This document shows positions 1-64,000 of a stretch of DNA of 64,000 nucleotides, piece after piece. Source of the DNA: Gillisia hiemivivida (GTDB lineage Bacteria; Bacteroidota; Bacteroidia; Flavobacteriales; Flavobacteriaceae). The position numbers were made by a program, and so were the translations under genes. How positions within the stretch are numbered: position 1 is the stretch's first letter; each line of letters begins with the position of its first letter. The stretch spans positions 372,001 through 436,000 of the forward strand of contig NZ_VORY01000001.1 of the NCBI RefSeq assembly GCF_007997295.1, given 5' to 3'. A model generated the notes under the pieces. It made no database searches, was not told where the DNA came from, and saw only the letters and a program-made list of their open reading frames with translations.

Positions 1-2
1 TC

Positions 3-1019
3 AAATTAATGGCTCTTGCCGTTTTTTCTCTTTTCCTCGTTAACTGTAGCAATGATGATGACGCACCAGAAGTTTTTGAATTTGAGGAATTTGAAAATTT
101 AAGTGAATTACCAGAGGTTGACGATCCAGAACCTGAATTTACTGAACCAGATTTAGGGTCTGTAAACGATTCTGAAGCTACCAAAGCAATGGTAGCCGAT
201 TTTCAAGATGGATCTGGAGATCTAAGTGATGCCACTAAAGATAATCTGACTACAGTAGATGATTTTTCTGATGGGTTAGTTACCGATATTCAGGAGGAAG
301 CTCAGGCTCTTGATGCTGCTACAATTGAAGAAATTTTAAACTCAGCTGAATTAACAGGGGATTACGCTGCTTTAGCGACTGAGCTAGAAAATCTTCCCGC
401 AGGAGTTGCTGCTCTTTTTCCAAGTATAGCATTTAGCGATGATTATAACAGAGCACAAGAGCAAAATAAAGATGGAATTATAATTAACGATCTCATGTCA
501 GATCTTATGAGTCAGGCTGGAACTGGTCCTTGTTTTGATGTTGCTTTGGCATCTTATAATACTGCATTGGAAGCTCCAATCGTAAAACGTGATACACAAT
601 TGGCAACAATCAATTCGAATTTCGATGCTAGAATTACTGCAGCTAACTCAAGAAATGATGATAGAACTGCAGCTTTAAACAGCATGTTAGAGGAGAATAG
701 AGCTCTTGTGGCAAATAGCGCAAGTGCTATCTTAACTTATGCAGATTCAATTAGTGATACAGATGCAGCTTTGGCATTGAGTTTAAGAGAATTCGCATTG
801 CTATATGTTGTGAAATCTACTGTGCTTATCAATACTTTTGAAACTGAAGCTACAAGCCTTATAGCGGATACTTTAACTTCAGAAACTGAAAGAATAGCGA
901 CCATTAAGACTGAGAAAACTCAATTAGTTCAAAGCAATTTTGCTGCTGTTAAAGCTGAAGCCGATGCTTTGTTAACTGCTGCTAACTCTAAATGTCATAA
1001 CCAAGGATCTGGAAGCTAG
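3..1019 (+). CDS. Putative outer-surface lipoprotein, 5' end outside window
   Basis: I do not recognise a family. The first ATG in the window (position 9) lies inside an apparent signal peptide and the frame is open to the window edge. Because no basic residues precede the hydrophobic stretch at that ATG, the true start is probably upstream. The hydrophobic segment ends in LVNC followed by SNDDD, which is a lipobox plus the acidic residues common on Bacteroidota lipoproteins. The next 70 residues are very acidic (Glu/Asp/Phe/Pro-rich). The rest is Ala/Thr-rich, helical and probably coiled, with one late Cys near the C-terminus and one mid-chain. A strong terminator follows. It lies just upstream of the polysaccharide export genes, but a role there is only a guess. 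Confidence 0.6.
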   Translation, partial: KLMALAVFSLFLVNCSNDDDAPEVFEFEEFENLSELPEVDDPEPEFTEPDLGSVNDSEATKAMVADFQDGSGDLSDATKDNLTTVDDFSDGLVTDIQEEAQALDAATIEEILNSAELTGDYAALATELENLPAGVAALFPSIAFSDDYNRAQEQNKDGIIINDLMSDLMSQAGTGPCFDVALASYNTALEAPIVKRDTQLATINSNFDARITAANSRNDDRTAALNSMLEENRALVANSASAILTYADSISDTDAALALSLREFALLYVVKSTVLINTFETEATSLIADTLTSETERIATIKTEKTQLVQSNFAAVKAEADALLTAANSKCHNQGSGS

Positions 1020-1038
1020 ATCTTAATAAAATATAATT

Positions 1039-1074
1039 ACAGGCTTGTCTGTAAAAAGGCAAGCCTGTTTTATT
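1039..1074 (+). terminator. Intrinsic terminator after the first lipoprotein gene
   Basis: A 9-bp perfect stem (ACAGGCTTG pairing with CAAGCCTGT, at 1039-1047 and 1060-1068) is followed by a T-rich tract. It begins 20 bases after the stop codon, so it separates the lipoprotein gene from the YjbH pair. Confidence 0.8.
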
Positions 1075-1105
1075 ACTTATTCTATAAGTAATTCCTCCCT
1101 TCACA

Positions 1106-1909
1106 ATGCCTATGAAGTCTAAATTTTCTTTTTTATTTTGCTTGTTTGTGATGCTTGCAGCTATAAAAATTCAGGCTCAGGTGAATATCATGGGAAAACC
1201 CGGCTATATGACAACTCCTTCAGCAGAATGGTTTGATCAAAAACCAGTAGGTTTTACATTTTCTTATGTTCCTACTGAGTATTCTTTATTTGAATCTCCA
1301 GTAGATAAGAATACAATCAATTTTTATAACGTACGTGCAAGCTTTACCTCCTTTATGGAAGTGAACTTAAGCATTGCTTACAGACCTCAAATTTCAGATA
1401 AAATTGGAGTAGGAGACAGGCAGCTGGATTTTAGATTTAGGTTATTAAAAGAAAAAGAATACTGGCCAGCAATTGTGATAGGATGGACTCCTCCAGGATC
1501 TGTATCGCCTATTTTAGCACATGATTATCTGGTTGCGACTAAACATTTCAATACGTCATTTGGTAAGTTTTCAACTACTCTAGGTTATGGATCTCCCTAT
1601 GTTTTTGTAAAAAAACCAGAGGGTAATTTTCTAGACTTAAGTATTGAGAAAAAAGATGAATTTCTAAAAGCAAAATACTTAACTGGTTTCTATGGAGGTT
1701 TTTCCTTTATGCCTGTGAATTTTGCTGGAATAATGATGGAATATGATACAAAAACCATCAATGCCGGCGCATTTATTAAAATAAAAGATTGGTTGTATCT
1801 GCAAGCCTATACTTTTGAAGCTAAAGAAATAGCATTTACCACTTCTGTTAATTTTTCTCTCGATTTTGCTCCAAAAACTTTAAGAAGCTATGAGAAAGAT
1901 CTGGATTAA
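1106..1909 (+). CDS. YjbH-like outer-membrane protein, N-terminal half protein
   Basis: This is a 267-residue exported protein with a cleavable signal peptide ending at about IQAQ (residue 25). Start ATG 1106 or the in-frame ATG 1112 are both possible; the second gives a more typical n-region. The mature part opens with MGKPGYMTTPSAEW and continues with alternating beta-strand segments (FTFSYVP, MEVNLSIAYRP, QLDFRFRLLKE, AIVIGWTPPG). This resembles the first half of the YjbH/GfcD family, which is linked to exopolysaccharide and group 4 capsule export. YjbH of enterobacteria is a single protein of roughly 700 residues; here the protein stops after the first barrel-sized domain and a second secreted protein begins 20 bases before this stop. 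Neighbours encode Wza-, Wzc- and Wzi-like proteins. Family assignment is by motif resemblance only. Confidence 0.65.
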   Translation: MPMKSKFSFLFCLFVMLAAIKIQAQVNIMGKPGYMTTPSAEWFDQKPVGFTFSYVPTEYSLFESPVDKNTINFYNVRASFTSFMEVNLSIAYRPQISDKIGVGDRQLDFRFRLLKEKEYWPAIVIGWTPPGSVSPILAHDYLVATKHFNTSFGKFSTTLGYGSPYVFVKKPEGNFLDLSIEKKDEFLKAKYLTGFYGGFSFMPVNFAGIMMEYDTKTINAGAFIKIKDWLYLQAYTFEAKEIAFTTSVNFSLDFAPKTLRSYEKDLD

Positions 1910-3017
1910 ATTTTTTCTTTGCTTTTTCGCACTAGCTTCTCAAGCGCAGGAGCTTCAAGACACACTAGCACAAGCAGGTTTTGAGAATATTCAAGTGTTA
2001 AGATCTAATGATACCTTAGATCTGTTTTTTGAGCATCGGGAATTTAGAAATCCTTTTCATAGTATGCGGTATGCAGCACTATTAATTAATAAGAATTCTT
2101 CTGAAAATAATTCAGAATTAAACTTTATTCCAATTTACCACAATGTCCCGATTGGGAAATATAATAGTGAAAGCTTTGAATATTCATCGCTTTCAAGATC
2201 TGAAACAGAATATTTCAAGGAACAAAATAAAGTTTTTAAAAATTATAGATTCAGTTTAAGACTTCATCCGGAAGTCATTTCAAGATTTGGCTTTTATACA
2301 GATCCATTTGAAACTAAATTCAATATAAATCTGGATAGCAGATTTTATATAGCACGGGGATTGAGTATACAAACAGGAATCGTTATTCCCATAGTGAATA
2401 ATCTTGATAATCAGGACATGCAATTACGTCTTGCACCTTCTATGCTGCATTATTTCAATCAGCCCTGGAATCATAATTTCATTTCCTTAAGTCTGGGTAG
2501 TTTTTATAATAACAGGTACGGGCTAGATCTTGAAGTTAGACATGCCAATCTTAGTAAAAGATGGAGTTATGGTGTTTCCACTGGATTAACCGGGTTTTAC
2601 AGGTTAAATGGTTTGAGCCTTTATAATGAACCACTGGAAGATTTTTATGCGACTGCAGATGTGGAATATAGATTGCCTTTAGAAAACTTGAGTATTAAAT
2701 TAACCGCGGGTCAGTTTTTATTTAAAGACAAGGGAGTTAGATTCGATCTTATAAAACAATTTGCGGCGGCTGAAATTGGACTCTTTGCCTCTGCAACAGA
2801 TACAGGTGCTACTACTGGCTTTCAATTTGCATTCGCTTTATTCCCAGGTAAAATTTTTAGAAGCAGAAAAGTGGAACTTAGAACCACAGAAGAGTTTAGA
2901 TGGGAATACACCTATAACAATGTAGATCCGGTAGCCCAGAATTTTAGAATCGGAATGCCGAGATTGTCGGATATTTTAAGACAATACAATCAAAACTACC
3001 TCAATTCTTTAAAGTAA
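1890..3017 (+). CDS. YjbH-like outer-membrane protein, C-terminal half protein
   Basis: This 375-residue protein overlaps the preceding gene by 20 bases in another frame and has its own signal peptide (MRKIWIKFFLCFFALASQAQ). It is therefore a separate exported protein, not the product of a frameshift. After a short domain (LAQAGFENIQVLRSNDTLDL, then FEHREFRNPFHSMRYAALL) comes a long run of amphipathic beta strands ending near the C-terminus. The order of a small sugar-machinery-like domain followed by a barrel matches the second half of YjbH/GfcD. Translational coupling with the upstream gene is likely. The pair probably forms a two-chain version of the normally single-chain outer-membrane protein acting in polysaccharide secretion; this is inference from order and resemblance. 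Confidence 0.65.
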   Translation: MRKIWIKFFLCFFALASQAQELQDTLAQAGFENIQVLRSNDTLDLFFEHREFRNPFHSMRYAALLINKNSSENNSELNFIPIYHNVPIGKYNSESFEYSSLSRSETEYFKEQNKVFKNYRFSLRLHPEVISRFGFYTDPFETKFNINLDSRFYIARGLSIQTGIVIPIVNNLDNQDMQLRLAPSMLHYFNQPWNHNFISLSLGSFYNNRYGLDLEVRHANLSKRWSYGVSTGLTGFYRLNGLSLYNEPLEDFYATADVEYRLPLENLSIKLTAGQFLFKDKGVRFDLIKQFAAAEIGLFASATDTGATTGFQFAFALFPGKIFRSRKVELRTTEEFRWEYTYNNVDPVAQNFRIGMPRLSDILRQYNQNYLNSLK

Positions 3018-3020
3018 TTT

Positions 3021-3623
3021 TGTATATCCGTTTAGAGTCCAATGGGCAATTATGCTATTTAAAATGCTTGCGTCACCCTGAGACCCCATTCAAAAACTTT
3101 GAAAAAAGGCGTTGTTGACTTTCCAAAGCAGCGCTTTGAAATCTTTTTCCGCAGTATAAGTTATGTTTTGCGTTAAAAAATCTTGAAGCCTTGGAAAGAT
3201 TTTAGCAAAACATAACTGGTTTTCAGCTTTGCTGAAAAATACCTCTTGAAAAAGCGCCTTTTCTTTTGTTTCGTTTTCTCTTGTATCCGACGAGCAGAGC
3301 GAGAGGAATACACAACAAAGAAAATGAAAAAAGACACTATTAAAGGACTAGGTTAATTATTTGATATTCAAATAGTTAATTAATTACGTCAATGATAGAC
3401 CCGTGATAAAAAAAATTATCTAGCGTAGGAAATTGACGTATGTAAGATGCTGAAACGAGTTCAGCATGACGGAAGTCAAAAACAGTTTCGTCACCCTGTC
3501 CCGAACCATCGGGATTTTCAGGGTCTTATACCCACATAAATGAGATACTGAAACAAGTTCAGCATGACGGAAACAATATAATTAATTAGTTGAAAACTAC
3601 TTACTGGAACAAAGCGTACATAT
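3021..3623 (+). repeat. Composite MITE-like element, copy I (fills the 3018-3730 gap)
   Basis: The left end starts TGTATATCCGTTTAGAGTCC and the right end reads TACTGGAACAAAGCGTACATA, which are imperfect inverted repeats of each other. The same two ends bound copies at 12221-12805 and 51752-51940. The interior holds a hairpin-rich insert (3078-3396) and then one GTCACCCTG...CAGCATGAC palindromic unit (about 3489-3571). No open frame for a transposase is present, so it is non-autonomous. It fills almost the entire spacer between the YjbH pair and the wza-like gene; the remaining 100 bases before the next start should hold that gene's promoter. Confidence 0.65.
3078..3396 (+). repeat. Hairpin-rich structured element, copy A
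   Basis: Four successive stem-loops can be read. CAAAGC/GCTTTG lies at about 3124-3138. A long stem AGTTATGTTTTGC (3159-3171) pairs with GCAAAACATAACT (3205-3217); it encloses a second stem and the loop GAAGCCTTGGA (3185-3195). TTTTCAGC/GCTGAAAA follows. The last is a T-rich stem with apical sequence GACGAGCAGAGCGAGA. The same 11-base loop occurs in the copies at 12322-12681 and 49679-49956 on entirely different stems. The right end TACGTCAAT is shared with those copies. No protein coding is evident. Confidence 0.6.
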
Positions 3624-3730
3624 AAAATTAATTATCTATTGCAGTTTATTCTTAGCACTTACCCATCTTATTATATATTCTTAAAGTTTAGTTAAATCAA
3701 TTTAGTTATTTTCGCAGCAAATATTAAAAA

Positions 3731-4525
3731 ATGAAGTTTTCAAATATTTTCCCTAAAGTTATTCTGGCACTTCTGGCCACGCTCTCTATCACCTCTTGTG
3801 TCTCTAGAAAAGAGATCACCTATTTTCAGGGCTTAGATGAAATTCAGGAAAAGGTAAGTGAATCAAAGAATGGTTTGCAAATTTCACCTAACGATCTTTT
3901 AACAATTTCAGTCTCTGCCTATAATATGGAGGCGGCTATGCCTTTTAATCTTCCTGTAGTTGGAGCGTCTATAGGAGGGGCAGATGCAGGATTAAGAGTG
4001 GCAGGTACTCCGCAACTTCAGCCTTTTTTGGTGGACAGCGATGGGAATATTGAATTTCCGCAATTAGGAACTGTTCAGGTTGCCGGATTAAACAGGCAAC
4101 AATTATCGGCAAAATTAAAGGCTTCTATCAGTGAGTATGTAAAAGAACCCATTGTAAATGTTCGTATTGTGAATTTCCAGGTCAGTGTTTTAGGAGAGGT
4201 GAACCGGCCGGGAACATTTAGCGTACAAGACGAATATTTAAGCCTTCCTAAAGCTTTAGGCCTTGCAGGAGATATGAGTATTTATGGGCAACGAAAAAAT
4301 GTATTAGTGATGCGGGAAACAAATGGTGCTAAAACTTATGCCTATTTAGATATGACAGATGCTAACATTGTTAATTCTCCTTTCTATTATTTGCAGCAGA
4401 ATGATGTGGTTTATATAGAACCAAATAATGCACTAAAACAAGGCGCCAGTTATAATAGAAACGCTTCCGTTTATATTTCTGTAGCCTCCGTTTTAATTTC
4501 CCTAATCGTATTGATAGCAAGATAA
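3731..4525 (+). CDS. wza: Wza-like polysaccharide export lipoprotein
   Basis: This is a 264-residue outer-membrane polysaccharide export protein of the Wza/Poly_export family. The signal peptide ends in a lipobox (LSITSC, Cys at about 23). The Poly_export domain follows (ISPNDLLTISVSAYN ... FLVDSDGNIEFPQLGTVQVAGL, residues about 50-140). An SLBB-type beta-grasp domain comes next (VSVLGEVNRPGTFSV through about 225), and a C-terminal hydrophobic helix (about 243-263) closes the protein, as usual in Bacteroidota homologues. The stop is 2 bases before the start of the Wzc-like kinase, so the two are an operon. In the cell it would form the outer-membrane channel, with the kinase as inner-membrane partner. 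Known from the family: export of capsule or exopolysaccharide; the polymer is not identifiable here. Confidence 0.9.
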   Translation: MKFSNIFPKVILALLATLSITSCVSRKEITYFQGLDEIQEKVSESKNGLQISPNDLLTISVSAYNMEAAMPFNLPVVGASIGGADAGLRVAGTPQLQPFLVDSDGNIEFPQLGTVQVAGLNRQQLSAKLKASISEYVKEPIVNVRIVNFQVSVLGEVNRPGTFSVQDEYLSLPKALGLAGDMSIYGQRKNVLVMRETNGAKTYAYLDMTDANIVNSPFYYLQQNDVVYIEPNNALKQGASYNRNASVYISVASVLISLIVLIAR

Positions 4526-4527
4526 TT

Positions 4528-6900
4528 ATGTCACAACAGCCTACACCCTACAACCAACAAGAAGAAGAGATTAATTTGCGCGAAGAGCTGGAAAAGTATC
4601 TGAGATACTGGCCTTGGTTCTTGATTAGTATGTTAATTTGTATAGTTATCGCATTTTTATATTTAAGATATTCTACACCTATTTACCAAACAAAAGCTAC
4701 CATCATCATTAAAGATGAAAAGAAAGGCGGCATCATGTCTGAACTTTCTGCTTTTGAAGACATGGGGATTTTAAGCGGCATGGGTGGAGGCAATAGTATT
4801 GAAAATGAAATGGGAATTTTGCGTTCCAAGCAACTTATCACTGACGTTACCAAGAAATTGCAATTGAATGTTCGTTTTTATGCTGAAGGAGATGTTAATA
4901 CAACCGAGATCTATGAAAATAGACCTTTTGAAATTCAGATCCTTCAAGAAAATGAAGAGGAGTTAATAGAAGCCCAGATATACAGTATTATTAATGAAAC
5001 TGAAACCGGTCTAACTTTACAAAATGAATTGACAGAGGAAGAGCTGAATTTAAACTTCGGGGAACCTGTAAACTTAGATTTTGCCACCATTGTAATTAAT
5101 AAAGCTGAAGGTTACACAGGGAAATTCGACGATCTATTGCAGATAAGTTTTACTACAGTAGCTGCGGTAGCCGATAATTACAGAGAAAAAATTCAGTTAA
5201 ATCTAACTGACAAAAATTCAAGTTTAATAGAATTAAATTTGAATGATCCTATTAAGGTAAAAGCACAGCAAATTCTAGATCAGTTAATTCTGGAATACAA
5301 CCGTCAGGCAATAGAAGATAAAAATTTAGTAGCAACTAATACAGCTCGTTTTATTGAAGACAGACTGGATATTATTACCGGGGAGCTAGATTCTGTAGAA
5401 ACAGGAAAAGAAGAATTTAAAGAATCAAATCAGTTAACAGATATACAGGCAGAATCTCAAATATTTATTGAGAATGCCAGCGATTTTAATAAAAAGAAGC
5501 AAGACATTAATACTCAACTAGAGTTGAGTAATGCAATGTTGGATTATCTTTCTAAAGACTCAGAATCAGATCTTTTACCTTCAAATTTAGGTATTTCAGA
5601 ATCTGGAGTTAATTCTGTTATTTCAGAATATAATACTTTGGTCTTAGAACGTAATAGAATTCTAAGAGGATCTACGCTTAAAAATCCTGTGGTCATAGAT
5701 CTGAACACTCAAATTGAGCAGATAAAAGCAAATGTGCTTCAAAGTTTGCAACGTATGCGTTCTAATTTGCGAATTGCTAAAGGAGATCTGGATCAGCAAG
5801 CTGCAACTATGGGATCTAAAATAGCTTCTGTTCCGGGTAAAGAAAAGCAATATAGAGGGATAGAACGTCAGCAAAATATTAAAGAAGCGCTTTACTTATT
5901 TCTATTGCAAAAAAGAGAAGAGACCAGTCTTTCCTTAGCGGTTACTGCGCCAAAGGCTAAAATTGTAGATAGAGCCTACAGCTTGAAAGAACCAGTTTCT
6001 CCCAAGCGTAAAATAATTATGCTTGCTGCGCTTATTTTGGGGGTTTTAATACCATTTATATTTATTTACCTGAAACAACTGCTCAACAATAAAATTGAAA
6101 GTCAGAAAGATATGCAACGGGCTATCAAAATGATTCCTTTGGTAGGAGAGATTCCTAAAGTTGCCAGAAAAGAAGAGGAATTGATTGCCAAGAATGATCG
6201 TTCTGTACTCTCTGAAGCATTTAGGATCTTGCATACCAATTTGCAGTACCTATTAGTTAATTCTGGAAATACTGAGGGAGCCAATGTATTATTTGTTACC
6301 TCTACGGTTAAGGGAGAGGGAAAGACCTTTGCAGCCTTTAATCTGGCATTAACCCTTGCCAATTCTGGAAAGAAAGTCCTTATTATGGGTGGAGATCTTA
6401 GAAACCCGCAATTGCAACGATATGAAATGGATTCCAAAGATCTTAAAGGTATTAGCGATTATCTGGTAGATGCTTCGCTTTCACTACCATCTTTAATTAA
6501 GCAATCCCAGCTGCATTCTAATTTAGATCTACTGGCATCTGGAAGTATTCCTCCAAACCCTTCGGAATTATGGAGAACAGCAAAAGCAAACACGATGTTC
6601 GAGGATTTAAAATCTGAATATGATTATATAGTGGTAGATACCGCACCGGTGATGCTGGTTACAGATACCTTTTTGATCAATAAATATGCAGATCTTACGC
6701 TATATGTAGTTAGAGCTGGATATACAGAAAAGAAACTTATTGAATTTGCACTAGATGCTAAGAAAGATGGGAAATTACATGATGTTAGTTTTGTGCTGAA
6801 CGATGTAAAACTTTCCAATTTTGGATATGGTAATAAGTATGGTTATGCTTATGGGGTTGAAAAAGAAGGTTTTTGGGAAAAGCTGAAATCTAGTTTTTAA
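4528..6900 (+). CDS. wzc: Wzc-like polysaccharide co-polymerase / tyrosine autokinase
   Basis: This is a 790-residue polysaccharide co-polymerase with a cytoplasmic BY-kinase. It has an N-terminal Wzz domain with a first membrane helix at about 32-48 and a long periplasmic coiled-coil region (about 270-450). A second membrane helix lies at about 495-515. The kinase carries Walker A STVKGEGKT (592-600, Lys599), a Walker A'-like MGGDLRNPQ and Walker B VVDTAPVML. The tail has a tyrosine cluster (Tyr767, 771, 773, 775), the usual autophosphorylation site. It follows the Wza-like gene by 2 bases. No glycosyltransferases follow; instead there is a long repeat array and then a Wzi-type gene, so polymer synthesis must be encoded elsewhere. 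Phosphatase partner not seen. Confidence 0.92.
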   Translation: MSQQPTPYNQQEEEINLREELEKYLRYWPWFLISMLICIVIAFLYLRYSTPIYQTKATIIIKDEKKGGIMSELSAFEDMGILSGMGGGNSIENEMGILRSKQLITDVTKKLQLNVRFYAEGDVNTTEIYENRPFEIQILQENEEELIEAQIYSIINETETGLTLQNELTEEELNLNFGEPVNLDFATIVINKAEGYTGKFDDLLQISFTTVAAVADNYREKIQLNLTDKNSSLIELNLNDPIKVKAQQILDQLILEYNRQAIEDKNLVATNTARFIEDRLDIITGELDSVETGKEEFKESNQLTDIQAESQIFIENASDFNKKKQDINTQLELSNAMLDYLSKDSESDLLPSNLGISESGVNSVISEYNTLVLERNRILRGSTLKNPVVIDLNTQIEQIKANVLQSLQRMRSNLRIAKGDLDQQAATMGSKIASVPGKEKQYRGIERQQNIKEALYLFLLQKREETSLSLAVTAPKAKIVDRAYSLKEPVSPKRKIIMLAALILGVLIPFIFIYLKQLLNNKIESQKDMQRAIKMIPLVGEIPKVARKEEELIAKNDRSVLSEAFRILHTNLQYLLVNSGNTEGANVLFVTSTVKGEGKTFAAFNLALTLANSGKKVLIMGGDLRNPQLQRYEMDSKDLKGISDYLVDASLSLPSLIKQSQLHSNLDLLASGSIPPNPSELWRTAKANTMFEDLKSEYDYIVVDTAPVMLVTDTFLINKYADLTLYVVRAGYTEKKLIEFALDAKKDGKLHDVSFVLNDVKLSNFGYGNKYGYAYGVEKEGFWEKLKSSF

Positions 6901-6904
6901 AGCT

Positions 6905-7705
6905 GAGATTTCTCAGTCGGTAAAAACCTCCTTCGAAATGACAGTAGATTTGTCATCCCGAACGAAGTGAGGGATCTCAACGAAGCAGCGAGTTACATTA
7001 ATTTATTGAGATTTCTCAGTCGCGAAAAGCTTCCTTCGAAATGACAAACGGATTTAATTGTCATCTCGACCATTGGGAGAGATCTCAACGAAGCAGCGAG
7101 TTATATTAATTTATTGAGATTTCTCAGTCGCGAAAAGCTTCCTTCGAAATGACAAACGGATTTAATTGTCATCTCGACCATTGGGAGAGATCTCAATGAA
7201 GCAGCGAGTTACATTAATTTATTGAGATTTCTCAGTCGAGAAAAGCTTCCTTCGGAATGACAATCGGATTTAATTGTCATCTCCTCCCGATAGCAATCGG
7301 GAGAATAGATCTCAACGAAGCAGCGAGTTATATTAATTTATTGAGACTTCTCAGTCGAGAAAAATCTCCTTCGAAATGACAAACGGATTTAATTGTCATC
7401 TCGACCAGAGGGAGAGATCTCAACGAAGCAGCGAGTTACATTAATTTATTGAGATTTCTCAGTCGCGAAAAGCTTCCTTCGAAATGACAAACGGATTTAA
7501 TTGTCATCCCGACCAGAGGGAGAGATCTCAATGAAGCAGCGAGTTACATTAATTTATTGAGATTTCTCAGTTGAGAAAATTCACCTTCACAATGACACTA
7601 GATCTGCCATCTCGAACTAAGTGAGGGATCTCAAGGAAGCAGCGAGTTATATTAATTTATTGAGACTTCTCAGTCGAGAAAAATCTCCTTCGAAATTTCA
7701 ACCTT
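6905..7705 (+). repeat. Tandem array of seven ~108-bp palindromic units (fills the 6901-7805 gap)
   Basis: The anchor word CAGCGAGTTA recurs with its AGTTA at 6991, 7099, 7207, 7326, 7434, 7542 and 7645, giving spacings of 108, 108, 119, 108, 108 and 103. Each unit contains a half-site TGTCATCtCGA...GAGATCTCAACGAAGC and its imperfect inverse GAGATTTCTCAGTCG...CTTCGAAATGACA. The transcript of each unit could therefore form a long hairpin. The 119-base interval carries a small extra hairpin (CCCGATAGCAATCGGG). The unit belongs to the GTCAnnCnGA palindrome family seen elsewhere in the window. There is no coding and there are no CRISPR-like unique spacers. The last 100 bases before 7806 should hold the promoter of the Wzi-type gene. 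Confidence 0.9.
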
Positions 7706-7805
7706 CGAAGGATTTTTTTTTAGAATTAGCGACTGTTATATTCAATTAAGTTGTTGGTTATTGCTGTAATTACTGAGTTCGTGCAGCACCTCATTTTTTT
7801 TTCAA

Positions 7806-9134
7806 ATGAATTTTACAATAAAAAACTTACAATTTCTTTTAATATTTATTTTAGGGACCGCACCCGTTTATTCTCAATTGGAATTTTCGGGAGAGGTGAA
7901 TTTGCAGGGAATGTATTCTACTGGTGAAGATCTGCCATTCTGGATGTATAGAAATAGTCGGGGCAGGATCTCAGGAAACACCAATGCAGGAGGCTGGATC
8001 ACCGGAAGAGCGATCTATGAGCTTAATGCTACTTCCACTTTGGAAGGAAGCGTGGGGATATTGTACCAGGATGGAATAGCAGACCAGGTTTTTTTGGATG
8101 AGTCTTACCTGCAGTTCAAGAACAATTGGCTAGAGATAATCGCGGGAAGAAAGCAGCAAGATGAATTTTATAATGGTTTAAGTAGTTCTAATGAAAATAT
8201 ACTGTGGTCTCTAAACGCGCGACCTATTCCCGGGCTTCAGATTAAAACCAGGAAACCCATTTTTCTGTCTGAAAGATCCGTTTTAGGATTTGAAGGTTCG
8301 TGGAATGAATATTTCCTCGATGCAGACCGCCATGTGAGTGCGGCAAAATTACACCATAAAAGATTTGTATTAGTGTTACAACCTAATGAAAGATGGACCT
8401 TTAAAGCAGGAGGTCAGCATTTTGTAAAATGGGGTGGAACTTCAAAGACCCGGGGAGACCAACCTGAAAAATTCAAAGATTATATTAAGAATATCACTGG
8501 ACTATCAGTGCTATCCGGGGGTTCGAGTAGGCATATTGGTGGTTTTGAAGCCCATGTGAAAAGAAATTTCAGGGATTTTAGTCTGGAATTTTTCTATAAT
8601 TATTTATTTGAAAGCGCCTCCGGTATTTTAATAAAAAATATACCTGACGGTCGATATGGGATCTTTTTTGAGAATAAGGAACGCGACAGGATAGTTAACT
8701 CTTTTATATACGAATTCACCTATACACGTAACCAGGGATCTTATTTTGGTGGCGCGATCGAAGATTATTTCAATAATGGGATTTATAAGTCTGGCTGGAC
8801 CTATGAAAACAGAGTCTTGGGGTCTCCTTTTTTTACTGTTTCCCCTGAAGGGGATGGTATAGTTAACAATAGTTTTGTTGCTCATCATATAGGGATAGGA
8901 GGGCAATTCTCCGATTATTTCAATGTTTTTCCTTATAGTCTTTTGTTGAGTTATCGCAGCAATGGGGGAACCCTCTCAAAACCATATATATCTAGACAGC
9001 AGGCTTTTTACTTGTATTCGGATTTTGGGGTTTTACGAAATTTTATCAATTTGGATGTTCAGGCCGGCCTGGAATTAACTTCAGATGCTTCGCCAATCCT
9101 CGGCCTTGGTTTGAAGATTTCGAAACGATTTTAA
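7806..9134 (+). CDS. Wzi-type capsule assembly outer-membrane beta-barrel
   Basis: This is a 442-residue exported protein with a signal peptide ending at VYSQ (about residue 24). The mature protein starts with a family-typical stretch (LPFWMYRNSRGRISGNTNAG) and a dense series of amphipathic beta strands, ending in the aromatic terminus KRF expected of an outer-membrane barrel. These features match the Caps_assemb_Wzi family. In enterobacteria Wzi binds capsule at the cell surface; here the neighbouring Wza- and Wzc-like genes make a surface polysaccharide role plausible. It stands alone after the repeat array, so it probably has its own promoter. Length agrees with the family. The ligand cannot be told from the sequence. 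Confidence 0.8.
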   Translation: MNFTIKNLQFLLIFILGTAPVYSQLEFSGEVNLQGMYSTGEDLPFWMYRNSRGRISGNTNAGGWITGRAIYELNATSTLEGSVGILYQDGIADQVFLDESYLQFKNNWLEIIAGRKQQDEFYNGLSSSNENILWSLNARPIPGLQIKTRKPIFLSERSVLGFEGSWNEYFLDADRHVSAAKLHHKRFVLVLQPNERWTFKAGGQHFVKWGGTSKTRGDQPEKFKDYIKNITGLSVLSGGSSRHIGGFEAHVKRNFRDFSLEFFYNYLFESASGILIKNIPDGRYGIFFENKERDRIVNSFIYEFTYTRNQGSYFGGAIEDYFNNGIYKSGWTYENRVLGSPFFTVSPEGDGIVNNSFVAHHIGIGGQFSDYFNVFPYSLLLSYRSNGGTLSKPYISRQQAFYLYSDFGVLRNFINLDVQAGLELTSDASPILGLGLKISKRF

Positions 9135-9408
9135 AGTCGTAAGAGTTTTTATATTAGTGAAATTCTAAATACCTAATATTTTGTTAATCGAATCTCTGCA
9201 ATTTTGTGGGGATTTTCTTTTTTCAAACCTGATGGGTACAAAACAATATTTGTATTGACCCCAAATTTTGGTAATAAGCTTGATCCTATATCTCAGAGAA
9301 AAATTTCATTAGCCCGGTAATTTTAACACTTCAAGATTTGTTTTCAATCTTAAAATTTTGTTAATTTATTTTTTATTGAAAAATGTACGAACCCTAACAT
9401 TCCAGAAT

Positions 9409-9798
9409 ATGACAGCACTGGCAAATAAATCTTCTATACTTTCTTCTTACAACAAAATGGATAATGTTCTCTATGAGATTCGTGATGAAAAAGGGATCTC
9501 GAAAAACAGGCGATATGAAGCCTGGAAAGAAGAGGTTTTAAGTGATCTTTTACAAGCGGGTTTTATAAAGGTACAGGAGGATCTTTATACCATTTCTGAA
9601 GAAGGCAGAGAAGTGATCCAACAGGACAGTTTTATGTATTATCATAAAAGGGCTAAATTAAATGATGGTAATAGTGTTGATGCAAAGAAAAAAGAAACAG
9701 GCGTCCTATCCAATAATCTTTGGATGCTTCTAATTAGCGGAAGTTTGCTGGGTATCACTTTGATTTGGTTGTTGATAAATTCTGGTATAGTGTTTTAA
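9409..9798 (+). CDS. Hypothetical protein with winged-helix-like N-terminus and one membrane helix
   Basis: This is a protein of about 129 residues from ATG 9409. An upstream TTG at 9358 is in frame, but its added residues look untranslated, so I prefer the ATG. Residues about 1-75 contain a helix-rich segment and ISKNRRYEAWKEEVLSDLLQ followed by a strand pair (KVQEDLYTISEEGREVI). This is reminiscent of the small winged-helix DNA-binding or restriction-system-like folds where TISEEG precedes the end. A charged linker follows, then a C-terminal membrane helix (about 105-125, NLWMLLISGSLLGITLIWLL). It is probably a tail-anchored inner-membrane protein facing the cytoplasm. I know no function. 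It lies alone between the capsule genes and the Fic gene. Confidence 0.55.
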   Translation: MTALANKSSILSSYNKMDNVLYEIRDEKGISKNRRYEAWKEEVLSDLLQAGFIKVQEDLYTISEEGREVIQQDSFMYYHKRAKLNDGNSVDAKKKETGVLSNNLWMLLISGSLLGITLIWLLINSGIVF

Positions 9799-9917
9799 CC
9801 GTGTCGGTTAATAATTTTTAGAGTAGCTTGTTTGAGTACGGAACAATTATCGGAAATTAACTTTATGTATTTTTTATACCATTACCTCTATTTGCTGTTT
9901 ACAGATGTTGTGACTTT

Positions 9918-10868
9918 TTATAACGAATATTTAGTTTTATTCTTATCTCCATTTTTTTTAAATAATTTAAGTTCTACTCCTTTTTTCAGATCTCGACTTG
10001 CTGTTGCACCAGAGATATCTTTGAAAATCTCCATATAATCCTTTCTAGTAAACTCTCTTTTATTAAGTGACACAAAATATTCAAGTCGGTCTTTTTCAGT
10101 CAATATGCGGCTATTGAAATCTAATAATTCCTCTAAAGATTTATTGATTACTCCAAGCATATATTTGATAAATGCAGTTGAATTTCCTGACTTATCACTT
10201 TCGGATAGCGCTTTATAGTATTTATTGTGGTCTTTGCTTATTAATGTTTCAAAGGGTAAATATTCAAAAACAGGATATTTTTCCATTAATATTAAAGTCT
10301 GCCATAATCTACCCATTCTGCCATTTCCATCTAAAAACGGGTGAATAAATTCCATTTCATAATGAAAGACACAACTTTTTATTAACTCAATTTCTTCAGA
10401 TGATTGTAAATAGTTAAATAAGTCTTTCATCAAAAAGGGGACATTTTCATATGGCGGAGCATAGTGTTCCACTTGTGAACCTTTCATAATACCTACACCT
10501 TGTCTTCTATATTTTCCTGCATCTTCAATTAGATTTTCCATTAAATGTTTATGGCATTCTAAGAATGATTTTTCATTAAATGGTTTATAATTCTTTAAAT
10601 GGTCATAAATCTTAATTGCATTCAAAACTTCCTTAACGTCTTTCTTTGGGCCAATTATTCTCTTATTTTCAATTAACGCAGTAATCTGTTCTTCAGTCAA
10701 TGTGTTACCCTCAATCTTTAAGGAGGAGTGAATTGTCTTTATCCTATTTTCCTTTCTGAGTTTGGGAGAAGGTTTGTTAAGATAGTTTGCATTAATTGCT
10801 CCAACTTTTTCAGAAATTGAAGTTATCAATCTTAAAATGTCAGGAGTTATATCGTAAGGTGGTTTCAT
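9918..10868 (-). CDS. Fic family protein (putative AMP-transferase) with N-terminal inhibitory motif
   Basis: This 316-residue protein has a complete Fic core, HPFLDGNGRMGR at 176-187 (catalytic His176, Gly-rich anion loop and Arg). Known family chemistry is transfer of AMP (sometimes another phosphate-containing group) to protein hydroxyl side chains. Upstream, residues 49-54 (SLKIEG) match the (S/T)xxxE(G/N) inhibitory helix; Glu53 would contact the Fic motif Arg and block ATP, so this is a self-inhibited, class II type Fic. The C-terminus (about 265-316, FTRKDYMEIFKDISGATASR) looks like a winged helix, common in this class, and could bind DNA. The gene is isolated, with no Fic-inhibiting partner beside it. 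It lies in an AT-rich accessory stretch opposite to its neighbours, which suggests acquisition. Confidence 0.9.
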   Translation of the reverse strand: MKPPYDITPDILRLITSISEKVGAINANYLNKPSPKLRKENRIKTIHSSLKIEGNTLTEEQITALIENKRIIGPKKDVKEVLNAIKIYDHLKNYKPFNEKSFLECHKHLMENLIEDAGKYRRQGVGIMKGSQVEHYAPPYENVPFLMKDLFNYLQSSEEIELIKSCVFHYEMEFIHPFLDGNGRMGRLWQTLILMEKYPVFEYLPFETLISKDHNKYYKALSESDKSGNSTAFIKYMLGVINKSLEELLDFNSRILTEKDRLEYFVSLNKREFTRKDYMEIFKDISGATASRDLKKGVELKLFKKNGDKNKTKYSL

Positions 10869-11300
10869 TTGATACTATCATTTGATATTATCAAAGATAA
10901 GATCATTTACTTGTTAGTCGAAGGCTAATCTTAATTTTAATGGGACAACTTTTATTTAGATTATTTCAAAATTATAAAATTTATCGGTACTCCCTTTTCG
11001 GAAATTGTCTGGAGTAAATTTTTTATCTGTTCAGAAATAAAGTTTATAATATGCTAAGCTCTATTAAAAATAAAACAACAAAATTTTTCTTCAAAAATCG
11101 GCAACACTATTTAGCGCTTGGTTTGTTTCTTTGTGAGTAAAGCCTGATATATTATAGTAGTTGTGATTTAGGAATGACAATACAGTTTTTGCAATATCAG
11201 AGAATATTAGATTACGAAAGATTATGTACAAGTCATAATGGGTTTTTTTGATTGTCATATTACAGATGCTGGCTCCGGAATAGTTCTTTTTTTAAACTAC
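10869..11300. other. Gene-free AT-rich spacer
   Basis: This spacer between the divergent Fic and winged-helix regulator genes holds no open frame that I can support and no repeat shared with the rest of the window. Promoters for both genes must lie here. Several TAnnTTTG-like words occur, but none is convincing enough to call. Confidence 0.5.
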
Positions 11301-11391
11301 ATATTCCTTATTGGAATTCAGAATATTTATATATAAATATTTGATATATAGATATTTTAATTATAATATTACATATTCGAATTTAGAATAT
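11301..11391 (+). promoter_or_regulatory. Paired ATATTC...GAATAT palindromes over the regulator start: candidate operator
   Basis: Two inverted repeats share the half-sites ATATTC and GAATAT: box 1 at 11301-11326 (14-base spacer) and box 2 at 11373-11391 (7-base spacer). Box 2 overlaps the ATG at 11390. Between them is a perfect 20-base palindrome (AATATTTATATATAAATATT, 11322-11341). The arrangement suggests autorepression by the winged-helix protein encoded directly downstream. Confidence 0.45.
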
Positions 11392-11914
11392 GAAAGGAAA
11401 TCAGATTACTTTAAATCCATTAGATATTGCAGTTTTGCTTAAAATTGCAAGTGTTAATAATTCATCGTGGCAACAAAAACCACTGGCAGAAGCTTTACAA
11501 CTGAGTCAATCTGAAATTAGCAAATCCGTTGCACGTTCAAAATTTGCGGGATTGCTTGATCCAACTGGTAAAAAAATAATGAAATTAGCTTTTATGGATT
11601 TTCTACAATATGGCATTAGATATGCTTTTCCTCAGCAACCAGGAGCAATCGTTCGTGGAATTCCAACTGCACATTCAGCTAAACCATTAAGTGACATAAT
11701 CAATAGTAGTGAAAATTTTGTATGGCCCTCGGGAAAAGGAAAATTAAAAGGTCAAAGTATTATTCCTCTTTATCCTGCTGTTGTAGATGCAATACAAAAC
11801 GATGAGTCCTTGTATGAAATGCTTGCCTTAGTAGATGCTGTAAGAGTTGGTAAAGCACGAGAAAAAGAATTAGCATTAAAAGAATTAAAGAATAGAATTT
11901 TGAATGGAGAATAA
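11390..11914 (+). CDS. Winged-helix DNA-binding protein (MarR-like), former two-gene unit
   Basis: This 174-residue protein has an N-terminal winged helix-turn-helix (about 8-75): LNPLDIAVLLKI, then QKPLAEALQLSQSEISKSVARSKFAGLLD, with the recognition helix in SQSEISKSVARSK. The rest (YGIRYAFPQQPGAIVRGIPTAHSA and following) is a conserved-looking C-terminal domain that I cannot name. Homologues of this kind often sit directly before a small enzyme gene, and here an ATG overlaps the stop (ATGGAGAATAA). That downstream frame ends after 20 codons, so the partner seems lost. Its own upstream region carries palindromic boxes, suggesting autoregulation. A toxin-antitoxin-like or defence role is possible but unproved. 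Confidence 0.65.
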   Translation: MKGNQITLNPLDIAVLLKIASVNNSSWQQKPLAEALQLSQSEISKSVARSKFAGLLDPTGKKIMKLAFMDFLQYGIRYAFPQQPGAIVRGIPTAHSAKPLSDIINSSENFVWPSGKGKLKGQSIIPLYPAVVDAIQNDESLYEMLALVDAVRVGKAREKELALKELKNRILNGE

Positions 11915-11966
11915 AATTATTAATATTAGTACTGTCGCAAAGCCACTATTAAATGTTAAAACTTAG
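11904..11966 (+). pseudogene. 20-codon stub of a truncated partner gene
   Basis: The ATG at 11904 overlaps the end of the regulator gene in another frame and reads MENKIINISTVAKPLLNVKT before a TAG at 11964. The 4-base style of overlap and the protein-like start suggest the first codons of a second cistron whose body has been deleted. Immediately after it the base composition changes (11970-12065 is less AT-rich), consistent with a junction. Identity of the lost gene is unknown. Confidence 0.4.
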
Positions 11967-12066
11967 TTAAAGGTGTCTAATTCGGTGACACTCCATAATG
12001 AACAGATGGGAAGGCCCATATTTAATGGCATAAGCGAAACTTACAGCACTCCCGCCTCGAGTACTT

Positions 12067-12099
12067 AAAAAGCCCCTTCATATTTTGATGGGGTTTTTT
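12067..12099 (+). terminator. Intrinsic terminator
   Basis: The stem AAAGCCCC / GGGGTTTT with a 12-base AT-rich loop is followed by a T run. It closes the accessory stretch that holds the winged-helix regulator. It probably came with an RNA or protein gene whose remainder is lost, since the 96 bases before it match nothing I recognise. Confidence 0.65.
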
Positions 12100-12220
12100 G
12101 ATTTTATCCAACTTGATTTCTCGGTCATAAGGCTCTAAATTATTTTTTTTTGAAGAGGTAATAACATCTAAATCTAGCATCCTTATTTCAAGAAAGACCT
12201 GTTCATTTATAAAAAAAATC

Positions 12221-12805
12221 TTGATATCCGCTTTTGTTCCAGTAAATAGTTTTTTATTAATTAATTACAGTTTGTTACCGTCATCTGAGACCCGTGATAA
12301 AAAAATTATCAAGCGTAGGAAATTGACGTAAGATGGTTCTCAGCAGATTTATTGTTTTAAGAACTTCTTTTTTGCAGTGTAGTGCTTCCACGGCGTAAAA
12401 TTTTCGAAGCCTTGGAGAAAATTTAGCCGTGGAAGTACGGTTCCAATTATGCGGTAGCATAATTGGAAACACCTACAAAAAAGTGTCCTTTTTTTGGTTC
12501 GTTTTTTTGGACAGGCAAAAAAATGAACAATCTCAAAAATTAAACAAATCATTACCGACTAAAAGGAGTGTTTTCCAAATTCTTGAAATCACCTCAATGA
12601 TAACAAAAAGCGTATTAAAAACTTGCAAAGAATCGGGTGTGTCAATTACCTATAAATCAGCAGCTTATATAATACGTCAATGGTAACTTGTTTCAGCATC
12701 TCAAATATGTGATATAAGACCCTGAAACTCCCGATCGTTCGGGACTGGGTGACGCGACCCTTTCAGATAGGATAATTTGGTCACTGGACTCTAAACGGAT
12801 ATACA
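12221..12805 (-). repeat. Composite MITE-like element, copy II (most of the 12100-12967 gap)
   Basis: This is the inverted version of the 3021-3623 element. The left edge reads GATATCCGCTTTTGTTCCAG and the right edge, on the minus strand, starts TTGTATATCCGTTTAGAGTC. On the minus strand the first 110 bases match the short copy at 51752-51940 (same GTCACCC...TCGGGAGTTTCAGGGTCTTAT palindrome). The match then breaks at GAAACAAGTT, where the hairpin-rich element B is inserted, and resumes at ATGACGGTAACAA. This shows nested insertion. No transposase frame; the 85-codon frame at 12429-12686 runs through the hairpins and is not a gene. Confidence 0.7.
12322..12681 (+). repeat. Hairpin-rich structured element, copy B
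   Basis: It is bounded by ATTGACGTA (12322-12330) and its inverse TACGTCAAT (12673-12681). Stem CTTCCACGGC (12385-12394) pairs perfectly with GCCGTGGAAG (12426-12435), with an inner A/T stem and the loop GAAGCCTTGGA at 12406-12416. A second perfect 12-bp stem, TTCCAATTATGC/GCATAATTGGAA, spans 12441-12468. A third, GTTCGTTTTTTT...AAAAAAATGAAC, lies at 12497-12528. Nearly identical to copy D at 49679-49956. Confidence 0.75.
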
Positions 12806-12967
12806 ATTAGAAAAACTATCATTTAATTATTTTAGATCTTCATAAAACTTCAGAGTATTATAATAATTGCTGGAAAGGCAAATCAGAAAAATTCCCAGTG
12901 CAATACAATCAAGAGAAAACATGTTATATTTTTTAGATAAGAGGAGGAAAACCAAAAGAAATAAAAA

Positions 12968-13723
12968 TTAGATCAAAATGCCAAATCCATGATCAAGAAT
13001 AAGTTTTAGACCTACATAAAACACTAATACCGCCGTAAGAACACCTAAAATCTTTAAGTTGAATTTTTTATTGGAAAGATAAGATCCAAGACTTCCACCA
13101 AGTACAACTGCAATAATAAGTTTAAAAACAAGATCGTAGTCCAAACGAAAAGTTCCCGCTACGTTTAGGCCAACAAGTCCGGCAAGAGAATTAACCAATA
13201 TAAAAACTGAAGCAAGCGAAGCGATAATTCTTGGATCTGCCCATTTTAAAAGGTTTAATATAGGAGACAAAAATATTCCTCCCCCAATTCCAGAGATACC
13301 AGAAAGCAAACCAATACTTCCTCCTAATAACAGCTTCTTAGGATTGGAAAATTCTACAGATTCTATTCTACTTTGAACAAATTTCAGCAGCATAAAAATT
13401 CCTGCCAAGAGCAGAGCACTACCTAACAACAAGAAAAATGCATTTTGCGAAAGCTTTACCAGCGCTCCTAAATATGCCATTGGGATGCTGAGTATAAAAA
13501 AAGGCCAAAGCAGTTTCGGCTTTAAAACTCCATTTTTAATATAAACAATTGTTCCTATTGTAACTACACAGATATTTAAAATCAGAGCTGTAGAACGTAT
13601 CTCATAAAAGTCGGTAATTACCAGACTCAAGATTGCCAGATAACTGGATCCTCCTCCAAAACCAACCGAACTGTAGAATAAAGCGATAAAGAAAAAGATA
13701 AATGGCAAATATTCTATAGGCAT
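12968..13723 (-). CDS. TSUP (TauE/SafE) family membrane permease
   Basis: This 251-residue protein has about eight hydrophobic segments and the TauE/SafE family signature near the N-terminus (SVGFGGGSSYLA) and again mid-protein (GLLSGISGIGGGIFLSP), the two halves of the internal duplication. The family moves anions such as sulfite, sulfoacetate, thiosulfate or other small oxyanions. It is the last gene of the molybdenum-cofactor operon, starting 1 base after moeA ends, so it is co-transcribed with it. Its job may be uptake of a sulfur compound or an oxyanion needed by the pathway, or export of a product; the sequence cannot decide. No modABC molybdate transporter is present in the window, which makes the link worth noting. 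Family call firm, substrate unknown. Confidence 0.85.
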   Translation of the reverse strand: MPIEYLPFIFFFIALFYSSVGFGGGSSYLAILSLVITDFYEIRSTALILNICVVTIGTIVYIKNGVLKPKLLWPFFILSIPMAYLGALVKLSQNAFFLLLGSALLLAGIFMLLKFVQSRIESVEFSNPKKLLLGGSIGLLSGISGIGGGIFLSPILNLLKWADPRIIASLASVFILVNSLAGLVGLNVAGTFRLDYDLVFKLIIAVVLGGSLGSYLSNKKFNLKILGVLTAVLVFYVGLKLILDHGFGILI

Positions 13724-13724
13724 A

Positions 13725-14891
13725 CTATGAGATTAGAAGACATTCTACCTTTTCCCCTTTTTTAAGCGAAGTTTCAGCATCGATAAAAGCCATAGCGTTT
13801 CCATGTGCCATCGATAATATCATGGATGAACCTTGCCCGTCCAGGATCTCGACTATTCCATTATTGATCTTCGCTTTTAGAAAGGAAGGCCTATCGCCTT
13901 TATTCTCAAAATCATGGGAAATAGGGAAAGAATATCGCTCCAATCCGCGTTTTTCTGATCCGCTAAGCTGATAAAGAAAAGGCAATACATACACGTAGAA
14001 ACAGCTTAAGGAAGATGCAGGATTTCCTGGTAAAGCGAATACAAATTGCTCTGATTTTCTTCCGAAATAGAGCGGTTTCCCTGGTTTCTGAAAGACTTTA
14101 TAGAATTGTTCTTCCACGCCATTTTCCTCAAGTGCTTGCTTTACAAAATCATAATCTCCAACTGAAATTCCACCAGAAAGGATCAATACATCTGCAGTTT
14201 CCAGAGAATCTTTGATTCCTGCTTTGATTACTTCAAAATCATCCTCGATCTGCTTCTTATTACCACATTTAAATTCGAATTGCTCACAGGCAGCAGCCAA
14301 AGCATAGCTATTTGATTCATAGATCTGTCCTTCCGCCTTTGGTTTTCCGGGCTCGATCAATTCATTTCCGGTAGTGATTAAATTAATAAGTGGCTTTCTA
14401 AAAACCTCAACTTTCTGGATTCCCAGACTTCCTATCAACCCTATTCCAGCCGGAGTGACCGTATATCCTTTTTCGAAAACAAGTTGTCCTTGGGTTAACT
14501 CTTCTCCTTTCCTACGGATATTCTGCCCTTCCTTCGGAATTTGTTCCAGAGAAAGCTTATTTCCTACTACCCTGGTTTTCTCCTGCATCATTACCGCCGA
14601 AGTTTTTTCTGGAACCTTCGCTCCGGTAAAAATACGCACAGCTTCTCCCTTCTTCAATTGAAACTTCTTTTTATCACCGGCTGCAACTTCGCCTACAATG
14701 GTATATTCCTGAGAAATTCCACATAAAGCATATCCATCCATAGCCGAATTGTCAAAAGAAGGCATGTCGAAAGGAGCATTAAGCTCTTCTGAAATTGAAA
14801 AACCTAAACAGTCACTAAGTTTCCTTGTTTCTGTTTTCAGCTTAACCTTCTGAGCTTTGATAATCTTATGTGCTTCTTCAATTGTTACCAT
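13725..14891 (-). CDS. moeA: Molybdopterin molybdotransferase MoeA
   Basis: This 388-residue protein inserts molybdenum into adenylated molybdopterin. Recognised by the N-terminal MoeA domain (MDGYALCG with PFDMPSFDNSAMDGYA just before), the GEAVRIFTGAKVP segment, and the central MPT-binding domain with TTGNEL, SGGISVGDYDFV and ALPGNPASSLSCF. A C-terminal beta-barrel domain completes the family length (about 390-410 usual). The start codon overlaps the moaA stop as TAATG, and AGGAGG within the last moaA codons is a clear Shine-Dalgarno site, unusual in this AT-rich genome. It works with the MoaB domain encoded three genes away. Cytoplasmic. Confidence 0.95.
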   Translation of the reverse strand: MVTIEEAHKIIKAQKVKLKTETRKLSDCLGFSISEELNAPFDMPSFDNSAMDGYALCGISQEYTIVGEVAAGDKKKFQLKKGEAVRIFTGAKVPEKTSAVMMQEKTRVVGNKLSLEQIPKEGQNIRRKGEELTQGQLVFEKGYTVTPAGIGLIGSLGIQKVEVFRKPLINLITTGNELIEPGKPKAEGQIYESNSYALAAACEQFEFKCGNKKQIEDDFEVIKAGIKDSLETADVLILSGGISVGDYDFVKQALEENGVEEQFYKVFQKPGKPLYFGRKSEQFVFALPGNPASSLSCFYVYVLPFLYQLSGSEKRGLERYSFPISHDFENKGDRPSFLKAKINNGIVEILDGQGSSMILSMAHGNAMAFIDAETSLKKGEKVECLLIS

Positions 14892-15883
14892 TATCCTCCT
14901 ATTGAGATCATAGATCTGTTCTGCTCGTAATGATCGGCATCCATTTTCACATCCATGCCATCACGGGAAAACTTCTTGGTCTTAATCGCGTTAATAATAA
15001 GATCATTCATTTCCTCCCCATTACGCATAGGAGTAAGAAGATCAGTTTCAGAATTTGCAAAAAGACAATTCATCATTTTTCCATCGGCAGTTACTCGAAT
15101 ACGGTTACAATCTGCGCAGAAGGGATTCGTAATAGTGCTTACAATTGCAAAACTTCCTGTGTGACCTTTCACCTTGAAATTCGAGGAAGTGCTGTGCTTT
15201 GGATTCTTTAACTCTTCTATATTTCCAAAACGTTCAGAAACGATATCCAGAATCTCTTGTTTTCCGACACCTTTGCTCCAGTCCCATTTATTGCCTTTAA
15301 AAGGCATGAATTCTATAAATTTCACGGTAAGATTCTTATTCTTGGTCAGTTCAATAAAATCATTGATCTCATTGTCATTCACTCCTTTGATCAAGACAAT
15401 ATTCAACTTCACTTCCATATCCATTTCCAGCGCCATCTCGATATTCTTCAGGATGCGCTCAAAATAATCCCGTTTCGTGATGAAAACCGACTTTGCCTTA
15501 TCCAAAGTGTCCAGACTTAGATTGATTTTTTTCAAACCTATCTTCTGAAATAGATCCAGATATTTATCCAGCATAATTCCATTAGTAGTGATTTTTAGGG
15601 TCACTCCCAGTTTTGCAAGTTCATCTACCAGATAACCAAAGTTCTTTCTCACCAAGGGTTCCCCACCGGTAAGGCGAATAGTATCCACTCCCAGATCACG
15701 AAATGTTGTAGCAAGTGCAATGATCTCTTCAATGGTCATGATATTGGATTTCTCCATCAATTCTATCCCTTCTTCTGGCATGCAGTAGAAACAACGCAGG
15801 TTACAACGATCTGTCAGGGAGATCCTAAGGTACGTATGTGCTCTTCCAAAATTATCTACTATTTTCTTTTTTTCTTCAATCAT
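14891..15883 (-). CDS. moaA: GTP 3',8-cyclase MoaA (radical SAM)
   Basis: This 330-residue radical SAM enzyme catalyses the first committed step of molybdenum cofactor synthesis, converting GTP to 3',8-cyclo-GTP. The N-terminal cluster motif is CNLRCFYC (Cys27, 31, 34). GGEP-type SAM binding (RLTGGEPLVR) follows. The C-terminal second Fe-S cluster ligands are in NPFCADCNRIRV and the later MNCLF. The protein ends in ISIGG, and the C-terminal Gly-Gly is required in known MoaA proteins. The gene overlaps moaCB by 8 bases and moeA by 1, so it sits inside a tightly packed operon. All catalytic parts are present; oxygen-sensitive in known examples. Confidence 0.96.
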   Translation of the reverse strand: MIEEKKKIVDNFGRAHTYLRISLTDRCNLRCFYCMPEEGIELMEKSNIMTIEEIIALATTFRDLGVDTIRLTGGEPLVRKNFGYLVDELAKLGVTLKITTNGIMLDKYLDLFQKIGLKKINLSLDTLDKAKSVFITKRDYFERILKNIEMALEMDMEVKLNIVLIKGVNDNEINDFIELTKNKNLTVKFIEFMPFKGNKWDWSKGVGKQEILDIVSERFGNIEELKNPKHSTSSNFKVKGHTGSFAIVSTITNPFCADCNRIRVTADGKMMNCLFANSETDLLTPMRNGEEMNDLIINAIKTKKFSRDGMDVKMDADHYEQNRSMISIGG

Positions 15884-16772
15884 GTCTTTTTCCTTCTATC
15901 ACTTTAAAAACGTGCAATACGTGCGGAAATATCGCATCCATACATTCTGCAGCTCCTTTGGTAGATCCTGGTAATGCCAAGACTACTTTTCCGACTTTTA
16001 TACCTGCTACAGATCTGGAAAGCATCGCATAAGGCATGCGCTGCTGACCGTAATTTCTCATTTGCTCCTCAACGCCTTTCAGTTTAAGATCCAGCATTGG
16101 TTCTATAGTTTCAGGAGTTATGTCTCGCGGACTAACGCCAGTTCCTCCCGTAAAAATCACAATATCTGCATCTGCAGAATTTAAAGCTAATCTTATGTCT
16201 TCAGGTTCGTCTGGAATAATAATCCGTTCAGCTTTAATTCCCAATTCTGCAAGTTTTGAAACGATGGCCTTGCCTGCTTTATCTTCTCCTTGTCCTTTCG
16301 AAATGCTATCTGAACAAACTACTACTTTAGCAGTCAGTCCTTCAGCATCTATTTTATAAGAAGATTTTCCTCCTTTTTTATTCTGAAGTTTTATCATCCC
16401 TATTTCCACATGTTTATCTATAGGTTTCAGCATATCATACATAGTAAGTGCTACAATACTTGCTCCATGCATGGCTTCCACTTCAACACCAGTCTTATAA
16501 ATGGTCTTCACCTTAACCGAAATCTGGATCTCAAGTCCGTTGATTTCATATTCAATTCCTGTATATTCAATAGGTAGCGGATGGCAATCTGGCAAAAGAT
16601 CCGGAGTTTTCTTTACTCCGAGCAATCCTGCAGCTTTGGCCATTTCAAACACATTCCCTTTCGGAACTCTATTTTCCTGTAATGCCTTTATCGTTTCTTC
16701 ACTGGACGTCCTTACTATCGCAATCGCAGTAGCTTCCCTCAGCGTATTTATTTTATGGGTAATATCAACCAT
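15876..16772 (-). CDS. moaCB: MoaC-MoaB fusion protein
   Basis: This is a 298-residue fusion of two pathway enzymes. Residues 1 to about 150 are MoaC (cyclic pyranopterin monophosphate synthase): KGNVFEMAKAAGLLGVKKT, PDCHPLPI, EAMHGASIVALTMYDMLK and KGGKS are the conserved blocks, including the Lys and Asp residues of the active site. The usual KGDV reads KGNV here. Residues about 155-298 are MoaB/MogA (molybdopterin adenylyltransferase), with FTGGTGVSPRDITPE and LPGSTKGAAECM. MoaC acts in step two and MoaB just before MoeA. The fusion is known in Bacteroidota and some others and probably ensures equal supply. The gene starts 1 base after moaE stops and overlaps moaA. Confidence 0.93.
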   Translation of the reverse strand: MVDITHKINTLREATAIAIVRTSSEETIKALQENRVPKGNVFEMAKAAGLLGVKKTPDLLPDCHPLPIEYTGIEYEINGLEIQISVKVKTIYKTGVEVEAMHGASIVALTMYDMLKPIDKHVEIGMIKLQNKKGGKSSYKIDAEGLTAKVVVCSDSISKGQGEDKAGKAIVSKLAELGIKAERIIIPDEPEDIRLALNSADADIVIFTGGTGVSPRDITPETIEPMLDLKLKGVEEQMRNYGQQRMPYAMLSRSVAGIKVGKVVLALPGSTKGAAECMDAIFPHVLHVFKVIEGKRHD

Positions 16773-17216
16773 CTATTTATTCACTTTCCATTGGTGGGTT
16801 TCATCTTCAAAAATCTCTTTTCCGAAAATGGGTACATTGGCCTTGATCTCTTCCACGAAATAATTACAAGCTTCTATCGCAATCTTTCGGTGTGCCGAAG
16901 AGGTAAATACAAAAAGACATAACTCTCCAGTTTTCACAGGGCCCAGACTATGATAAATATGTGCGCAGGTAATATCGAATTTCGAAAATGCCGCTTCCCT
17001 GATCTCATGAAAAACACTTTCAGCCATTTCTTCGTAAGCCGAATACTCAATAGCGCTTACCGTTTTACCATCGATTTCATCGGCACGAATTTGTCCCAGA
17101 AAGATGCTATGCGCACCAATATTGGTCTTGGACTGATGATTCGCTATAGAATTGGCGATCTTTTCTGGCGGGATGGCGCCTTGAACGAATACTTTCTTAG
17201 GTTTTTTCTTATCCAT
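16773..17216 (-). CDS. moaE: Molybdopterin synthase large subunit MoaE
   Basis: This 147-residue catalytic subunit of molybdopterin synthase adds two dithiolene sulfurs, supplied by MoaD thiocarboxylate, to cyclic pyranopterin monophosphate. Conserved blocks: GAHSIFLGQIRADEIDG, AIEYSAYEEMAE, HIYHSLGPVKTGE, SSAHRKIAIEAC and the C-terminal VPIFGKE, whose Lys is the catalytic residue in E. coli MoaE. Length is standard. It is immediately upstream of moaCB and separated from moeB by a 136-base spacer that contains a palindromic repeat. Cytoplasmic heterotetramer with MoaD encoded by the same operon. Confidence 0.94.
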   Translation of the reverse strand: MDKKKPKKVFVQGAIPPEKIANSIANHQSKTNIGAHSIFLGQIRADEIDGKTVSAIEYSAYEEMAESVFHEIREAAFSKFDITCAHIYHSLGPVKTGELCLFVFTSSAHRKIAIEACNYFVEEIKANVPIFGKEIFEDETHQWKVNK

Positions 17217-17246
17217 TAATTATTCTTTAAACTCTCATTTTCTTAT

Positions 17247-17342
17247 CGTCACCCTGTCCCGACGGATCGGGAGTTTCAGGGTCTATTTTGAATTACTTCT
17301 TTGATTTTCGCTTTAAGATGCTGAACTTGTTTCAGCATGACG
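17247..17342 (-). repeat. GTCACCCTG...CAGCATGAC palindromic repeat inside the moa operon
   Basis: This 96-base unit has an inner hairpin (CCCGACGGATCGGG) flanked by CCCTG/CAGGG and a second one (GATGCTGAACTTGTTTCAGCATGAC). The outer ends GTCA/TGAC are inverted. The same unit occurs at 3489-3571, 51790-51880 and in part elsewhere. It is the only gap in an otherwise overlapping gene string, so it entered between moaE and moeB and could affect transcript stability. Confidence 0.8.
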
Positions 17343-17352
17343 CAAGCAAATT

Positions 17353-18378
17353 TTAACTATCAAAAGTAGTTTCTGAAATTATAGTTTCTATTCCTCCTTC
17401 TACATTTGTAAGATTCTCGAAGCCGTATTCAGCCTTCAACAGATCCACAACTTTTTTGCTTCTCTTACCCGACTGGCAAAAGACTGATATCTCTTTCTCC
17501 TTAGGAATTTCCCATATGCGTTCATCTAGATCGCTGAGTGGGATTTGAATTACTTTTGCTGAATTAATTCTAGGCTGTTCAAAAATCTCACGGATATCTA
17601 AATACAACCTGGATTCATCACTTATCTTGCATTCAATTTTCACCGGAATAATTCCATTTTTTTTCACTTTTTCGATCTCTTCCGGTTTTTTCTGAATATT
17701 CAAAATTTGTTCTGATCCAGACAGCAGATTCGACAACTTCAGTTTTCCTGAAAGCACATTTCCAACACCCAAAATTATCTTGAGAGTTTCCATCGCCTGA
17801 TGCATTCCAAATATTCCTGGAACTACTCCTAAAACTCCGGTTGCCTCACAACTTACATTTTGCCTAGTCGTTTTCGGAAAAAGACATCTGTAACTAGGCC
17901 CATTTTTATAATTAAAAACCGAAAGCTGTCCTTCATTTTTATAGATCGATGCGTATACCCATGGTTTCCCTGTTAAAATACAGGCATCGTTGATCAAATA
18001 TTTCGTTTCAAAATTATCGGTACCATCCAGGATAAGATCATACTGACTGAAAAGCTTTTCCGAATTTTCAATAGTTAAAGCTTTTTCGATCGCAACCAAT
18101 TCTATTTCACTATTCAATTGCTGTAACTTTTCCTTAGCAACTAATGCTTTTGACTTTCCAATATCATCCTCATTATATAAAACCTGACGGTGCAAATTGG
18201 TAATGGAAACTTTATCATGATCCATCAATCCTATCTTTCCTACACCAGCACCTGCGAGATATTGGGCTGCAGGACATCCAAGTCCGCCCACGCCAACGAT
18301 CAATATGCTGGCATTGCGGAGTTTTTCCTGTCCGGAAACTCCAACTTCATCTAATTTTATTTGCCTGTCGTATCTCAT
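17353..18378 (-). CDS. moeB: MoeB-type MoaD-activating enzyme with C-terminal rhodanese domain
   Basis: This 341-residue protein has an E1-like adenylating domain (1 to about 240) with nucleotide loop GVGGLG at 29-34, the NLHRQVLY block and LDGTDNFETKYLIND. A linker leads to a rhodanese domain whose persulfide Cys301 sits in VFCQSGKRS. It adenylates the MoaD C-terminal Gly-Gly, and the rhodanese domain can pass sulfur to it, a combination known from MOCS3-like proteins. Oddity: E. coli MoeB holds zinc with two CxxC pairs. Here only one Cys of the first pair remains (YRC, Cys165) and the second pair is absent, whereas the Cys of SCEATG (Cys177) is kept. So the zinc site appears lost. The stop overlaps nothing; the start overlaps moaD by one base. 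Confidence 0.9.
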   Translation of the reverse strand: MRYDRQIKLDEVGVSGQEKLRNASILIVGVGGLGCPAAQYLAGAGVGKIGLMDHDKVSITNLHRQVLYNEDDIGKSKALVAKEKLQQLNSEIELVAIEKALTIENSEKLFSQYDLILDGTDNFETKYLINDACILTGKPWVYASIYKNEGQLSVFNYKNGPSYRCLFPKTTRQNVSCEATGVLGVVPGIFGMHQAMETLKIILGVGNVLSGKLKLSNLLSGSEQILNIQKKPEEIEKVKKNGIIPVKIECKISDESRLYLDIREIFEQPRINSAKVIQIPLSDLDERIWEIPKEKEISVFCQSGKRSKKVVDLLKAEYGFENLTNVEGGIETIISETTFDS

Positions 18379-18614
18379 CAGCCTCCTGCAAATGGTGGTA
18401 AAAACGCCACCTCATCGCCCTCTTTTAGTTCTACTTCTTTATCTAAATTCTGATTCACGGCAATTTGTACCGATTCTGCATCCTGAATCTGATATTTTTT
18501 GATCTGCTGATTCTTTAGATCTCTAACAGATAATCCCTGCTGTAGTTCTAAAACTTCTTCGCTTTTACCGGCAGATTCAGCGATTACTCCAAAATATTTT
18601 AAGGTCACTTTCAT
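18378..18614 (-). CDS. moaD: Molybdopterin synthase sulfur carrier MoaD
   Basis: This 78-residue ubiquitin-like sulfur carrier ends in AFLPPFAGG. The C-terminal Gly-Gly is adenylated by MoeB and converted to the thiocarboxylate used by MoaE. The beta-grasp pattern and the phrase LKEGDEVAFLPPFAGG are standard for the family. The gene overlaps mocA by 4 bases upstream and moeB by 1 base downstream, so MoaD and its activating enzyme are translationally coupled. Confidence 0.95.
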   Translation of the reverse strand: MKVTLKYFGVIAESAGKSEEVLELQQGLSVRDLKNQQIKKYQIQDAESVQIAVNQNLDKEVELKEGDEVAFLPPFAGG

Positions 18615-19216
18615 TCTTCCATTTGTTTTAAAAGTTCTACATCTTCCGCAGTATCGACATCAAAATTTCCCATTTCGAATTTCACGATCTCGAAATCTAA
18701 TTTCTGATCATGAATGAGTTTTTTGGCTCCCTGATCTCCTTTCAATTCTTTCAAATCATGAAAAACTTCCGCAGAAAAAATTGCAGGAACTCCAATATCT
18801 CCGGCATATTCTGAAAAGGTAGCTTGACTATTTTTGTCCAACTGAACCTGTATCAATGCCTCAATACTTTCTCTGCTCACAAAAGGTTGATCTGAAAGTA
18901 AAATCACTATATGGTCCAACTCATTTAATAATTCCTGAGACCTCAACACGCCTTCCCTGATGCTAGAAGCCATTCCTTCTTCCCAGTTCTCATTTATCAA
19001 AATCTCAAATCCCTTTAAATCTATTTTACGTTCTATTTCTTCTTTCCTTGCTCCCAGCACTAAAACTTTGATGTCAAAATCCAACAAATCTGAAATATCA
19101 ATCGCATGTTGCGCTAATGATCTGCCTTTGAATTTTACCAATTGCTTGGCATATCCAAGTCTACTGGAAGAACCTGCCGCAAGAATCACAACTCCTATTT
19201 TAGCATTCTTTATCAA
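18611..19216 (-). CDS. mocA: Molybdenum cofactor cytidylyltransferase MocA-like
   Basis: This 201-residue nucleotidyltransferase of the MobA/MocA fold has nucleotide loop VILAAGSSSRLGYAKQLVKF at the N-terminus and LLSDQPFVS in the middle. A DQP triplet after a hydrophobic strand is typical of the CTP-using MocA type, and no second GTP-type signature is seen. MocA makes the molybdopterin cytosine dinucleotide form used by xanthine-oxidase-family enzymes, and both enzymes encoded in this locus are of that family. It overlaps moaD and xdhC by 4 bases each, so the insertase XdhC is made together with it. The MobA versus MocA decision rests on context plus motif, not on an alignment. Confidence 0.85.
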   Translation of the reverse strand: MIKNAKIGVVILAAGSSSRLGYAKQLVKFKGRSLAQHAIDISDLLDFDIKVLVLGARKEEIERKIDLKGFEILINENWEEGMASSIREGVLRSQELLNELDHIVILLSDQPFVSRESIEALIQVQLDKNSQATFSEYAGDIGVPAIFSAEVFHDLKELKGDQGAKKLIHDQKLDFEIVKFEMGNFDVDTAEDVELLKQMEE

Positions 19217-20367
19217 ACCTTTATTTCTTTGAAATGATTGTTTTTCTTCTCATGAATAGGTTCCGACTTCTCTCTTAATGGTCTTGCACTGGTTTGTGTC
19301 AATACCGATTGGATTTCAGATAGAATTGAAAGTCCGATTTCTGCAGGTGTTTCTGCACCTATTTCCAAACCTATAGGCGCATGGATCTTATTCCTATTTT
19401 CTTTAGAAAGTTCAATACCCTCATTTTCCAGATCATTTTGCATCCGCTCGTATTTCTTCAATGGACCTAAAATTCCGATATATGGAATTTGGTCTTCAGT
19501 CAGCAAAAGTTTCAACACCGCTAGATCATAATTATAATTATGACTCATCAGCACAAAGCAACTATGTTGATCTATCTCTATTTGTTCCAGCGTTTGTTCA
19601 GGTTTTGTTACAATTACCTGACAAGAACTGGTAAAACGTTCTTTATTCGCATGCGTTGGTCTGCCATCAGTGACGATCACTTCCCATCCAAGTAAATCTC
19701 CCTGTTGTGCCAAGATCTGAGCATCATTCCCGGCTCCAACTATGATCAATTTTATTGGAGGCTGATAATTCTGAATGAATAAATGATGCGTTTCTCCGTT
19801 AATAGAAAATTCAGAAAAATGTGATCTCTTATTTTCCAGAGTTAATTGAGCTTGCTCCAGAATAAGGTCTAATAGTTCGTTTTCCGGTTTTCTACCTGTA
19901 TATTCTGAATTTTCATCGATCAACAAAATTGTTCCCGTTTGCTCTTTAGATCTGTCTAAGTTGAACTGAACTGCGATTGCTAAAGAATTTTTCTGTGCAA
20001 GGACAGATTTGAGCAGTTCACATGAGTTTAGGCTATCCTCATAATCCAAAGGCTCAAACAACACCTGAATGATGCCGTTACAACCTAACTGCGCACCTAT
20101 CAAAGCATCATCCTCATCACTGGTGTCATACGTGATCAGTTTGTTTTTCTGCTGATGCAAGGCGTGTAAAGCTTTTCTAAGCGCATCGCCTTCCAGGCAA
20201 CCACCACTGATGGCTCCGGTAATATTCCCAAATTCATCCACCAGCATTCTCGCTCCGGCACGTCTATAGGAAGAACCTTCCACATGAACAACGGTCGCCA
20301 GCACGCATCCGATTCCCTGAGATCTTAAATTTTCGTATTGCGATATGATGAAATCCAACTCTCTCAT
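19213..20367 (-). CDS. xdhC: XdhC/CoxI family molybdenum cofactor sulfuration and insertion factor
   Basis: This is a 384-residue XdhC family protein. The N-terminal XdhC_CoxI domain carries CVLATVVHVEGSSYRRAGAR and GAISGGCLEGD, which are strongly conserved in the family. The C-terminal half is a Rossmann-like domain (LIIVGAGNDAQILAQQGDLL, then VTDGRP). Known members bind the finished cofactor, aid exchange of the terminal oxo for sulfido by a NifS-like desulfurase, and load the enzyme. Its gene overlaps the cysteine desulfurase by 4 bases upstream and mocA by 4 downstream, exactly its two known partners in the pathway. Only one XdhC is present for two target enzymes, so it may serve both. 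Cytoplasmic. Confidence 0.92.
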   Translation of the reverse strand: MRELDFIISQYENLRSQGIGCVLATVVHVEGSSYRRAGARMLVDEFGNITGAISGGCLEGDALRKALHALHQQKNKLITYDTSDEDDALIGAQLGCNGIIQVLFEPLDYEDSLNSCELLKSVLAQKNSLAIAVQFNLDRSKEQTGTILLIDENSEYTGRKPENELLDLILEQAQLTLENKRSHFSEFSINGETHHLFIQNYQPPIKLIIVGAGNDAQILAQQGDLLGWEVIVTDGRPTHANKERFTSSCQVIVTKPEQTLEQIEIDQHSCFVLMSHNYNYDLAVLKLLLTEDQIPYIGILGPLKKYERMQNDLENEGIELSKENRNKIHAPIGLEIGAETPAEIGLSILSEIQSVLTQTSARPLREKSEPIHEKKNNHFKEIKV

Positions 20368-21518
20368 ACCACCGCTTTTTTTAATTGATCCACTGTATTT
20401 CTTATCTCGTCCGAAGCAAATTCAATATCGGCTAGCGTAGTAGTTCTACCAAGACTAATTCGAAGCGAGGATAATGCAAGCTCATCGCTTAATCCCATCG
20501 CTTTTAATACGTGGGATGGATTTATCAAATTCGATGTGCAAGCAGAACCACGGGAAACAGCTAGACTGTTCAGTTTTCGAATTAATTGATTTCCATCACT
20601 GTTTTCAAAAGAGACATTCGTTGTATTTGGAAGTCGGTCGCTATGCTTCGAATTAATGTGGACTTCTTCTAGTTCTTCCAAAAGCGCTTCAAGCCTATTT
20701 CTTAATTTTGATATTCTGATGGATTCCTCTTGCATTTCTTCAGAAGCAATTTCCGCAGCTTTTCCAAAACCAACAATTCCGGGTACGTTCAAAGTTCCTG
20801 GACGCATTCCTTTTTCTTGACCTCCGCCAAAAACGGTTTGATCAACCTCTACTTTATTCTTTTTATTAATATATAACGCACCAACGCCTTTAGGTCCGTA
20901 GAGTTTATGAGAAGAGAAAATGGCAAAATCTAAATTCAGTTCTTTCAGATCTACAGGAATCTTCCCAACCGCCTGAGTGATATCGCTCATCAACTTTGCC
21001 CCTTTCAAATGAACAATTTTCTCGATCTGTTGTATTGGATGAATGAGTCCGGTTTCGTTATTAGCAAGCATCAAACAAACCAGAATCGTTTCCGAAGTAA
21101 TGGCATGCTCTAATTCCTCAAGATCGATAGTTCCTTCAGCATCCACATCCAGATACCTGATCTGGAAACCTTCATTTTCCAGCGCCTGCATGGTATCCAG
21201 AATGGCTTTATGTTCAGTTTTACAAGTAATAATATGTTTTCCTTTTGAGCTGTTCCTTTTACAAAAACCGAAAAGTGCAAGATTCGCAGCTTCCGTAGCA
21301 CCTGAAGTAAACGTGATCTCTGTAGGTTTACAATTTACCAGATTGGAAACCTGTTCCCTTGCGAATTCAACAGCTTCTTCAGCATCCCATCCAAAAACAT
21401 GATCACTACTGGCATTGCCGAATATTTCAGTAAAATAAGGCAACATTGCATCCACCACTCTTTTATCTACCGGTGTGGTCGCATTGTAATCCAGATATAT
21501 TTTATTTTTAGTGTTCAT
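20364..21518 (-). CDS. Cysteine desulfurase dedicated to the molybdenum enzymes
   Basis: This 384-residue NifS/IscS-type PLP enzyme has the opening YLDYNATTPVDKRVVDAM, SGATEAANLALFGF and the PLP lysine in SSHKLYGPKG. The active cysteine lies in SRGSACTSN, a short-loop arrangement of group I desulfurases. It frees sulfur from cysteine as a protein persulfide. Because it overlaps xdhC by 4 bases and no Fe-S scaffold gene follows, I infer it sulfurates the molybdenum centre with XdhC, like Rhodobacter NifS4, and perhaps feeds the MoeB rhodanese. It follows a 131-base leader with two hairpins after the ModE-like gene. Confidence 0.88.
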   Translation of the reverse strand: MNTKNKIYLDYNATTPVDKRVVDAMLPYFTEIFGNASSDHVFGWDAEEAVEFAREQVSNLVNCKPTEITFTSGATEAANLALFGFCKRNSSKGKHIITCKTEHKAILDTMQALENEGFQIRYLDVDAEGTIDLEELEHAITSETILVCLMLANNETGLIHPIQQIEKIVHLKGAKLMSDITQAVGKIPVDLKELNLDFAIFSSHKLYGPKGVGALYINKKNKVEVDQTVFGGGQEKGMRPGTLNVPGIVGFGKAAEIASEEMQEESIRISKLRNRLEALLEELEEVHINSKHSDRLPNTTNVSFENSDGNQLIRKLNSLAVSRGSACTSNLINPSHVLKAMGLSDELALSSLRISLGRTTTLADIEFASDEIRNTVDQLKKAVV

Positions 21519-21563
21519 TAAAAGCGTTGTGTATTTAAAAACATATCGGTTTATAAATTTAAT

Positions 21564-21613
21564 CCCTCATTGAGGGTTATATGCTCCGTACCGATAGCTA
21601 GCTATCTAGGTAC
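21564..21613 (-). promoter_or_regulatory. Two hairpins in the leader of the cysteine desulfurase / Moco operon
   Basis: In the 131-base gap, GTACC...GGTAC encloses a near-perfect palindrome with the core ATAGCTAGCTAT (21588-21613). A second short hairpin, CCCTC/GAGGG, lies at 21564-21576 and is followed, on the transcribed strand, by A/T-rich sequence. It could be an attenuator, a processing site, or an operator for the ModE-like protein encoded just upstream. It does not show the size or layout I know for the Moco riboswitch. Confidence 0.35.
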
Positions 21614-21650
21614 CTCGAATTTTCAAAAGTATTTTTCTTAAGCTTTAATA

Positions 21651-21989
21651 TTATTTTAAGATCTTCAGTGATTTGTCCTTTTGATCTATCTGTTGCCTTA
21701 CTTTCAATTGAAGCTCCTCATATTCCTTCATGATTTCTAATGCGTAAGGACTTACTTCAGCACCTCCTCCATGTTGGCCTCCTTTTTTCAAAATTACCAA
21801 TGCCTCTTCTGAAAATTGATTCAGTCTTTGAGCCATTGCCCAGGCTTTTTTGTAGGACATGTGCATTTTCACAGCAGCTTTGGAAAGGGAACCTTCCTTT
21901 TGAATCTGTTTAAGGAGTTCATGTGGTCCCGGTCCGTAATACTTTTCTCCATCTGCTTCTATCCAGCATTTGATCTTTAATTGCTTCAT
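21651..21989 (-). CDS. ModE-type winged-helix regulator without molybdate-binding domain
   Basis: This 112-residue protein matches the DNA-binding domain of ModE: YYGPGPHELLKQIQKEGSLSKAAVKMHMSYKKAWAM, then LVILKKGGQHGGGAEVSPYA, the wing region with its Gly-rich loop. Full ModE has two extra molbindin domains that bind molybdate; these are missing, as in many short LysR-like ModE homologues. How it senses molybdenum is thus unclear. It lies 13 bases after an IorB-type subunit gene and upstream of the cofactor genes, so it is well placed to regulate the locus. The C-terminal 25 residues are Lys/Gln-rich and may be a dimer helix. Confidence 0.88.
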   Translation of the reverse strand: MKQLKIKCWIEADGEKYYGPGPHELLKQIQKEGSLSKAAVKMHMSYKKAWAMAQRLNQFSEEALVILKKGGQHGGGAEVSPYALEIMKEYEELQLKVRQQIDQKDKSLKILK

Positions 21990-22002
21990 TCAAGCGGCAT
22001 CT

Positions 22003-24267
22003 TTAGGTCTTTAAATCATCCTGCATGTGTGAAATAAATGGCTGATCATAAAATCGCTTTCCGGTTGCCTTGTAAAGCGCATTCGCTAAAGCACCCTGAA
22101 TTGGCGGAAATGGCGGTTCTCCCAAACCTGTAGGATCTATGCCATTCTCTATAAAATAAACATCTATAGTTTTCGGTGCTTCTTTATGTCTTATAAGTCT
22201 GTAAGTATCAAAATTGCTTTGCTGTGGCACTCCATCTTTGAAGGTCATCTCGCTATATAGGGCATGACCAATTCCGTCTATCGTTCCGCCTTCAACCATA
22301 TTTTTAGCAGCATCTGGGTTTACCACAATTCCGCAGTCTACAGCACAGGTCACTTTATCTACCAATGGCTGATTATTCTTTACCGATAGGTCTAAAATTT
22401 GCGCCACATAAGAGTTATGACAATAGTAGGCAGCAACACCTCTGCTCAATCCGGTAGTGTTATCCCAGCCAGATTTGTCTCTAGCTAGCTTTAGAACCCC
22501 AGCGTAACGGGCTGCATCATAATCATTTTCTTCACCAACAGGATTGCTTGCTGCCCGATCCAATAGATCTAAACGAAATTGAATAGGATCCTGATCCATT
22601 TCTTCGGATAATTCATCTAAGAAAGACTGTTCTGCGCCAGCTATAAAATTAGATCGCGGAGCTCTAAATGCTCCAGTTGAAATATTCGACTCCATACTCC
22701 AACTTTCAGCTAAATAGTTATCTATAGCTCCTGCCGGAAAACGATTCGCAAAAAGCGGACTTTCAGGGATTCCTCCTGCATTAACATGAAAAGCGGTTAG
22801 TTTATTATTGCCATCAAGGGCTGCACGATAAGTTACGTGGTAAGCCGGGCGGTATACCCCGTTGGTCATATCATCCTCTCGTGAATAAACAAGTTTGATG
22901 GGTGTTCCCATTTTTTGGGAAATCACAGCAGCTTCCACAAGGAAATGACCGTAAAGTCTGCGACCAAAGCCACCACCCATTCTGGTCATTTGAATGTCTA
23001 TATTTTCTAGGTCAAATCCTAAACGTTTATTTACACTTAATTCAGCATATTCCGGGGTTTGGATTGGACCTAATAATTCGGCTTTATCTCCACTAACGTC
23101 TGCGAAAAAATTCATTGGTTCCATGCAGTTGTGAGACAGGAACGGACAGGTATAAGAACGTTCAATAACCCGAGCTGCATTTTTAAATGCCTTTTCAGGA
23201 TTCCCATCTCGTCTAACAATTTCAGATTTTTTAGAACCTACATCTGCCATAAGGGAAGCATGTATCGAAGTGCTTTCCAATCCGCTGACACCATCCATTC
23301 CTGCAGATTTCTCCAGGATCTCAATTTGTTTAGTTAGTTCCGGACTTAAATCCCATTCCACCTTTACTTCTTTCTTAGCTTGCATAACCTGCCATGTACT
23401 TTCGCCAACTACTACAACAAGTTTGGAAAACGCTGCGACATCGCTCCATTCTTTCTCCATATCTTCAGGATAGGTGTCTATGGTGAAAACATCTTTTATG
23501 CCTGGCATTCCTTTCGCCTTCTCCGCATCCATAGTTTTGAATTCCATTCCAAAAGCTGGAGGTTGCACGATCATAGCGATAAGCATTCCCTCTTTGTAAG
23601 TGTCTATTCCAAATAAAGGTTGACCTGTAACTATTTTCTTGGCATCTACATTTTTACGGGATGTTCCAATAATTTTAAAATTATCGATATTTTTTAATTC
23701 CACTTCTTCGGGTATCTCAACATTCACGGCGGCTTTTGCGATCTCACCATATCCAATAGTTTTATCGGTGCCTTGGTGTTTAATAACTCCATTTTCCACG
23801 CTAAGTTCAGAAACTGGAACTTCCCATTGATTTGCTGCAGCAGTTAGCAACATTTGCCTTGCTGTTGCTCCGGCTGTTCTTAATGATTGCCAGCCTTGAC
23901 GTATAGACTGACTTCCACCTGCAAGTTGACGGGTGAAAATTTCAGTATTTAAAGGAGCCTGTTCTACCACTACATTATTCCAGTCTACATCCAGCTCCTC
24001 AGCAACGATCATTGGCATTGAAGTTTTCACGTTCTGACCAATTTCCGGGTTTGGGGAATAAATAGTTACAATTCCGTTATCGCCAATTTTTAGATATCCA
24101 TTTAGTTCAAACCATTCATCAGGCATTTGCATTGCCAGTTCTTCACTTCCTTCTTCTGCAGGTCCCTTACATGCTAGCCAATTAAATCCTATTATCAGTC
24201 CTCCTCCAGCTAAAGACACACTTTTGATAAATGATCTTCTGCCTAATGATGTTTTTACTTTAGTCAT
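22003..24267 (-). CDS. Xanthine-oxidase-family molybdopterin subunit, IorB type, exported
   Basis: This is a 754-residue large subunit of a molybdenum hydroxylase. A twin-arginine motif (GRRSFIK, Arg10-Arg11) and hydrophobic stretch ending in WLAC (Cys33, possible lipobox) predict Tat export and perhaps lipid anchoring at the outer face of a membrane. Two aldehyde-oxidase-type domains follow. GGFGRRLYGHFLVEAAV is a cofactor-binding block, and PTGLGEPPFPPIQGALANAL near the C-terminus contains the catalytic Glu of the GxGE motif. This layout resembles isoquinoline 1-oxidoreductase beta subunits. The partner 2Fe-2S subunit is encoded 27 bases upstream. No FAD subunit accompanies the pair, so electrons probably leave through cytochromes. 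Substrate unknown; aldehydes or N-heterocycles are the family's usual substrates. Confidence 0.9.
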   Translation of the reverse strand: MTKVKTSLGRRSFIKSVSLAGGGLIIGFNWLACKGPAEEGSEELAMQMPDEWFELNGYLKIGDNGIVTIYSPNPEIGQNVKTSMPMIVAEELDVDWNNVVVEQAPLNTEIFTRQLAGGSQSIRQGWQSLRTAGATARQMLLTAAANQWEVPVSELSVENGVIKHQGTDKTIGYGEIAKAAVNVEIPEEVELKNIDNFKIIGTSRKNVDAKKIVTGQPLFGIDTYKEGMLIAMIVQPPAFGMEFKTMDAEKAKGMPGIKDVFTIDTYPEDMEKEWSDVAAFSKLVVVVGESTWQVMQAKKEVKVEWDLSPELTKQIEILEKSAGMDGVSGLESTSIHASLMADVGSKKSEIVRRDGNPEKAFKNAARVIERSYTCPFLSHNCMEPMNFFADVSGDKAELLGPIQTPEYAELSVNKRLGFDLENIDIQMTRMGGGFGRRLYGHFLVEAAVISQKMGTPIKLVYSREDDMTNGVYRPAYHVTYRAALDGNNKLTAFHVNAGGIPESPLFANRFPAGAIDNYLAESWSMESNISTGAFRAPRSNFIAGAEQSFLDELSEEMDQDPIQFRLDLLDRAASNPVGEENDYDAARYAGVLKLARDKSGWDNTTGLSRGVAAYYCHNSYVAQILDLSVKNNQPLVDKVTCAVDCGIVVNPDAAKNMVEGGTIDGIGHALYSEMTFKDGVPQQSNFDTYRLIRHKEAPKTIDVYFIENGIDPTGLGEPPFPPIQGALANALYKATGKRFYDQPFISHMQDDLKT

Positions 24268-24294
24268 TTTTATGTTTTTGAATTAAACTGATAA

Positions 24295-24759
24295 TTAGGC
24301 TATTTGAGAATCTGAAGCTGTTTTAATGGCTGCTTTTATTCTGGTGTATGTACCACAACGGCAAATATTTCCGCTCATGGCATTTTCAATATCTTTATCG
24401 CTAGGATTAGGATTACGTTCTAATAAAGCAGAAGCCGACATAATTTGACCTGCCTGACAATAACCACATTGCGGCACATCATGCTCCAACCATGCTTTTT
24501 GAACCGGATGATCTCCATTTTCTGAAAGCCCTTCAATCGTTGTGATCTTATTGTCTGCAGCTGCTGAAATTGGAAGTTGACAAGATCTTACAGCAGTTCC
24601 GTTAAAATGTACTGTACAGGCTCCACATTGGGCAATACCACAACCATATTTAGTTCCAACCAATTTTAAATGGTCTCTTAAAACCCAAAGTAGGGGAGTA
24701 GTAGGATCTACATCTACCGATAGGTTCTTACCGTTGATGGTAATACTGAATTCTGCCAT
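24295..24759 (-). CDS. 2Fe-2S subunit of the IorAB-type molybdenum hydroxylase
   Basis: This 154-residue small subunit has two [2Fe-2S] clusters. The plant-ferredoxin-type N-terminal domain has [17 protein letters not shown] plus a later Cys (SCQLP). The C-terminal helical domain has [11 protein letters not shown] and [12 protein letters not shown]. All eight expected Cys are present. There is no signal peptide; in this enzyme type it is exported as a folded complex by the Tat signal of the large subunit encoded 27 bases downstream. It is the first gene of its transcript, 670 bases after the end of the second hydroxylase set. Confidence 0.93.
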
Positions 24760-25009
24760 GATCTTAAATTTTTCTAAAAATTAAGAAATTAATTGCTTAC
24801 AATCCTAACCTTAGAATACTTATTATCTGTATCATCCGAAAGTTTTTTCTTAAACTTGAAAAAGTGATTTTGTAAGCAGGATTAATACTCACTCTTTTTA
24901 TCTCAGGAAAACAACCCATTATTTTTGGTTTAAAAATCTTAAACTCATTGTCTATTTTTATCTGCCCTTCATTTATCTCACTGTTTTTATTTTAATGGAG
25001 TTCGTGAAC

Positions 25010-25200
25010 CTTCGGTTTCTTGTGCTATGCTTTCCTCTCGCTTCACTCGTCGGAAGCAGTCAGAAACGAAGCAAAGAACCCGCCTGAACTTTTCGGGCAG
25101 GAAAGACGCCTTTTTTGAGGAAGGTTTTTGGCAAAAAAGCAAAAAACCTTCCTGAAATTTCCGTGGAACAACGATTAAAAAAATCTTCGTTCCTGAATCT
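25010..25200 (-). repeat. Hairpin-rich structured element, copy C
   Basis: Read on the minus strand it has a GGAAGGTTTTT/AAAAACCTTCC stem (11 bp), then AAAAAAGGCG, then a stem CCTGCCCGAA/TTCAGGCGGG with two mismatches. A final long stem has the apical sequence GACGAGTGAAGCGAGA, almost the same as GACGAGCAGAGCGAGA in copy A (3078-3396). It lacks the GAAGCCTTGGA loop of copies A, B and D, so it is a second subtype linked to the first through copy A. Confidence 0.55.
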
Positions 25201-25311
25201 GGGGAATGTCAGCAAATATTCTACAAAAAAGGATTAAAAAAAACCATCTACCGGATAGTAGTGACTTATTATCTGTTAAATGAAAAAGAGGCTATCTGAA
25301 AAGATTCTTTT

Positions 25312-25391
25312 CGTCAACCCGAACTTGTTTCAGGTTCTAACTTTGATTGAAAATCCGATTGTTAAGATTCTGAAATAAATCCAGAATGACG
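25312..25391 (+). repeat. GTCA palindromic repeat unit
   Basis: An 80-base unit begins CGTCAACCCGAACTTGTTTC and ends CCAGAATGACG, with GATTCTGAAATAAATCCAGAATGAC as its right hairpin. It is a diverged copy of the unit at 17247-17342. It lies directly after the 3' end of the PaoC-type gene. Confidence 0.65.
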
Positions 25392-25428
25392 TTTTTATAT
25401 CTTTACAGACAATTTCTTTCAGTTATTT

Positions 25429-27609
25429 TTAAGCTGTAACACCTTCTTCAAGACCAGCTTCGATCAGCTTTTCTGGAGTGATAGGTAGGCTTCGCATTCG
25501 TTTTCCGGTTGCATTAAATATGGCATTTGATATGGAAGCAGCTACACTGGTTATTCCAAGTTCACCAATTCCTTTTATACCCATTTTATTGGCGATCTTA
25601 TCTTCTTCCGGAAGGAAGATCACCTCAATATTGGCCAAATCCAGATTTACTGGTACGTGATAATCTGCAAAAGAACGGGTGATAAAATTTCCAAAATTAG
25701 GTTCTACCCTAGTCTGTTCAGCCATCACCATGCCTACACCCATTGTTAAACCTCCTATGATCTGCCCGTAAGCGGTTTTTGGATTTAATATCTTTCCTGC
25801 TGAAGCTACATTCACCATTCTCTTAATTCGGTACATTCCCGTATCCTTATCAACCCAAACTTCAGAAAAGTTAGCTCCAAAAGAGAATACTGAGTATTTT
25901 CCGAATTCCGCAGATGGTTCAGCTATTCCCTCAGCTTCGAATTTGGTTAGTTGATTCTTTTTTAGAAGTTCAGAAACAGCAACTTCTTTATCTTCTGCTA
26001 TATTTCTATTATTCTTAAGTGTTTTTATAGCATTTTCACAAGCAGCGCGGGCTCCATTACAAAAAGAAGCTGCTCCCCAAGAACCTCCAGAGCCAGGTGT
26101 TATGGGGAAATCGGAATCACCTAATTCTACATTTACTTGTTCTACCGGGATCTTTAAATATTCTGAAGCGGTTTGTGCGATAATAGTATAACTACCAGTA
26201 CCTATGTCGGTTGCATCCATTTGAATAGTAGCAAAAACTTTATCTTCGTCCAATTCCAGAATTACTTTCGAATGCGTTTTCAGATATGGAGAATTTCTGG
26301 AGGCGGAACTTACACCGTAACCTATAAGCCAATTACCTTTTTTATTAGTACGTGGTTCTGATTTTCGGTCTTTCCAGCCAAATTTTTCAGCGCCAATTCT
26401 CAAACATTCCACCAATAAGCGGGAAGAAAACGGTCGGTTCTCATGAAGATCTGTTTGAGTATCGTTTTTTATGCGGAATTCTAAAGGATCCATTTTTAAC
26501 TTCCATGCCATTTCATCCATAGCAGATTCCAATGCAAAGCTTCCCGTTGCTTCTCCAGGTGCTCTCATAGCAAACGGAGTTTGAATATTCATCGGGATCA
26601 ACTTATAGGTTACCTCATTATTGGCCACATTGTACAACATCTTGGACACCATTCCGCAAGGTTCCTGATATTCCTGAGTAGTGGAAGTATGTGAAAGCGT
26701 TTCATGAGAAAGCGCTGTGAGCGTACCATCTTTTTTAGCACCTACACGCATTTTTTGCTCGTTCTGTTGACGCATGTTCGTATTGGTAAACATTTGGGTT
26801 CTAGTTACAGTAACCTGCACGGGTCTTCCAACCATTTTAGATGCCATTACCGCCAAAATCACATGTTGATCTAGGTTTAGTTTTGAGCCAAATCCACCAC
26901 CTACAAAAGCAGATATTACACGCACATCTTTCTTTGGAATCTGGAATGTACCTGAGATAGCTATTTTAGCATCTTCAACTATTTGCTGACTTGAATATGC
27001 AGTCACTTTTCCATTATCCCAGGAAGCGATTACGGCATGCAATTCCATTGGATGGTGATGTTCAATTGGTGTATTATAGGTCTGCTCCACTACCATATCA
27101 GCTTCAGAAAACCCTTGCTCCATATTTCCTCTTGAATAATTTGAACCATTATCTGGAGTATAGGCTTTGGATTTCGACTTCTCAAAGTCGATAACTGCAG
27201 TGGGATCTTTTTTATATTCAAACTTTACTAAGCTAGCAGCATATTGTGCTTGTTCGAATGTCTCTGCCACCACAAGACCAACATATTCCCCATAATAATG
27301 CACTTTATTACTTTGCAATACTGGCGCAATACTATCTGTGGCAATTTCTGGCCTTACTCCTTCTAAAGTCTTAAGCTTTTCTGCATTCTTATAAGTAATC
27401 ACTTTTAAGACACCTTCAAGCTTTTCAGCTTCAGAAGTATCTATAGAAACAATCTCACCTTTGGCGATCGTAGAGTTGATTCCTTGTCCATAAACTTTAT
27501 TTTCTACTGGAAATTCAGATGCATATTTAGCCTTTCCCATCACCTTTAGATGACCTTCCACTCTATTTATAGCATTTCCAACTCCGGATGTATTTATTGA
27601 CTTCGTCAT
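25429..27609 (-). CDS. Molybdopterin subunit of a PaoABC-type aldehyde oxidoreductase
   Basis: This is a molybdenum-binding subunit of about 726 residues. The longest frame begins at 27648 and would overlap the FAD gene. I prefer ATG 27609, because it gives the expected start (MTKSINTSGVGNAINRVEGH) and length of the YagR/PaoC family. Blocks: FVGGGFGSKLNLDQHVILAV (cofactor loop), FAMRAPGEATGSFALESAMDE, the domain with GSGGSWGAASFCNGA, and the terminal GIKGIGELGITSVAASISNA with catalytic Glu of GxGE. It has no signal peptide of its own; export would be led by the Tat signal on the 2Fe-2S subunit. E. coli PaoABC oxidises aromatic aldehydes in the periplasm; the substrate here is unproved. The XdhC needed for maturation is encoded in the same locus. 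Confidence 0.9.
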   Translation of the reverse strand: MTKSINTSGVGNAINRVEGHLKVMGKAKYASEFPVENKVYGQGINSTIAKGEIVSIDTSEAEKLEGVLKVITYKNAEKLKTLEGVRPEIATDSIAPVLQSNKVHYYGEYVGLVVAETFEQAQYAASLVKFEYKKDPTAVIDFEKSKSKAYTPDNGSNYSRGNMEQGFSEADMVVEQTYNTPIEHHHPMELHAVIASWDNGKVTAYSSQQIVEDAKIAISGTFQIPKKDVRVISAFVGGGFGSKLNLDQHVILAVMASKMVGRPVQVTVTRTQMFTNTNMRQQNEQKMRVGAKKDGTLTALSHETLSHTSTTQEYQEPCGMVSKMLYNVANNEVTYKLIPMNIQTPFAMRAPGEATGSFALESAMDEMAWKLKMDPLEFRIKNDTQTDLHENRPFSSRLLVECLRIGAEKFGWKDRKSEPRTNKKGNWLIGYGVSSASRNSPYLKTHSKVILELDEDKVFATIQMDATDIGTGSYTIIAQTASEYLKIPVEQVNVELGDSDFPITPGSGGSWGAASFCNGARAACENAIKTLKNNRNIAEDKEVAVSELLKKNQLTKFEAEGIAEPSAEFGKYSVFSFGANFSEVWVDKDTGMYRIKRMVNVASAGKILNPKTAYGQIIGGLTMGVGMVMAEQTRVEPNFGNFITRSFADYHVPVNLDLANIEVIFLPEEDKIANKMGIKGIGELGITSVAASISNAIFNATGKRMRSLPITPEKLIEAGLEEGVTA

Positions 27610-27631
27610 AATTTTGTTTTTTGAGATTGGC

Positions 27632-28618
27632 TTATACTTTTCTTTCATATGCCTGGGTAAGCGCTCTTACAATTGCGTTTTTACCCATATCTACTTTCCA
27701 TTTATTCGCTTCAAATGGTTTAGCATCCTTCATCTCCAATGCTGCAGCCGCTTCAAAATTAGATTGATTTGGTTTCTTCCCTACAAGGAATTCTTCAGCT
27801 TTTGTAAGCTTCCATGGGATATGAGCAACTCCGCCCATGGCAAGTCCAACCTTGTTGATCACTCCGCTTTCGACTTGTAATCCGGCAGCAACCGATAGCA
27901 ATGCAAAAGCATAACTGGAACGTTCGCGTATCTTTAAGTAGTAATAATGATCTGAAAATTCTGGTTTTGGTAAATGAATCGCCGTGATCAATTCACCTGG
28001 CATAAGAGTAGTATCTTTTTCAGGCTGATCTCCCGGCAAACGATGAAGATCTGTGAATTCTATCATTCTGGAGGTCCCGTCAGGTTTTTGAACTTCAACA
28101 GTTGCTCCAATGGCCGCAAGAGCCACACACATATCTGATGGATTTGTTGCAATACAGCTATCACTATATCCAAAGATCGCATGTAAAGCATTCATTCCAT
28201 TCAAGGCTCCGCATCCTGAACCTGGTTCTCTCTTATTACATGGCATAGAAACTTCAAAGAAATAAGGACAACGTGTGCGCTGCAACAAATTTCCTCCATT
28301 GCTAGCCATATTCCTTATCTGTGCTGTGGCAGCAGATAACATAGCCATGGATAGTAAGGGGTAATTGGTTCTTACTTCCTTATTATTGGCAGTTTCAGAA
28401 TTACTAAGCATTCCGCCAAGTGTTAATCCGCCATTTTCATTAGAAGTTATTTTCTTATAATCGAGATTAGTAACATCGATAAGTTGATCTGGCCGCTCCA
28501 CATTTTCTTTCATCAAATCCATCAGATTTGTCCCACCCCCGAGATAATGCGAAGTTGCTGTGAAAGCTTGAAGCGCCTGTTCTTTATTTTTTGCACTGGT
28601 ATATGTGAATGGTCTCAT
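27632..28618 (-). CDS. FAD (and 4Fe-4S) subunit of the PaoABC-type aldehyde oxidoreductase
   Basis: This 328-residue CO-dehydrogenase-flavoprotein-type subunit has the FAD phosphate loop HYLGGGTNLMDLMKENVERP near the N-terminus and MASNGGNLLQRTRCPYFF. The region between (RCPYFFEVSMPCNKREPGSG then CGALNG ... SDSC) adds extra Cys, as in E. coli PaoB/YagS, where a [4Fe-4S] cluster sits near the flavin. That trait separates this enzyme from ordinary xanthine dehydrogenase FAD subunits. The gene lies 22 bases before the molybdenum subunit start and 64 bases after the 2Fe-2S gene. Confidence 0.92.
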   Translation of the reverse strand: MRPFTYTSAKNKEQALQAFTATSHYLGGGTNLMDLMKENVERPDQLIDVTNLDYKKITSNENGGLTLGGMLSNSETANNKEVRTNYPLLSMAMLSAATAQIRNMASNGGNLLQRTRCPYFFEVSMPCNKREPGSGCGALNGMNALHAIFGYSDSCIATNPSDMCVALAAIGATVEVQKPDGTSRMIEFTDLHRLPGDQPEKDTTLMPGELITAIHLPKPEFSDHYYYLKIRERSSYAFALLSVAAGLQVESGVINKVGLAMGGVAHIPWKLTKAEEFLVGKKPNQSNFEAAAALEMKDAKPFEANKWKVDMGKNAIVRALTQAYERKV

Positions 28619-28682
28619 GGTTGATTAATTTTAAAGTCTTGAAATGTTCAAATTCATTGGTTTTAAGGATAATCTTACCTGT

Positions 28683-29483
28683 TTAGGCATTCTTAGCCTT
28701 ATCCATTTGTTCCTGTGTAGCAAATTCCCAAGTTGGCATTTCATCATTCCCGGTATGGACTTCTTTAAAGGCCTGTACAATATTATTGTAAGCACCGCAT
28801 CGACAAATATTTCCAGACATTCTTTCTCTAATTTCTTCTTCTGAAAGTGTCAAACCAGATTGAATTTTCTTAAGATCTTCTGTTACATAGCTAGCTTCTC
28901 CATTTTTGGCTTCTTCTAATAGTGCTACAGAAGAACATATTTGTCCGGGAGTACAATAACCACATTGGAAGCCATCATGTTTTAGGAATGCCTGTTGCAT
29001 TGGATGCATTTCGCCATTTTTCGCTAATCCTTCTACCGTTGTGATCTCTTTTCCTTCACATGTAGCTGCAAGCGTAAGGCAAGAAAGATTGCGTTTTCCC
29101 TCTATAATTACAGTGCAGGCGCCACATTGTCCATGATCACAGCCTTTTTTTGTGCCGGTTAGTCCAAGTCTTTCTCTAAGTGCATCAAGCAAAGAAGTTC
29201 GGGAGTCTAATGTTAATGGCTTAACCATATCATTCACCCTAAGATTCACTTTAACCTCATTTAAAAGTGCTGTTGTTTTCTCTGGCAAATCTTTCATAGT
29301 GCTGGCAAATAATTCTGAAGTAAAAAAAGAAGAAGCATAAATACTCAAGCTTGCTGCGGAAACTTGTTTTAAGAATTTTCTTCTTGAACTTCCATTAAGT
29401 CCCATAGCATCGAGAATCATATTCTCGTCATCACTCAAATTATCTGGATCTACAGCTTCATTCCACTTATCTATATCTTTCAT
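28683..29483 (-). CDS. Tat-exported 2Fe-2S subunit of the PaoABC-type aldehyde oxidoreductase
   Basis: This is a protein of about 266 residues. I place the start at ATG 29483, as the ATG at 29489 adds only two residues. Unlike most small subunits it has an N-terminal region of about 70 residues with a twin-arginine signal (SSRRKFLKQVSAASLSIYAS), like PaoA/YagT. Cluster motifs: KGCDHGQCGACTVIIEG and CLTL, then QCGYCTPGQICSS and GNICRCGAYNNIV. Between the two sits a 30-residue insertion (AKNGEASYVTEDLKKIQSGL). It is first in its operon, 370 bases from the divergent macroglobulin gene. The Tat signal should carry the folded three-subunit complex to the periplasm. Confidence 0.92.
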   Translation of the reverse strand: MKDIDKWNEAVDPDNLSDDENMILDAMGLNGSSRRKFLKQVSAASLSIYASSFFTSELFASTMKDLPEKTTALLNEVKVNLRVNDMVKPLTLDSRTSLLDALRERLGLTGTKKGCDHGQCGACTVIIEGKRNLSCLTLAATCEGKEITTVEGLAKNGEMHPMQQAFLKHDGFQCGYCTPGQICSSVALLEEAKNGEASYVTEDLKKIQSGLTLSEEEIRERMSGNICRCGAYNNIVQAFKEVHTGNDEMPTWEFATQEQMDKAKNA

Positions 29484-29489
29484 AAACAA

Positions 29490-29858
29490 TGTTTTAGGGA
29501 GGATATTCAGTATTTTTAAAAGTAAAGAAATTTAACTTTTGAAAAGTTATCGATATGTTAAAACATTTCTTAATTTATAAAATTTAAGAAGTGTCTAACG
29601 ATAAAAGAATAAATGATTCGGAATTATTTTTAGGGTTAGCACATTAATCCTCAGTTGTGATTAGTGATGACAAAGGCTTGTTAATAAATAATTTAAGCGG
29701 AATTTTAACTTGTTTTACATTATAAAGTAGTTCTAAATTTTCAAGGATAGTGCTACCAGGTCGATCAGCGAAAATCCTTTCATAATGTGGAAGGGTTTTT
29801 TTCTTTTTAGTATATTCCAAAATATTTAGGTCCTGCCAAACACATTTAATCTTTATAC
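29490..29858. promoter_or_regulatory. Divergent promoter region
   Basis: This 370-base intergenic region lies between the Pao-type operon (minus) and the macroglobulin-like gene (plus). A terminator-like hairpin with a long T run lies at 29771-29805 (AAATCC/GGAAGG core) although no plus-strand gene precedes it, so it may be a leader element of the macroglobulin mRNA. No shared repeat and no coding frame is seen. Confidence 0.4.
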
Positions 29859-32800
29859 ATGAATAAATTTCTAACGGGAATTATCTTCCTATTCTCCTTT
29901 TTATCCTTTTCTCAGCAAACAGAATATAATAAACTATGGGAGAAAATAGATTCTTTAGAGATCATTGGTAAAACTGATTCTGCGAATGAGTTCACTAAAG
30001 AACTTATAGTGGTTGCAGCAAATAATAAGGAATATTCTAATTTATTGAAAGGTAAATTATTCCATTATAAATTTCATCAGATCAATCATGAAGATTCTAA
30101 CCAATACATTTTAAATGATCTGAACACATGGATTTCAAAAGTGCCCTCTCCTTATAAAAATATTCTTAGAAGTTATAAGGCAGATTTTATAATGGATTAT
30201 TATAGACAAAACCGATGGAAATTAAAAAACCGAAGTAAGATTGATAATCCAAAAGAGAATGAATTGGAAACGTGGTCTATGGAAACACTTCACGATACTA
30301 TTAAAAACACTTTTGAAAGATCATTGGTAGAAAAAGAAGTGCTTATAGCCACATCAAATTCTGAGATTTCACTTTTATTGGATTCTAACTTATTAACTAG
30401 AAAATATCATCCTAGTGTTTATGATCTTTTAGTAAGTCGATTGATAGAATTTTACTCAGAATCCAGTTTTTTTACTAATGAATTTGCGAAGGTTGAATTC
30501 AACTGGGGGAATCCAAAATTATTTTCCACTTCTTTGGAGTTCTCAGCCATTAGTATTCTGGAAATAGAGTCTTCGGAAATAAAAACTTTAAAATTATACC
30601 AGCAAATAGAACGTCTTCATTTGCAAGATAAAGACCCACAATCCTTGGTTTATTGGACGATTGAAAGATTGAAATTTCTGAAGAATAAGTTAGATAAAGA
30701 GAAAAGTGATATTCTTTATCTAAATGCTCTAAAGGAGCTTTCTAAAAATTATAAAAATAAAGATGTTGAAGCAGTTATCTTATACGAGATTGCTTACCAT
30801 TATTATAGCCGTTCCGATACAAGCACAAATACAAATATAAATAGAAAAGCAGCACTGTTATATCCAAATTACCTTAAGAACGCGATTGATATTATTGATC
30901 ATTTAATTGCCAATTTCCCTAACACCTCTAGTGCCCAGAACGCAGTAAGTCTTAAGTCTACTATTAAAGCTCCAGTGTTAAATTCTAAAGTACCATCATA
31001 CCTAGCTGTAAATGAACCTGGGCGAATATTCATTTCTTTCAAGAACATAGATACTCTTAATTATAAAATCATTCAGGTTACTAAAAACTTTTCTTCAAGT
31101 TTAAGTTATAAAACAAGAGATTCCAATATTAAATCTTTAGCAGAAAAACACAAGGCAAGTACTCAAATAGTATTACCTGGCCTAAAAGATTATAATTTAC
31201 ATTCTACCGAAATCGCTTTTCAGGGTAAAGATCCGGGGACTTACTTGGTCTATTTGTCCACATTTGATAACTACTATAGTTACGGTTTCTTTCAGGTAAG
31301 TAATATTGCGGTCTCTAAACTCGAATTTAATACGAAGAGTATTTTTCATGCAGTTGATCGAAAATCAGGGAAAAATCTGAAAAATGTCAAGTTTGATTTA
31401 TATGGAAAAGAAAAGTTGATTCTTACTGAAAAAACGGATTCCAATGGAGTGCTTACTATAAAAAATACAGGTTCTGGATATCGCAATTCTTCAATGAGAT
31501 TCTCATATAAAGAAGACACCCTAATAACTAATTATAATCGCGGATATTATAGAAGAAGTAACACAGAACAACCGTTAATATCAAAAACCATGATATATCT
31601 GGATCGATCTATATATAGACCAGGACAGACGGTATTTTTTAAAGGTGTTTTACTGGAACATGAAAATGACAGTACGCGAACGGTTCCAAATGAATATGTA
31701 CCTGTTTACGTTGATGATCCTAATGGTGAGGAGATAGCAGATTTCCGTTTAAAGACAAACAAATATGGCTCCTTTACGGGTAGTTTCAAACTGCCAAAAG
31801 ATGGTATTACTGGCGAGTTTAGTATTTATACTGAAAAGGATTCAGAATCTGAAACTCCGTTTTGGAATAAAATATATGATGATGGCGAATTCTATGAAAA
31901 TCATACAGTTTTTAACGTTGAAGAATATAAGAGACCTACATTTAAAATTGCATTTGATACAATAAAAGATAGTTTCAAGCTTAAAGATTCTGTAAGCATA
32001 AGTGGAACCGTAAAATCTTTTATGGGAGCTAAAATCTCTGATGCTAAGGTGAAATTTGAAGTTAAGAGAGAACGATTTATAAATTCTTGGTGGTATAGAT
32101 ATTACGAGAATGCCGTAGTCATATATCGGGATTCGGTGAAAACAGATAAAGATGGAAATTTCAGGATAAGTTTTATCGCTGAAGCTGAAGAAAGTAATAT
32201 TCTAAATCCTGATCTCATATATAGGTATACGGTTGATGCTTCTGCAACAGATATTACGGGAGAGACAAGAAGTGAATCTAAAGAGATTAGGATTGGTAAT
32301 AAAAACTTAGTTGCTAATTTACAACTTCAGGAAAATGTAGTTTCAGGTGACACCCTTAAAATAACAGCAAAAACCAACAATCTAAATGACAATTTAGTCC
32401 CTGTAAATGGTGTATTGAAAATATTCAAATTAAAGTCTCCCAACAGAATACTACAAAATCGTTTATGGGAGGCTCCAGAGTTCAACCTGATTTCTGAAGA
32501 AGAGTTTATAAAATTATTTCCAGAAGAACCTTATAAGGACGGATTGCCTCCAGAGGAATGGCCAAAATCTCAGATTCTTTTTCAGGTTTCTTTCGATAGC
32601 GATGGAATATTTGAGGAAACAATCCCTGTACAAAACAACTGGGAAGAGGGGAAATATTTAGTTGAATTGGAAGTAGAGAATAATAACAATATTACTATCT
32701 CCAAAAAGATTTTTGCAGTAAACAAAAAAGAAAATAATAATGCAGCAAATAAAGAAAGACTTCTAGTTAAGCTTCAGAATAAGGACATACGTGAAGATGG

Positions 32801-35800
32801 ATTTGCCAATTTACTTATAAAAACAGCTTATAAAGATTTAAATTTACAAGTTTCAGCTTTTAATGGTAATTCGGTGATCTTTAATGAATTTTTGAAGATA
32901 GATGGAAGCCGAGAAGTTAAGATTCCGGTTGGGGTTATTCTGGCTCCCGAAATAAGAATATTGGTCTCTGGTGTGAAGAATAATGCAGTTATTGAAGAAA
33001 CTATTGATATACCATTAGAGAATAAAATAAACTCACTGAGCATAACCACAAAAACGTTTCGGAATAAAATTAAACCTGGACTGGATGAAACTTGGAGCTT
33101 CGATATCAAAAACGAATTAAATGAAATTCCAGATGCCGAAATTCTAGCATCTATGTACGATGTTTCATTAGATCAATTCAAAATCGGAACATGGGAAACC
33201 AATCCAAATTTCTCATTTTATAGATCCGATTTCCCAAATTATCAAAATACTAGTGTTGGAGACATTTCACAGTTAACCTCCAATATTAGATCTGCTTGGA
33301 GATATAGACCACAAAAACTATTTTTTGATAAGCTTGATGATTTTGGGTTTTATTTTGGAAGGCCTAATTCCTATAATTACCGCTACTATATTCAAAGGAA
33401 GAAAATCGAAAATGACAAGCCTGTATTAGAAGGTAATTTAAGAGGAAGGATAATAGATGAACAGGGAATGATCCTTCCCGGTGTGAACATAATCATTAAA
33501 GATAGCAGAGCAGAAACCCAGACAAATTTCAATGGGGAGTTTGCGTTAAATGTAAATATTGGAGATGTTTTAACGATTTCAATCATAGGTTACACTACTT
33601 TTGAATACAAGGTTTTAAACAGAGACAATGTCTATTTAATGTTAGAAGAAGATTCTTCAGCATTAGATGAGGTCGTGGTTATAGGTTACGGAATCGTAGC
33701 AGATGAGGAAGCTTTAGTGGAAACTGATATTTCTTCGGTATTGCAAGGAAAAGTTGCTGGAGTTGAGATAAAAAATAACAGGATTATGATTCGGGGAGAA
33801 TCAAGCCTTAAAGATGGTAAGACTCCACTTTTTATAGTAGATGGAAAGCAAGTCGAGGAATATAATCTCAATTCTGGAGATATCTTAAATATAGAAATTT
33901 TAAAAGCCGAAACTGCTGTTGCTATTTATGGTACTGCAGCTTCTAATGGCGCAGTTATTATTACCACAAAAAAAGGCCTTGCTGAACTTGGTGAAGTTGA
34001 AGCCAGAAAAAATCTTGATGAAACAGCATTCTTCTTTCCCAATTTGATATTGGGAGAAGACGGTAACCTAGAATTCAGTTTTACTTCTCCAGAAGCTTTA
34101 ACCAGTTGGAAGTTTCGTCTTTTAGCACATACTAAAAACTGGTCTACTGGAAAACTTCAAAAGAACGTTATTACCCAAAAGGAACTAAACGTTATTCCAA
34201 ATCCACCTAGATTTCTGAGAGAGGGCGATAGCATAGTTTTTAAAGCGAAAGTAAGCAACCTTTCCTCGGAGAGCATGACAGGTAATGCGATCTTAAAACT
34301 TTTTAATGCTGTTACTATGGAACCTATAGATTCAATAATGGGTAATATAGATAATTTAAAAATCTTTAAGATGGGTGCTTCTCAAAGTCATGCTGTTTCT
34401 TGGAAATTATTTGTGCCGGAAGATATTCCGGCAGTCACCTACCGAATTCTTGCGAAGGCTGGAAATTTTTCAGATGGAGAAGAGAATTTATTACCAGTCT
34501 TAAAAAACCGGATGTTGGTAAAAGAAAGTATCCCGTTTTTTGTTAGAGCCGGAGAGAAGAAAGATTATTTCTTTGAAAGTCTTTTAGATAATAAATCTGA
34601 GAGTCTTCAGAACCACAAATTTACAATTACTTATAGCTCAAATCCGGCTTGGTATGCCATACAAAGTCTACCATACTTAATGGAATATGAGCATGAATGT
34701 TCGGAGCAGATATTTTCCCGAATTTTCGCTAATAGCCTTGGTAGTAAGATTGTGAATTCACAGCCAAAAATTGCAGATGTGTTTCGGGAATGGGAAAAGG
34801 ATAGTTCTTTGGTTAGTAATTTGGATAAAAATGAAGAACTTAAATCCATCTTATTAGCAGAAACTCCTTGGGTAAGAGATGCGGAATCTGAAACTGCACA
34901 AAAAAAGCAGGTGGCTAACCTATTCAAGATTCAAAAACTGGAAAGAGAAAATAATGAAAGTATGTCTAAGCTATTGAGAATGCAAAATTCATCTGGTGCA
35001 TTTCCATGGTTTTCAGGAGGAAGAGATAGTTATTTTATTACTCGACATATCGTAGAGGGCTTTGGTCGGCTTCAGAAATTAGGTGTTGATACTAATGCAT
35101 CTACAGTTCTTGCGAATTCAATACGATATTTAGATAATGAATTTTTGAACGCTAAGACAAATAGACAAATGTTTAAATCTGAAGAAAGTTTTCGCAAAAG
35201 TAATTATAGCCTTTACTACTTATATGCCCGAAGCTACCACTTAAAGGCATATCCATTATCTAAAGAATTAGTACTATTAGCCAATGAAGTTATTGAAGTT
35301 CAAAAGGAAAATTGGATTCAGAAGAGTCTCTATAATAAAGGGATTTTATCTTATACTTTAAATCAATTTGGACACAAAGATGTTGCAGCAGAAATATTAA
35401 ATTCCTTAAAAGAGACTGCGGTGTACTCTGAAAATTATGGTATGTATTGGAAAGAAAATCAAGCTACTTGGTTTTATAATAGAACTCCTGTTGAAACCCA
35501 GGCACTATTAATTGAAGCTTTTAGTGATGTGTTAAATGACCAAAGCGCTGTTGAAGAAATGAAGGTTTGGTTATTACAAAATAAAAGAACCAATCATTGG
35601 GCTACGACTAAATCTACCACAGCTGCCAGTTATGCGTTATTAATGAAAGGTGGAGATTGGCTAAGTGTTTCTGATAATACAGAGATTAAACTTGGTGGTG
35701 AGAAAATTGATCCTATGAAATTGGAAGAAATTAAAAAGGAAGCGGGCACGGGATATTTAAAAATTAACTGGAAAGGAGAGGAGATAGTTGAAGATTTTGG

Positions 35801-36314
35801 AAAAATAACAATTGAAAATAATAATACTACGGCAGGGTATGGAGGAGCCTATTGGCAATATTTTGAAAACCTTGATAAGATTAATGATCATACCGAGAGT
35901 CCTTTAAATATAGAAAAGGAACTTTATTTAAATAATCCGGGTGATGTACTTCAGCAAATAAGTGAAACAACACCAATAAAATTAGGAGATTTAATTACCA
36001 TTAGATTAATAGTGAGAACTACTTCAGATATGGAATTTATTCATTTAAAAGATATGCGGGCAAGCGGGTTTGAACCTACCGATGTTTTAAGTGAGTATAA
36101 GTCGCAAGACAATACATATTACTATCAAAGCACAAGAGATGCTGCAACTCACTTTTTCTTCGATAATTTAAGAAAAGGCACGTACGTATTGGAATATACT
36201 GTTAGAGCAAATAATATTGGAAGCTTCTCTAATGGTATCACTCTTATTGAGAGTATGTATGCACCAGAATTTTCGGGACACACTCAGGGAATTAGCGTTA
36301 AAATAAAAGAATAA
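29859..36314 (+). CDS. Giant alpha-2-macroglobulin-like protein with inserted CarboxypepD_reg and TonB-plug module
   Basis: This is a 2151-residue exported protein with a signal peptide at 1-18 (FLSFSQ). Residues about 19-370 are helical. Macroglobulin (MG) domains follow, including an MG2 region with TMIYLDRSIYRPGQTVFFKG near 580. At 1192-1373 a CarboxypepD_reg-like beta sandwich (GRIIDEQGMILPGVNIIIKD) is followed by DEVVVIGYG and a SusC-like plug domain (LQGKVAGVEI ... IRGESSL ... PLFIVDGK ... IYGTAASNGAVIITTKKG). Directly afterwards the A2M domain starts (ARKNLDETAFFFPNLI, about 1381). So the insert sits where eukaryotic proteins carry the bait region. The thioester motif CSEQ is at Cys1614-Gln1617, followed by the alpha-helical toroid and C-terminal beta domains. 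No barrel follows the plug. Likely role: protease trapping or envelope defence in the periplasm or at the surface (inferred). Single gene, terminator after it. Confidence 0.88.
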   Translation: MNKFLTGIIFLFSFLSFSQQTEYNKLWEKIDSLEIIGKTDSANEFTKELIVVAANNKEYSNLLKGKLFHYKFHQINHEDSNQYILNDLNTWISKVPSPYKNILRSYKADFIMDYYRQNRWKLKNRSKIDNPKENELETWSMETLHDTIKNTFERSLVEKEVLIATSNSEISLLLDSNLLTRKYHPSVYDLLVSRLIEFYSESSFFTNEFAKVEFNWGNPKLFSTSLEFSAISILEIESSEIKTLKLYQQIERLHLQDKDPQSLVYWTIERLKFLKNKLDKEKSDILYLNALKELSKNYKNKDVEAVILYEIAYHYYSRSDTSTNTNINRKAALLYPNYLKNAIDIIDHLIANFPNTSSAQNAVSLKSTIKAPVLNSKVPSYLAVNEPGRIFISFKNIDTLNYKIIQVTKNFSSSLSYKTRDSNIKSLAEKHKASTQIVLPGLKDYNLHSTEIAFQGKDPGTYLVYLSTFDNYYSYGFFQVSNIAVSKLEFNTKSIFHAVDRKSGKNLKNVKFDLYGKEKLILTEKTDSNGVLTIKNTGSGYRNSSMRFSYKEDTLITNYNRGYYRRSNTEQPLISKTMIYLDRSIYRPGQTVFFKGVLLEHENDSTRTVPNEYVPVYVDDPNGEEIADFRLKTNKYGSFTGSFKLPKDGITGEFSIYTEKDSESETPFWNKIYDDGEFYENHTVFNVEEYKRPTFKIAFDTIKDSFKLKDSVSISGTVKSFMGAKISDAKVKFEVKRERFINSWWYRYYENAVVIYRDSVKTDKDGNFRISFIAEAEESNILNPDLIYRYTVDASATDITGETRSESKEIRIGNKNLVANLQLQENVVSGDTLKITAKTNNLNDNLVPVNGVLKIFKLKSPNRILQNRLWEAPEFNLISEEEFIKLFPEEPYKDGLPPEEWPKSQILFQVSFDSDGIFEETIPVQNNWEEGKYLVELEVENNNNITISKKIFAVNKKENNNAANKERLLVKLQNKDIREDGFANLLIKTAYKDLNLQVSAFNGNSVIFNEFLKIDGSREVKIPVGVILAPEIRILVSGVKNNAVIEETIDIPLENKINSLSITTKTFRNKIKPGLDETWSFDIKNELNEIPDAEILASMYDVSLDQFKIGTWETNPNFSFYRSDFPNYQNTSVGDISQLTSNIRSAWRYRPQKLFFDKLDDFGFYFGRPNSYNYRYYIQRKKIENDKPVLEGNLRGRIIDEQGMILPGVNIIIKDSRAETQTNFNGEFALNVNIGDVLTISIIGYTTFEYKVLNRDNVYLMLEEDSSALDEVVVIGYGIVADEEALVETDISSVLQGKVAGVEIKNNRIMIRGESSLKDGKTPLFIVDGKQVEEYNLNSGDILNIEILKAETAVAIYGTAASNGAVIITTKKGLAELGEVEARKNLDETAFFFPNLILGEDGNLEFSFTSPEALTSWKFRLLAHTKNWSTGKLQKNVITQKELNVIPNPPRFLREGDSIVFKAKVSNLSSESMTGNAILKLFNAVTMEPIDSIMGNIDNLKIFKMGASQSHAVSWKLFVPEDIPAVTYRILAKAGNFSDGEENLLPVLKNRMLVKESIPFFVRAGEKKDYFFESLLDNKSESLQNHKFTITYSSNPAWYAIQSLPYLMEYEHECSEQIFSRIFANSLGSKIVNSQPKIADVFREWEKDSSLVSNLDKNEELKSILLAETPWVRDAESETAQKKQVANLFKIQKLERENNESMSKLLRMQNSSGAFPWFSGGRDSYFITRHIVEGFGRLQKLGVDTNASTVLANSIRYLDNEFLNAKTNRQMFKSEESFRKSNYSLYYLYARSYHLKAYPLSKELVLLANEVIEVQKENWIQKSLYNKGILSYTLNQFGHKDVAAEILNSLKETAVYSENYGMYWKENQATWFYNRTPVETQALLIEAFSDVLNDQSAVEEMKVWLLQNKRTNHWATTKSTTAASYALLMKGGDWLSVSDNTEIKLGGEKIDPMKLEEIKKEAGTGYLKINWKGEEIVEDFGKITIENNNTTAGYGGAYWQYFENLDKINDHTESPLNIEKELYLNNPGDVLQQISETTPIKLGDLITIRLIVRTTSDMEFIHLKDMRASGFEPTDVLSEYKSQDNTYYYQSTRDAATHFFFDNLRKGTYVLEYTVRANNIGSFSNGITLIESMYAPEFSGHTQGISVKIKE

Positions 36315-36336
36315 ATATACTTTAGATTCATACGGT

Positions 36337-36368
36337 AAAAACCCTATCAATATTTGAAGGGGTTTTGT
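36337..36368 (+). terminator. Terminator of the macroglobulin-like gene
   Basis: Stem AAAACCC/GGGTTTT with an AT-rich loop, beginning 22 bases past the stop codon. Confidence 0.65.
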
Positions 36369-36505
36369 TCTTAAAACAATTATCAACATCAATCTAATAA
36401 TAATCTTTTTACAATTGCCTTATTCATTTTTAGTAGTCTCTTCAATTCATGAAAATTTTAAGAACATTCTATGAACTAGTTTAAGCTTAGCAGGGAATAA
36501 ATTTC

Positions 36506-36513
36506 TAAATTTG
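36506..36513 (+). promoter_or_regulatory. Candidate -7 element TAAATTTG for prs
   Basis: TAAATTTG matches the Bacteroidota -7 consensus TAnnTTTG and lies 48 bases before ATG 36562. No good TTTG -33 partner is visible at the usual spacing, so the call is tentative. Confidence 0.4.
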
Positions 36514-36561
36514 GGGCACACAACAAAAACCACAGTTTTCAACTTAAAAACATACCACGAA

Positions 36562-37503
36562 ATGCCAAATTTAATTCCCGAAGCAAAAATTTTTAATTGC
36601 ACCCAAAGTAGAGAACTTGCAGAAAAAATAGCTGCAGCCTACGGAGCACCACTGGGAAAAGTTATAACCAGTACTTATAGCGATGGAGAGTTTCAGCCTT
36701 CTTTCGAAGAATCTGTTAGGGGTTCTCGTGTGTTCATTATTGGCTCAACACATCCTGGAGCAGATCACCTTATGGAAATGTTATTGATGTTGGATGCAGC
36801 AAAAAGAGCTTCAGCAAGACATATTACAGCGGTGATGCCTTATTTTGGATGGGCTAGACAGGATAGAAAAGATAAACCTAGAGTTCCTATTGCTGCAAAA
36901 ATGGTAGCGAGTATCCTAGAGACTGCCGGAGCCACTAGGATTATAACAATGGATCTTCACGCAGATCAAATTCAGGGATTCTTTGAAAAACCAGTAGATC
37001 ATTTATTTGCTTCTACAGTTTTCTTGCCTTATTTAAGGAGTTTAAATTTAGATAATCTAACTATAGCTTCTCCAGACATGGGTGGTTCCAAAAGAGCCTA
37101 TGCCTATTCTAAAGCTATGGAAAGCGATGTGGTGATTTGTTATAAACAACGTGCTAAAGCCAATGTAATATCCCATATGGAACTTATTGGCGACGTAACT
37201 GGTAAGAATGTGGTTTTGGTAGATGATATGGTAGATACTGCTGGTACACTTACCAAAGCAGCAGATGTAATGATGGCAAAAGGCGCTATTAGTGTAAGAG
37301 CTATTTGTACACATCCGGTACTTTCCGGAGATGCATATAAGAGAATTGAAAACTCACAACTATTGGAGTTAATTGTAACCGATTCTATCCCTTTAAAACA
37401 AAAATGCGATAAAATTAGAGTAGTAAGCTGTGCTGATCTTTTTGCTGATGTTATGTCTCGCGTACACAACAATAAATCTATCAGCTCTAAATTTATAATG
37501 TAA
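36562..37503 (+). CDS. prs: Ribose-phosphate pyrophosphokinase
   Basis: This 313-residue enzyme makes PRPP from ribose 5-phosphate and ATP for nucleotide, His and Trp synthesis. I choose ATG 36562 over an in-frame TTG at 36511, because family members begin just before the first strand (EAKIFNCTQSRELAEKIAAA) and a candidate promoter overlaps the TTG. Motifs: the YSDGEFQPSF strand, PYFGWARQDRKDKPR (ATP flexible loop), TMDLHADQIQGFF and the PRPP-binding loop VVLVDDMVDTAGT. It is followed after 111 bases by rplY. The prs-rplY-pth order is widely conserved in bacteria and confirms the calls. Confidence 0.97.
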   Translation: MPNLIPEAKIFNCTQSRELAEKIAAAYGAPLGKVITSTYSDGEFQPSFEESVRGSRVFIIGSTHPGADHLMEMLLMLDAAKRASARHITAVMPYFGWARQDRKDKPRVPIAAKMVASILETAGATRIITMDLHADQIQGFFEKPVDHLFASTVFLPYLRSLNLDNLTIASPDMGGSKRAYAYSKAMESDVVICYKQRAKANVISHMELIGDVTGKNVVLVDDMVDTAGTLTKAADVMMAKGAISVRAICTHPVLSGDAYKRIENSQLLELIVTDSIPLKQKCDKIRVVSCADLFADVMSRVHNNKSISSKFIM

Positions 37504-37614
37504 TCTTATTTTTAGCTAAAACACTTAATAAAGCAAAAGACGTTTAATTATTTCCATTTCAGTATTTTATACTACCGAAAAAAGTCGCACCTTTGCACAC
37601 TAAAATTTTTTATA

Positions 37615-38253
37615 ATGAAATCAATCACGATCAACGGATCTAAAAGAGAAAGCGTAGGCAAGAAAGAAACTAAAGCCTTACGTAATGCTGGACAGGTACC
37701 TTGCGTAGTATACGGAGGAGGCGAACCATTACATTTTTCAGCAGATGAAACTGCCTTCAAACCCCTTGTATACACAGCAGATGTGCATACAGTGATAATT
37801 ACTTTGGAAGGTGGAGAGAAAATTGACGCTGTTCTTCAGGACATCCAATTTCACCCAGTAACCGATGCTATCCTACACATGGATTTCTATCAAATATTTG
37901 ACGACAAGGAAATCACTATGCAAATTCCTGTACACACTAAAGGTGTGCCACGTGGAGTTAAAAATGGTGGGGTTTTACGTTACAACTTGCGTCGTTTAAG
38001 AGTAAAAGGTCTTCCAGGAAATCTTCCGGATTTTGTTGAAGCCAATGTGACCCCTCTTAAGATTGGAAACAAATTGTATGTAACTGCTTTAGCAAGTGAT
38101 AATTTTATAATTCAACATCCAGAAAATACTGTGGTTTGTCAAGTTAAGACATCTCGTAATATTACTGCTGAACTTGATGAGGAAGAAGATGAAGTTGCTG
38201 CAGATGAGGTAGAATCTACTCAGGTAGATGATGCTGCTGCTGTAAAAGAGTAA
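37615..38253 (+). CDS. rplY: 50S ribosomal protein L25 (long Ctc form)
   Basis: This 212-residue protein is the long form with an N-terminal 5S-rRNA-binding L25 domain ([30 protein letters not shown], about 1-95) and a C-terminal TL5 beta domain (about 97-185). It ends in an acidic tail rich in Glu, Asp and Val. Its place between prs and pth is the usual one. A -7-like CACCTTTG at about 37589 just before it suggests its own promoter. A strong terminator lies 27 bases after the stop. Confidence 0.95.
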
Positions 38254-38280
38254 TCTTTCATATATAGCACAAAATTTAAA

Positions 38281-38322
38281 AGCATTCCTATTCCGATTAT
38301 TTCGGGATTCGGAATGCTTTTT
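38281..38322 (+). terminator. Terminator after rplY
   Basis: A long stem AGCATTCC/GGAATGCT, with further pairing inside (TTCCGA/TCGGGA), ends in a T run. It separates rplY from pth. Confidence 0.8.
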
Positions 38323-38435
38323 TATTTATAAATAGTTTTATACGCGTTATATTATTTCTGATGCTATTAAAAGTGTCATCTAAAATTGGTAAGGCTAAGA
38401 ATATTATTAATTTTATATTTACCAAAACAAATTCC

Positions 38436-39062
38436 ATGTTGGCATTCTTCGGAAGAATATTTAGCAAAAAACCATCAGAGGAACAAGTAGACCCTATGAA
38501 GAAATTTTTGATTGCTGGGCTTGGAAATATAGGTCCCAAGTACCACAATACCAGACATAATATTGGTTTTAAAGTGGTAGATTACTTAGCCGAAAAAGAG
38601 GGGGTTTCCTTTGCAACCGATAAGCTTGGAGATATTGCAAGCTTCAGATTTAAGGGGAGAACCTTTATTCTACTAAAACCTAGCACTTATATGAATCTTA
38701 GTGGGAAAGCGGTAAACTATTGGCTTACCAAGGAAAAAATCCCTTTGGAGAATTTGCTGGTAGTAACAGATGATCTTAATCTTAATTTTGGAGCTATTCG
38801 GGTTAAGACCAAAGGAAGTGATGGCGGACATAATGGATTAAAGGATATTCAACTTCAGCTAAACACAACTACTTATAATAGATTTAGGTTTGGGATAAGC
38901 GATGAGTTTTCTAAAGGGCGTCAGGTAGATTATGTTTTGGGAGATTGGTCTTCAGAAGAAGAAAAAAATCTTCCCGAACGCTTAGAAAAAGCTGCTGAAC
39001 TTATAAAATCCTTTGCAACTGCAGGAATAAATATCACAATGAATACTTTTAACGGTAAATAA
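38436..39062 (+). CDS. pth: Peptidyl-tRNA hydrolase
   Basis: This enzyme of about 208 residues frees tRNA from stalled peptidyl-tRNA. The catalytic core begins [20 protein letters not shown] (the His in TRHN is catalytic), with [11 protein letters not shown] and [20 protein letters not shown] then HNGL. The frame is open upstream to 38361. I pick ATG 38436, which gives a 20-residue lead ([17 protein letters not shown]) of the kind seen in Flavobacteriia; the core Met at 38496 is an alternative. Eight bases later a TTG starts ribF. Cytoplasmic monomer. Confidence 0.93.
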
Positions 39063-39070
39063 AAAGTCAC

Positions 39071-40009
39071 TTGAAAGAACATCTAGGAGCATATACTTTT
39101 AAAAGTGAATACCCAACGGTAATAACCATTGGCACTTTCGATGGGGTGCATGCTGGCCATCAAAAGATTATAGAAAAGCTGGTAAATACAGCGAAGATCA
39201 GCAATATGGAATCGGCGATTCTTACCTTCTTTCCACATCCAAGGATGGTATTGCAAAAGGAAAGCGATATTAAACTCATCAATACCATAGACGAGCGTAA
39301 AAAGCTTCTTTCCGATTCTGGGATAGATCATCTTATTATTCATCCGTTCACCCATCAATTTTCCAGACTTACAGCACAAGAATTTGTACGCGATATTCTT
39401 GTAAATAAACTGAATGCCAAAAAGATCATTATTGGCTATGATCATAGATTTGGAAGAAATAGAACTGCAGATATCAATACCTTAAAGGAATTTGGGAAGG
39501 AATATGACTTTGAGGTAGAGGAAATTGGTAAACAAGAGATAGAAGATGTCGCAGTAAGTTCTACAAAAATCAGAAAATCCCTGATGGAAGGGAATGTAGA
39601 ACAAGCGAATCGCTATCTTAAACAACCCTTTATGCTAACAGGAATTGTGGTAAAAGGAAAAGGACTGGGAAAAGATTTTGGATACCCGACGGCTAATTTA
39701 AAAATTGAAGAAAATTATAAATTGATTCCGAAAAACGGGGTTTATATAGCACGTGCAGTAATAGATGAAATTCCATATTTTGGAATGATGAATATTGGAA
39801 CCAATCCTACAGTGGGTGGCACAGAGCAAACTATAGAGACCTATTTTTTTATGTTGGATAAGGATCTTTACGGACAAAAGTTGGAAATCGAGTTGCTTAC
39901 CAGAATTCGAGATGAAAAGAGTTTCGATTCTATAGAATCTTTAAAAAGAGCGATGAAACAAGATGAAGCTTTTAGTTCGCAGTTTATCAAAGACAACTAT
40001 GCTGAATAG
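39071..40009 (+). CDS. ribF: Bifunctional riboflavin kinase / FAD synthetase
   Basis: This 312-residue protein has two enzymes. The N-terminal FAD synthetase (nucleotidyltransferase fold) contains VITIGTFDGVHAGHQKIIEK and HDRFGR-like YDHRFGRNRTADI, then VSSTKIRKSLMEGNVEQANR. The C-terminal riboflavin kinase has GKGLGKDFGYPTANLKI and NGVYIARAVID and MMNIGTNPTVGG. The start is TTG at 39071; no ATG lies close enough to preserve the first strand, so a non-ATG start is needed. The next gene starts 11 bases before this stop, indicating coupling. It supplies FMN and FAD, including for the flavin subunit of the molybdenum hydroxylase nearby. Confidence 0.95.
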   Translation: MKEHLGAYTFKSEYPTVITIGTFDGVHAGHQKIIEKLVNTAKISNMESAILTFFPHPRMVLQKESDIKLINTIDERKKLLSDSGIDHLIIHPFTHQFSRLTAQEFVRDILVNKLNAKKIIIGYDHRFGRNRTADINTLKEFGKEYDFEVEEIGKQEIEDVAVSSTKIRKSLMEGNVEQANRYLKQPFMLTGIVVKGKGLGKDFGYPTANLKIEENYKLIPKNGVYIARAVIDEIPYFGMMNIGTNPTVGGTEQTIETYFFMLDKDLYGQKLEIELLTRIRDEKSFDSIESLKRAMKQDEAFSSQFIKDNYAE

Positions 40010-41318
40010 GTTCCTCTTTACCCGGATAGATAATTCTGCATTGGTAGTTTTCCGTGTATTTTTTGGGCTGTTAATAGCATTAGAAGCTTTTGGGAGTATT
40101 GCTACAGGTTGGATAAAACGTACACTTATAGAGCCGCAGGAAACTTTCAATTTTATTGGTTTCGAATTTTTACAACCGCTTCCCGGAAATGGGATGCTAT
40201 ACTACTATGGAGTGATGGGCTTGTTCGGCTTATTGGTTATGGTAGGTTACAAATATAGATTCAGTATATTTTGTTATACCATCATGTGGGCATCGGTCTA
40301 CCTGATGCAAAAATCCTCTTATAACAATCATTATTATTTATTGATGCTCTTATGTGGGATCATGTTCTTTTTGCCGGCACATAAAAATGCTTCTATAGAT
40401 GCATGGAGAAATGCATCGCTTCGGGAAATCTCAATGCCTCGTTGGGTTTGGCTTTTTATTGTATTTCAAATGTGGATCGTTTACACCTACGCATCGGTAG
40501 CAAAATTATATCCAGATTGGTTTAATGGTGAGTTTCCAAGGCTCTTGATGAGTTCTAAAGCAGATTATTGGCTCATAGGAGATTTGCTTCAGCAGGGATG
40601 GGCACACATGAGTATTTCTTGGTTTGGGTTTTTATTCGATCTTTTAATAATTCCACTATTACTCTATAAAAAAACCAGAGTTCCAGTATTTATTGCAGCC
40701 ATTTTCTTCCACTTATTTAATAGTTTTATTTTTCATATTGGGATCTTCCCATATCTCTCGCTCGCATTGATCTTGTTCTTTTTCCCTTCAGAAAAAATAA
40801 ACAAATGGTTTCTAAGAGGGAAAAAGAAATATTATGATGAGAAGGAAATCATTATTCCGAAATATAGAAATGCCTTTTTAGCAGTGATCTCTATTTGGTT
40901 TATTTTTCAGTTAGGATTGCCATTAAGACATTGGTTTTATGAAGATGATGTATTATGGACAGAGGAGGGGCACCGTCTTTCTTGGAGAATGATGTTGCGT
41001 AGTAAAAGCGGGAGAAGTGCTTTTAGGGTGGTAGATAAAGACACTAAAAAAGTGGAGTATATAGATAAAACGAAATTTTTATCCAACAAACAATTAAGAG
41101 CTATAAGCTCTAAGCCAGACATGATCTGGCAATTTTCACAGCGTTTAAAACGTGAGTATGCCAAGAAAGGTCAAGACGTGCAGATTTTTGTAGACTCTAA
41201 AGTAAGTGTAAATGGAAGACCCTATCAACAATTCATAGATCCTAAGGTGGATCTTGCAAATGAGAAGTGGCATCACTTTAAGCACCACGACTGGATTTTA
41301 CCTTCTAAATTAGACTGA
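39999..41318 (+). CDS. HTTM domain membrane protein (vitamin K-dependent carboxylase-like)
   Basis: This 439-residue integral membrane protein starts at ATG 39999, which overlaps ribF by 11 bases; the ATG at 39963 would add an unlikely 12 residues. The N-terminal HTTM domain (horizontally transferred transmembrane) holds at least seven hydrophobic helices (for example VFRVFFGLLIALEAF, PLPGNGMLYYYGVMGLFGLL, ILFFFP). A soluble C-terminal part of about 130 residues follows (LPLRHWFYEDDVLWTEEGHR onward). The pattern follows the bacterial homologues of vitamin K-dependent gamma-glutamyl carboxylase. Whether carboxylation is the real reaction in Bacteroidota is unknown. Close coupling to ribF is probably only operon history. 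Confidence 0.85.
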   Translation: MLNRFLFTRIDNSALVVFRVFFGLLIALEAFGSIATGWIKRTLIEPQETFNFIGFEFLQPLPGNGMLYYYGVMGLFGLLVMVGYKYRFSIFCYTIMWASVYLMQKSSYNNHYYLLMLLCGIMFFLPAHKNASIDAWRNASLREISMPRWVWLFIVFQMWIVYTYASVAKLYPDWFNGEFPRLLMSSKADYWLIGDLLQQGWAHMSISWFGFLFDLLIIPLLLYKKTRVPVFIAAIFFHLFNSFIFHIGIFPYLSLALILFFFPSEKINKWFLRGKKKYYDEKEIIIPKYRNAFLAVISIWFIFQLGLPLRHWFYEDDVLWTEEGHRLSWRMMLRSKSGRSAFRVVDKDTKKVEYIDKTKFLSNKQLRAISSKPDMIWQFSQRLKREYAKKGQDVQIFVDSKVSVNGRPYQQFIDPKVDLANEKWHHFKHHDWILPSKLD

Positions 41319-41337
41319 TATTTTTACTTGCTTTTGT

Positions 41338-41345
41338 TACATTTG
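41338..41345 (+). promoter_or_regulatory. Candidate -7 element TACATTTG for serS
   Basis: TACATTTG fits TAnnTTTG and lies 26 bases before the serS ATG. No TTTG is found at the -33 distance. Confidence 0.4.
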
Positions 41346-41371
41346 CTGCTTATTAAAAATTAGTTGGCCTT

Positions 41372-42643
41372 ATGTTACAAGTTAGCAATATTAGAGCGCA
41401 TAAAGAGGGGTATATCCAAGCCCTTAAAAAGAGAAATTTTAATGCTGAAGATGTCTTTGAAGAGATCTTAACATTAGATGAATCCCGCCGCTCCACACAA
41501 ACGCAATTAGATGAAACTTTGGCCGAATCCAATCAGCTTTCCAAGGAAATTGGAATGTTGTTTAAATCTGGTGAGCAGCAAAAAGCGAATATTTTAAAAG
41601 AGAAAACTTCTCAATTAAAAGATAAGTCTAAAGAGCTTTCAGATAGTTTTAATGAAACGCTGGCCAAATTAGAGCAACTGCTTTATACAGTACCCAATAT
41701 TCCCAACGATCTGGTTCCTGCAGGAACTACCGAAGATGACAATGAAGAGATCTTTAATGAAGGAGATATTCCTGTATTGGCGGAAGGTTCTTTGCCTCAC
41801 TGGGAATTGGCGAAGAAATATGATATTATAGATTTTGAGTTAGGCAATAAAATTACGGGTGCAGGATTTCCTGTTTATAAAGGTAAAGGAGCAAGGTTAC
41901 AGCGAGCCTTGATCACATATTTTCTAGATAAAGCTGTAGATGCTGGTTATACTGAATTTCAATTACCATTATTGGTAAATGAAGCTTCAGGATTTGGAAC
42001 TGGACAATTACCAGATAAAGAAGGGCAGATGTATCATGTTACTGAAGATGATCTTTATTTAATTCCTACTGCAGAGGTGCCAATGACCAATCTTTTTAGA
42101 GATAGAATGCTTACTGAAGCAGATCTGCCTATTTCTTGTACTGGCCACACCCCTTGTTTTAGAAGAGAGGCTGGATCTTATGGAGCACATGTTCGAGGTT
42201 TGAACAGGCTGCATCAATTTGATAAAGTGGAAATTGTACGCATCGAAAAGCCTGAGAATTCTTATGCGGCATTAGATGGAATGGTAGATCATATTAAAGA
42301 TCTATTGCAAGATTTAAAGTTGCCATACAGAATTTTAAGACTGTGTGGTGGAGATCTTGGATTTACAGCTGCAGTTACTTACGACTTTGAGGTGTTTTCT
42401 ACTGCTCAGGATCGTTGGTTAGAAATAAGTTCTGTTTCTAACTTCGAGACTTTTCAAGCCAATAGATTGAAGTTAAGGTACAAGGATAAAGACGGTAAAA
42501 AGGAACTGGTGCATACTTTAAATGGAAGTGCTTTGGCATTACCAAGAGTACTGGCCGGAATCCTTGAAAATTATCAAACTCCGGAAGGGATTAAAGTACC
42601 GGAAGTATTGGTGAAGTATACAGGATTTAAAATGATCGATTAG
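41372..42643 (+). CDS. serS: Seryl-tRNA synthetase
   Basis: This 423-residue class II synthetase starts with the tRNA-binding coiled-coil arm (about 28-105, Lys/Glu/Gln-rich heptads including SNQLSKEIGMLFKSGEQQ). The catalytic core follows, with a motif 2 region GHTPCFRREAGSYGAHVRGL and a motif 3 region LNGSALALPRVLAGILENYQ. It charges tRNA-Ser with serine. Length is normal. Palindromic repeats follow at once, then a TPR gene. No odd features. Confidence 0.98.
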   Translation: MLQVSNIRAHKEGYIQALKKRNFNAEDVFEEILTLDESRRSTQTQLDETLAESNQLSKEIGMLFKSGEQQKANILKEKTSQLKDKSKELSDSFNETLAKLEQLLYTVPNIPNDLVPAGTTEDDNEEIFNEGDIPVLAEGSLPHWELAKKYDIIDFELGNKITGAGFPVYKGKGARLQRALITYFLDKAVDAGYTEFQLPLLVNEASGFGTGQLPDKEGQMYHVTEDDLYLIPTAEVPMTNLFRDRMLTEADLPISCTGHTPCFRREAGSYGAHVRGLNRLHQFDKVEIVRIEKPENSYAALDGMVDHIKDLLQDLKLPYRILRLCGGDLGFTAAVTYDFEVFSTAQDRWLEISSVSNFETFQANRLKLRYKDKDGKKELVHTLNGSALALPRVLAGILENYQTPEGIKVPEVLVKYTGFKMID

Positions 42644-42650
42644 TTTACTT

Positions 42651-42836
42651 TGTCATTCCGACGAAGGAGGAATCTCTCAAAAGTGAAGATTGTAACTCTT
42701 TGAGATCCTTCCTTCGTCAGGATGACAAGTTTAACCTTTTGTCATTCCGACGTTAGGAGGAATCTCTTGCAAACTTCTATCCTACGTCTTGCTCCTTTGA
42801 GATTCTTCAATCCACTGCGTTTTTTTCAGAATGACA
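42651..42836 (+). repeat. Two tandem TGTCATTCCGA palindromes (most of the 42644-42962 gap)
   Basis: Unit 1 (42651-42727) reads TGTCATTCCGACGAAGGAGG ... CCTTCGTCAGGATGACA. Unit 2 (42740-42836) repeats the left arm with a T-for-A type change and ends CAGAATGACA. Each is an imperfect inverted repeat capable of a long stem and could act as a transcription end for serS. The remaining 120 bases up to the TPR gene show only AT-rich sequence and that gene's promoter. Confidence 0.85.
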
Positions 42837-42939
42837 AGCGGGGGTTCCTTTGTAATTCAGGCGTTATATAAATTGAGAATTAAAATTTAAAAAAGGCAAG
42901 CAGTGCTTGCTTTTAATCTTATATAGTTAATTCCAAACA

Positions 42940-42968
42940 CCGCATTTTGTTATCTTTACAAAATGCGG
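42940..42968 (+). promoter_or_regulatory. Perfect 11-bp inverted repeat across the TPR gene start, with -7-like loop
   Basis: CCGCATTTTGT (42940-42950) pairs with ACAAAATGCGG (42958-42968). The right arm contains the ATG at 42963. The 7-base loop TATCTTT plus the next A gives TATCTTTA, close to the -7 consensus. If that is the promoter, transcription would start at or next to the ATG (leaderless mRNA), and the palindrome could be an operator. Confidence 0.5.
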
Positions 42969-44747
42969 TGTTTTCTTTATATAGCCTTATTCATTATAGG
43001 TATTCAGAGCGTTTTTTGCCAGTCAGATCAATTGGCGCAAAAATATCTGGATCAAGGGGAGTATTCCAAAGCTCTTAGTGTCTATCAAAACCTGGTAAAA
43101 GAAGCTCCCGGAAATTCTAATTATTTTATGGGATTGGTTACCTCTTACCAACAGTTAGAGGATTTTACAATGGCAGAAAGTTTATTACAGGAAAGACTGA
43201 AAAACACCAATAACAATCCAAGTATTTTAATTGAATTAGGTCACAATTACGAGCTTCAAAACAAAATGGAATTAGCTAAAAAGCACTATTCAGAAGCTCT
43301 GAGTGCATTAAATGAAAAAGCGAATTACGCTTATTCGATCGCCCGTAATTTCGAAAAATATAGTTTATTGGATTATGCAGAGCAAGCCTATGTTTTGGGA
43401 ATGCAGCTAAATCCTGAAATGAATTTTGACCTGCCACTTGCCAGAATTTATGGCGAGCAAGGAAAATTAGACGAGATGTTTGCCGCCTATTTAGAGCTAA
43501 TTACTAAGCAGCCTGAGATGGCTATTAATCTCATGCGGGAATTTGATCGCTATATCTTGGAAGATGCTTCCAATTTGGCAAATATCGCTCTTAGAGAACA
43601 GTTGCTTCAAAAGATTCAAAAAACTCAGGAGCTTACTTATAGCGAATTATTGTCTTGGCTTTTTATTCAGCAGAAAGATTTTGACAAAGCTTTTCTTCAG
43701 GAAAAAGCAATTTTTAGAAGAAGCGATAAAGATCTACAACGTATTATTCAACTTACGGTATTGGCTAAGTCTGAAGGTGATATTGAAACAGCAAAGGAAA
43801 TAGTTTCATTTATTATTGCTGAAACTACCTCGCCAAACATACTTATTCAAGCGAATCAATTATTACTGGATATGAAGTTGAGCACTGCAAAAGCTTCAGA
43901 TTTTACAGGTGTTAAAAAAGATTTTGAAAAGGTGCTTTCCGAGTTTGGAACTGGATTGGAAACGATGGCTATTCAAATAGATTATGCCAATTTTCTAGCT
44001 TTTAAAATGACTGAAATTGAAGAAGCTAAACAATTATTGAATACGTTTTCTGAGAGTCCATTAAATAATTTTCAACAAGCTGCCATAAAAATGACCTTGG
44101 CAGATATTTTGGTGTTGGATCAAAAATTCAATCAGGCGCTTATCTATTACTCGCAGATTCAGACTTTAGTGAAGAATAATGAGATTGCCCAAAATGCTCG
44201 GTTCAAAGTGGCTAAAACCAGTTATTTTAAAGGAGATTTCGAATGGGCGCTTACACAGCTAAATGTATTAAAAGCTTCTACCACTCAATTAATAGCAAAT
44301 GATGCTATGGAGTTGAGTCTTTTAATTAAAGAAAACAGCTTGGAAGATTCCACCCAAACTGCTCTAAAGTTATATGCAAAGGCCGATTTATTAGCTTTTC
44401 AGAATAAAACCGAGACAGCTATTGCCGTGTTAGATGATATTTTGAAGAATCATAAAGGCGAAAAAATTGAAGATGAAACTTTGCTAAAACAAGCAGAATT
44501 GTTTAAACTTTCTGAAAACTGGCAAAAGGCTGAAGAAAATTATCTGAAGATCTTGGAGTTTTACGGGAAAGATATTTTGGCAGATAACGCTACTTTTTTG
44601 TTGGCAGAATTATATGATGATCAGTTAGAAAACCCCGAAAAAGCGAAACAATATTACGAACAGATCATATTTAATTTTCCAGATAGTATCTATTTTGTAG
44701 ATGCTCGTAAAAAATATCGTTTCTTAAGGGGCGATGAATTGGAGTAA
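42963..44747 (+). CDS. Exported tetratricopeptide-repeat protein
   Basis: This 594-residue protein has a short signal peptide (FLYIALFIIGIQSVFC, then QSDQ). It is made almost entirely of TPR-like helical pairs: for example AQKYLDQGEYSKALSVYQNL, then AKKHYSEALSALNEKANYAY, and C-terminal ones with NPEKAKQYYEQIIFNFPDS. The last resembles the TPR tail of YbgF/CpoB-type envelope proteins. It is probably periplasmic and acts as a protein-binding scaffold. It follows no operon partner, and its start lies in a perfect inverted repeat. I do not recognise a specific function. Confidence 0.8.
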   Translation: MRCFLYIALFIIGIQSVFCQSDQLAQKYLDQGEYSKALSVYQNLVKEAPGNSNYFMGLVTSYQQLEDFTMAESLLQERLKNTNNNPSILIELGHNYELQNKMELAKKHYSEALSALNEKANYAYSIARNFEKYSLLDYAEQAYVLGMQLNPEMNFDLPLARIYGEQGKLDEMFAAYLELITKQPEMAINLMREFDRYILEDASNLANIALREQLLQKIQKTQELTYSELLSWLFIQQKDFDKAFLQEKAIFRRSDKDLQRIIQLTVLAKSEGDIETAKEIVSFIIAETTSPNILIQANQLLLDMKLSTAKASDFTGVKKDFEKVLSEFGTGLETMAIQIDYANFLAFKMTEIEEAKQLLNTFSESPLNNFQQAAIKMTLADILVLDQKFNQALIYYSQIQTLVKNNEIAQNARFKVAKTSYFKGDFEWALTQLNVLKASTTQLIANDAMELSLLIKENSLEDSTQTALKLYAKADLLAFQNKTETAIAVLDDILKNHKGEKIEDETLLKQAELFKLSENWQKAEENYLKILEFYGKDILADNATFLLAELYDDQLENPEKAKQYYEQIIFNFPDSIYFVDARKKYRFLRGDELE

Positions 44748-44769
44748 TAAAAGAAAAGAATATTATTTT

Positions 44770-45038
44770 ATCTCCCTGAGATCCATGCTAAAAAAATTAT
44801 CTAGCGGAGTAAATTGACGTATGAAAGATGCTGAAACGAGTTCAGCATGACAGAAGTTAAAACCAGTATCGTCACCCTGTCCCGATTCTTCGGGAGTTTC
44901 AGGGTCTATTATTCGGAGTAGCTTTGAAAATATGTCAATGGTAGCGAAGCCAAAGTTTCGCATAAAAATGATGTCAGTCTGAGCTTGTCGAAGACTAATT
45001 TAGTGTTGAAAGCAAACTTCGACACGCTCAGTTTGACA
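44770..45038 (+). repeat. Cluster of palindromic repeats (most of the 44748-45249 gap)
   Basis: First comes a unit at 44770-44912: CTGAGATCCATGCTAAAAAA ... ATTGACGTATGAAAGATGCTGAAACGAG ... CAGCATGACAG, then GTCACCCTGTCCCG ... CAGGGTCT. It shares the ATTATCTAGCG...ATTGACGTA module with the hairpin element flanks. A second palindrome follows, TGTCAGTCTGAGCTTGTCGA (44972) paired with CTTCGACACGCTCAGTTTGACA (45017-45038). A half copy of the latter lies at about 45110-45135. The rest up to 45249 has no gene. Confidence 0.8.
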
Positions 45039-45249
45039 GATGAGTATTAAAATTTAACTGGTTTAATATTTTTGTTCATTTGCGCGAAGCCAAAGTTTAG
45101 ATAAAGTTATGTCAGTTCGAGCTTGTCGAAGATTATTTTTTTGCTGTCAATGAATAAGTTAATTTCAAGTCTCAAGTCTTGTTTCTTTCAGCGCAGCGAT
45201 CTTTTGTCTCGAACCGGACAATACTAATTGTAATTATAAATTTTATAAA

Positions 45250-45558
45250 ATGTACATATATAACGTAACTATAAACGTTCAGGAAGAGATCCATGAAGAA
45301 TGGCTTAACTGGATGAAAACCGAGCATATTCCTGAGATGTTGAATACAGGAAAGTTTAAAAAAGCATTGATGAGTAGAGTGATGGTAAAGGAAGAAATGG
45401 GCGGAATCACCTATTCTGTTCAATATACCACTGAGAATAAAGAGATGTTGCAAAAATATCTTCAAGAGGATGCTCCTACATTAAGAGCAAAATCTAAACC
45501 TTATGAAGGCAAATTCGTAGCATTTAGAACCGAGATGGAAATTGTAAGTGAGCAATAA
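45250..45558 (+). CDS. DUF4286 family protein
   Basis: This 102-residue small cytoplasmic protein is common in Bacteroidota next to rsmA or similar genes. Recognised by MYIYNVTINVQEEIHEEWLN, then WMKTEHIPEML and the end FRTEMEIVS. The pattern suggests a ferredoxin-like alpha-beta fold, similar to dimeric alpha-beta barrel proteins (my inference). No enzyme role is known to me. It precedes rsmA by 41 bases and probably shares its transcript. Confidence 0.85.
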   Translation: MYIYNVTINVQEEIHEEWLNWMKTEHIPEMLNTGKFKKALMSRVMVKEEMGGITYSVQYTTENKEMLQKYLQEDAPTLRAKSKPYEGKFVAFRTEMEIVSEQ

Positions 45559-45599
45559 GCCGTACTTTCAAATTATAGTTAGCAGTAAAAAACCCCTGC

Positions 45600-46469
45600 A
45601 TGAAAAAGAATAAGAAGAATCCTTTCAATTCAAAGGATAATAAATTTAAGCAAAGTAAATACGCTCCCGGGAAAGCTGCTTTTAGTTCAGATGGCGATGT
45701 TAGAGCAAAAAAGCACTTAGGGCAACACTTTCTTACCGACGAGGGAATAGCAAGTAAAATTGCTGATACTTTAGGGTATGAGGGATATAAGAATGTTCTG
45801 GAAATTGGTCCGGGAATGGGCGTCCTCACCAAATATTTACTTAAAAAAGACGTGGATCTTCACGTTATAGAAATAGATAGGGATAGTGTGGCTTATTTGG
45901 GTGAAAATTACCCCCAATTGGAAGGTAAGATCCTTGAGAAGGATTTTCTAAAGACTGATATCACCCAGATTTTTGAGAAAGAACCTTATGCGATCATCGG
46001 TAATTTTCCTTATAATATTTCTACTCAAATCGTTTTCAAAACCCTAGAGAATAGGGAGCTTATCCCGGAGTTTTCGGGTATGTTCCAAAAAGAAGTGGCC
46101 ATGCGAATTGCAGCGCCCCATGGTAATAAAACCTACGGAATTCTTTCTGTTTTGGCTCAAGCGTTCTTTGATGTAGAATATTTGTTTACCGTGCCACCAA
46201 CGGTTTTTAATCCGCCGCCTAAGGTGGAAAGTGGAGTGATACGATTGACACGAAAAGAAAATTTCACTCTGTCATGTGACGAAGCATTATTATTCAGAGT
46301 AGTAAAAACAGCTTTTCAGCAACGAAGGAAAACCTTAAGGAATAGTCTAAAAACCCTTGATTTATCGGATAATTTAAGGGAAGATGCTATCTTTGGACAA
46401 CGACCAGAGCAGCTAAGTGTACAAGATTTTATAGAACTTACAGAAAAAATTCAGCAGGATGCAATTTGA
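45600..46469 (+). CDS. rsmA: 16S rRNA dimethyladenosine transferase
   Basis: This 289-residue KsgA-family methyltransferase dimethylates two adjacent adenosines of the 3'-terminal helix of 16S rRNA. SAM-binding loop [13 protein letters not shown], acidic residue VIEIDRD, and the catalytic tetrad region [13 protein letters not shown] (NFPY in place of the usual NLPY). An extra N-terminal tail of about 38 basic residues precedes [20 protein letters not shown], where the family normally starts. An alternative internal start is not obvious, so the tail may be real. It overlaps mgtE by 11 bases. Confidence 0.95.
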
Positions 46470-47811
46470 ATTAACCGAAGAATTAATTGAAAAGATTGAA
46501 TACCTCATCGAGCAAAAGAACGATGCGGAACTGCTGTTGCATTTAGAAGAAGTTCACCCTGCAGATATCGCCGAGATTCTTTCGGAAATAGATATTGAGG
46601 AGGCTACTTATATTGTAAAATTACTGGATAGCGAAAAAACTTCTGAAGCTTTAATGGAGCTGGAAGAAGGGGTTAGGGAGCGTATTTTAGACAGTTTGTC
46701 TCCAAAAGAAATTGCAGAGGAGCTGGAAGAAATGGATACCGATGATGCCGCGGATATTATTTCAGAACTTTCTGAAGAGCGACAACAAAAGGTTATTGCC
46801 CAGATCTTAGATGAAGAGCATGCAGATAATATCGTGGAATTACTTCGATATGATGAAGATTCTGCCGGTGGTCTTATGGCGAAAGAATTGGTTAAAGTAA
46901 ATGAAAACTGGAACGTTACCGGTTGCATGAGCGAAATGCGAAATCAGGCAGAGAATGTTACTAGAGTTCACTCTATTTATGTAGTGGACGATAAAAACAA
47001 ATTAAAAGGGAGGTTATCCTTAAAAGATCTTCTTACTGCCCCAAGTGAGGCACATATAAGCGATGTATACATCCCGCAGGTAGATTATGTAAATGTGCAT
47101 ACACCCGGAGAGGAAGTGGCTAGGATCATGCAGAAATACGATTTAGAAGCAATCCCTGTGGTAGATGAAATGGGAAGACTCGTAGGCCGAATTACCATTG
47201 ATGATATTTTGGATTTTGTGAAAGATGAAGCGGAGAAAGATTATCAGATGGCAGCGGGTATTTCTGAAGATGTAGAGGCAGATGATAGTATCTGGTTGCT
47301 TACCAGAGCTCGACTTCCATGGCTTATTTTAGCTCTTTTTGGAGGCTTTATAAGTGTATCTGTTCTAGGAACATTTGATGCTGCGATGAAGGAACATGCA
47401 GCACTTTTCTTTTTTGTACCTCTAATTGCTGCGATGGCAGGGAATGTTGGCGTACAATCTTCAGCAATCGTTTTACAAGGTTTAGCAAATAAAAGCTTAA
47501 AGGGATCTTTAATTAAAAGGCTTTTAAAAGAGATCGTTTTAAGTCTTTTTAATGGGGTAGTTCTTGCAATTTTGCTAATTGTAGGAGGCATTTTCCTTTT
47601 GGGATTCGATCTTAATTTTGGATTAACAATTGGAATTTCCTTGATCTCTGTAATAGTAATTGCATCTCTAATAGGAACATTCGTTCCTATTATTTTAGAC
47701 AAACAAGGCATAGATCCAGCAATGGCAACGGGTCCATTTATTACCACCAGTAATGATATTTGTGGAATATTAATATATTTTAGTATTGCAAAACTCATTT
47801 TAGGTTTCTAA
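46459..47811 (+). CDS. mgtE: Magnesium transporter MgtE
   Basis: This 450-residue channel has the three family parts. First is the acidic helical MgtE N domain (about 20-125, [20 protein letters not shown]). A CBS pair follows (about 135-255, [13 protein letters not shown] ... [20 protein letters not shown]) that binds Mg2+ as gate sensor. Last are five membrane helices (about 285-450) with the pore signature in [19 protein letters not shown]. It takes up Mg2+ at the inner membrane. It is coupled to rsmA by an 11-base overlap, a pairing seen in many Bacteroidota. Confidence 0.95.
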
Positions 47812-47883
47812 CTTAGTAGAAGCAATTTTCAATCCCTCCCACCAGAACGTTTTCTTTTTCACCTTACCTGTATATTTATTTCT

Positions 47884-48249
47884 ATGGAAAGCATTAACAT
47901 TCAATCAAAATTTGAAAAATTCAGTAAAAATTGGAATCCTCATCAAATTGCGGTGGTAGATGACATGCAAGTTCTTCTTGCTAAGCTAAAAGGCGAATTT
48001 ATCTGGCATAGCCATGAGGAGGAAGATGAATTATTTCAGATTGTAAAGGGCACCTTATACATACAGTTTAGAGATAAAACGGTAGAGATAAAAGAAGGTG
48101 AATTAATTGTAGTTCCCAAAGGAGTAGAGCATCGCCCTTTTACTAAGAACGATGAAGAAGTTCATGTGATGCTTTTCGAAAAACTATCTGTAAAACATAC
48201 CGGTAATGTTGAAAGTGAGTTAACGGTGAATACATATCCTAAAATTTAG
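47884..48249 (+). CDS. Cupin domain protein
   Basis: This 121-residue single-domain cupin has metal-binding residues in FIWHSHEEEDELFQIVKGTL (His-x-His and Glu) and a second motif ELIVVPKGVEHRPFTKNDE (His). All four classic ligands are present. Small cupins of this type have mixed or unknown functions (mannose isomerase-like, dioxygenase-like, sensors); nothing here picks one. It is followed after 5 bases by a 2-hydroxyacid dehydrogenase gene, so the two are co-transcribed. Confidence 0.88.
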   Translation: MESINIQSKFEKFSKNWNPHQIAVVDDMQVLLAKLKGEFIWHSHEEEDELFQIVKGTLYIQFRDKTVEIKEGELIVVPKGVEHRPFTKNDEEVHVMLFEKLSVKHTGNVESELTVNTYPKI

Positions 48250-48254
48250 AAATC

Positions 48255-49202
48255 ATGATTGTTCTACATGCCGATAGTAATAACCCTTTATTGATAAAAG
48301 AATTACAAAAAGTAGGCTATCATAATATTGAAGCCTATGATGTTTGTAAAGAGGAAATACTTGCTAATCAGCATCTGTATGACGGAATTATAATAAGAAG
48401 CAGATTTAAAATTGATAAGGATTTTATAGATTCAGCTCCCAACTTAAAGTTTATTGCGAGAGTTGGTGCCGGTTTGGAAAGTATAGACGTGGAGTATGCA
48501 AAGCAAAGAGGGATTGAGCTTTTTGCGGCACCAGAAGGAAATAGTAATGCCGTTGGAGAACATGCCTTAGGGATGCTGTTATCGCTTCTGAATAAATTGA
48601 ACAAAGCGAATAGGGAAGTGCATCAAGGATATTGGCATAGAGAAGAGAACCGCGGAATAGAGTTAGATGGAAAAACAGTAGGAATTATTGGATATGGGAA
48701 TATGGGGAAAGCCTTTGCTAAAAAACTTAGGGGTTTTGATGTTAAAGTGCTTTGTTATGATCTTTTAAAGGGAGTAGGAGATGAAAATGCTACTCAAGTT
48801 AGTTTAGAAGAACTTCAAGATAATGCTGAAGTATTGAGCTTACACACTCCTTGGACACCAGAAACCAATAAGATGATAACTACCAATTTTATAAATAGGT
48901 TTAAAAAACCCTTTTGGTTTATTAATACTGCCCGTGGAAAAAGTGTGGTAACGGCCGATCTCGTTTTAGGACTTATTGAAGGAAAAATTCTAGGAGCTGG
49001 TTTAGATGTTCTAGAATATGAAAAAGATTCCTTCGAGCATTTATTTCAGGACCATCAAATCCCTGAAGACCTAAAGGAACTTATGTTTTTCGAAAATGTG
49101 TTGTTAAGTCCCCATATTGCAGGCTGGACAGAGGAATCACATAAAAAATTGGCCTCTACCATTGCCTATAAGATCATAGATAAATTTGGAGTAGGGGTAT
49201 AG
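48255..49202 (+). CDS. D-isomer 2-hydroxyacid dehydrogenase (phosphoglycerate-dehydrogenase-like)
   Basis: This 315-residue NAD-dependent enzyme has a split catalytic domain and a central Rossmann domain with TVGIIGYGNMGKAFAKKLRG. Catalytic residues sit in NTARGKSVV (Arg), GAGLDVLEYEKDSFEH (Glu) and LSPHIAGWTEES (His). It resembles SerA and related reductases but lacks the C-terminal ACT domain, so I do not call it serA. It follows the cupin gene. A decayed VOC gene follows directly. Confidence 0.88.
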   Translation: MIVLHADSNNPLLIKELQKVGYHNIEAYDVCKEEILANQHLYDGIIIRSRFKIDKDFIDSAPNLKFIARVGAGLESIDVEYAKQRGIELFAAPEGNSNAVGEHALGMLLSLLNKLNKANREVHQGYWHREENRGIELDGKTVGIIGYGNMGKAFAKKLRGFDVKVLCYDLLKGVGDENATQVSLEELQDNAEVLSLHTPWTPETNKMITTNFINRFKKPFWFINTARGKSVVTADLVLGLIEGKILGAGLDVLEYEKDSFEHLFQDHQIPEDLKELMFFENVLLSPHIAGWTEESHKKLASTIAYKIIDKFGVGV

Positions 49203-49456
49203 CAAAAATTAAAAAGCGCACTTATTCTGAATATAAAGACAATGAAAAAACGAGTTACAGTATTGGCGGCATAATCTTTAAAACTAAAGATCCAAAAGCA
49301 GTAAAAGATTAGTATTGTGATCATTTTGGATTAAATACTGACCAATGGGGCTTTACTTTTTGGTGGAAGGATAATGAAGTCAAAGACTGTTCTACACAAT
49401 GGAGTCCTTTTAAAGATGATACCGACTATTTTGAGCATTCCATCAAAATTATCTAA
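49203..49456 (+). pseudogene. Decayed VOC (glyoxalase/bleomycin-resistance-like) gene
   Basis: The frame beginning near 49211 reads KKRTYSEYKDNEKTSYSIGG, then IIFKTKDPKAVKD, an in-frame TAG (at 49310) where a Trp is expected, then CDHFGLNTDQWGFTFWWKDN and CSTQWSPFKDDTDYFEHS, ending at 49456. This is the opening of a VOC superfamily protein (first metal region and WWKD strand typical of the Bacteroidota proteins). It has no start codon, one internal stop and loses the second half. It lies between the dehydrogenase gene and a large repeat field that may have removed the 3' part. Confidence 0.7.
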
Positions 49457-49461
49457 ATAAA

Positions 49462-49540
49462 TGTCATTCCGAAGCATTGAGGAATCTCTTCTAATGCAAA
49501 ATTATTTTACTAGAGATCCTTCGACAAGCTCAGGATGACA
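49462..49540 (+). repeat. TGTCATTCCGA palindrome
   Basis: The left arm TGTCATTCCGAAGCATTGAG and right arm AGAGATCCTTCGACAAGCTC...GATGACA form a 79-base imperfect inverted repeat, the same family as 42651-42836. It begins 6 bases after the end of the VOC pseudogene. Confidence 0.8.
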
Positions 49541-49678
49541 TTCAAGAACTTGTCATATTTAGTTTTTCACATTGAGCTTGTCGCAATGTGGAACAATTTA
49601 AACTCGATTAATCCTTCGACAGGCTACCATTGACGTATTTTTCGTTGCCCGAAATAAGAGACCCTGAAACTAGTTACC

Positions 49679-49956
49679 ATTGACGTAATTTCAAGAATCT
49701 GGAATACACTCCCTCTGGTCGGTAAAGTTCTGTTTAATTTTTAAGATTGTTCATTTTTTTGCGTGTCCAAAAAAACGAACCAAAAAAAGGACACTTTTTT
49801 GTAGGTGTTTCCAATTATGCTACCGCATAATTAGAACCGTACTTCCACGGCTAAATTTTCTCCAAGGCTTCGAAAATTTTACGCCGTGGAACTACTACAT
49901 TTGCAAAAAAGAATTTCTTAAGAAGATAAACCTACTAGGAACAATCATATGTCAAA
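49679..49956 (-). repeat. Hairpin-rich structured element, copy D, within the 49457-50150 gene-free stretch
   Basis: On the minus strand it repeats copy B (12322-12681) almost base for base: the ACGGCGTAAAATTTTC stem region, the loop GAAGCCTTGGA (complement at 49861-49871), the TTATGCGGTAGCATAA stem and the GTTCGTTTTTTT stem. It lacks about 80 bases near the right end of B. The edge toward low coordinates is ACCATTGACGTA; the same word also occurs at about 49636, where it interrupts a CTTCGACAGGCT half-site. The stretch has no gene. Confidence 0.75.
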
Positions 49957-50016
49957 ACCTCCGCTAGATAAATTTTTTTATCACAGGTCTCAGGGTGACG
50001 ATACTTTTTAAAATGC

Positions 50017-50106
50017 CGTCATGCTGTCCCGAAGCATCGGGAGTTTCAGCATCTTTCATACGTCAATTCCCTAGGCTAGATAATTTTATCACAGGTCTCA
50101 GGATGA
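50017..50106 (-). repeat. Short GTCA palindrome with ATTATCTAGC...ATTGACGTA module
   Basis: On the minus strand: CTGAGACCTGTGATAAAATT, ATCTAGCCTAGGGAATTGACGTATGAAAGATGCTGAAAC in pieces, then CCCGATGCTTCGGG and CAGCATGACGG. It shows the module without a hairpin-rich insert, so it represents an empty site or a minimal form of the element found at 12322 and 49679. Confidence 0.6.
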
Positions 50107-50150
50107 CATTGTTAAACGTGTCACATTGAGCTTGTCGAAATGTAATATTA

Positions 50151-51290
50151 TTATTTTTTAAAAGTTTTCATCAATCTATCTGCTGCAAACTTTTGAGCAT
50201 CTACTGCTTGATCTAATACCGCAGACATTCCAAAGAATTCATGGGTTACTCCTTCATACATTTTACGCTCTACATCAATACCCGCAGCTTTCATTTTTTC
50301 AGCCAACACCATACCCTCATTTTCTAAAGGATCTATTTCTGCATTGATAATTGTGGTAGCTGGAAGACCAGATAAATCTGCATCTATTAAGTTGATTAAA
50401 GGATCATTATTAGTACTCCAATCTGGTACATAATGATCAAAAAACCATTTCATAAAACCTTTATTTAATGGAACAGCACTCGCATACTTCTCATAACTCG
50501 GAGATTCTATATCCCCATCTGCAATTGGATATACAGATACAATATGAACTGGTAATTTAACTCCGCGATCCCTGGCCATCATTGCCACAGCTACTGCTAA
50601 GTTTCCACCAGCACTTTCTCCGGCAGTAGCAATCATATTAGGATTTCCTCCAATTTCAGTGGTATTTTCTACAACCCATTTATAAGCATTAAATGAATCT
50701 TCGTGGGCAGTTGGAAATTTGTTTTCTGGTCCCTGTCTATAGGCTACAGAAATAACTATTGCATTTGCTTTTTCTGCTAGCGCCATAGGGGAAGCTTCAT
50801 AAGTATCTAAATCTGCAATTACCCATCCACCTCCGTGATAATAAACGATCACAGGTAAGCTTTCGTTTTCTGTGTTTTTTGGTTTATACATTCTAACAAG
50901 TACACCCTCTTCACCAACGGGAAGAATTTTGTGGCTAATATCCACTTTACTTTCCGTCGGTTTTACTCCGGTTTGATGTAAAATGTCCATTACGGCATTT
51001 GCAGGTAATTTAATATTACGATACTGAAAACCAGTAGCTCCTTTAAACGATGGGTTTTCATAGGACTGAAACTGTTCAATTACAGCTAACATTTGAGGAT
51101 CTATGTTTGGGGCCCAATCTGGCTGAGGTCCATTCGGCATAATTTTCATTGGATCTCCGGTTTTCACTTTCGGATCTTTCATTTTCATTTCTTTCATTTT
51201 CATTTCTTTTTTATCGTCCTTATCTTGAGAATAGACAGTGGGAGCGATTAAAAAAAGAGCAAGTCCAGATGCAAATAGAATCTTTCTCAT
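50151..51290 (-). CDS. Secreted alpha/beta hydrolase (HSL-type esterase)
   Basis: This esterase or lipase has about 379 residues from ATG 51290. A longer frame to 51374 adds 28 residues, but the signal peptide (RKILFASGLALFLIAPTVYS) starts at 51290. Oxyanion motif YYHGGGWV, nucleophile elbow GESAGG, then an Asp (INAEIDPLENEG) and His (YEGVTHEFFG) complete the triad, all as in the hormone-sensitive lipase group. Between signal and catalytic domain is a Lys/Met-rich stretch with two copies of KEMKMK. It is probably periplasmic or surface bound and hydrolyses short acyl esters. It stands alone, flanked by repeats on both sides. Confidence 0.9.
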   Translation of the reverse strand: MRKILFASGLALFLIAPTVYSQDKDDKKEMKMKEMKMKDPKVKTGDPMKIMPNGPQPDWAPNIDPQMLAVIEQFQSYENPSFKGATGFQYRNIKLPANAVMDILHQTGVKPTESKVDISHKILPVGEEGVLVRMYKPKNTENESLPVIVYYHGGGWVIADLDTYEASPMALAEKANAIVISVAYRQGPENKFPTAHEDSFNAYKWVVENTTEIGGNPNMIATAGESAGGNLAVAVAMMARDRGVKLPVHIVSVYPIADGDIESPSYEKYASAVPLNKGFMKWFFDHYVPDWSTNNDPLINLIDADLSGLPATTIINAEIDPLENEGMVLAEKMKAAGIDVERKMYEGVTHEFFGMSAVLDQAVDAQKFAADRLMKTFKK

Positions 51291-51459
51291 TGCATTTTTG
51301 GAAGAAAATAAACTTTGGTTTTGTTTAGAATTATTCATGTCAAAAAAGTCGTTAGTCATTAATATTAGTAACAAAATTACTTTCTAAAACACTCGTTACT
51401 AGACTACTTAACTGTTTTTGTGAGAACTATAACAAATTTTTATAATTTCAAAATTTCTC

Positions 51460-51490
51460 AAAAAAATGACCTAGCTAAGAGCTAGGTCAT
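51460..51490 (-). terminator. Intrinsic terminator on the minus strand
   Basis: An 11-bp perfect stem, ATGACCTAGCT/AGCTAGGTCAT (51466-51476 and 51480-51490), with a 3-base loop is followed on the minus strand by seven T. It ends transcription coming from the gene at 51947-52591 before the esterase gene. Confidence 0.75.
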
Positions 51491-51751
51491 GTAGTGGTTA
51501 TAAATATAAAATTAGTATTGTCCGGTAAAAAAATTCAGAATTTCGGTGAGGCTAGAAGTAGCGCAGATTAAGACTGTTTTCAATGTTTAGGAGCTTGCTA
51601 TTGGAACACAGAATTATTTTTTCCTTTTTCAAAAATTTATACAGATTAAAATATTGATTTTCAATTAGTTGGAATAAAGTCTTACGTCTTGAATCTAGCA
51701 GCGCAGCGATCTTATATCTTTTGTCGGACGACAATGATATAAAATATTAAT

Positions 51752-51940
51752 TGTATATCCGTTTAGAGTCCAGTGACCAAATTATCCTATCTGAAATGGT
51801 CGCGTCACCCAATCCCGAAGCATCGGGAGTTTCAGGGTCTTATACCACATATTTGAGATGCTGAAGCAAGTTCAGCATGACGGTAACAACCTGTAATTAA
51901 TTAATAAAAAACTATTTACTGGAACAAAAGCGGACATACA
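51752..51940 (+). repeat. MITE-like element, short copy III (in the 51291-51946 gap)
   Basis: A 189-base element begins TGTATATCCGTTTAGAGTCC and ends TTCCAGT-type inverted sequence (TACTGGAACAAAAGCGGACA). The two ends match each other at 15 of 21 positions when inverted. The centre is a single GTCACCC...TCGGGAGTTTCAGGGTCT...GATGCTGAAGCAAGTTCAGC palindromic unit. Copies I (3021) and II (12221) have the same ends and this centre, plus inserts. The rest of the gap (51291-51751) holds the esterase promoter region, the terminator at 51460 and AT-rich sequence without a gene. Confidence 0.75.
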
Positions 51941-51946
51941 GAAATA

Positions 51947-52591
51947 TTATCTACTCAAATCTATAATAGCATTCTTTATAGACTCTTTTCCTTCCAAGGC
52001 TTCAAAAGTTTTATTTTTCACCAAAGGATCTGCAAGGCTCATTACCAATAAAAAGGCAACATCATCTCTGGAGATCTCTCCACTCTCGTCTAATTTTTCA
52101 GCAAGTTTCACTTTTGCCAATCCAAGATCATCATTCAATGCCCCGGGACGTACAATGGTATAAGCGAGTCCGCTGTTTTTTAAATGCTCATCTGCATTTT
52201 GTTTAGCTTCCAGATACACTTTTAGATCCTTATTAGATTCAGGGTTATCTGCCCCCATAGAACTTAACATCACGAATTTTTTAACCTTCGCCTTTATAGA
52301 TGCATCTATCATTTTTATCGCTCCATTTTGATCTATAGCGATGGTTTTTTCTTCTCCTGTCTCTCCTCCAGAACCTGCAGCAAAGATCACTTTGTCCATT
52401 CCTTGAACTGTTTGTTCTACATCCTTTTCAAGGTCTCCCATTACAGTCTCTACATCCATATCCTCAAACATTTGTCTCTGATCTTCTTTTCTGATCATCG
52501 CATATGGCTCGAAGGTACTAGAGCTGTTCAATATCTCTATAATCCTTTTTCCTGTCTGTCCTGTAGCTCCCACTACTAATACTCTTTCCAT
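51947..52591 (-). CDS. NAD(P)-binding SDR-like protein (NmrA/YwnB type)
   Basis: This 214-residue atypical short-chain dehydrogenase has the dinucleotide loop VLVVGATGQTGKRIIEIL at the very N-terminus, then GDLEKDVEQTVQGMDKVIFA, a hydrophobic strand with MLSSMGAD, and YTIVRPGALNDD. The Tyr-x-x-x-Lys catalytic pair is replaced or shifted (KVYLEAKQNADEHLK), as in NAD(P)-binding sensors and epimerase-like proteins of this type. Function unknown; similar proteins respond to redox stress. It has its own spacer on both sides. Confidence 0.85.
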   Translation of the reverse strand: MERVLVVGATGQTGKRIIEILNSSSTFEPYAMIRKEDQRQMFEDMDVETVMGDLEKDVEQTVQGMDKVIFAAGSGGETGEEKTIAIDQNGAIKMIDASIKAKVKKFVMLSSMGADNPESNKDLKVYLEAKQNADEHLKNSGLAYTIVRPGALNDDLGLAKVKLAEKLDESGEISRDDVAFLLVMSLADPLVKNKTFEALEGKESIKNAIIDLSR

Positions 52592-52693
52592 TTTATTTCT
52601 TTTTAATAAATTTTAATATACTTATGAAATTGTTCAATTCCGAATTATACTGATGGTATAACAGGAAATTAACAACTTGCAGAAAGTATAGAT

Positions 52694-54493
52694 CTAGATA
52701 TGCGCATGCTTCTGCTCCAGTTCTTTCTGAAACTCTTCCATCACTGGTTTTACGGTGCTTTCAGGAAGATCTGCTATTTTAATATACATAAGGCCGTCAA
52801 TGGCATCGTTGAATAACGGATCTACGTTAAATGCTACCACGCGCGCGTTTTGTTTTATATATTTTTTAATTAAAACGGGAAGTCTTAAGCTTTCCGGTTC
52901 CAGTTCATCAATTATTTTATCGAATTTATTTAGATCAGCTTCACTTTCGTCGAAAACAATATCCTTATCGGCATCGTTCAATTTCACCTTAAATTCTTTT
53001 TTCGGTCTTATATATTGTGCCACAAAAGGATCATAATAATTGGATTTCATAAACTCTATCATCAGGGATTTAGAGAAATTTGAGAATTTATTGCTGATGC
53101 TCACTCCGCCAATAAGATATTTATGTTCAGGGAAGCGCAATGTGCAATGCACGATTCCTTTCCATAACAAAAATAAAGGCATAGGCCGTAATTGATATTC
53201 CTTTATAATAAAAGCCCTTCCCATTTCTATAGATTGACTCATCATATCGTACAATTCTGGTTCAAACCTAAAAAGGTCCTGAAGGTAAAATCCATTTATA
53301 CCATAGGCTTTAAATATTTCTGTCCCCATTCCCATTCTATATGCTCCTGCTATTTTTTTGGTATCCTTATCCCAAAGAAATAAGTGATAGTAATATTCAT
53401 CAAAAGGATCCAGATCTATAGAATTATTACTTCCCTCTCCAACTTCTCTAAAAGTAATTTCTCGTAACCTTCCAATTTCATTAAGGATATTTGGAATCAC
53501 TTCTTTTTTGGCCAAGAAGACCTCATAATTTTTACTCTCCAAAAGGCGCTTATCTAATCTTCTGCAAGTCTCTATTTCCTCTTCCATTAAAGATTGATTT
53601 GCTTGCACTGCAATCTTTTTTGGGCTTCTTGGTAACTTTAGGCTTTTAGGAATATTATCAAAAAGACTTTTCTTCTCAAAAGAATTGGCCAACATATAAG
53701 TTTTTCTACGCAAAAATGCGGTAAAAGCTTCGAGATTTGGATTTGCCGTTTGGTCTTCCACAGAGATTGGGTTACCAATACGCACCACGATCTTCCTTTT
53801 CTTTTGGGAAAGCATTTCACTAGGTAACTTAGCGGTCCTTAAAATATCGCTCATACTGGCTAAACGGTAAAAAAAGGTGCTATTTTTAGCATGAAAATAA
53901 ATAGGAACTACGGGAACCTTAGCTTTTTGAATAAGCTTCATAGCAGCAGGCTCCCAAGGTTTATCTACAATATGTTTTTCATCTTTATACGTAGAAACTT
54001 CTCCTGCCGGAAAGATCCCTAAGGCACAACCTTCTTTTAAATGCGCAATAGATTGCTTGATCCCGCCTAAACTGGATTTTGCATGCTTGTGATCTTCAAA
54101 AGGATTTACCGGCATTATATAAGGTTTTAAAGGGTCTAAACGATGAAGAAGGAAGTTGGCGATCACTTTAAAATCACTACGTTTTTCTAATAATATCTTC
54201 AAAAGGATCATTCCATCTATTCCTCCTAAGGGATGATTTGCAATGCTTATGAATGCACCTGTTTTTGGAATTCTTTTTAAGTCTTTTTCCGGAATCTCAA
54301 AATCGATCTCAAATCCTTCCAGAACTGAATTTATAAAGTCAACCCCGTTTAAATCTTTTCTGGAATCGTATTCTTTGTTTAAGGTAGAAAGCTTTGTGCT
54401 TCGTAGAACGATCCAGCCAATTGCTGTTCCTATTAGCCCTAATTTTTGGAGGTTCATAACTTTGGCTACTTCCTGCGCGGTAACAATTCCCAT
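52694..54493 (-). CDS. olsF: Bifunctional ornithine lipid synthase-like acyltransferase (OlsF type)
   Basis: This 599-residue protein has two acyltransferase domains. Residues about 60-260 are a PlsC-type O-acyltransferase with NHPLGGIDGM (NHx4D catalytic motif) and IFPAGEVS. Residues about 310-520 resemble OlsB/GNAT-hemolysin-type N-acyltransferases (FLWDKDTKKIAGAYRMGMG, EMGRAFIIKEYQLRPMPLF, YLIGGVSISN). In known OlsF, the C-terminal part makes lyso-ornithine lipid and the N-terminal part adds the second acyl chain, giving a phosphorus-free membrane lipid. In Bacteroidota the head group may instead be another amino acid. A hydrophobic N-terminal segment suggests membrane association. Flanked by aspartate kinase 53 bases upstream. 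Confidence 0.85.
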   Translation of the reverse strand: MGIVTAQEVAKVMNLQKLGLIGTAIGWIVLRSTKLSTLNKEYDSRKDLNGVDFINSVLEGFEIDFEIPEKDLKRIPKTGAFISIANHPLGGIDGMILLKILLEKRSDFKVIANFLLHRLDPLKPYIMPVNPFEDHKHAKSSLGGIKQSIAHLKEGCALGIFPAGEVSTYKDEKHIVDKPWEPAAMKLIQKAKVPVVPIYFHAKNSTFFYRLASMSDILRTAKLPSEMLSQKKRKIVVRIGNPISVEDQTANPNLEAFTAFLRRKTYMLANSFEKKSLFDNIPKSLKLPRSPKKIAVQANQSLMEEEIETCRRLDKRLLESKNYEVFLAKKEVIPNILNEIGRLREITFREVGEGSNNSIDLDPFDEYYYHLFLWDKDTKKIAGAYRMGMGTEIFKAYGINGFYLQDLFRFEPELYDMMSQSIEMGRAFIIKEYQLRPMPLFLLWKGIVHCTLRFPEHKYLIGGVSISNKFSNFSKSLMIEFMKSNYYDPFVAQYIRPKKEFKVKLNDADKDIVFDESEADLNKFDKIIDELEPESLRLPVLIKKYIKQNARVVAFNVDPLFNDAIDGLMYIKIADLPESTVKPVMEEFQKELEQKHAHI

Positions 54494-54546
54494 TAAACGT
54501 AGTTTAGGTTATTAACAAAGATAGCGAATTGGACTTTCGCCTCAGT

Positions 54547-55800
54547 TTAAGCCTTTGTTACTATTTGAACGGTGTTTTGCATGACTTGTTTTAAAAGCAC
54601 CTCTTTATCTTTTTCTAAAGATTTTATAGCTCCTTCATCAAAATGTCTGATAGTATAAAGGGAAACACCTGTTGTATAACTCACCTTATATCTCGCTTTT
54701 AAATGCTGAATAAGTTTCTCGAGATTATTGAATTTATTATCTACGCATACCGCAAAGCTTATAGCAGAATTCTGAATAAGGTCTACTTTTATCTGATACA
54801 AATGAAACAGCCTGAAGACCTCACTTATGTTTTCTTCTACCATAAAGGAGAAATCTAAAGAAGATAGAGAAATAAGCACTTGGTCTTTTTTAACTATAAA
54901 ACAAGGAATGGCTGGAACTAGAGTTTGCCCTTTACTTACGGCTGTACCACTTCCTGAAGGGTCTATAAAAGATTTAACGAATAAGGGTATTTCCTTTCGC
55001 TGTAATGGCTGAAGCGTTTTAGGATGTATTACAGAGGCTCCATAAAATGCCAGTTCTATCGCTTCTTCATAAGAGATTTGATGTAAAAGCTGTGGATTTT
55101 CAAAAACACGAGGATCGGCATTAAGTATACCGGCAACATCTTTCCAGATCACAACTTTTTCAGCATTCAAACAATAAGCAAAAATGGCTGCAGTATAATC
55201 ACTTCCCTCTCTTCCTAAAGTTGTGGTAAAATTATTGGTGTCTCCGGCAATGAATCCTTGTGTGAGATAGAGATGTTCCTTTTTAATATTTTTCGAAATT
55301 CTATTTTGCGTTTCTTCCCAATTTACGGAAGCATCTCGATAAATATTATCGGTTTTTATAAGGGTACGGGCATCAACCCAAGTATGGTTGATTCCTTCTT
55401 GAGTAAAATATTCGCTTACGATCGTAGAGGAGATCAATTCTCCAAAACAAACCAGTTGGTCATAAACAAAATCATACTTATTAGATTTGTTATGTACCAT
55501 GAAATTCTGGATCTCCTCAAAAAGCGTTTCTAATTTTTTATAAATAGAAGCTTGTTTAGAATGGAATAAACCATTAATAATTTCAAGATGATAAGATCTA
55601 ATTTCTGAAAGACTTTCGGGAATTACTTTTGAATTACTTAAGTAGTCTTTGATGACCACTTCAAAAGCATTGGTCATTTTTCCCATTGCCGAAATAACGA
55701 TGACTTTATCTTTAGCACCTGATAGTTTGAGCACCTTTAAAACGTTCTGGACAGAAGAAGCGTCTTTAACAGAGGCACCACCAAACTTGTATATATCCAT
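54547..55800 (-). CDS. Aspartate kinase (monofunctional)
   Basis: This 417-residue enzyme phosphorylates aspartate for Lys, Thr and Met synthesis. Motifs: DIYKFGGASVKDASSVQNVL at the N-terminus with KFGGxS, LGREGSDYTAAIFAYCLNA and VWKDVAGILNADPRV. A C-terminal region of about 130 residues looks like a degenerate ACT-type regulatory domain. Only a monofunctional form is present. Its start is 2 bases from the GNAT gene stop, so they are co-transcribed. Confidence 0.92.
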   Translation of the reverse strand: MDIYKFGGASVKDASSVQNVLKVLKLSGAKDKVIVISAMGKMTNAFEVVIKDYLSNSKVIPESLSEIRSYHLEIINGLFHSKQASIYKKLETLFEEIQNFMVHNKSNKYDFVYDQLVCFGELISSTIVSEYFTQEGINHTWVDARTLIKTDNIYRDASVNWEETQNRISKNIKKEHLYLTQGFIAGDTNNFTTTLGREGSDYTAAIFAYCLNAEKVVIWKDVAGILNADPRVFENPQLLHQISYEEAIELAFYGASVIHPKTLQPLQRKEIPLFVKSFIDPSGSGTAVSKGQTLVPAIPCFIVKKDQVLISLSSLDFSFMVEENISEVFRLFHLYQIKVDLIQNSAISFAVCVDNKFNNLEKLIQHLKARYKVSYTTGVSLYTIRHFDEGAIKSLEKDKEVLLKQVMQNTVQIVTKA

Positions 55801-55802
55801 TC

Positions 55803-56276
55803 TTATTTTTCAATATTTTTTTGAATACCAGTTTCATCCATATGCACTGTGTACCAGTTTTTCTTGATGTCGGCTCCGGAGTTTTCGTAAAACTCGATTG
55901 CGTTTTTATTTCCTTCGGAAACTACCCATTCTACACGTTTTACTCCATTGTCATGCCCATATTGCACAACTGTTTTGTACAAAGCACCTCCAAGGCCTGT
56001 TCCTCGCATCTCTTTTCTTACAATAAGATCTTCTAAATGAACGGTACGGCCTTTCCACGTGGAAAACCTGAAATATACAAGTGCCATTCCCTGTAGTTTT
56101 CCACCAACATCGGCCACAAAACATTTAAAATTTCCGTTTTCGAAACCTTCTTGTTCCAGATCTGCAACTTCTATTTCTACTTGATTAGATGCGTTTTCAT
56201 GAGCAGCAAGTTCTTTTATGAGTTCAAGGACTTGTGGCATATCATTTTTTTTTGCTTCTCTAATTGTATATTCCAT
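55803..56276 (-). CDS. GNAT N-acetyltransferase, paralogue 1
   Basis: This 157-residue acetyltransferase has a core MEYTIREAKKNDMPQVLELI, then AHENASNQVEI, MALVYFRFSTWKGRTVHLED and VRKEMRGTGLGGALYKTVVQ, the acetyl-CoA pyrophosphate loop (RGTGLG). The layout matches the diamine/thialysine N-acetyltransferase group (SSAT-like). It is about 60 percent alike by eye to the next gene, showing tandem duplication. It lies just upstream of aspartate kinase. A substrate such as lysine analogues or polyamines is plausible but unproved. Confidence 0.9.
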   Translation of the reverse strand: MEYTIREAKKNDMPQVLELIKELAAHENASNQVEIEVADLEQEGFENGNFKCFVADVGGKLQGMALVYFRFSTWKGRTVHLEDLIVRKEMRGTGLGGALYKTVVQYGHDNGVKRVEWVVSEGNKNAIEFYENSGADIKKNWYTVHMDETGIQKNIEK

Positions 56277-56351
56277 AATTGGTGCTTTTCCACAAATTTA
56301 GCAAACCATTCTTATATATGGTAGAAATGTTAAAGTAGAATACTGCAATAA

Positions 56352-56828
56352 TTACCTTTCTAAATAAGATTTCATGGCATTTTCATCCATTTGTACTGTG
56401 TCCCAATCCCTTAAAACATTTGCGCCGCTGCGCTCATAAAATTCTACCGCAGGAGTGTTCCAATCTAAAACCACCCATTCTGTTCGTTTTACGCCTTGCT
56501 CTAAAGAATAAGCGATCACCTTTTTGTATAAGGCGCTTCCCATGCCCATACCACGCGTTCCTTTTCGAACTACAAGATCTTCTAAATGAACGGTTTTTCC
56601 TTTCCAGGTGGAGAATCTAAAATAGACCAGAGCCATTCCTTCAATTTTGTTATTTGCTTCAGCAACAAAACAAGTATAAAATGCATCAGCACCAAAACCT
56701 GCTTTTTCAAGGTCTTTTACATTTATTTCTACTGCATCAGGTTCTTTCTCGAAAGTTGCCAGTTCCTGAATTAATTCTAGAATTTGTGGAAGATCTTTCG
56801 TTTCAGCTTTTCGAATTGTAAATTTCAT
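56352..56828 (-). CDS. GNAT N-acetyltransferase, paralogue 2
   Basis: This acetyltransferase of 158 residues starts at ATG 56828 by comparison with its neighbour; an ATG two codons earlier is also open. KFTIRKAETKDLPQILELIQ, YFRFSTWKGKTVHLEDLVVR and RGMGMGSALYKKVIAYSLEQ mirror paralogue 1, with a slightly different loop (RGMGMG). The two differ mainly near residues 25-60, which suggests substrate divergence after duplication. The 75-base gap between the two could hold a promoter for the downstream copy and aspartate kinase. Confidence 0.9.
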   Translation of the reverse strand: MKFTIRKAETKDLPQILELIQELATFEKEPDAVEINVKDLEKAGFGADAFYTCFVAEANNKIEGMALVYFRFSTWKGKTVHLEDLVVRKGTRGMGMGSALYKKVIAYSLEQGVKRTEWVVLDWNTPAVEFYERSGANVLRDWDTVQMDENAMKSYLER

Positions 56829-56909
56829 AATCATGTTAATTATTGTAAAAAGAAGGAACTTACAAATATTTAAAATACGAAAACGTTATAGTACCTTATA
56901 TATTTTGAA

Positions 56910-56917
56910 TATTTTTG
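56910..56917 (+). promoter_or_regulatory. Candidate -7 element TATTTTTG for fbp
   Basis: TATTTTTG fits TAnnTTTG and lies 26 bases before the fbp start codon. The -33 partner is not clear. Confidence 0.45.
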
Positions 56918-56943
56918 CCGCAAATTAATCTTATCCCATTAAA

Positions 56944-57954
56944 ATGTCCAAGAAAAATCAGACTTTAGGTGAATTCATAATAGAAAATCAAGCGGATTTC
57001 GCATACTCTTCAGGAGAGCTGTCCAGATTGATCAATTCTATTCGGCTTGCCGCAAAAGTGGTAAATCATGAAGTGAATAAAGCTGGCTTGGTGGATATTA
57101 TTGGGGCATATGGAGAGACCAATATTCAGGGAGAAGATCAGCAAAAAATGGATGTTTATGCAAACGAAACTTTTATAAAGACCCTTACTAATAGGGAAAT
57201 TGTTTGTGGAATCGCTTCCGAAGAAAATGATGATTTTATAACCATCGAAGGGCATAAGAAAGATCACAAAAATAAATATGTGGTGCTCATGGATCCTTTG
57301 GATGGGAGTTCTAATATAGATGTGAATGTTTCTGTAGGAACCATTTTTTCTATTTATAGAAGGGTTACTCCAGTGGGAACTCCGGTTACAAAAGAGGATT
57401 TTTTACAAGCAGGGAATAAACAAGTTGCTGCTGGGTATATTATTTATGGTACTTCAACAATGTTGGTATATACTACAGGAAATGGAGTGAACGGATTTAC
57501 ATTGAATCCCGCCTTAGGTTCTTGGTATTTATCACATCCGCAAATGCAATTTCCTGAAACTGGGACTATCTATTCTATAAACGAAGGGAACTATATTCAT
57601 TTTCCACAGGGTGTAAAAGACTATATTAAGTACTGCCAACAAGAAAAACCTGAAGGACCTTATACTTCAAGATATATAGGATCTATGGTAAGTGATATTC
57701 ATAGAAATATGATAAAAGGGGGGATTTTTATCTATCCTAAATGTTCCCAGAATTCTTCTGGGAAATTAAGGCTGTTATATGAATGTAACCCAATGGCATT
57801 TATTACTGAACAAGCAAATGGAAAAGCCAGTGATGGTTTTGAGAGAATTTTAGATATAAAGCCAACAGAACTGCACCAGCGAGTTCCTTTCTTTTGTGGA
57901 AGTACAAAAATGGTAGAAAAAGCTGAAGAATTTATGACTGCGAAAGACCGCTAG
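56944..57954 (+). CDS. fbp: Fructose-1,6-bisphosphatase, class I
   Basis: This 336-residue gluconeogenic enzyme has metal and catalytic residues in [27 protein letters not shown] (the class I signature with DPLDGSSN) and [10 protein letters not shown]-terminal substrate blocks are [20 protein letters not shown] and [20 protein letters not shown]. It converts fructose 1,6-bisphosphate to fructose 6-phosphate. It ends 1 base before the convergent TerB-like gene stop. Length and motifs are fully standard. Confidence 0.97.
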
Positions 57955-57955
57955 T

Positions 57956-58381
57956 CTATTCTTTATTTAATAAATATCGGTAATCATCAAAACTTAAACG
58001 TCCACCAAAGATTTCTATAGATCTCTTTATGATTGCTTTGGAGGATTCTTCAGAAAAACCAAGTCCGATAGCATATTTTTTGATAAGCTCTGCTTCTTCA
58101 TCATCTATGTCGTGATCTGAAAAGATGATCGTAAAAAGATCATGTAATCTTTCTAATCTTCTTTCTACAGTATTAGGCGGCTGAATTGGAAACGAGGAAG
58201 GGTTTTTCAAAACTTTAGTATATTCAGATTCATCGATATCCAGTTTTCTGGCAAATCTTTGAAGTTGAATTTCTTCCTTCTCATTTATTTCGCCATCTAC
58301 TGCTGCTAGGTTAACGATAGCAGCAAAGTGACCTAAATTACGTAAATGCTCTCCCGAGTCAAACAAATCTACAAATGACAT
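57956..58381 (-). CDS. TerB-like (tellurite resistance B fold) protein
   Basis: This 141-residue all-helical protein has two copies of the TerB-type acidic pattern: VNLAAVDGEINEKEEIQLQR and FSDHDIDDEEAELIKKYAIG. The first Asp/Glu-rich loop can bind a metal in TerB. Bacteroidota have many stand-alone members of unknown use, and no other Ter genes are present, so tellurite resistance is not implied. It is convergent with fbp with only one base between stop codons. Own promoter within the 164-base spacer shared with the repair cluster. Confidence 0.8.
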   Translation of the reverse strand: MSFVDLFDSGEHLRNLGHFAAIVNLAAVDGEINEKEEIQLQRFARKLDIDESEYTKVLKNPSSFPIQPPNTVERRLERLHDLFTIIFSDHDIDDEEAELIKKYAIGLGFSEESSKAIIKRSIEIFGGRLSFDDYRYLLNKE

Positions 58382-58545
58382 ATATTATATAATTTATTGA
58401 TGCAAATATAGATAAACCTCTACGGATGTGAAATCAATTTATATCATTATTAATTTAGGACTCTACATTAGCTAATCTTTTCTTAATCGCTTTATCAAAA
58501 AAAGCAAAAACCCTAACTTTCTTAAGCTAAAAGAAAAGAATTATT

Positions 58546-59592
58546 ATGAGCAATCCTTTGTTGATATTCAATGAAAAAGGCATCTACTGCGAACAAGCCA
58601 AGGTTTATTTAGACCCCTGGAAGCCGGTAGACCACGCCATCATATCACATGGGCATGCAGATCATTCCAGATGGGGACACAAAAAATATATTACCCACCA
58701 TTCTAATGTCCCAATTATTAAACACAGATTGGGTGAAATAGTAGTTACAGGTAAGGAGTGGAATGAAACTTTTACCATAAATGGTGTTAAGTTCTCACTT
58801 CACCCGGCGGGACATATTATTGGTTCCTCTCAAATTCGAGTGGAATATAAAGGGGAAGTTTGGGTATTCACTGGAGATTATAAAATGGAAGATGATGGAG
58901 TTGCCGTACCATACGAGACTGTAAAATGTCATTCTTTTATTACTGAATGTACTTTTGGTTTGCCTGCTTTTAAGTGGGTGCCTCAAGATCAGGTAATGAC
59001 AGATGTGAATAATTGGTGGCAGCAAAACAGAGAAGATGGAAGAACTTCCGTTCTATTTGGATATTCTTTGGGAAAAGCACAACGTTTGTTGAAATATTTA
59101 GATCCGAGTATAGGAAAGATCTATACCCATGGAGCTATTGAAAACATGACGGAGGTGTTGAGACCACAGTTGAGCATGCCCGAAACAATTAGAATTACCA
59201 GAGACACCAAAAAAGAAGAATTAAAAGGGAGTATGGTGCTAGCACCGCCAAGCGCGCAAGGTACTCCGTGGATTAGAAAAATGGTTCCATTTGTAACAGC
59301 GTCGGCAAGTGGTTGGATGACCTTTAGGGGAGCCAGAAGACGAAGAGCTATCGATAAAGGTTTTGTGCTTTCAGATCATTGTGATTGGCAAGGCTTGTTA
59401 CAGGCAATTGAAGGAACAGGTTGTGAAAAAGTGATCTGTACTCATGGTTATACCGAGATCTTTTCAAGATTCTTAAGAGAAAAAGGATATGATGCCAGAA
59501 CCGAGGAAACTCAATACGAAGGGGAGATAGGAGAATTAGAAGCGAAGAGTGAAATAGAAAAGGATCTGGAAATTGTAAAAAAAAGCACCTGA
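58546..59592 (+). CDS. Ligase-associated DNA exonuclease (metallo-beta-lactamase fold)
   Basis: This 348-residue MBL/beta-CASP-type nuclease has motif 2 SHGHADHSRWG (HxHxDH), HPAGHIIGSSQIRVEY and WVFTGDYKMEDDGVAV, all metal-ligand positions. Later, FGYSLGKAQRLLKYL and DHCDWQGLLQAIEGTGCEKV close the metal site (His). This is the type found beside ATP-dependent DNA ligases in Lhr-like repair clusters. It ends 6 bases before the ligase gene, so the two are co-transcribed. It would trim DNA ends before ligation; its exact substrate is inferred from family studies. Confidence 0.9.
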   Translation: MSNPLLIFNEKGIYCEQAKVYLDPWKPVDHAIISHGHADHSRWGHKKYITHHSNVPIIKHRLGEIVVTGKEWNETFTINGVKFSLHPAGHIIGSSQIRVEYKGEVWVFTGDYKMEDDGVAVPYETVKCHSFITECTFGLPAFKWVPQDQVMTDVNNWWQQNREDGRTSVLFGYSLGKAQRLLKYLDPSIGKIYTHGAIENMTEVLRPQLSMPETIRITRDTKKEELKGSMVLAPPSAQGTPWIRKMVPFVTASASGWMTFRGARRRRAIDKGFVLSDHCDWQGLLQAIEGTGCEKVICTHGYTEIFSRFLREKGYDARTEETQYEGEIGELEAKSEIEKDLEIVKKST

Positions 59593-59598
59593 GAGCCT

Positions 59599-61191
59599 AT
59601 GAAACTTTTCGCCGAATTAATACGAACTCTGGACAGCACTAATAAGACTACTTTAAAAGTAGAAGCGCTAACCCATTATTTTGAAATTGCTCCAGATAAG
59701 GATAAGGTTTGGGCCATTGCTATTCTTTCTCATAGACGGCCGCCAAGACCTGTAAATACCACCTTGTTAAGAGAATGGGCTACAGAACTTGCCAATATTC
59801 CTCTTTGGTTGTTTGAAGAATCCTATCATATTGTCGGAGATCTGGCAGAAACCATTGCCCTGATCATTCCTGCATCCGATGCTACCTCTGATAAAAGTCT
59901 GAATCAATTTCTTCAGGAAATTATTGAGTTGAAGAAGCTTACTGACATGGAGAAAAAAGAATACTTACACGAGAATTGGCTGGAGCTCAATTATTATGAA
60001 CGTTTCGTTTTCAGCAAATTAATTACAGGAAGTTTTAGAATAGGTGTGAGTCAGAAGTTAATGACTCGAGCGCTTTCTAAGGCTACCAATATAGATGAAG
60101 ATATACTCGCTTATAAATTGATGGGAAATTGGGAGCCTTCTAAGATCTCCTATACACAGCTTATTTTAGAAGAAAACGAAGAAGATTATCTCTCAAAACC
60201 ATATCCATTCTATCTGGCTTATGCTTTGGAAAATGAAGTAAAGGAATTGGGTGATGTGAGCGAGTGGAGTGTTGAACATAAATGGGACGGAATACGATCT
60301 CAGGTGATCATTAGAAATAATGAACTTTTTGTATGGAGCCGTGGAGAAGAGTTGGTAACCGATAAATATCCAGAATTTCAGGCTTTTATTAATGCCGTTC
60401 CTAACGGTACGGTTATGGACGGAGAGATCTTGCCTTTTCCTAAAGGTGAAATAGGAACTTTTAACGACTTGCAAACCAGAATTGGGAGAAAGACAGTTTC
60501 CAAAGCCTTGCTGGAAAAAACACCGGTGATCTTAAAGGTGTATGATCTTTTGGAATGGAACGGAAAAGATATACGGAATAGCTCATATAAAGAAAGACGA
60601 GAGTCGCTGAAAAGCTTGGTTCAAGATAAAGATATTTCTGAAACTCCTTTGTACTTATCAGAAAGTCTTGCTTTTAATAGTTGGGAGGAAGTTGCAGAAG
60701 AACGTCGACGTGCCAGGGAAGAACGATCTGAGGGTTTAATGCTGAAAAAGCTCGACTCTCCATATTTAGTAGGTAGAAAAAAAGGAGACTGGTGGAAATG
60801 GAAGGTGGATCCTTTGACTATAGATGCTGTGCTAACCTATGCGATGCGCGGTCACGGGCGACGCTCTAATCTATTTACAGATTATACATTTGGATTGTGG
60901 GATGAGGAAAAAAATGAATTGGTGACTTTTGCCAAAGCTTATTCCGGCCTCACCGATGCGGAATTTAGAAAAGTGGATGCCTGGATCAAGAAAAATACAC
61001 TAGAAAGATTCGGGCCGGTTAGAAGTGTAACTCCACATCATGTTTTTGAAATTGCTTTCGAGGGAATTGCAGAATCTAAAAGGCATAAAAGTGGAGTAGC
61101 TACGAGATTCCCAAGAATTCTGAGATGGAGACAGGATAAGAAAATAGAGGATGCTAATACCTTAGAGGACCTGAAGGCACTTATACCTTAA
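59599..61191 (+). CDS. ATP-dependent DNA ligase (ligase-associated cluster)
   Basis: This 530-residue ligase has an N-terminal helical DNA-binding domain (about 1-200). The adenylation domain contains EHKWDGIRSQV (Lys228 takes AMP), VMDGEILPF, the AEERRRAREERSEGLMLKKL segment (motif IV region) and GDWWKWKVDPLTIDAVL (motif V). A C-terminal OB domain ends RHKSGVATRFPRILRWRQDK. It seals nicks with ATP, distinct from the NAD-dependent housekeeping ligase. It is the second gene of the repair unit; the helicase that usually follows is separated here by a two-gene insertion. Confidence 0.95.
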   Translation: MKLFAELIRTLDSTNKTTLKVEALTHYFEIAPDKDKVWAIAILSHRRPPRPVNTTLLREWATELANIPLWLFEESYHIVGDLAETIALIIPASDATSDKSLNQFLQEIIELKKLTDMEKKEYLHENWLELNYYERFVFSKLITGSFRIGVSQKLMTRALSKATNIDEDILAYKLMGNWEPSKISYTQLILEENEEDYLSKPYPFYLAYALENEVKELGDVSEWSVEHKWDGIRSQVIIRNNELFVWSRGEELVTDKYPEFQAFINAVPNGTVMDGEILPFPKGEIGTFNDLQTRIGRKTVSKALLEKTPVILKVYDLLEWNGKDIRNSSYKERRESLKSLVQDKDISETPLYLSESLAFNSWEEVAEERRRAREERSEGLMLKKLDSPYLVGRKKGDWWKWKVDPLTIDAVLTYAMRGHGRRSNLFTDYTFGLWDEEKNELVTFAKAYSGLTDAEFRKVDAWIKKNTLERFGPVRSVTPHHVFEIAFEGIAESKRHKSGVATRFPRILRWRQDKKIEDANTLEDLKALIP

Positions 61192-61223
61192 TGTTTTTTA
61201 TTCTCATAGTATACAGGCGGTAT

Positions 61224-62282
61224 TTAATTTGTTCTACCCTTATTTACTATTTCTTTTTCAAACTTTCTGTCATTAATCAAAACTTCAAAAAACTCCTCTA
61301 TATATTCTACTGTAGAAATATACTCGACTCTATTTTCAAATAACAATTCACATTCTTTAAGAACTCCCAGAATATCAGACCTCTTTTCTAAAAACTCTAA
61401 TCTAACGTCATCAAATATTTTGGGATCCCTTTTGAATCCTCTATAAAGTCGTTGCCTAACATTTTCAATGGATAAAAGATCATCATTAATTTGAGAGACC
61501 GCAGCATAGCTAGTGTTCACCAATCCACACATATCAAAATCATACGGAACGGGAATGATCGTTTTTTCTAAAAATATTAATTTAATATTATGCTGATAGG
61601 CGGTTGAATAATCTGTATTACCAATCATGTATTGAAAAAAGGCATTTCTAACGCACTCAAGCGGCACTTGATTTAAAGGATGTGCTTTTATATTCAGGAC
61701 TTTCCCTCCAATACGTTTTGCTACATGTTTGTCGTCTTCAATAAGAATCGCAAATATTTCATGATTTTTTATCTTCTTCCCCTTTATTTCTTCATAACTC
61801 AGGTGCACTAATTTAGATTTAAAATGATATGGAGATACAACTTCATATAATTTATAGGCTAAGTATTCTTTAATAACATTGTCGTTAGATCCACGTTGCA
61901 ATAAACAGGGCAAGACTAATTTTAAGTTTTTTTGCCCCTCAAAAAGGGTGTTATTTCTCTCCTTTTTTTTAATTTTCACTTTGATTGGAGCGAAATAACA
62001 GTTTTTAAGACGAAAATTTCCGCGTTTTCGTAATCTCACCTCCAAAGAATCCCAGCTTTGCTCTTTCTCTTTAAATTTTAGAAAGGTTGTTATATATGTG
62101 GAATCGTTGGTTTCTTTTTTAATATCTTTATTGGAGTACTTAAGGGAAATGTGCATCACCTCATTATTAATAAATAGAGCAGATGAAGTCTTTGGCAGGT
62201 CGTTAATAGAATCCTGCGCAATAGAAATATTTATAAATAAAACTGTGGGGAGCAAAATACTGAGGATAGCAAATTTACTCAT
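61224..62282 (-). CDS. Exported protein with CotH-kinase-like motifs
   Basis: This 352-residue protein has a signal peptide ending at ISIAQ (about residue 22). It carries a basic region RLRKRGNFR and further on YMIGNTDYSTAYQHNIKLIF followed by PVPYDFDMCGLV. The N-x-D-x6-HN and D-F-D pattern resembles CotH-type atypical protein kinases (spore coat H family), whose DxD binds metal-ATP. If right, this would be a kinase acting outside the cytoplasm. The rest is unassigned. It runs against the repair genes and forms a divergent pair with the next gene, with 100 bases between. It breaks the usual ligase-helicase order. Confidence 0.5.
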   Translation of the reverse strand: MSKFAILSILLPTVLFINISIAQDSINDLPKTSSALFINNEVMHISLKYSNKDIKKETNDSTYITTFLKFKEKEQSWDSLEVRLRKRGNFRLKNCYFAPIKVKIKKKERNNTLFEGQKNLKLVLPCLLQRGSNDNVIKEYLAYKLYEVVSPYHFKSKLVHLSYEEIKGKKIKNHEIFAILIEDDKHVAKRIGGKVLNIKAHPLNQVPLECVRNAFFQYMIGNTDYSTAYQHNIKLIFLEKTIIPVPYDFDMCGLVNTSYAAVSQINDDLLSIENVRQRLYRGFKRDPKIFDDVRLEFLEKRSDILGVLKECELLFENRVEYISTVEYIEEFFEVLINDRKFEKEIVNKGRTN

Positions 62283-62384
62283 AATAAGCGTATATTTAAC
62301 TAAGATATTAAAAAACAGGCTATTAGAAAATATTTATCTATAATAAATTATAGAACATTTCTTACATTATCACTTTCGGCAATA

Positions 62385-63059
62385 ATGACGTATTTGTTCT
62401 TTAGGTTTGAGATCGACTTTAATGTAGACCTTACCTTGCTTAGCATTGCGATTATTTTCCCCTTAGTATTTACCATTCGAAGCTCTTTTAAAAGAAGAGA
62501 AAAGGCTTTAGAACATTTAAGTAAATTTGTGAGCTCCTTAAAAACGGTTCAGTATTACATTAGTAGCAACGATAAACTTCTTGAAGAGCGAAAAGCTGAA
62601 ATAGACAAAATATTAAGCGAAATAAATTTAAAAACCATAGAGCATTTGTCTAAAAAAAATGCAGATATCAAGGGATTGGATGAAATTGTGCATCAAGTCT
62701 ATGATTTTATTTCAAATCAGGAAAACCTAATCCCTTATAAGTTAAGAGATAGGGTTTTTAAATTTATGAAGGACACCCATGAGTCTATAGAAAATTTACA
62801 TGCCATCCATATTCATAGAACTCCCATCAGCTTAATGGCTTACTGTGAAGTTTTTATATATATATTTCCTCTTATTTATGCTCCTACCATAATTTACAAC
62901 TTGGGCGTAAATGACGCAGATTGGATTGCCTACTTTATTGTTTTAATGACCCAGTTTGGATTGATTTCTTTATATAATATCCAAAATCAATTGGAATATC
63001 CTTTTGATAATATTGGGGTAGACGATATCAATCTTAATAATTTTAAGTTGAAGCGCTAA
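62385..63059 (+). CDS. Membrane protein, bestrophin-like ends, unknown function
   Basis: This 224-residue protein begins with a membrane segment (about 17-32). A cytoplasmic helical part of about 110 residues follows (charged, coiled, about 35-145), then two further membrane helices near 150-170 and 180-200, then YNIQNQLEYPFDNIGVDDIN at the C-terminus. The closing PFD...DDI motif recalls the bestrophin and related channel family, but I am not sure. The first codons are A/T-rich and no Shine-Dalgarno is seen. It is divergent from the exported CotH-like gene and codirectional with the helicase 86 bases downstream. Confidence 0.5.
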   Translation: MTYLFFRFEIDFNVDLTLLSIAIIFPLVFTIRSSFKRREKALEHLSKFVSSLKTVQYYISSNDKLLEERKAEIDKILSEINLKTIEHLSKKNADIKGLDEIVHQVYDFISNQENLIPYKLRDRVFKFMKDTHESIENLHAIHIHRTPISLMAYCEVFIYIFPLIYAPTIIYNLGVNDADWIAYFIVLMTQFGLISLYNIQNQLEYPFDNIGVDDINLNNFKLKR

Positions 63060-63144
63060 TTCTTTCATAAGTGAGGTAGATCGAAACTAAGGCTAAGAGA
63101 AAACATCATTTTATTTATAACTTTTAAATATTCCGTTTTTTAAA

Positions 63145-64000
63145 TTGAACAGGGCAGAACTTATAAAACTTGCAGAGAACTGGTTTGCTGAGCAGAACTG
63201 GAAATCATTTAAATTCCAAAGGGACACCTGGAAAAATTATCTTCAAAATAAAAATGGATTATTAAACGCTCCTACAGGAAGCGGAAAGACCTATGCTTTG
63301 TGGGTTCCTATTGTTTTAGAATACATCAAGAATAATCCAGACTATAAAACCAAACATAAAAAAGGACTTAAAGCAATCTGGATTACCCCGTTACGAGCGC
63401 TTTCAGTAGAAATAGAACAATCTGCCAAGAGATTTGCAGAGGAAATGGGCACTCAATTAACTGTTGGAATTAGAACTGGAGATACTTCGCAAAAAGAACG
63501 TGCAGCACAAAAGCGAATGATGCCGGATCTACTTATCACTACACCTGAGAGCCTTCAATTATTATTGTCATCCAAAGGCTACGACAAAACTTTCAAAGAT
63601 CTTAATGCCATTGTAATAGATGAGTGGCATGAAGTATTGGGGACAAAACGCGGTGTTCAAGTTGAATTAAGTTTATCCCGATTAAAATCGATCTCAAAAA
63701 AATTAAAGATCTGGGGGATTTCTGCAACAATTGGAAATCTTCAGGAAGCAAGAGAGGTCTTATTGGGTCCAGAATCTGTTGCTTATAAAAACTCGGTAAT
63801 GATCAAGGCAGATCTCAAGAAGAAAATAGATGTTCGCTCTATAATTCCGAAGAAAATGGAAAAGTTTCCGTGGAGAGGACATCTGGGTTTGCATTTAATT
63901 GCTGAGGTGGTCCCAATTATCAACAATTCAAAAACCACTTTAATATTTACCAATACACGCTCACAATGCGAACTCTGGTTTCAGAAATTAATGGAGAAAT
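63145..64000 (+). CDS. Ligase-associated Lhr-like DEXH helicase, 3' end outside window
   Basis: The frame is open from 63121 to the window end and has no ATG in the proper region, so the TTG at 63145 is the likely start, giving NRAELIKLAENWFAEQNWKS. Motifs: Walker A APTGSGKT, motif Ia TPLRALS, TTPESLQLLL, DEWHEVLGTKRGVQVELSLS (the DEWH box of the Lhr family), and SATIG (motif III). At least 285 residues are visible; the full protein is usually about 800. It unwinds nucleic acids during repair and is expected to act with the exonuclease and ligase encoded at 58546-61191, from which it is split by a two-gene insertion. Confidence 0.92.
   Translation, partial: MNRAELIKLAENWFAEQNWKSFKFQRDTWKNYLQNKNGLLNAPTGSGKTYALWVPIVLEYIKNNPDYKTKHKKGLKAIWITPLRALSVEIEQSAKRFAEEMGTQLTVGIRTGDTSQKERAAQKRMMPDLLITTPESLQLLLSSKGYDKTFKDLNAIVIDEWHEVLGTKRGVQVELSLSRLKSISKKLKIWGISATIGNLQEAREVLLGPESVAYKNSVMIKADLKKKIDVRSIIPKKMEKFPWRGHLGLHLIAEVVPIINNSKTTLIFTNTRSQCELWFQKLMEK

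Follow-up and report, generated by a model that had tools for sequence, protein, structure and literature searches.

An alpha-2-macroglobulin family protein of Gillisia hiemivivida with a SusC-type N-terminal module at the bait position, and envelope-protein pieces in related baits

Introduction

Human alpha-2-macroglobulin (A2M), E. coli ECAM and Salmonella A2M are the closest described systems to the protein studied here, with which they share MG domains, the bait position, an alpha'NT-like segment, the thioester motif and a C-terminal MG10. In the human protein the alpha'NT segment, E729-F735, immediately follows the bait (PMC9352918). According to the same paper, human A2M still functions when given a bait of glycine and serine, provided that the cut sites are restored (PMC9352918). 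The module described below lies at the site whose cleavage triggers A2Ms and whose sequence is dispensable for folding, and therefore recurrent content at this site is unlikely to serve A2M folding.

SusC/RagA transporters, such as Bt1763 and RagA, have an NTE, a TonB box and a plug in the same order as the module described below. The TonB box of Bt1763 is VDEVVV (PMC7782687).

Domain architecture of the A2M family protein

The window is the whole analysed stretch of 64,000 nucleotides of G. hiemivivida DNA. A single ORF at 29859-36314 (+) encodes a 2151-aa protein of the A2M family with the following features:

29859..36314, +, A2M family protein, 2151 aa (ORF list, Pfam)
29859..29915, +, signal-peptide-like N-terminus without lipobox (read from the sequence)
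31590..31850, +, MG2, residues 578-664 (Pfam, 1.9e-19)
32901..33164, +, weak match to the bait-region domain A2M_BRD (MG5/MG6), residues 1015-1102 (Pfam, 0.045, below cut-off)
33183..34001, +, bait region containing the SusC-type module, residues 1109-1381 (bounded by ASMYDVSLDQFK and ARKNLDETAFFFP)
33441..33680, +, NTE / CarboxypepD_reg-like domain (CarbopepD_reg_2), residues 1195-1274 (Pfam, 8e-15; fold confident in the model)
33663..33692, +, TonB box LDEVVVIGYG, residues 1269-1278 (motif; a flexible linker of low confidence in the model)
33720..33977, +, plug-like domain ending at ITTKKG (1368-1373), followed by no barrel (profiles; fold confident in the model)
33879-33971, +, SusC signature TIGR04057, residues 1341-1371 (NCBIfam, below cut-off)
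34002..34040, +, alpha'NT-like segment ARKNLDETAFFFP, residues 1382-1394 (equated by eye with human A2M, PMC9352918)
34023..34283, +, A2M PF00207 region, residues 1389-1475 (Pfam, 5.3e-14)
34698..34709, +, thioester motif CSEQ, residues 1614-1617 (motif position)
35904..36269, +, bMG10, residues 2016-2137 (Pfam, 3e-32)

MG2, PF00207 and bMG10 each exceeded the Pfam gathering score and followed the order of the A2M family. The bait lies between MG6 and the alpha'NT-like segment, and ARKNL was taken by eye as the counterpart of the human alpha'NT segment in PMC9352918. A PDB-sequence profile search with alignment A1 listed SusC-type chains only and gave no support for the ARKNL equation.

Positions 3-218 of 981 of the SusC/RagA model TIGR04056 (NCBIfam) aligned to residues 1194-1385 (1.1e-46), and the closest solved structure over the same residues was the SusC homolog 8aa4 (4.5e-21). 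With the model covered only over this range, the 22-stranded outer-membrane barrel is absent from the window protein, and the TIGR04056 match is under the whole-protein cut-off because of this absence. Plug PF07715 was not among the Pfam matches to the whole protein at E<=1; it passed the gathering score when the piece was scanned alone (1.2e-6, 29.4 vs 23.9 bits). The predicted structure of the window protein had a pTM of 0.54, with the placement of the module against MG6/MG7 fixed only by chain order. With the model as query, the first 36 Foldseek matches listed at E<=1e-10 included TEP1r, C5, A2ML1 and the A2M of Salmonella and of E. coli. TM-scores by query were low, at 0.17-0.32, which is expected when the domains of a multi-domain model are loosely placed.

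In the window protein, an A2M, the bait position is taken by a SusC-type N-terminal module made up of NTE, TonB box and plug. The Pfam, NCBIfam and 8aa4 matches bear out the preliminary description, which had put a CarboxypepD_reg-like domain and a plug between about 1192 and 1373. The A2M region was correctly placed right behind this module (ARKNLDETAFFFP at 1382-1394, PF00207 at 1389-1475), and CSEQ was found at 1614-1617, as described.

SusC pieces in orthologous baits

Chimeric misassembly, which had been raised against this arrangement, was ruled out, as the arrangement recurs in a Christiangramia MAG (L164) and in others. Identity to L164 was 65% in the best segment and 52% over residues 902-1612, and in the L164 bait the T, K, R, V and S motifs follow one another as they do in SusC. 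A one-off insertion was likewise ruled out by a survey of 192 distinct orthologous baits, 105 of which had at least one SusC-plug motif. The bait position first assigned to the plug, and the decoy idea put forward with it, fit the anatomy and the comparison; the module is not a single odd insertion but one state of a fast-changing bait.

The T motif (TonB box) was the commonest, found in 74 of the 192 baits compared with 5 of 870 equal-length segments of the same proteins. The K, R, V and S motifs were found in 57, 40, 30 and 31 baits, and in 2, 10, 7 and 10 control segments, respectively. By BLAST at E<=0.01, 88 of the 192 baits matched SusC. The T match came after K or R, out of SusC order, in 18 baits, some of them weaker (e.g., L020 and L023). 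The script had flagged 20; L019 and L044 were excluded by reading because the earlier match falls within the NTE. Simple decay of one ancestral module is insufficient to account for these 18 baits. One bait with reordered pieces was modelled; it was predicted to be mostly disordered, with no plug fold.

BLAST gave no match to the SusC barrel among the 192 baits, after ten barrel-looking matches had been discounted by reading. Five of these were to L222, in which the end of the plug is close to residue 359, and five to L210, in which no plug-end motif was found and the bait stretch matched was used for judgement. In a detection control, SusC barrel fragments of 25-100 aa were recovered in 149-198 of 200 trials. 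C-x-E-Q was present in 155 of the 192 orthologs and absent from the searched stretch in 37, including all 8 f2 members of the set. For the second A2M family, the plug bait was viewed in two sequences.

The frequency of the T motif (74/192) would suit an explanation by docking, in which the pieces bind the partners of their source proteins (TonB, the T9SS ring, and peptidoglycan or LPS-transport partners) and place A2M there, or TonB pulls on the bait via the TonB box. The intact TonB box in the flexible linker of the window model agrees with docking, as does the motif tested as a TonB box in Bt1763 (PMC7782687). Against this, 118 of the 192 baits had no T match, sources with different partners replace each other, the copied pieces show no special conservation, and reordered pieces formed no plug fold in the single model made. 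Docking in either form is considered very unlikely.

Other sources of the baits

Among 241 distinct baits, counted without the four duplicate genes L346, L353, L355 and L362, matches at E<=0.001 were found to SusC (111), LptD (11), GldN (8) and the OmpA/YfbK linker (4, the OmpA and YfbK matches being the same baits). The LptD, GldN and OmpA sets were picked after the first matches had appeared. Any source was matched by 125 of the 241 baits and more than one by 9, compared with 0 of 698 controls. At E<=0.01, a source was found for 134 baits and none for 107. GldJ was matched by two further baits at different GldJ parts, and for LptD as well as GldJ, different parts were copied in different lineages. 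All sources found were envelope proteins. The baits of some relatives hold shortened or reordered SusC pieces, and those of others pieces of LptD, GldN, GldJ or the OmpA/YfbK linker. This varied content speaks against the suggested tether to one receptor partner and for a wider relation of the bait to the bacterium's own envelope proteins.

The source-less bait L349 was compared with its own and four related genomes and gave A2M relatives, with all other matches at E>=0.13. When 109 source-less baits, including two duplicates, were scanned with Pfam, CarboxypepD_reg was matched in one; other families were weak or of the same fold. The L060 bait has the start of another TonB-receptor class, which is present in its own genome, a genome without SusC above the cut-off. 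L060 was also the only one of 6 baits from SusC-less genomes with a motif, compared with 45 of 74 in the others (one bait per genome), a weak comparison confounded by kinship. First-look TIGR04056 candidates numbered 16 to 139 per genome in 80 genomes.

Of the 8 GldN and LptD pieces that could be tested, only 4 had their best match in the own-genome source, and own-genome matching of these pieces was not upheld. Own-clade matching of the TonB-box block was also rejected, being flat in f1 (15/31), with 4/6 in f2. Three DUF4139 proteins also contain SusC modules, and one VWA protein contains a plug piece. DUF4139 and VWA proteins are not known to be inhibitors.

Replacement, constraint and origin of the baits

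Pairwise comparison showed frequent bait replacement among close relatives: flanks were 90-99.5% identical and baits less than 50% identical in 68 of 121 pairs (62 genes; the pairs overlap). The dN/dS was 0.28 for the copied pieces and 0.25 for the rest of the bait (40 pairs), compared with 0.07 for the flank. The whole-bait dN/dS was 0.32 (46 pairs), well below 1, with dS near saturation in many pairs. By these ratios, the copied pieces are under no more constraint than the remaining bait. Special conservation of the motifs was dropped, since the dN/dS of the pieces was not lower than that of the rest.

In the tree test, the hypothesis that the intact plug modules arose once gave a p-AU of 0.09, and 0.31 without L075. 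The plug-module tree had 4 label changes, compared with 20.9 when shuffled. Seven long or gappy rows were omitted from this tree, and no DUF4139 module met the length filter. As a single origin was not rejected, repeated copying of SusC is not established by the tree.

Fast replacement and the lack of special conservation are what neutral capture would give. The bait would accept nearly any exported sequence, common envelope-gene fragments would recombine in and drift with no decoy role, and SusC would be foremost owing to its many copies per genome. The 16 to 139 candidates per genome, the SusC modules within DUF4139 proteins and the featureless bait tolerated by human A2M (PMC9352918) agree with this. 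Barrel pieces are absent, however, though the barrel makes up most of SusC and would be detected; bait dN/dS is well under 1, albeit with dS near saturation in many pairs; and low-copy LptD and GldJ recur, at different parts. Neutral capture is regarded as unlikely, both in general and as the reason for the prominence of SusC.

The spread of constraint across the bait (0.28 in pieces and 0.25 in the remainder vs 0.07 in the flank), together with envelope proteins as the sources found, could also reflect a self-tolerant bait. A bait must withstand resident periplasmic proteases, yet be cleaved by foreign ones; stretches borrowed from the resident envelope would already be so selected and safe, and the identity of the source would have no further meaning. 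A draw from all exported proteins would not favour the recurrence of a few proteins, with different LptD and GldJ parts by lineage, and the TonB-box linker is not obviously protease-resistant. This explanation, including its view of source identity, is also rather improbable.

Proposed decoy role of the baits

The domain order and position, the family-wide envelope pieces in baits and the fast replacement were read from sequence. The decoy explanation is tentatively preferred for them: the bait pieces may be integrated decoys, so that an envelope-attacking protease cuts the bait and is trapped. The protein would be an exported A2M-type trap, its bait holding pieces that resemble periplasm-facing proteins of the bacterium's own envelope. 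A putative protease entering the periplasm would cut the bait instead of exposed parts of envelope machines. Cleavage would free the alpha'NT segment, and A2M would collapse and hold the protease, by a covalent bond in members with the thioester. By sampling the sites at which it is itself vulnerable, the bacterium would fit the trap to relevant attackers, and this could explain the fast replacement of baits.

In a broader and somewhat more doubtful form, Bacteroidota macroglobulins may have a self-sampling bait, with the slot refilled per lineage with pieces of the bacterium's own periplasm-exposed envelope machines. The sources would be SusC and other TonB receptors, LptD, GldN, GldJ and the OmpA/YfbK linker, and the trap might, with similar doubt, mirror the parts that an attacking protease would hit.

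Several points stand against a decoy: the pieces showed no extra constraint, 37/192 orthologs had no C-x-E-Q in the stretch searched, and SusC pieces occurred in DUF4139 and VWA proteins. Further points are the 107/241 baits without a source, the own-genome best match in only 4/8 cases and the clade test, flat in f1.

If baits are built from the bacterium's own envelope proteins, the bait sequence would be a readable list of self parts that need guard and, if this is true, a case of mimicry of self by a bacterial defence protein. Were neutral capture the cause, the uptake of SusC, LptD and gliding-protein fragments into one slot would still be an unexplained genome process.

Comparison with known systems

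Plant immune receptors with integrated decoys are defence proteins bearing a copy of an attack target. If the decoy inference holds, the likeness would be the copy of a self target in a defence protein. The self-sampling bait would then, though this is doubtful, be the counterpart in the bacterial periplasm to integrated-decoy immunity. Unlike the plant receptors, the window protein is bacterial and would be a periplasmic protease trap rather than a signalling receptor.

Compared with SusC/RagA transporters, the window module is barrel-less and lies inside an A2M, and its relatives retain only pieces, some of them reordered. The human A2M bait has 39 residues (PMC9352918), whereas the bait of the window protein is 273 aa long and includes NTE, TonB box and plug. 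The anaphylatoxin domain of complement C3, C4 and C5 is likewise a folded domain that replaces the bait ahead of alpha'NT (PMC9352918). In contrast to the anaphylatoxin domain, the domain in the window protein is homologous to a transporter N-terminus and varies between close relatives.

Domain Architecture and Bait Position

The A2M (alpha-2-macroglobulin) gene and its neighbours were located as follows:

29859-36314, + strand, A2M-family ORF, 2151 aa
25429-29489, - strand, xanthine-dehydrogenase-type set, upstream of the A2M gene (by reading)
36511-40009, + strand, prs-, L25-, peptidyl-tRNA-hydrolase-, and ribF-like genes, downstream of the A2M gene (by reading)

MG2, CarbopepD_reg_2, PF00207, and bMG10 were above the Pfam cut-off in the window protein. 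The plug was absent from the Pfam listing of the full-length protein; scanned by itself, the plug piece passed the cut-off (1.2e-6). In NCBIfam, the SusC/RagA model aligned with residues 1194-1385 over positions 3-218 of its 981 (1.1e-46), and residues 1341-1371 held the SusC signature; both matches were below the whole-protein cut-offs. The closest solved relative of the module was the SusC homolog 8aa4 (4.5e-21). The CarboxypepD_reg-like and plug module of the preliminary description was borne out by Pfam and NCBIfam, for the plug when its piece was scanned alone.

The bait extended from after ASMYDVSLDQFK (ending at residue 1108) up to ARKNLDETAFFFP (starting at 1382). Residues 902-1612 were modelled by AlphaFold with 70 sequences (mean pLDDT 77.7, pTM 0.54). 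MG strands flanked the bait on either side. In chain order, the proposed location of the module at the bait position was upheld. The bait start was disordered (model residues 210-267), NTE and plug were both confident folds, and the low-confidence linker at model residues 367-386 covered the TonB box in part. Foldseek placed TEP1r, C5, A2ML1, and the A2Ms of Salmonella and E. coli among the first hits; E-values were 1e-14 to 1e-10 and TM-scores were low. In PMC7782687, deletion and alanine replacement were used to test VDEVVV, the TonB box of Bt1763.

By reading, the protein started with an ordinary signal peptide without a lipobox, and a lipobox-like pattern occurred in 8 of the 132 relatives whose start could be placed by a simple script. 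The window protein is therefore probably periplasmic, the side faced by SusC NTE, TonB box, and plug. Among the translated neighbours of the A2M gene that were read by eye, none resembled SusC or TonB.

SusC Motifs in the Baits of Relatives

The C-terminal 776 aa of the window protein matched (E<=0.001) 81/149 genomes of the family, 117/395 of the phylum, 56/150 of one genus, and 98/98 of another; part of the weak hits is a second A2M family. From 197 ORFs (genome searches plus 42 named loci), with baits cut at alignment columns, 192 baits were kept; of the five dropped, L162 and L163 belonged to the second family, L197 lacked a bait, and L070 and L198 had identical baits. By eye, the one second-family sequence L162, which is shorter, had a bait with an NTE-like stretch and the start of another TonB-receptor class.

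Profiles of five motif blocks were built from 28 SusC plugs. Shuffles, together with 870 segments of matching length from the bait-bearing proteins themselves, served to set a 1% threshold.

SusC motif blocks in 192 baits and 870 control segments
T (TonB box and following): 74 baits, 5 controls
K (ALQGRAAGVQV): 57 baits, 2 controls
R (IRIRG): 40 baits, 10 controls
V (PLYVVDG): 30 baits, 7 controls
S (signature): 31 baits, 10 controls

The survey of the insertion proposed earlier thus gave at least one SusC-plug block in 105/192 baits. Among strict patterns, EVVVxG occurred in 54/192 baits (shuffle mean 0.9; 5/564 control segments), KVAG in 38/192 (0.4; 1/564), and YGxxGxNG in 22/192 (0; 0/564). 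The strict RG pattern was not above chance (14 baits; shuffle mean 6.4, maximum 16).

The motif order in SusC is T-K-R-V-S. Against this order, T followed K or R in 18 of 192 baits, after two of 20 flagged cases were removed as spurious on reading. Examples were L014 (R-K-T), L102 (K-T), L146 (K-R-T), and L159 (K-T, then plug remainder). In the model made for L102, whose reordered bait is short, block-mean pLDDT was 27-54 across residues 241-370.

By BLAST against 30 SusC sequences (E<=0.01), 88/192 baits matched the SusC N-terminal module. Ten further matches flagged as barrel were plug matches by reading, and no barrel match remained for any of the 192 baits. When barrel fragments were drawn at random at lengths of 25, 40, 60, and 100 aa, matches in other SusC were obtained in 149, 182, 192, and 198 of 200 trials, respectively.

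Other Envelope-Derived Pieces

The L344 bait, from genus g156 (presumably Chryseobacterium-like), had two 39-aa matches in its own genome: one at 69% to an ORF of 496 aa, an OmpA with TSP_3 (Pfam), and one at 62% to an ORF of 315 aa, two relatives of which were GldN (Pfam). The L345 bait had 29/34 residues in common with GldN of its own genome. In several g156 genomes, among them G758, G743, and G773, the A2M gene was present two or three times, in some cases on the same contig and separated by a few kilobases.

A 572-aa L066 query found six orthologs in six genomes. Further matches, located outside the bait, were to ORFs of 1551-1864 aa that probably belong to the second A2M family. In 4/6 genomes a 924-929-aa ORF matched the bait part of the query only (E 1.2e-5 to 2.5e-3), and both of the two scanned were LptD (PF19838). 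The matched stretches (residues 148-259 of the reading) almost wholly precede the LptD_2 domain and would lie in the periplasmic part of LptD. Different parts of GldJ were matched by baits L021 (1e-9) and L101 (2.3e-4) in NCBIfam. SusC over cut-off was missing in six of 80 genomes, as inferred from E-values; the L060 bait, from one of them, carried the beginning of a TonB receptor of another class, for which its own genome gave a 37-aa match at 50%. By eye, the L117 and second-family L162 baits resembled this case.

Baits L308-L364 from two more genera, less four without clear boundary and four duplicates, enlarged the set to 241 distinct baits. With a cut-off of E<=0.001, SusC matched 111/241. 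LptD matched 11, GldN 8, and OmpA and YfbK the same 4; the LptD, GldN, and OmpA counts were not blind, because these sequences entered the comparison owing to first hits. Any source was matched by 125/241, nine with more than one (controls 0/698). At E<=0.01, the counts were 120 for SusC and 134 for any source (controls 7/698), and 107/241 had no source. L159, L169, and L181 had a common PLWWLNPLDY/H-like stretch, and L126, L167, and L189 a GEMFVxGExxKK-like one; no source was found for either.

SusC or TonB-box-like pieces also occurred outside A2M:

L304:568-2652, + strand, DUF4139/DUF4140 protein with SusC NTE, TonB box, and plug inside the DUF4139 domain
L281:886-2997, - strand, same architecture
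L292:862-3027, - strand, same architecture
L272:79-2469, - strand, VWA protein with SusC plug piece ahead of the VWA domain
L373:1051-3126, + strand, YfbK-like VWA protein

The modules of the three DUF4139 proteins were full. L272 also bore a T9SS sorting tail, as well as a membrane segment identified by reading. The DUF4139 modules and the VWA plug piece count against any protease story. The L373 linker held TSP3 repeats, then a TonB-box-like ESVVVTGSQKK; linker mosaics may therefore not be confined to A2M.

Evolution of the Bait

For 46 pairs without common genes, bait dN/dS was 0.32 against 0.07 for the flank; for 40 pairs with few gaps, it was 0.28 in copied pieces and 0.25 in the remaining bait. 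Many dS values were near saturation. Among 121 overlapping pairs, drawn from 62 genes, whose flanks were 90-99.5% identical, 68 had baits <50% identical.

In the plug-piece tree, most A2M modules grouped together and a single origin was not rejected (p-AU 0.09); the L075 piece formed a strongly supported group with two SusC sequences. The intact module is therefore mostly old in A2M, with reshuffling and loss also, and was likely recaptured at least once.

Possible Mechanism

Integrated decoys are tentatively preferred as the reading of the bait pieces because of the trigger position, envelope-derived content, lack of barrel, and fast replacement. Of the alternatives, a self-tolerant bait and neutral capture of the pieces are each rather unlikely, with equal odds, and docking is improbable. 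A search of a 120-aa stretch found no C-x-E-Q in 37/192 orthologs, among them all 8 f2 members of this set. These orthologs count against any covalent trap; in them, trapping would have to be non-covalent. Among the matches listed in PMC, where preprints and most subscription papers are not covered, none dealt with an A2M bait holding a plug or self-derived sequence.

In human A2M, per PMC9352918, the bait is replaceable by glycine-serine triplets, the alpha'NT segment directly after it threads a channel, and alpha'NT release upon bait cleavage sets off the conformational change. ARKNL, equated by eye, would be the counterpart of alpha'NT.
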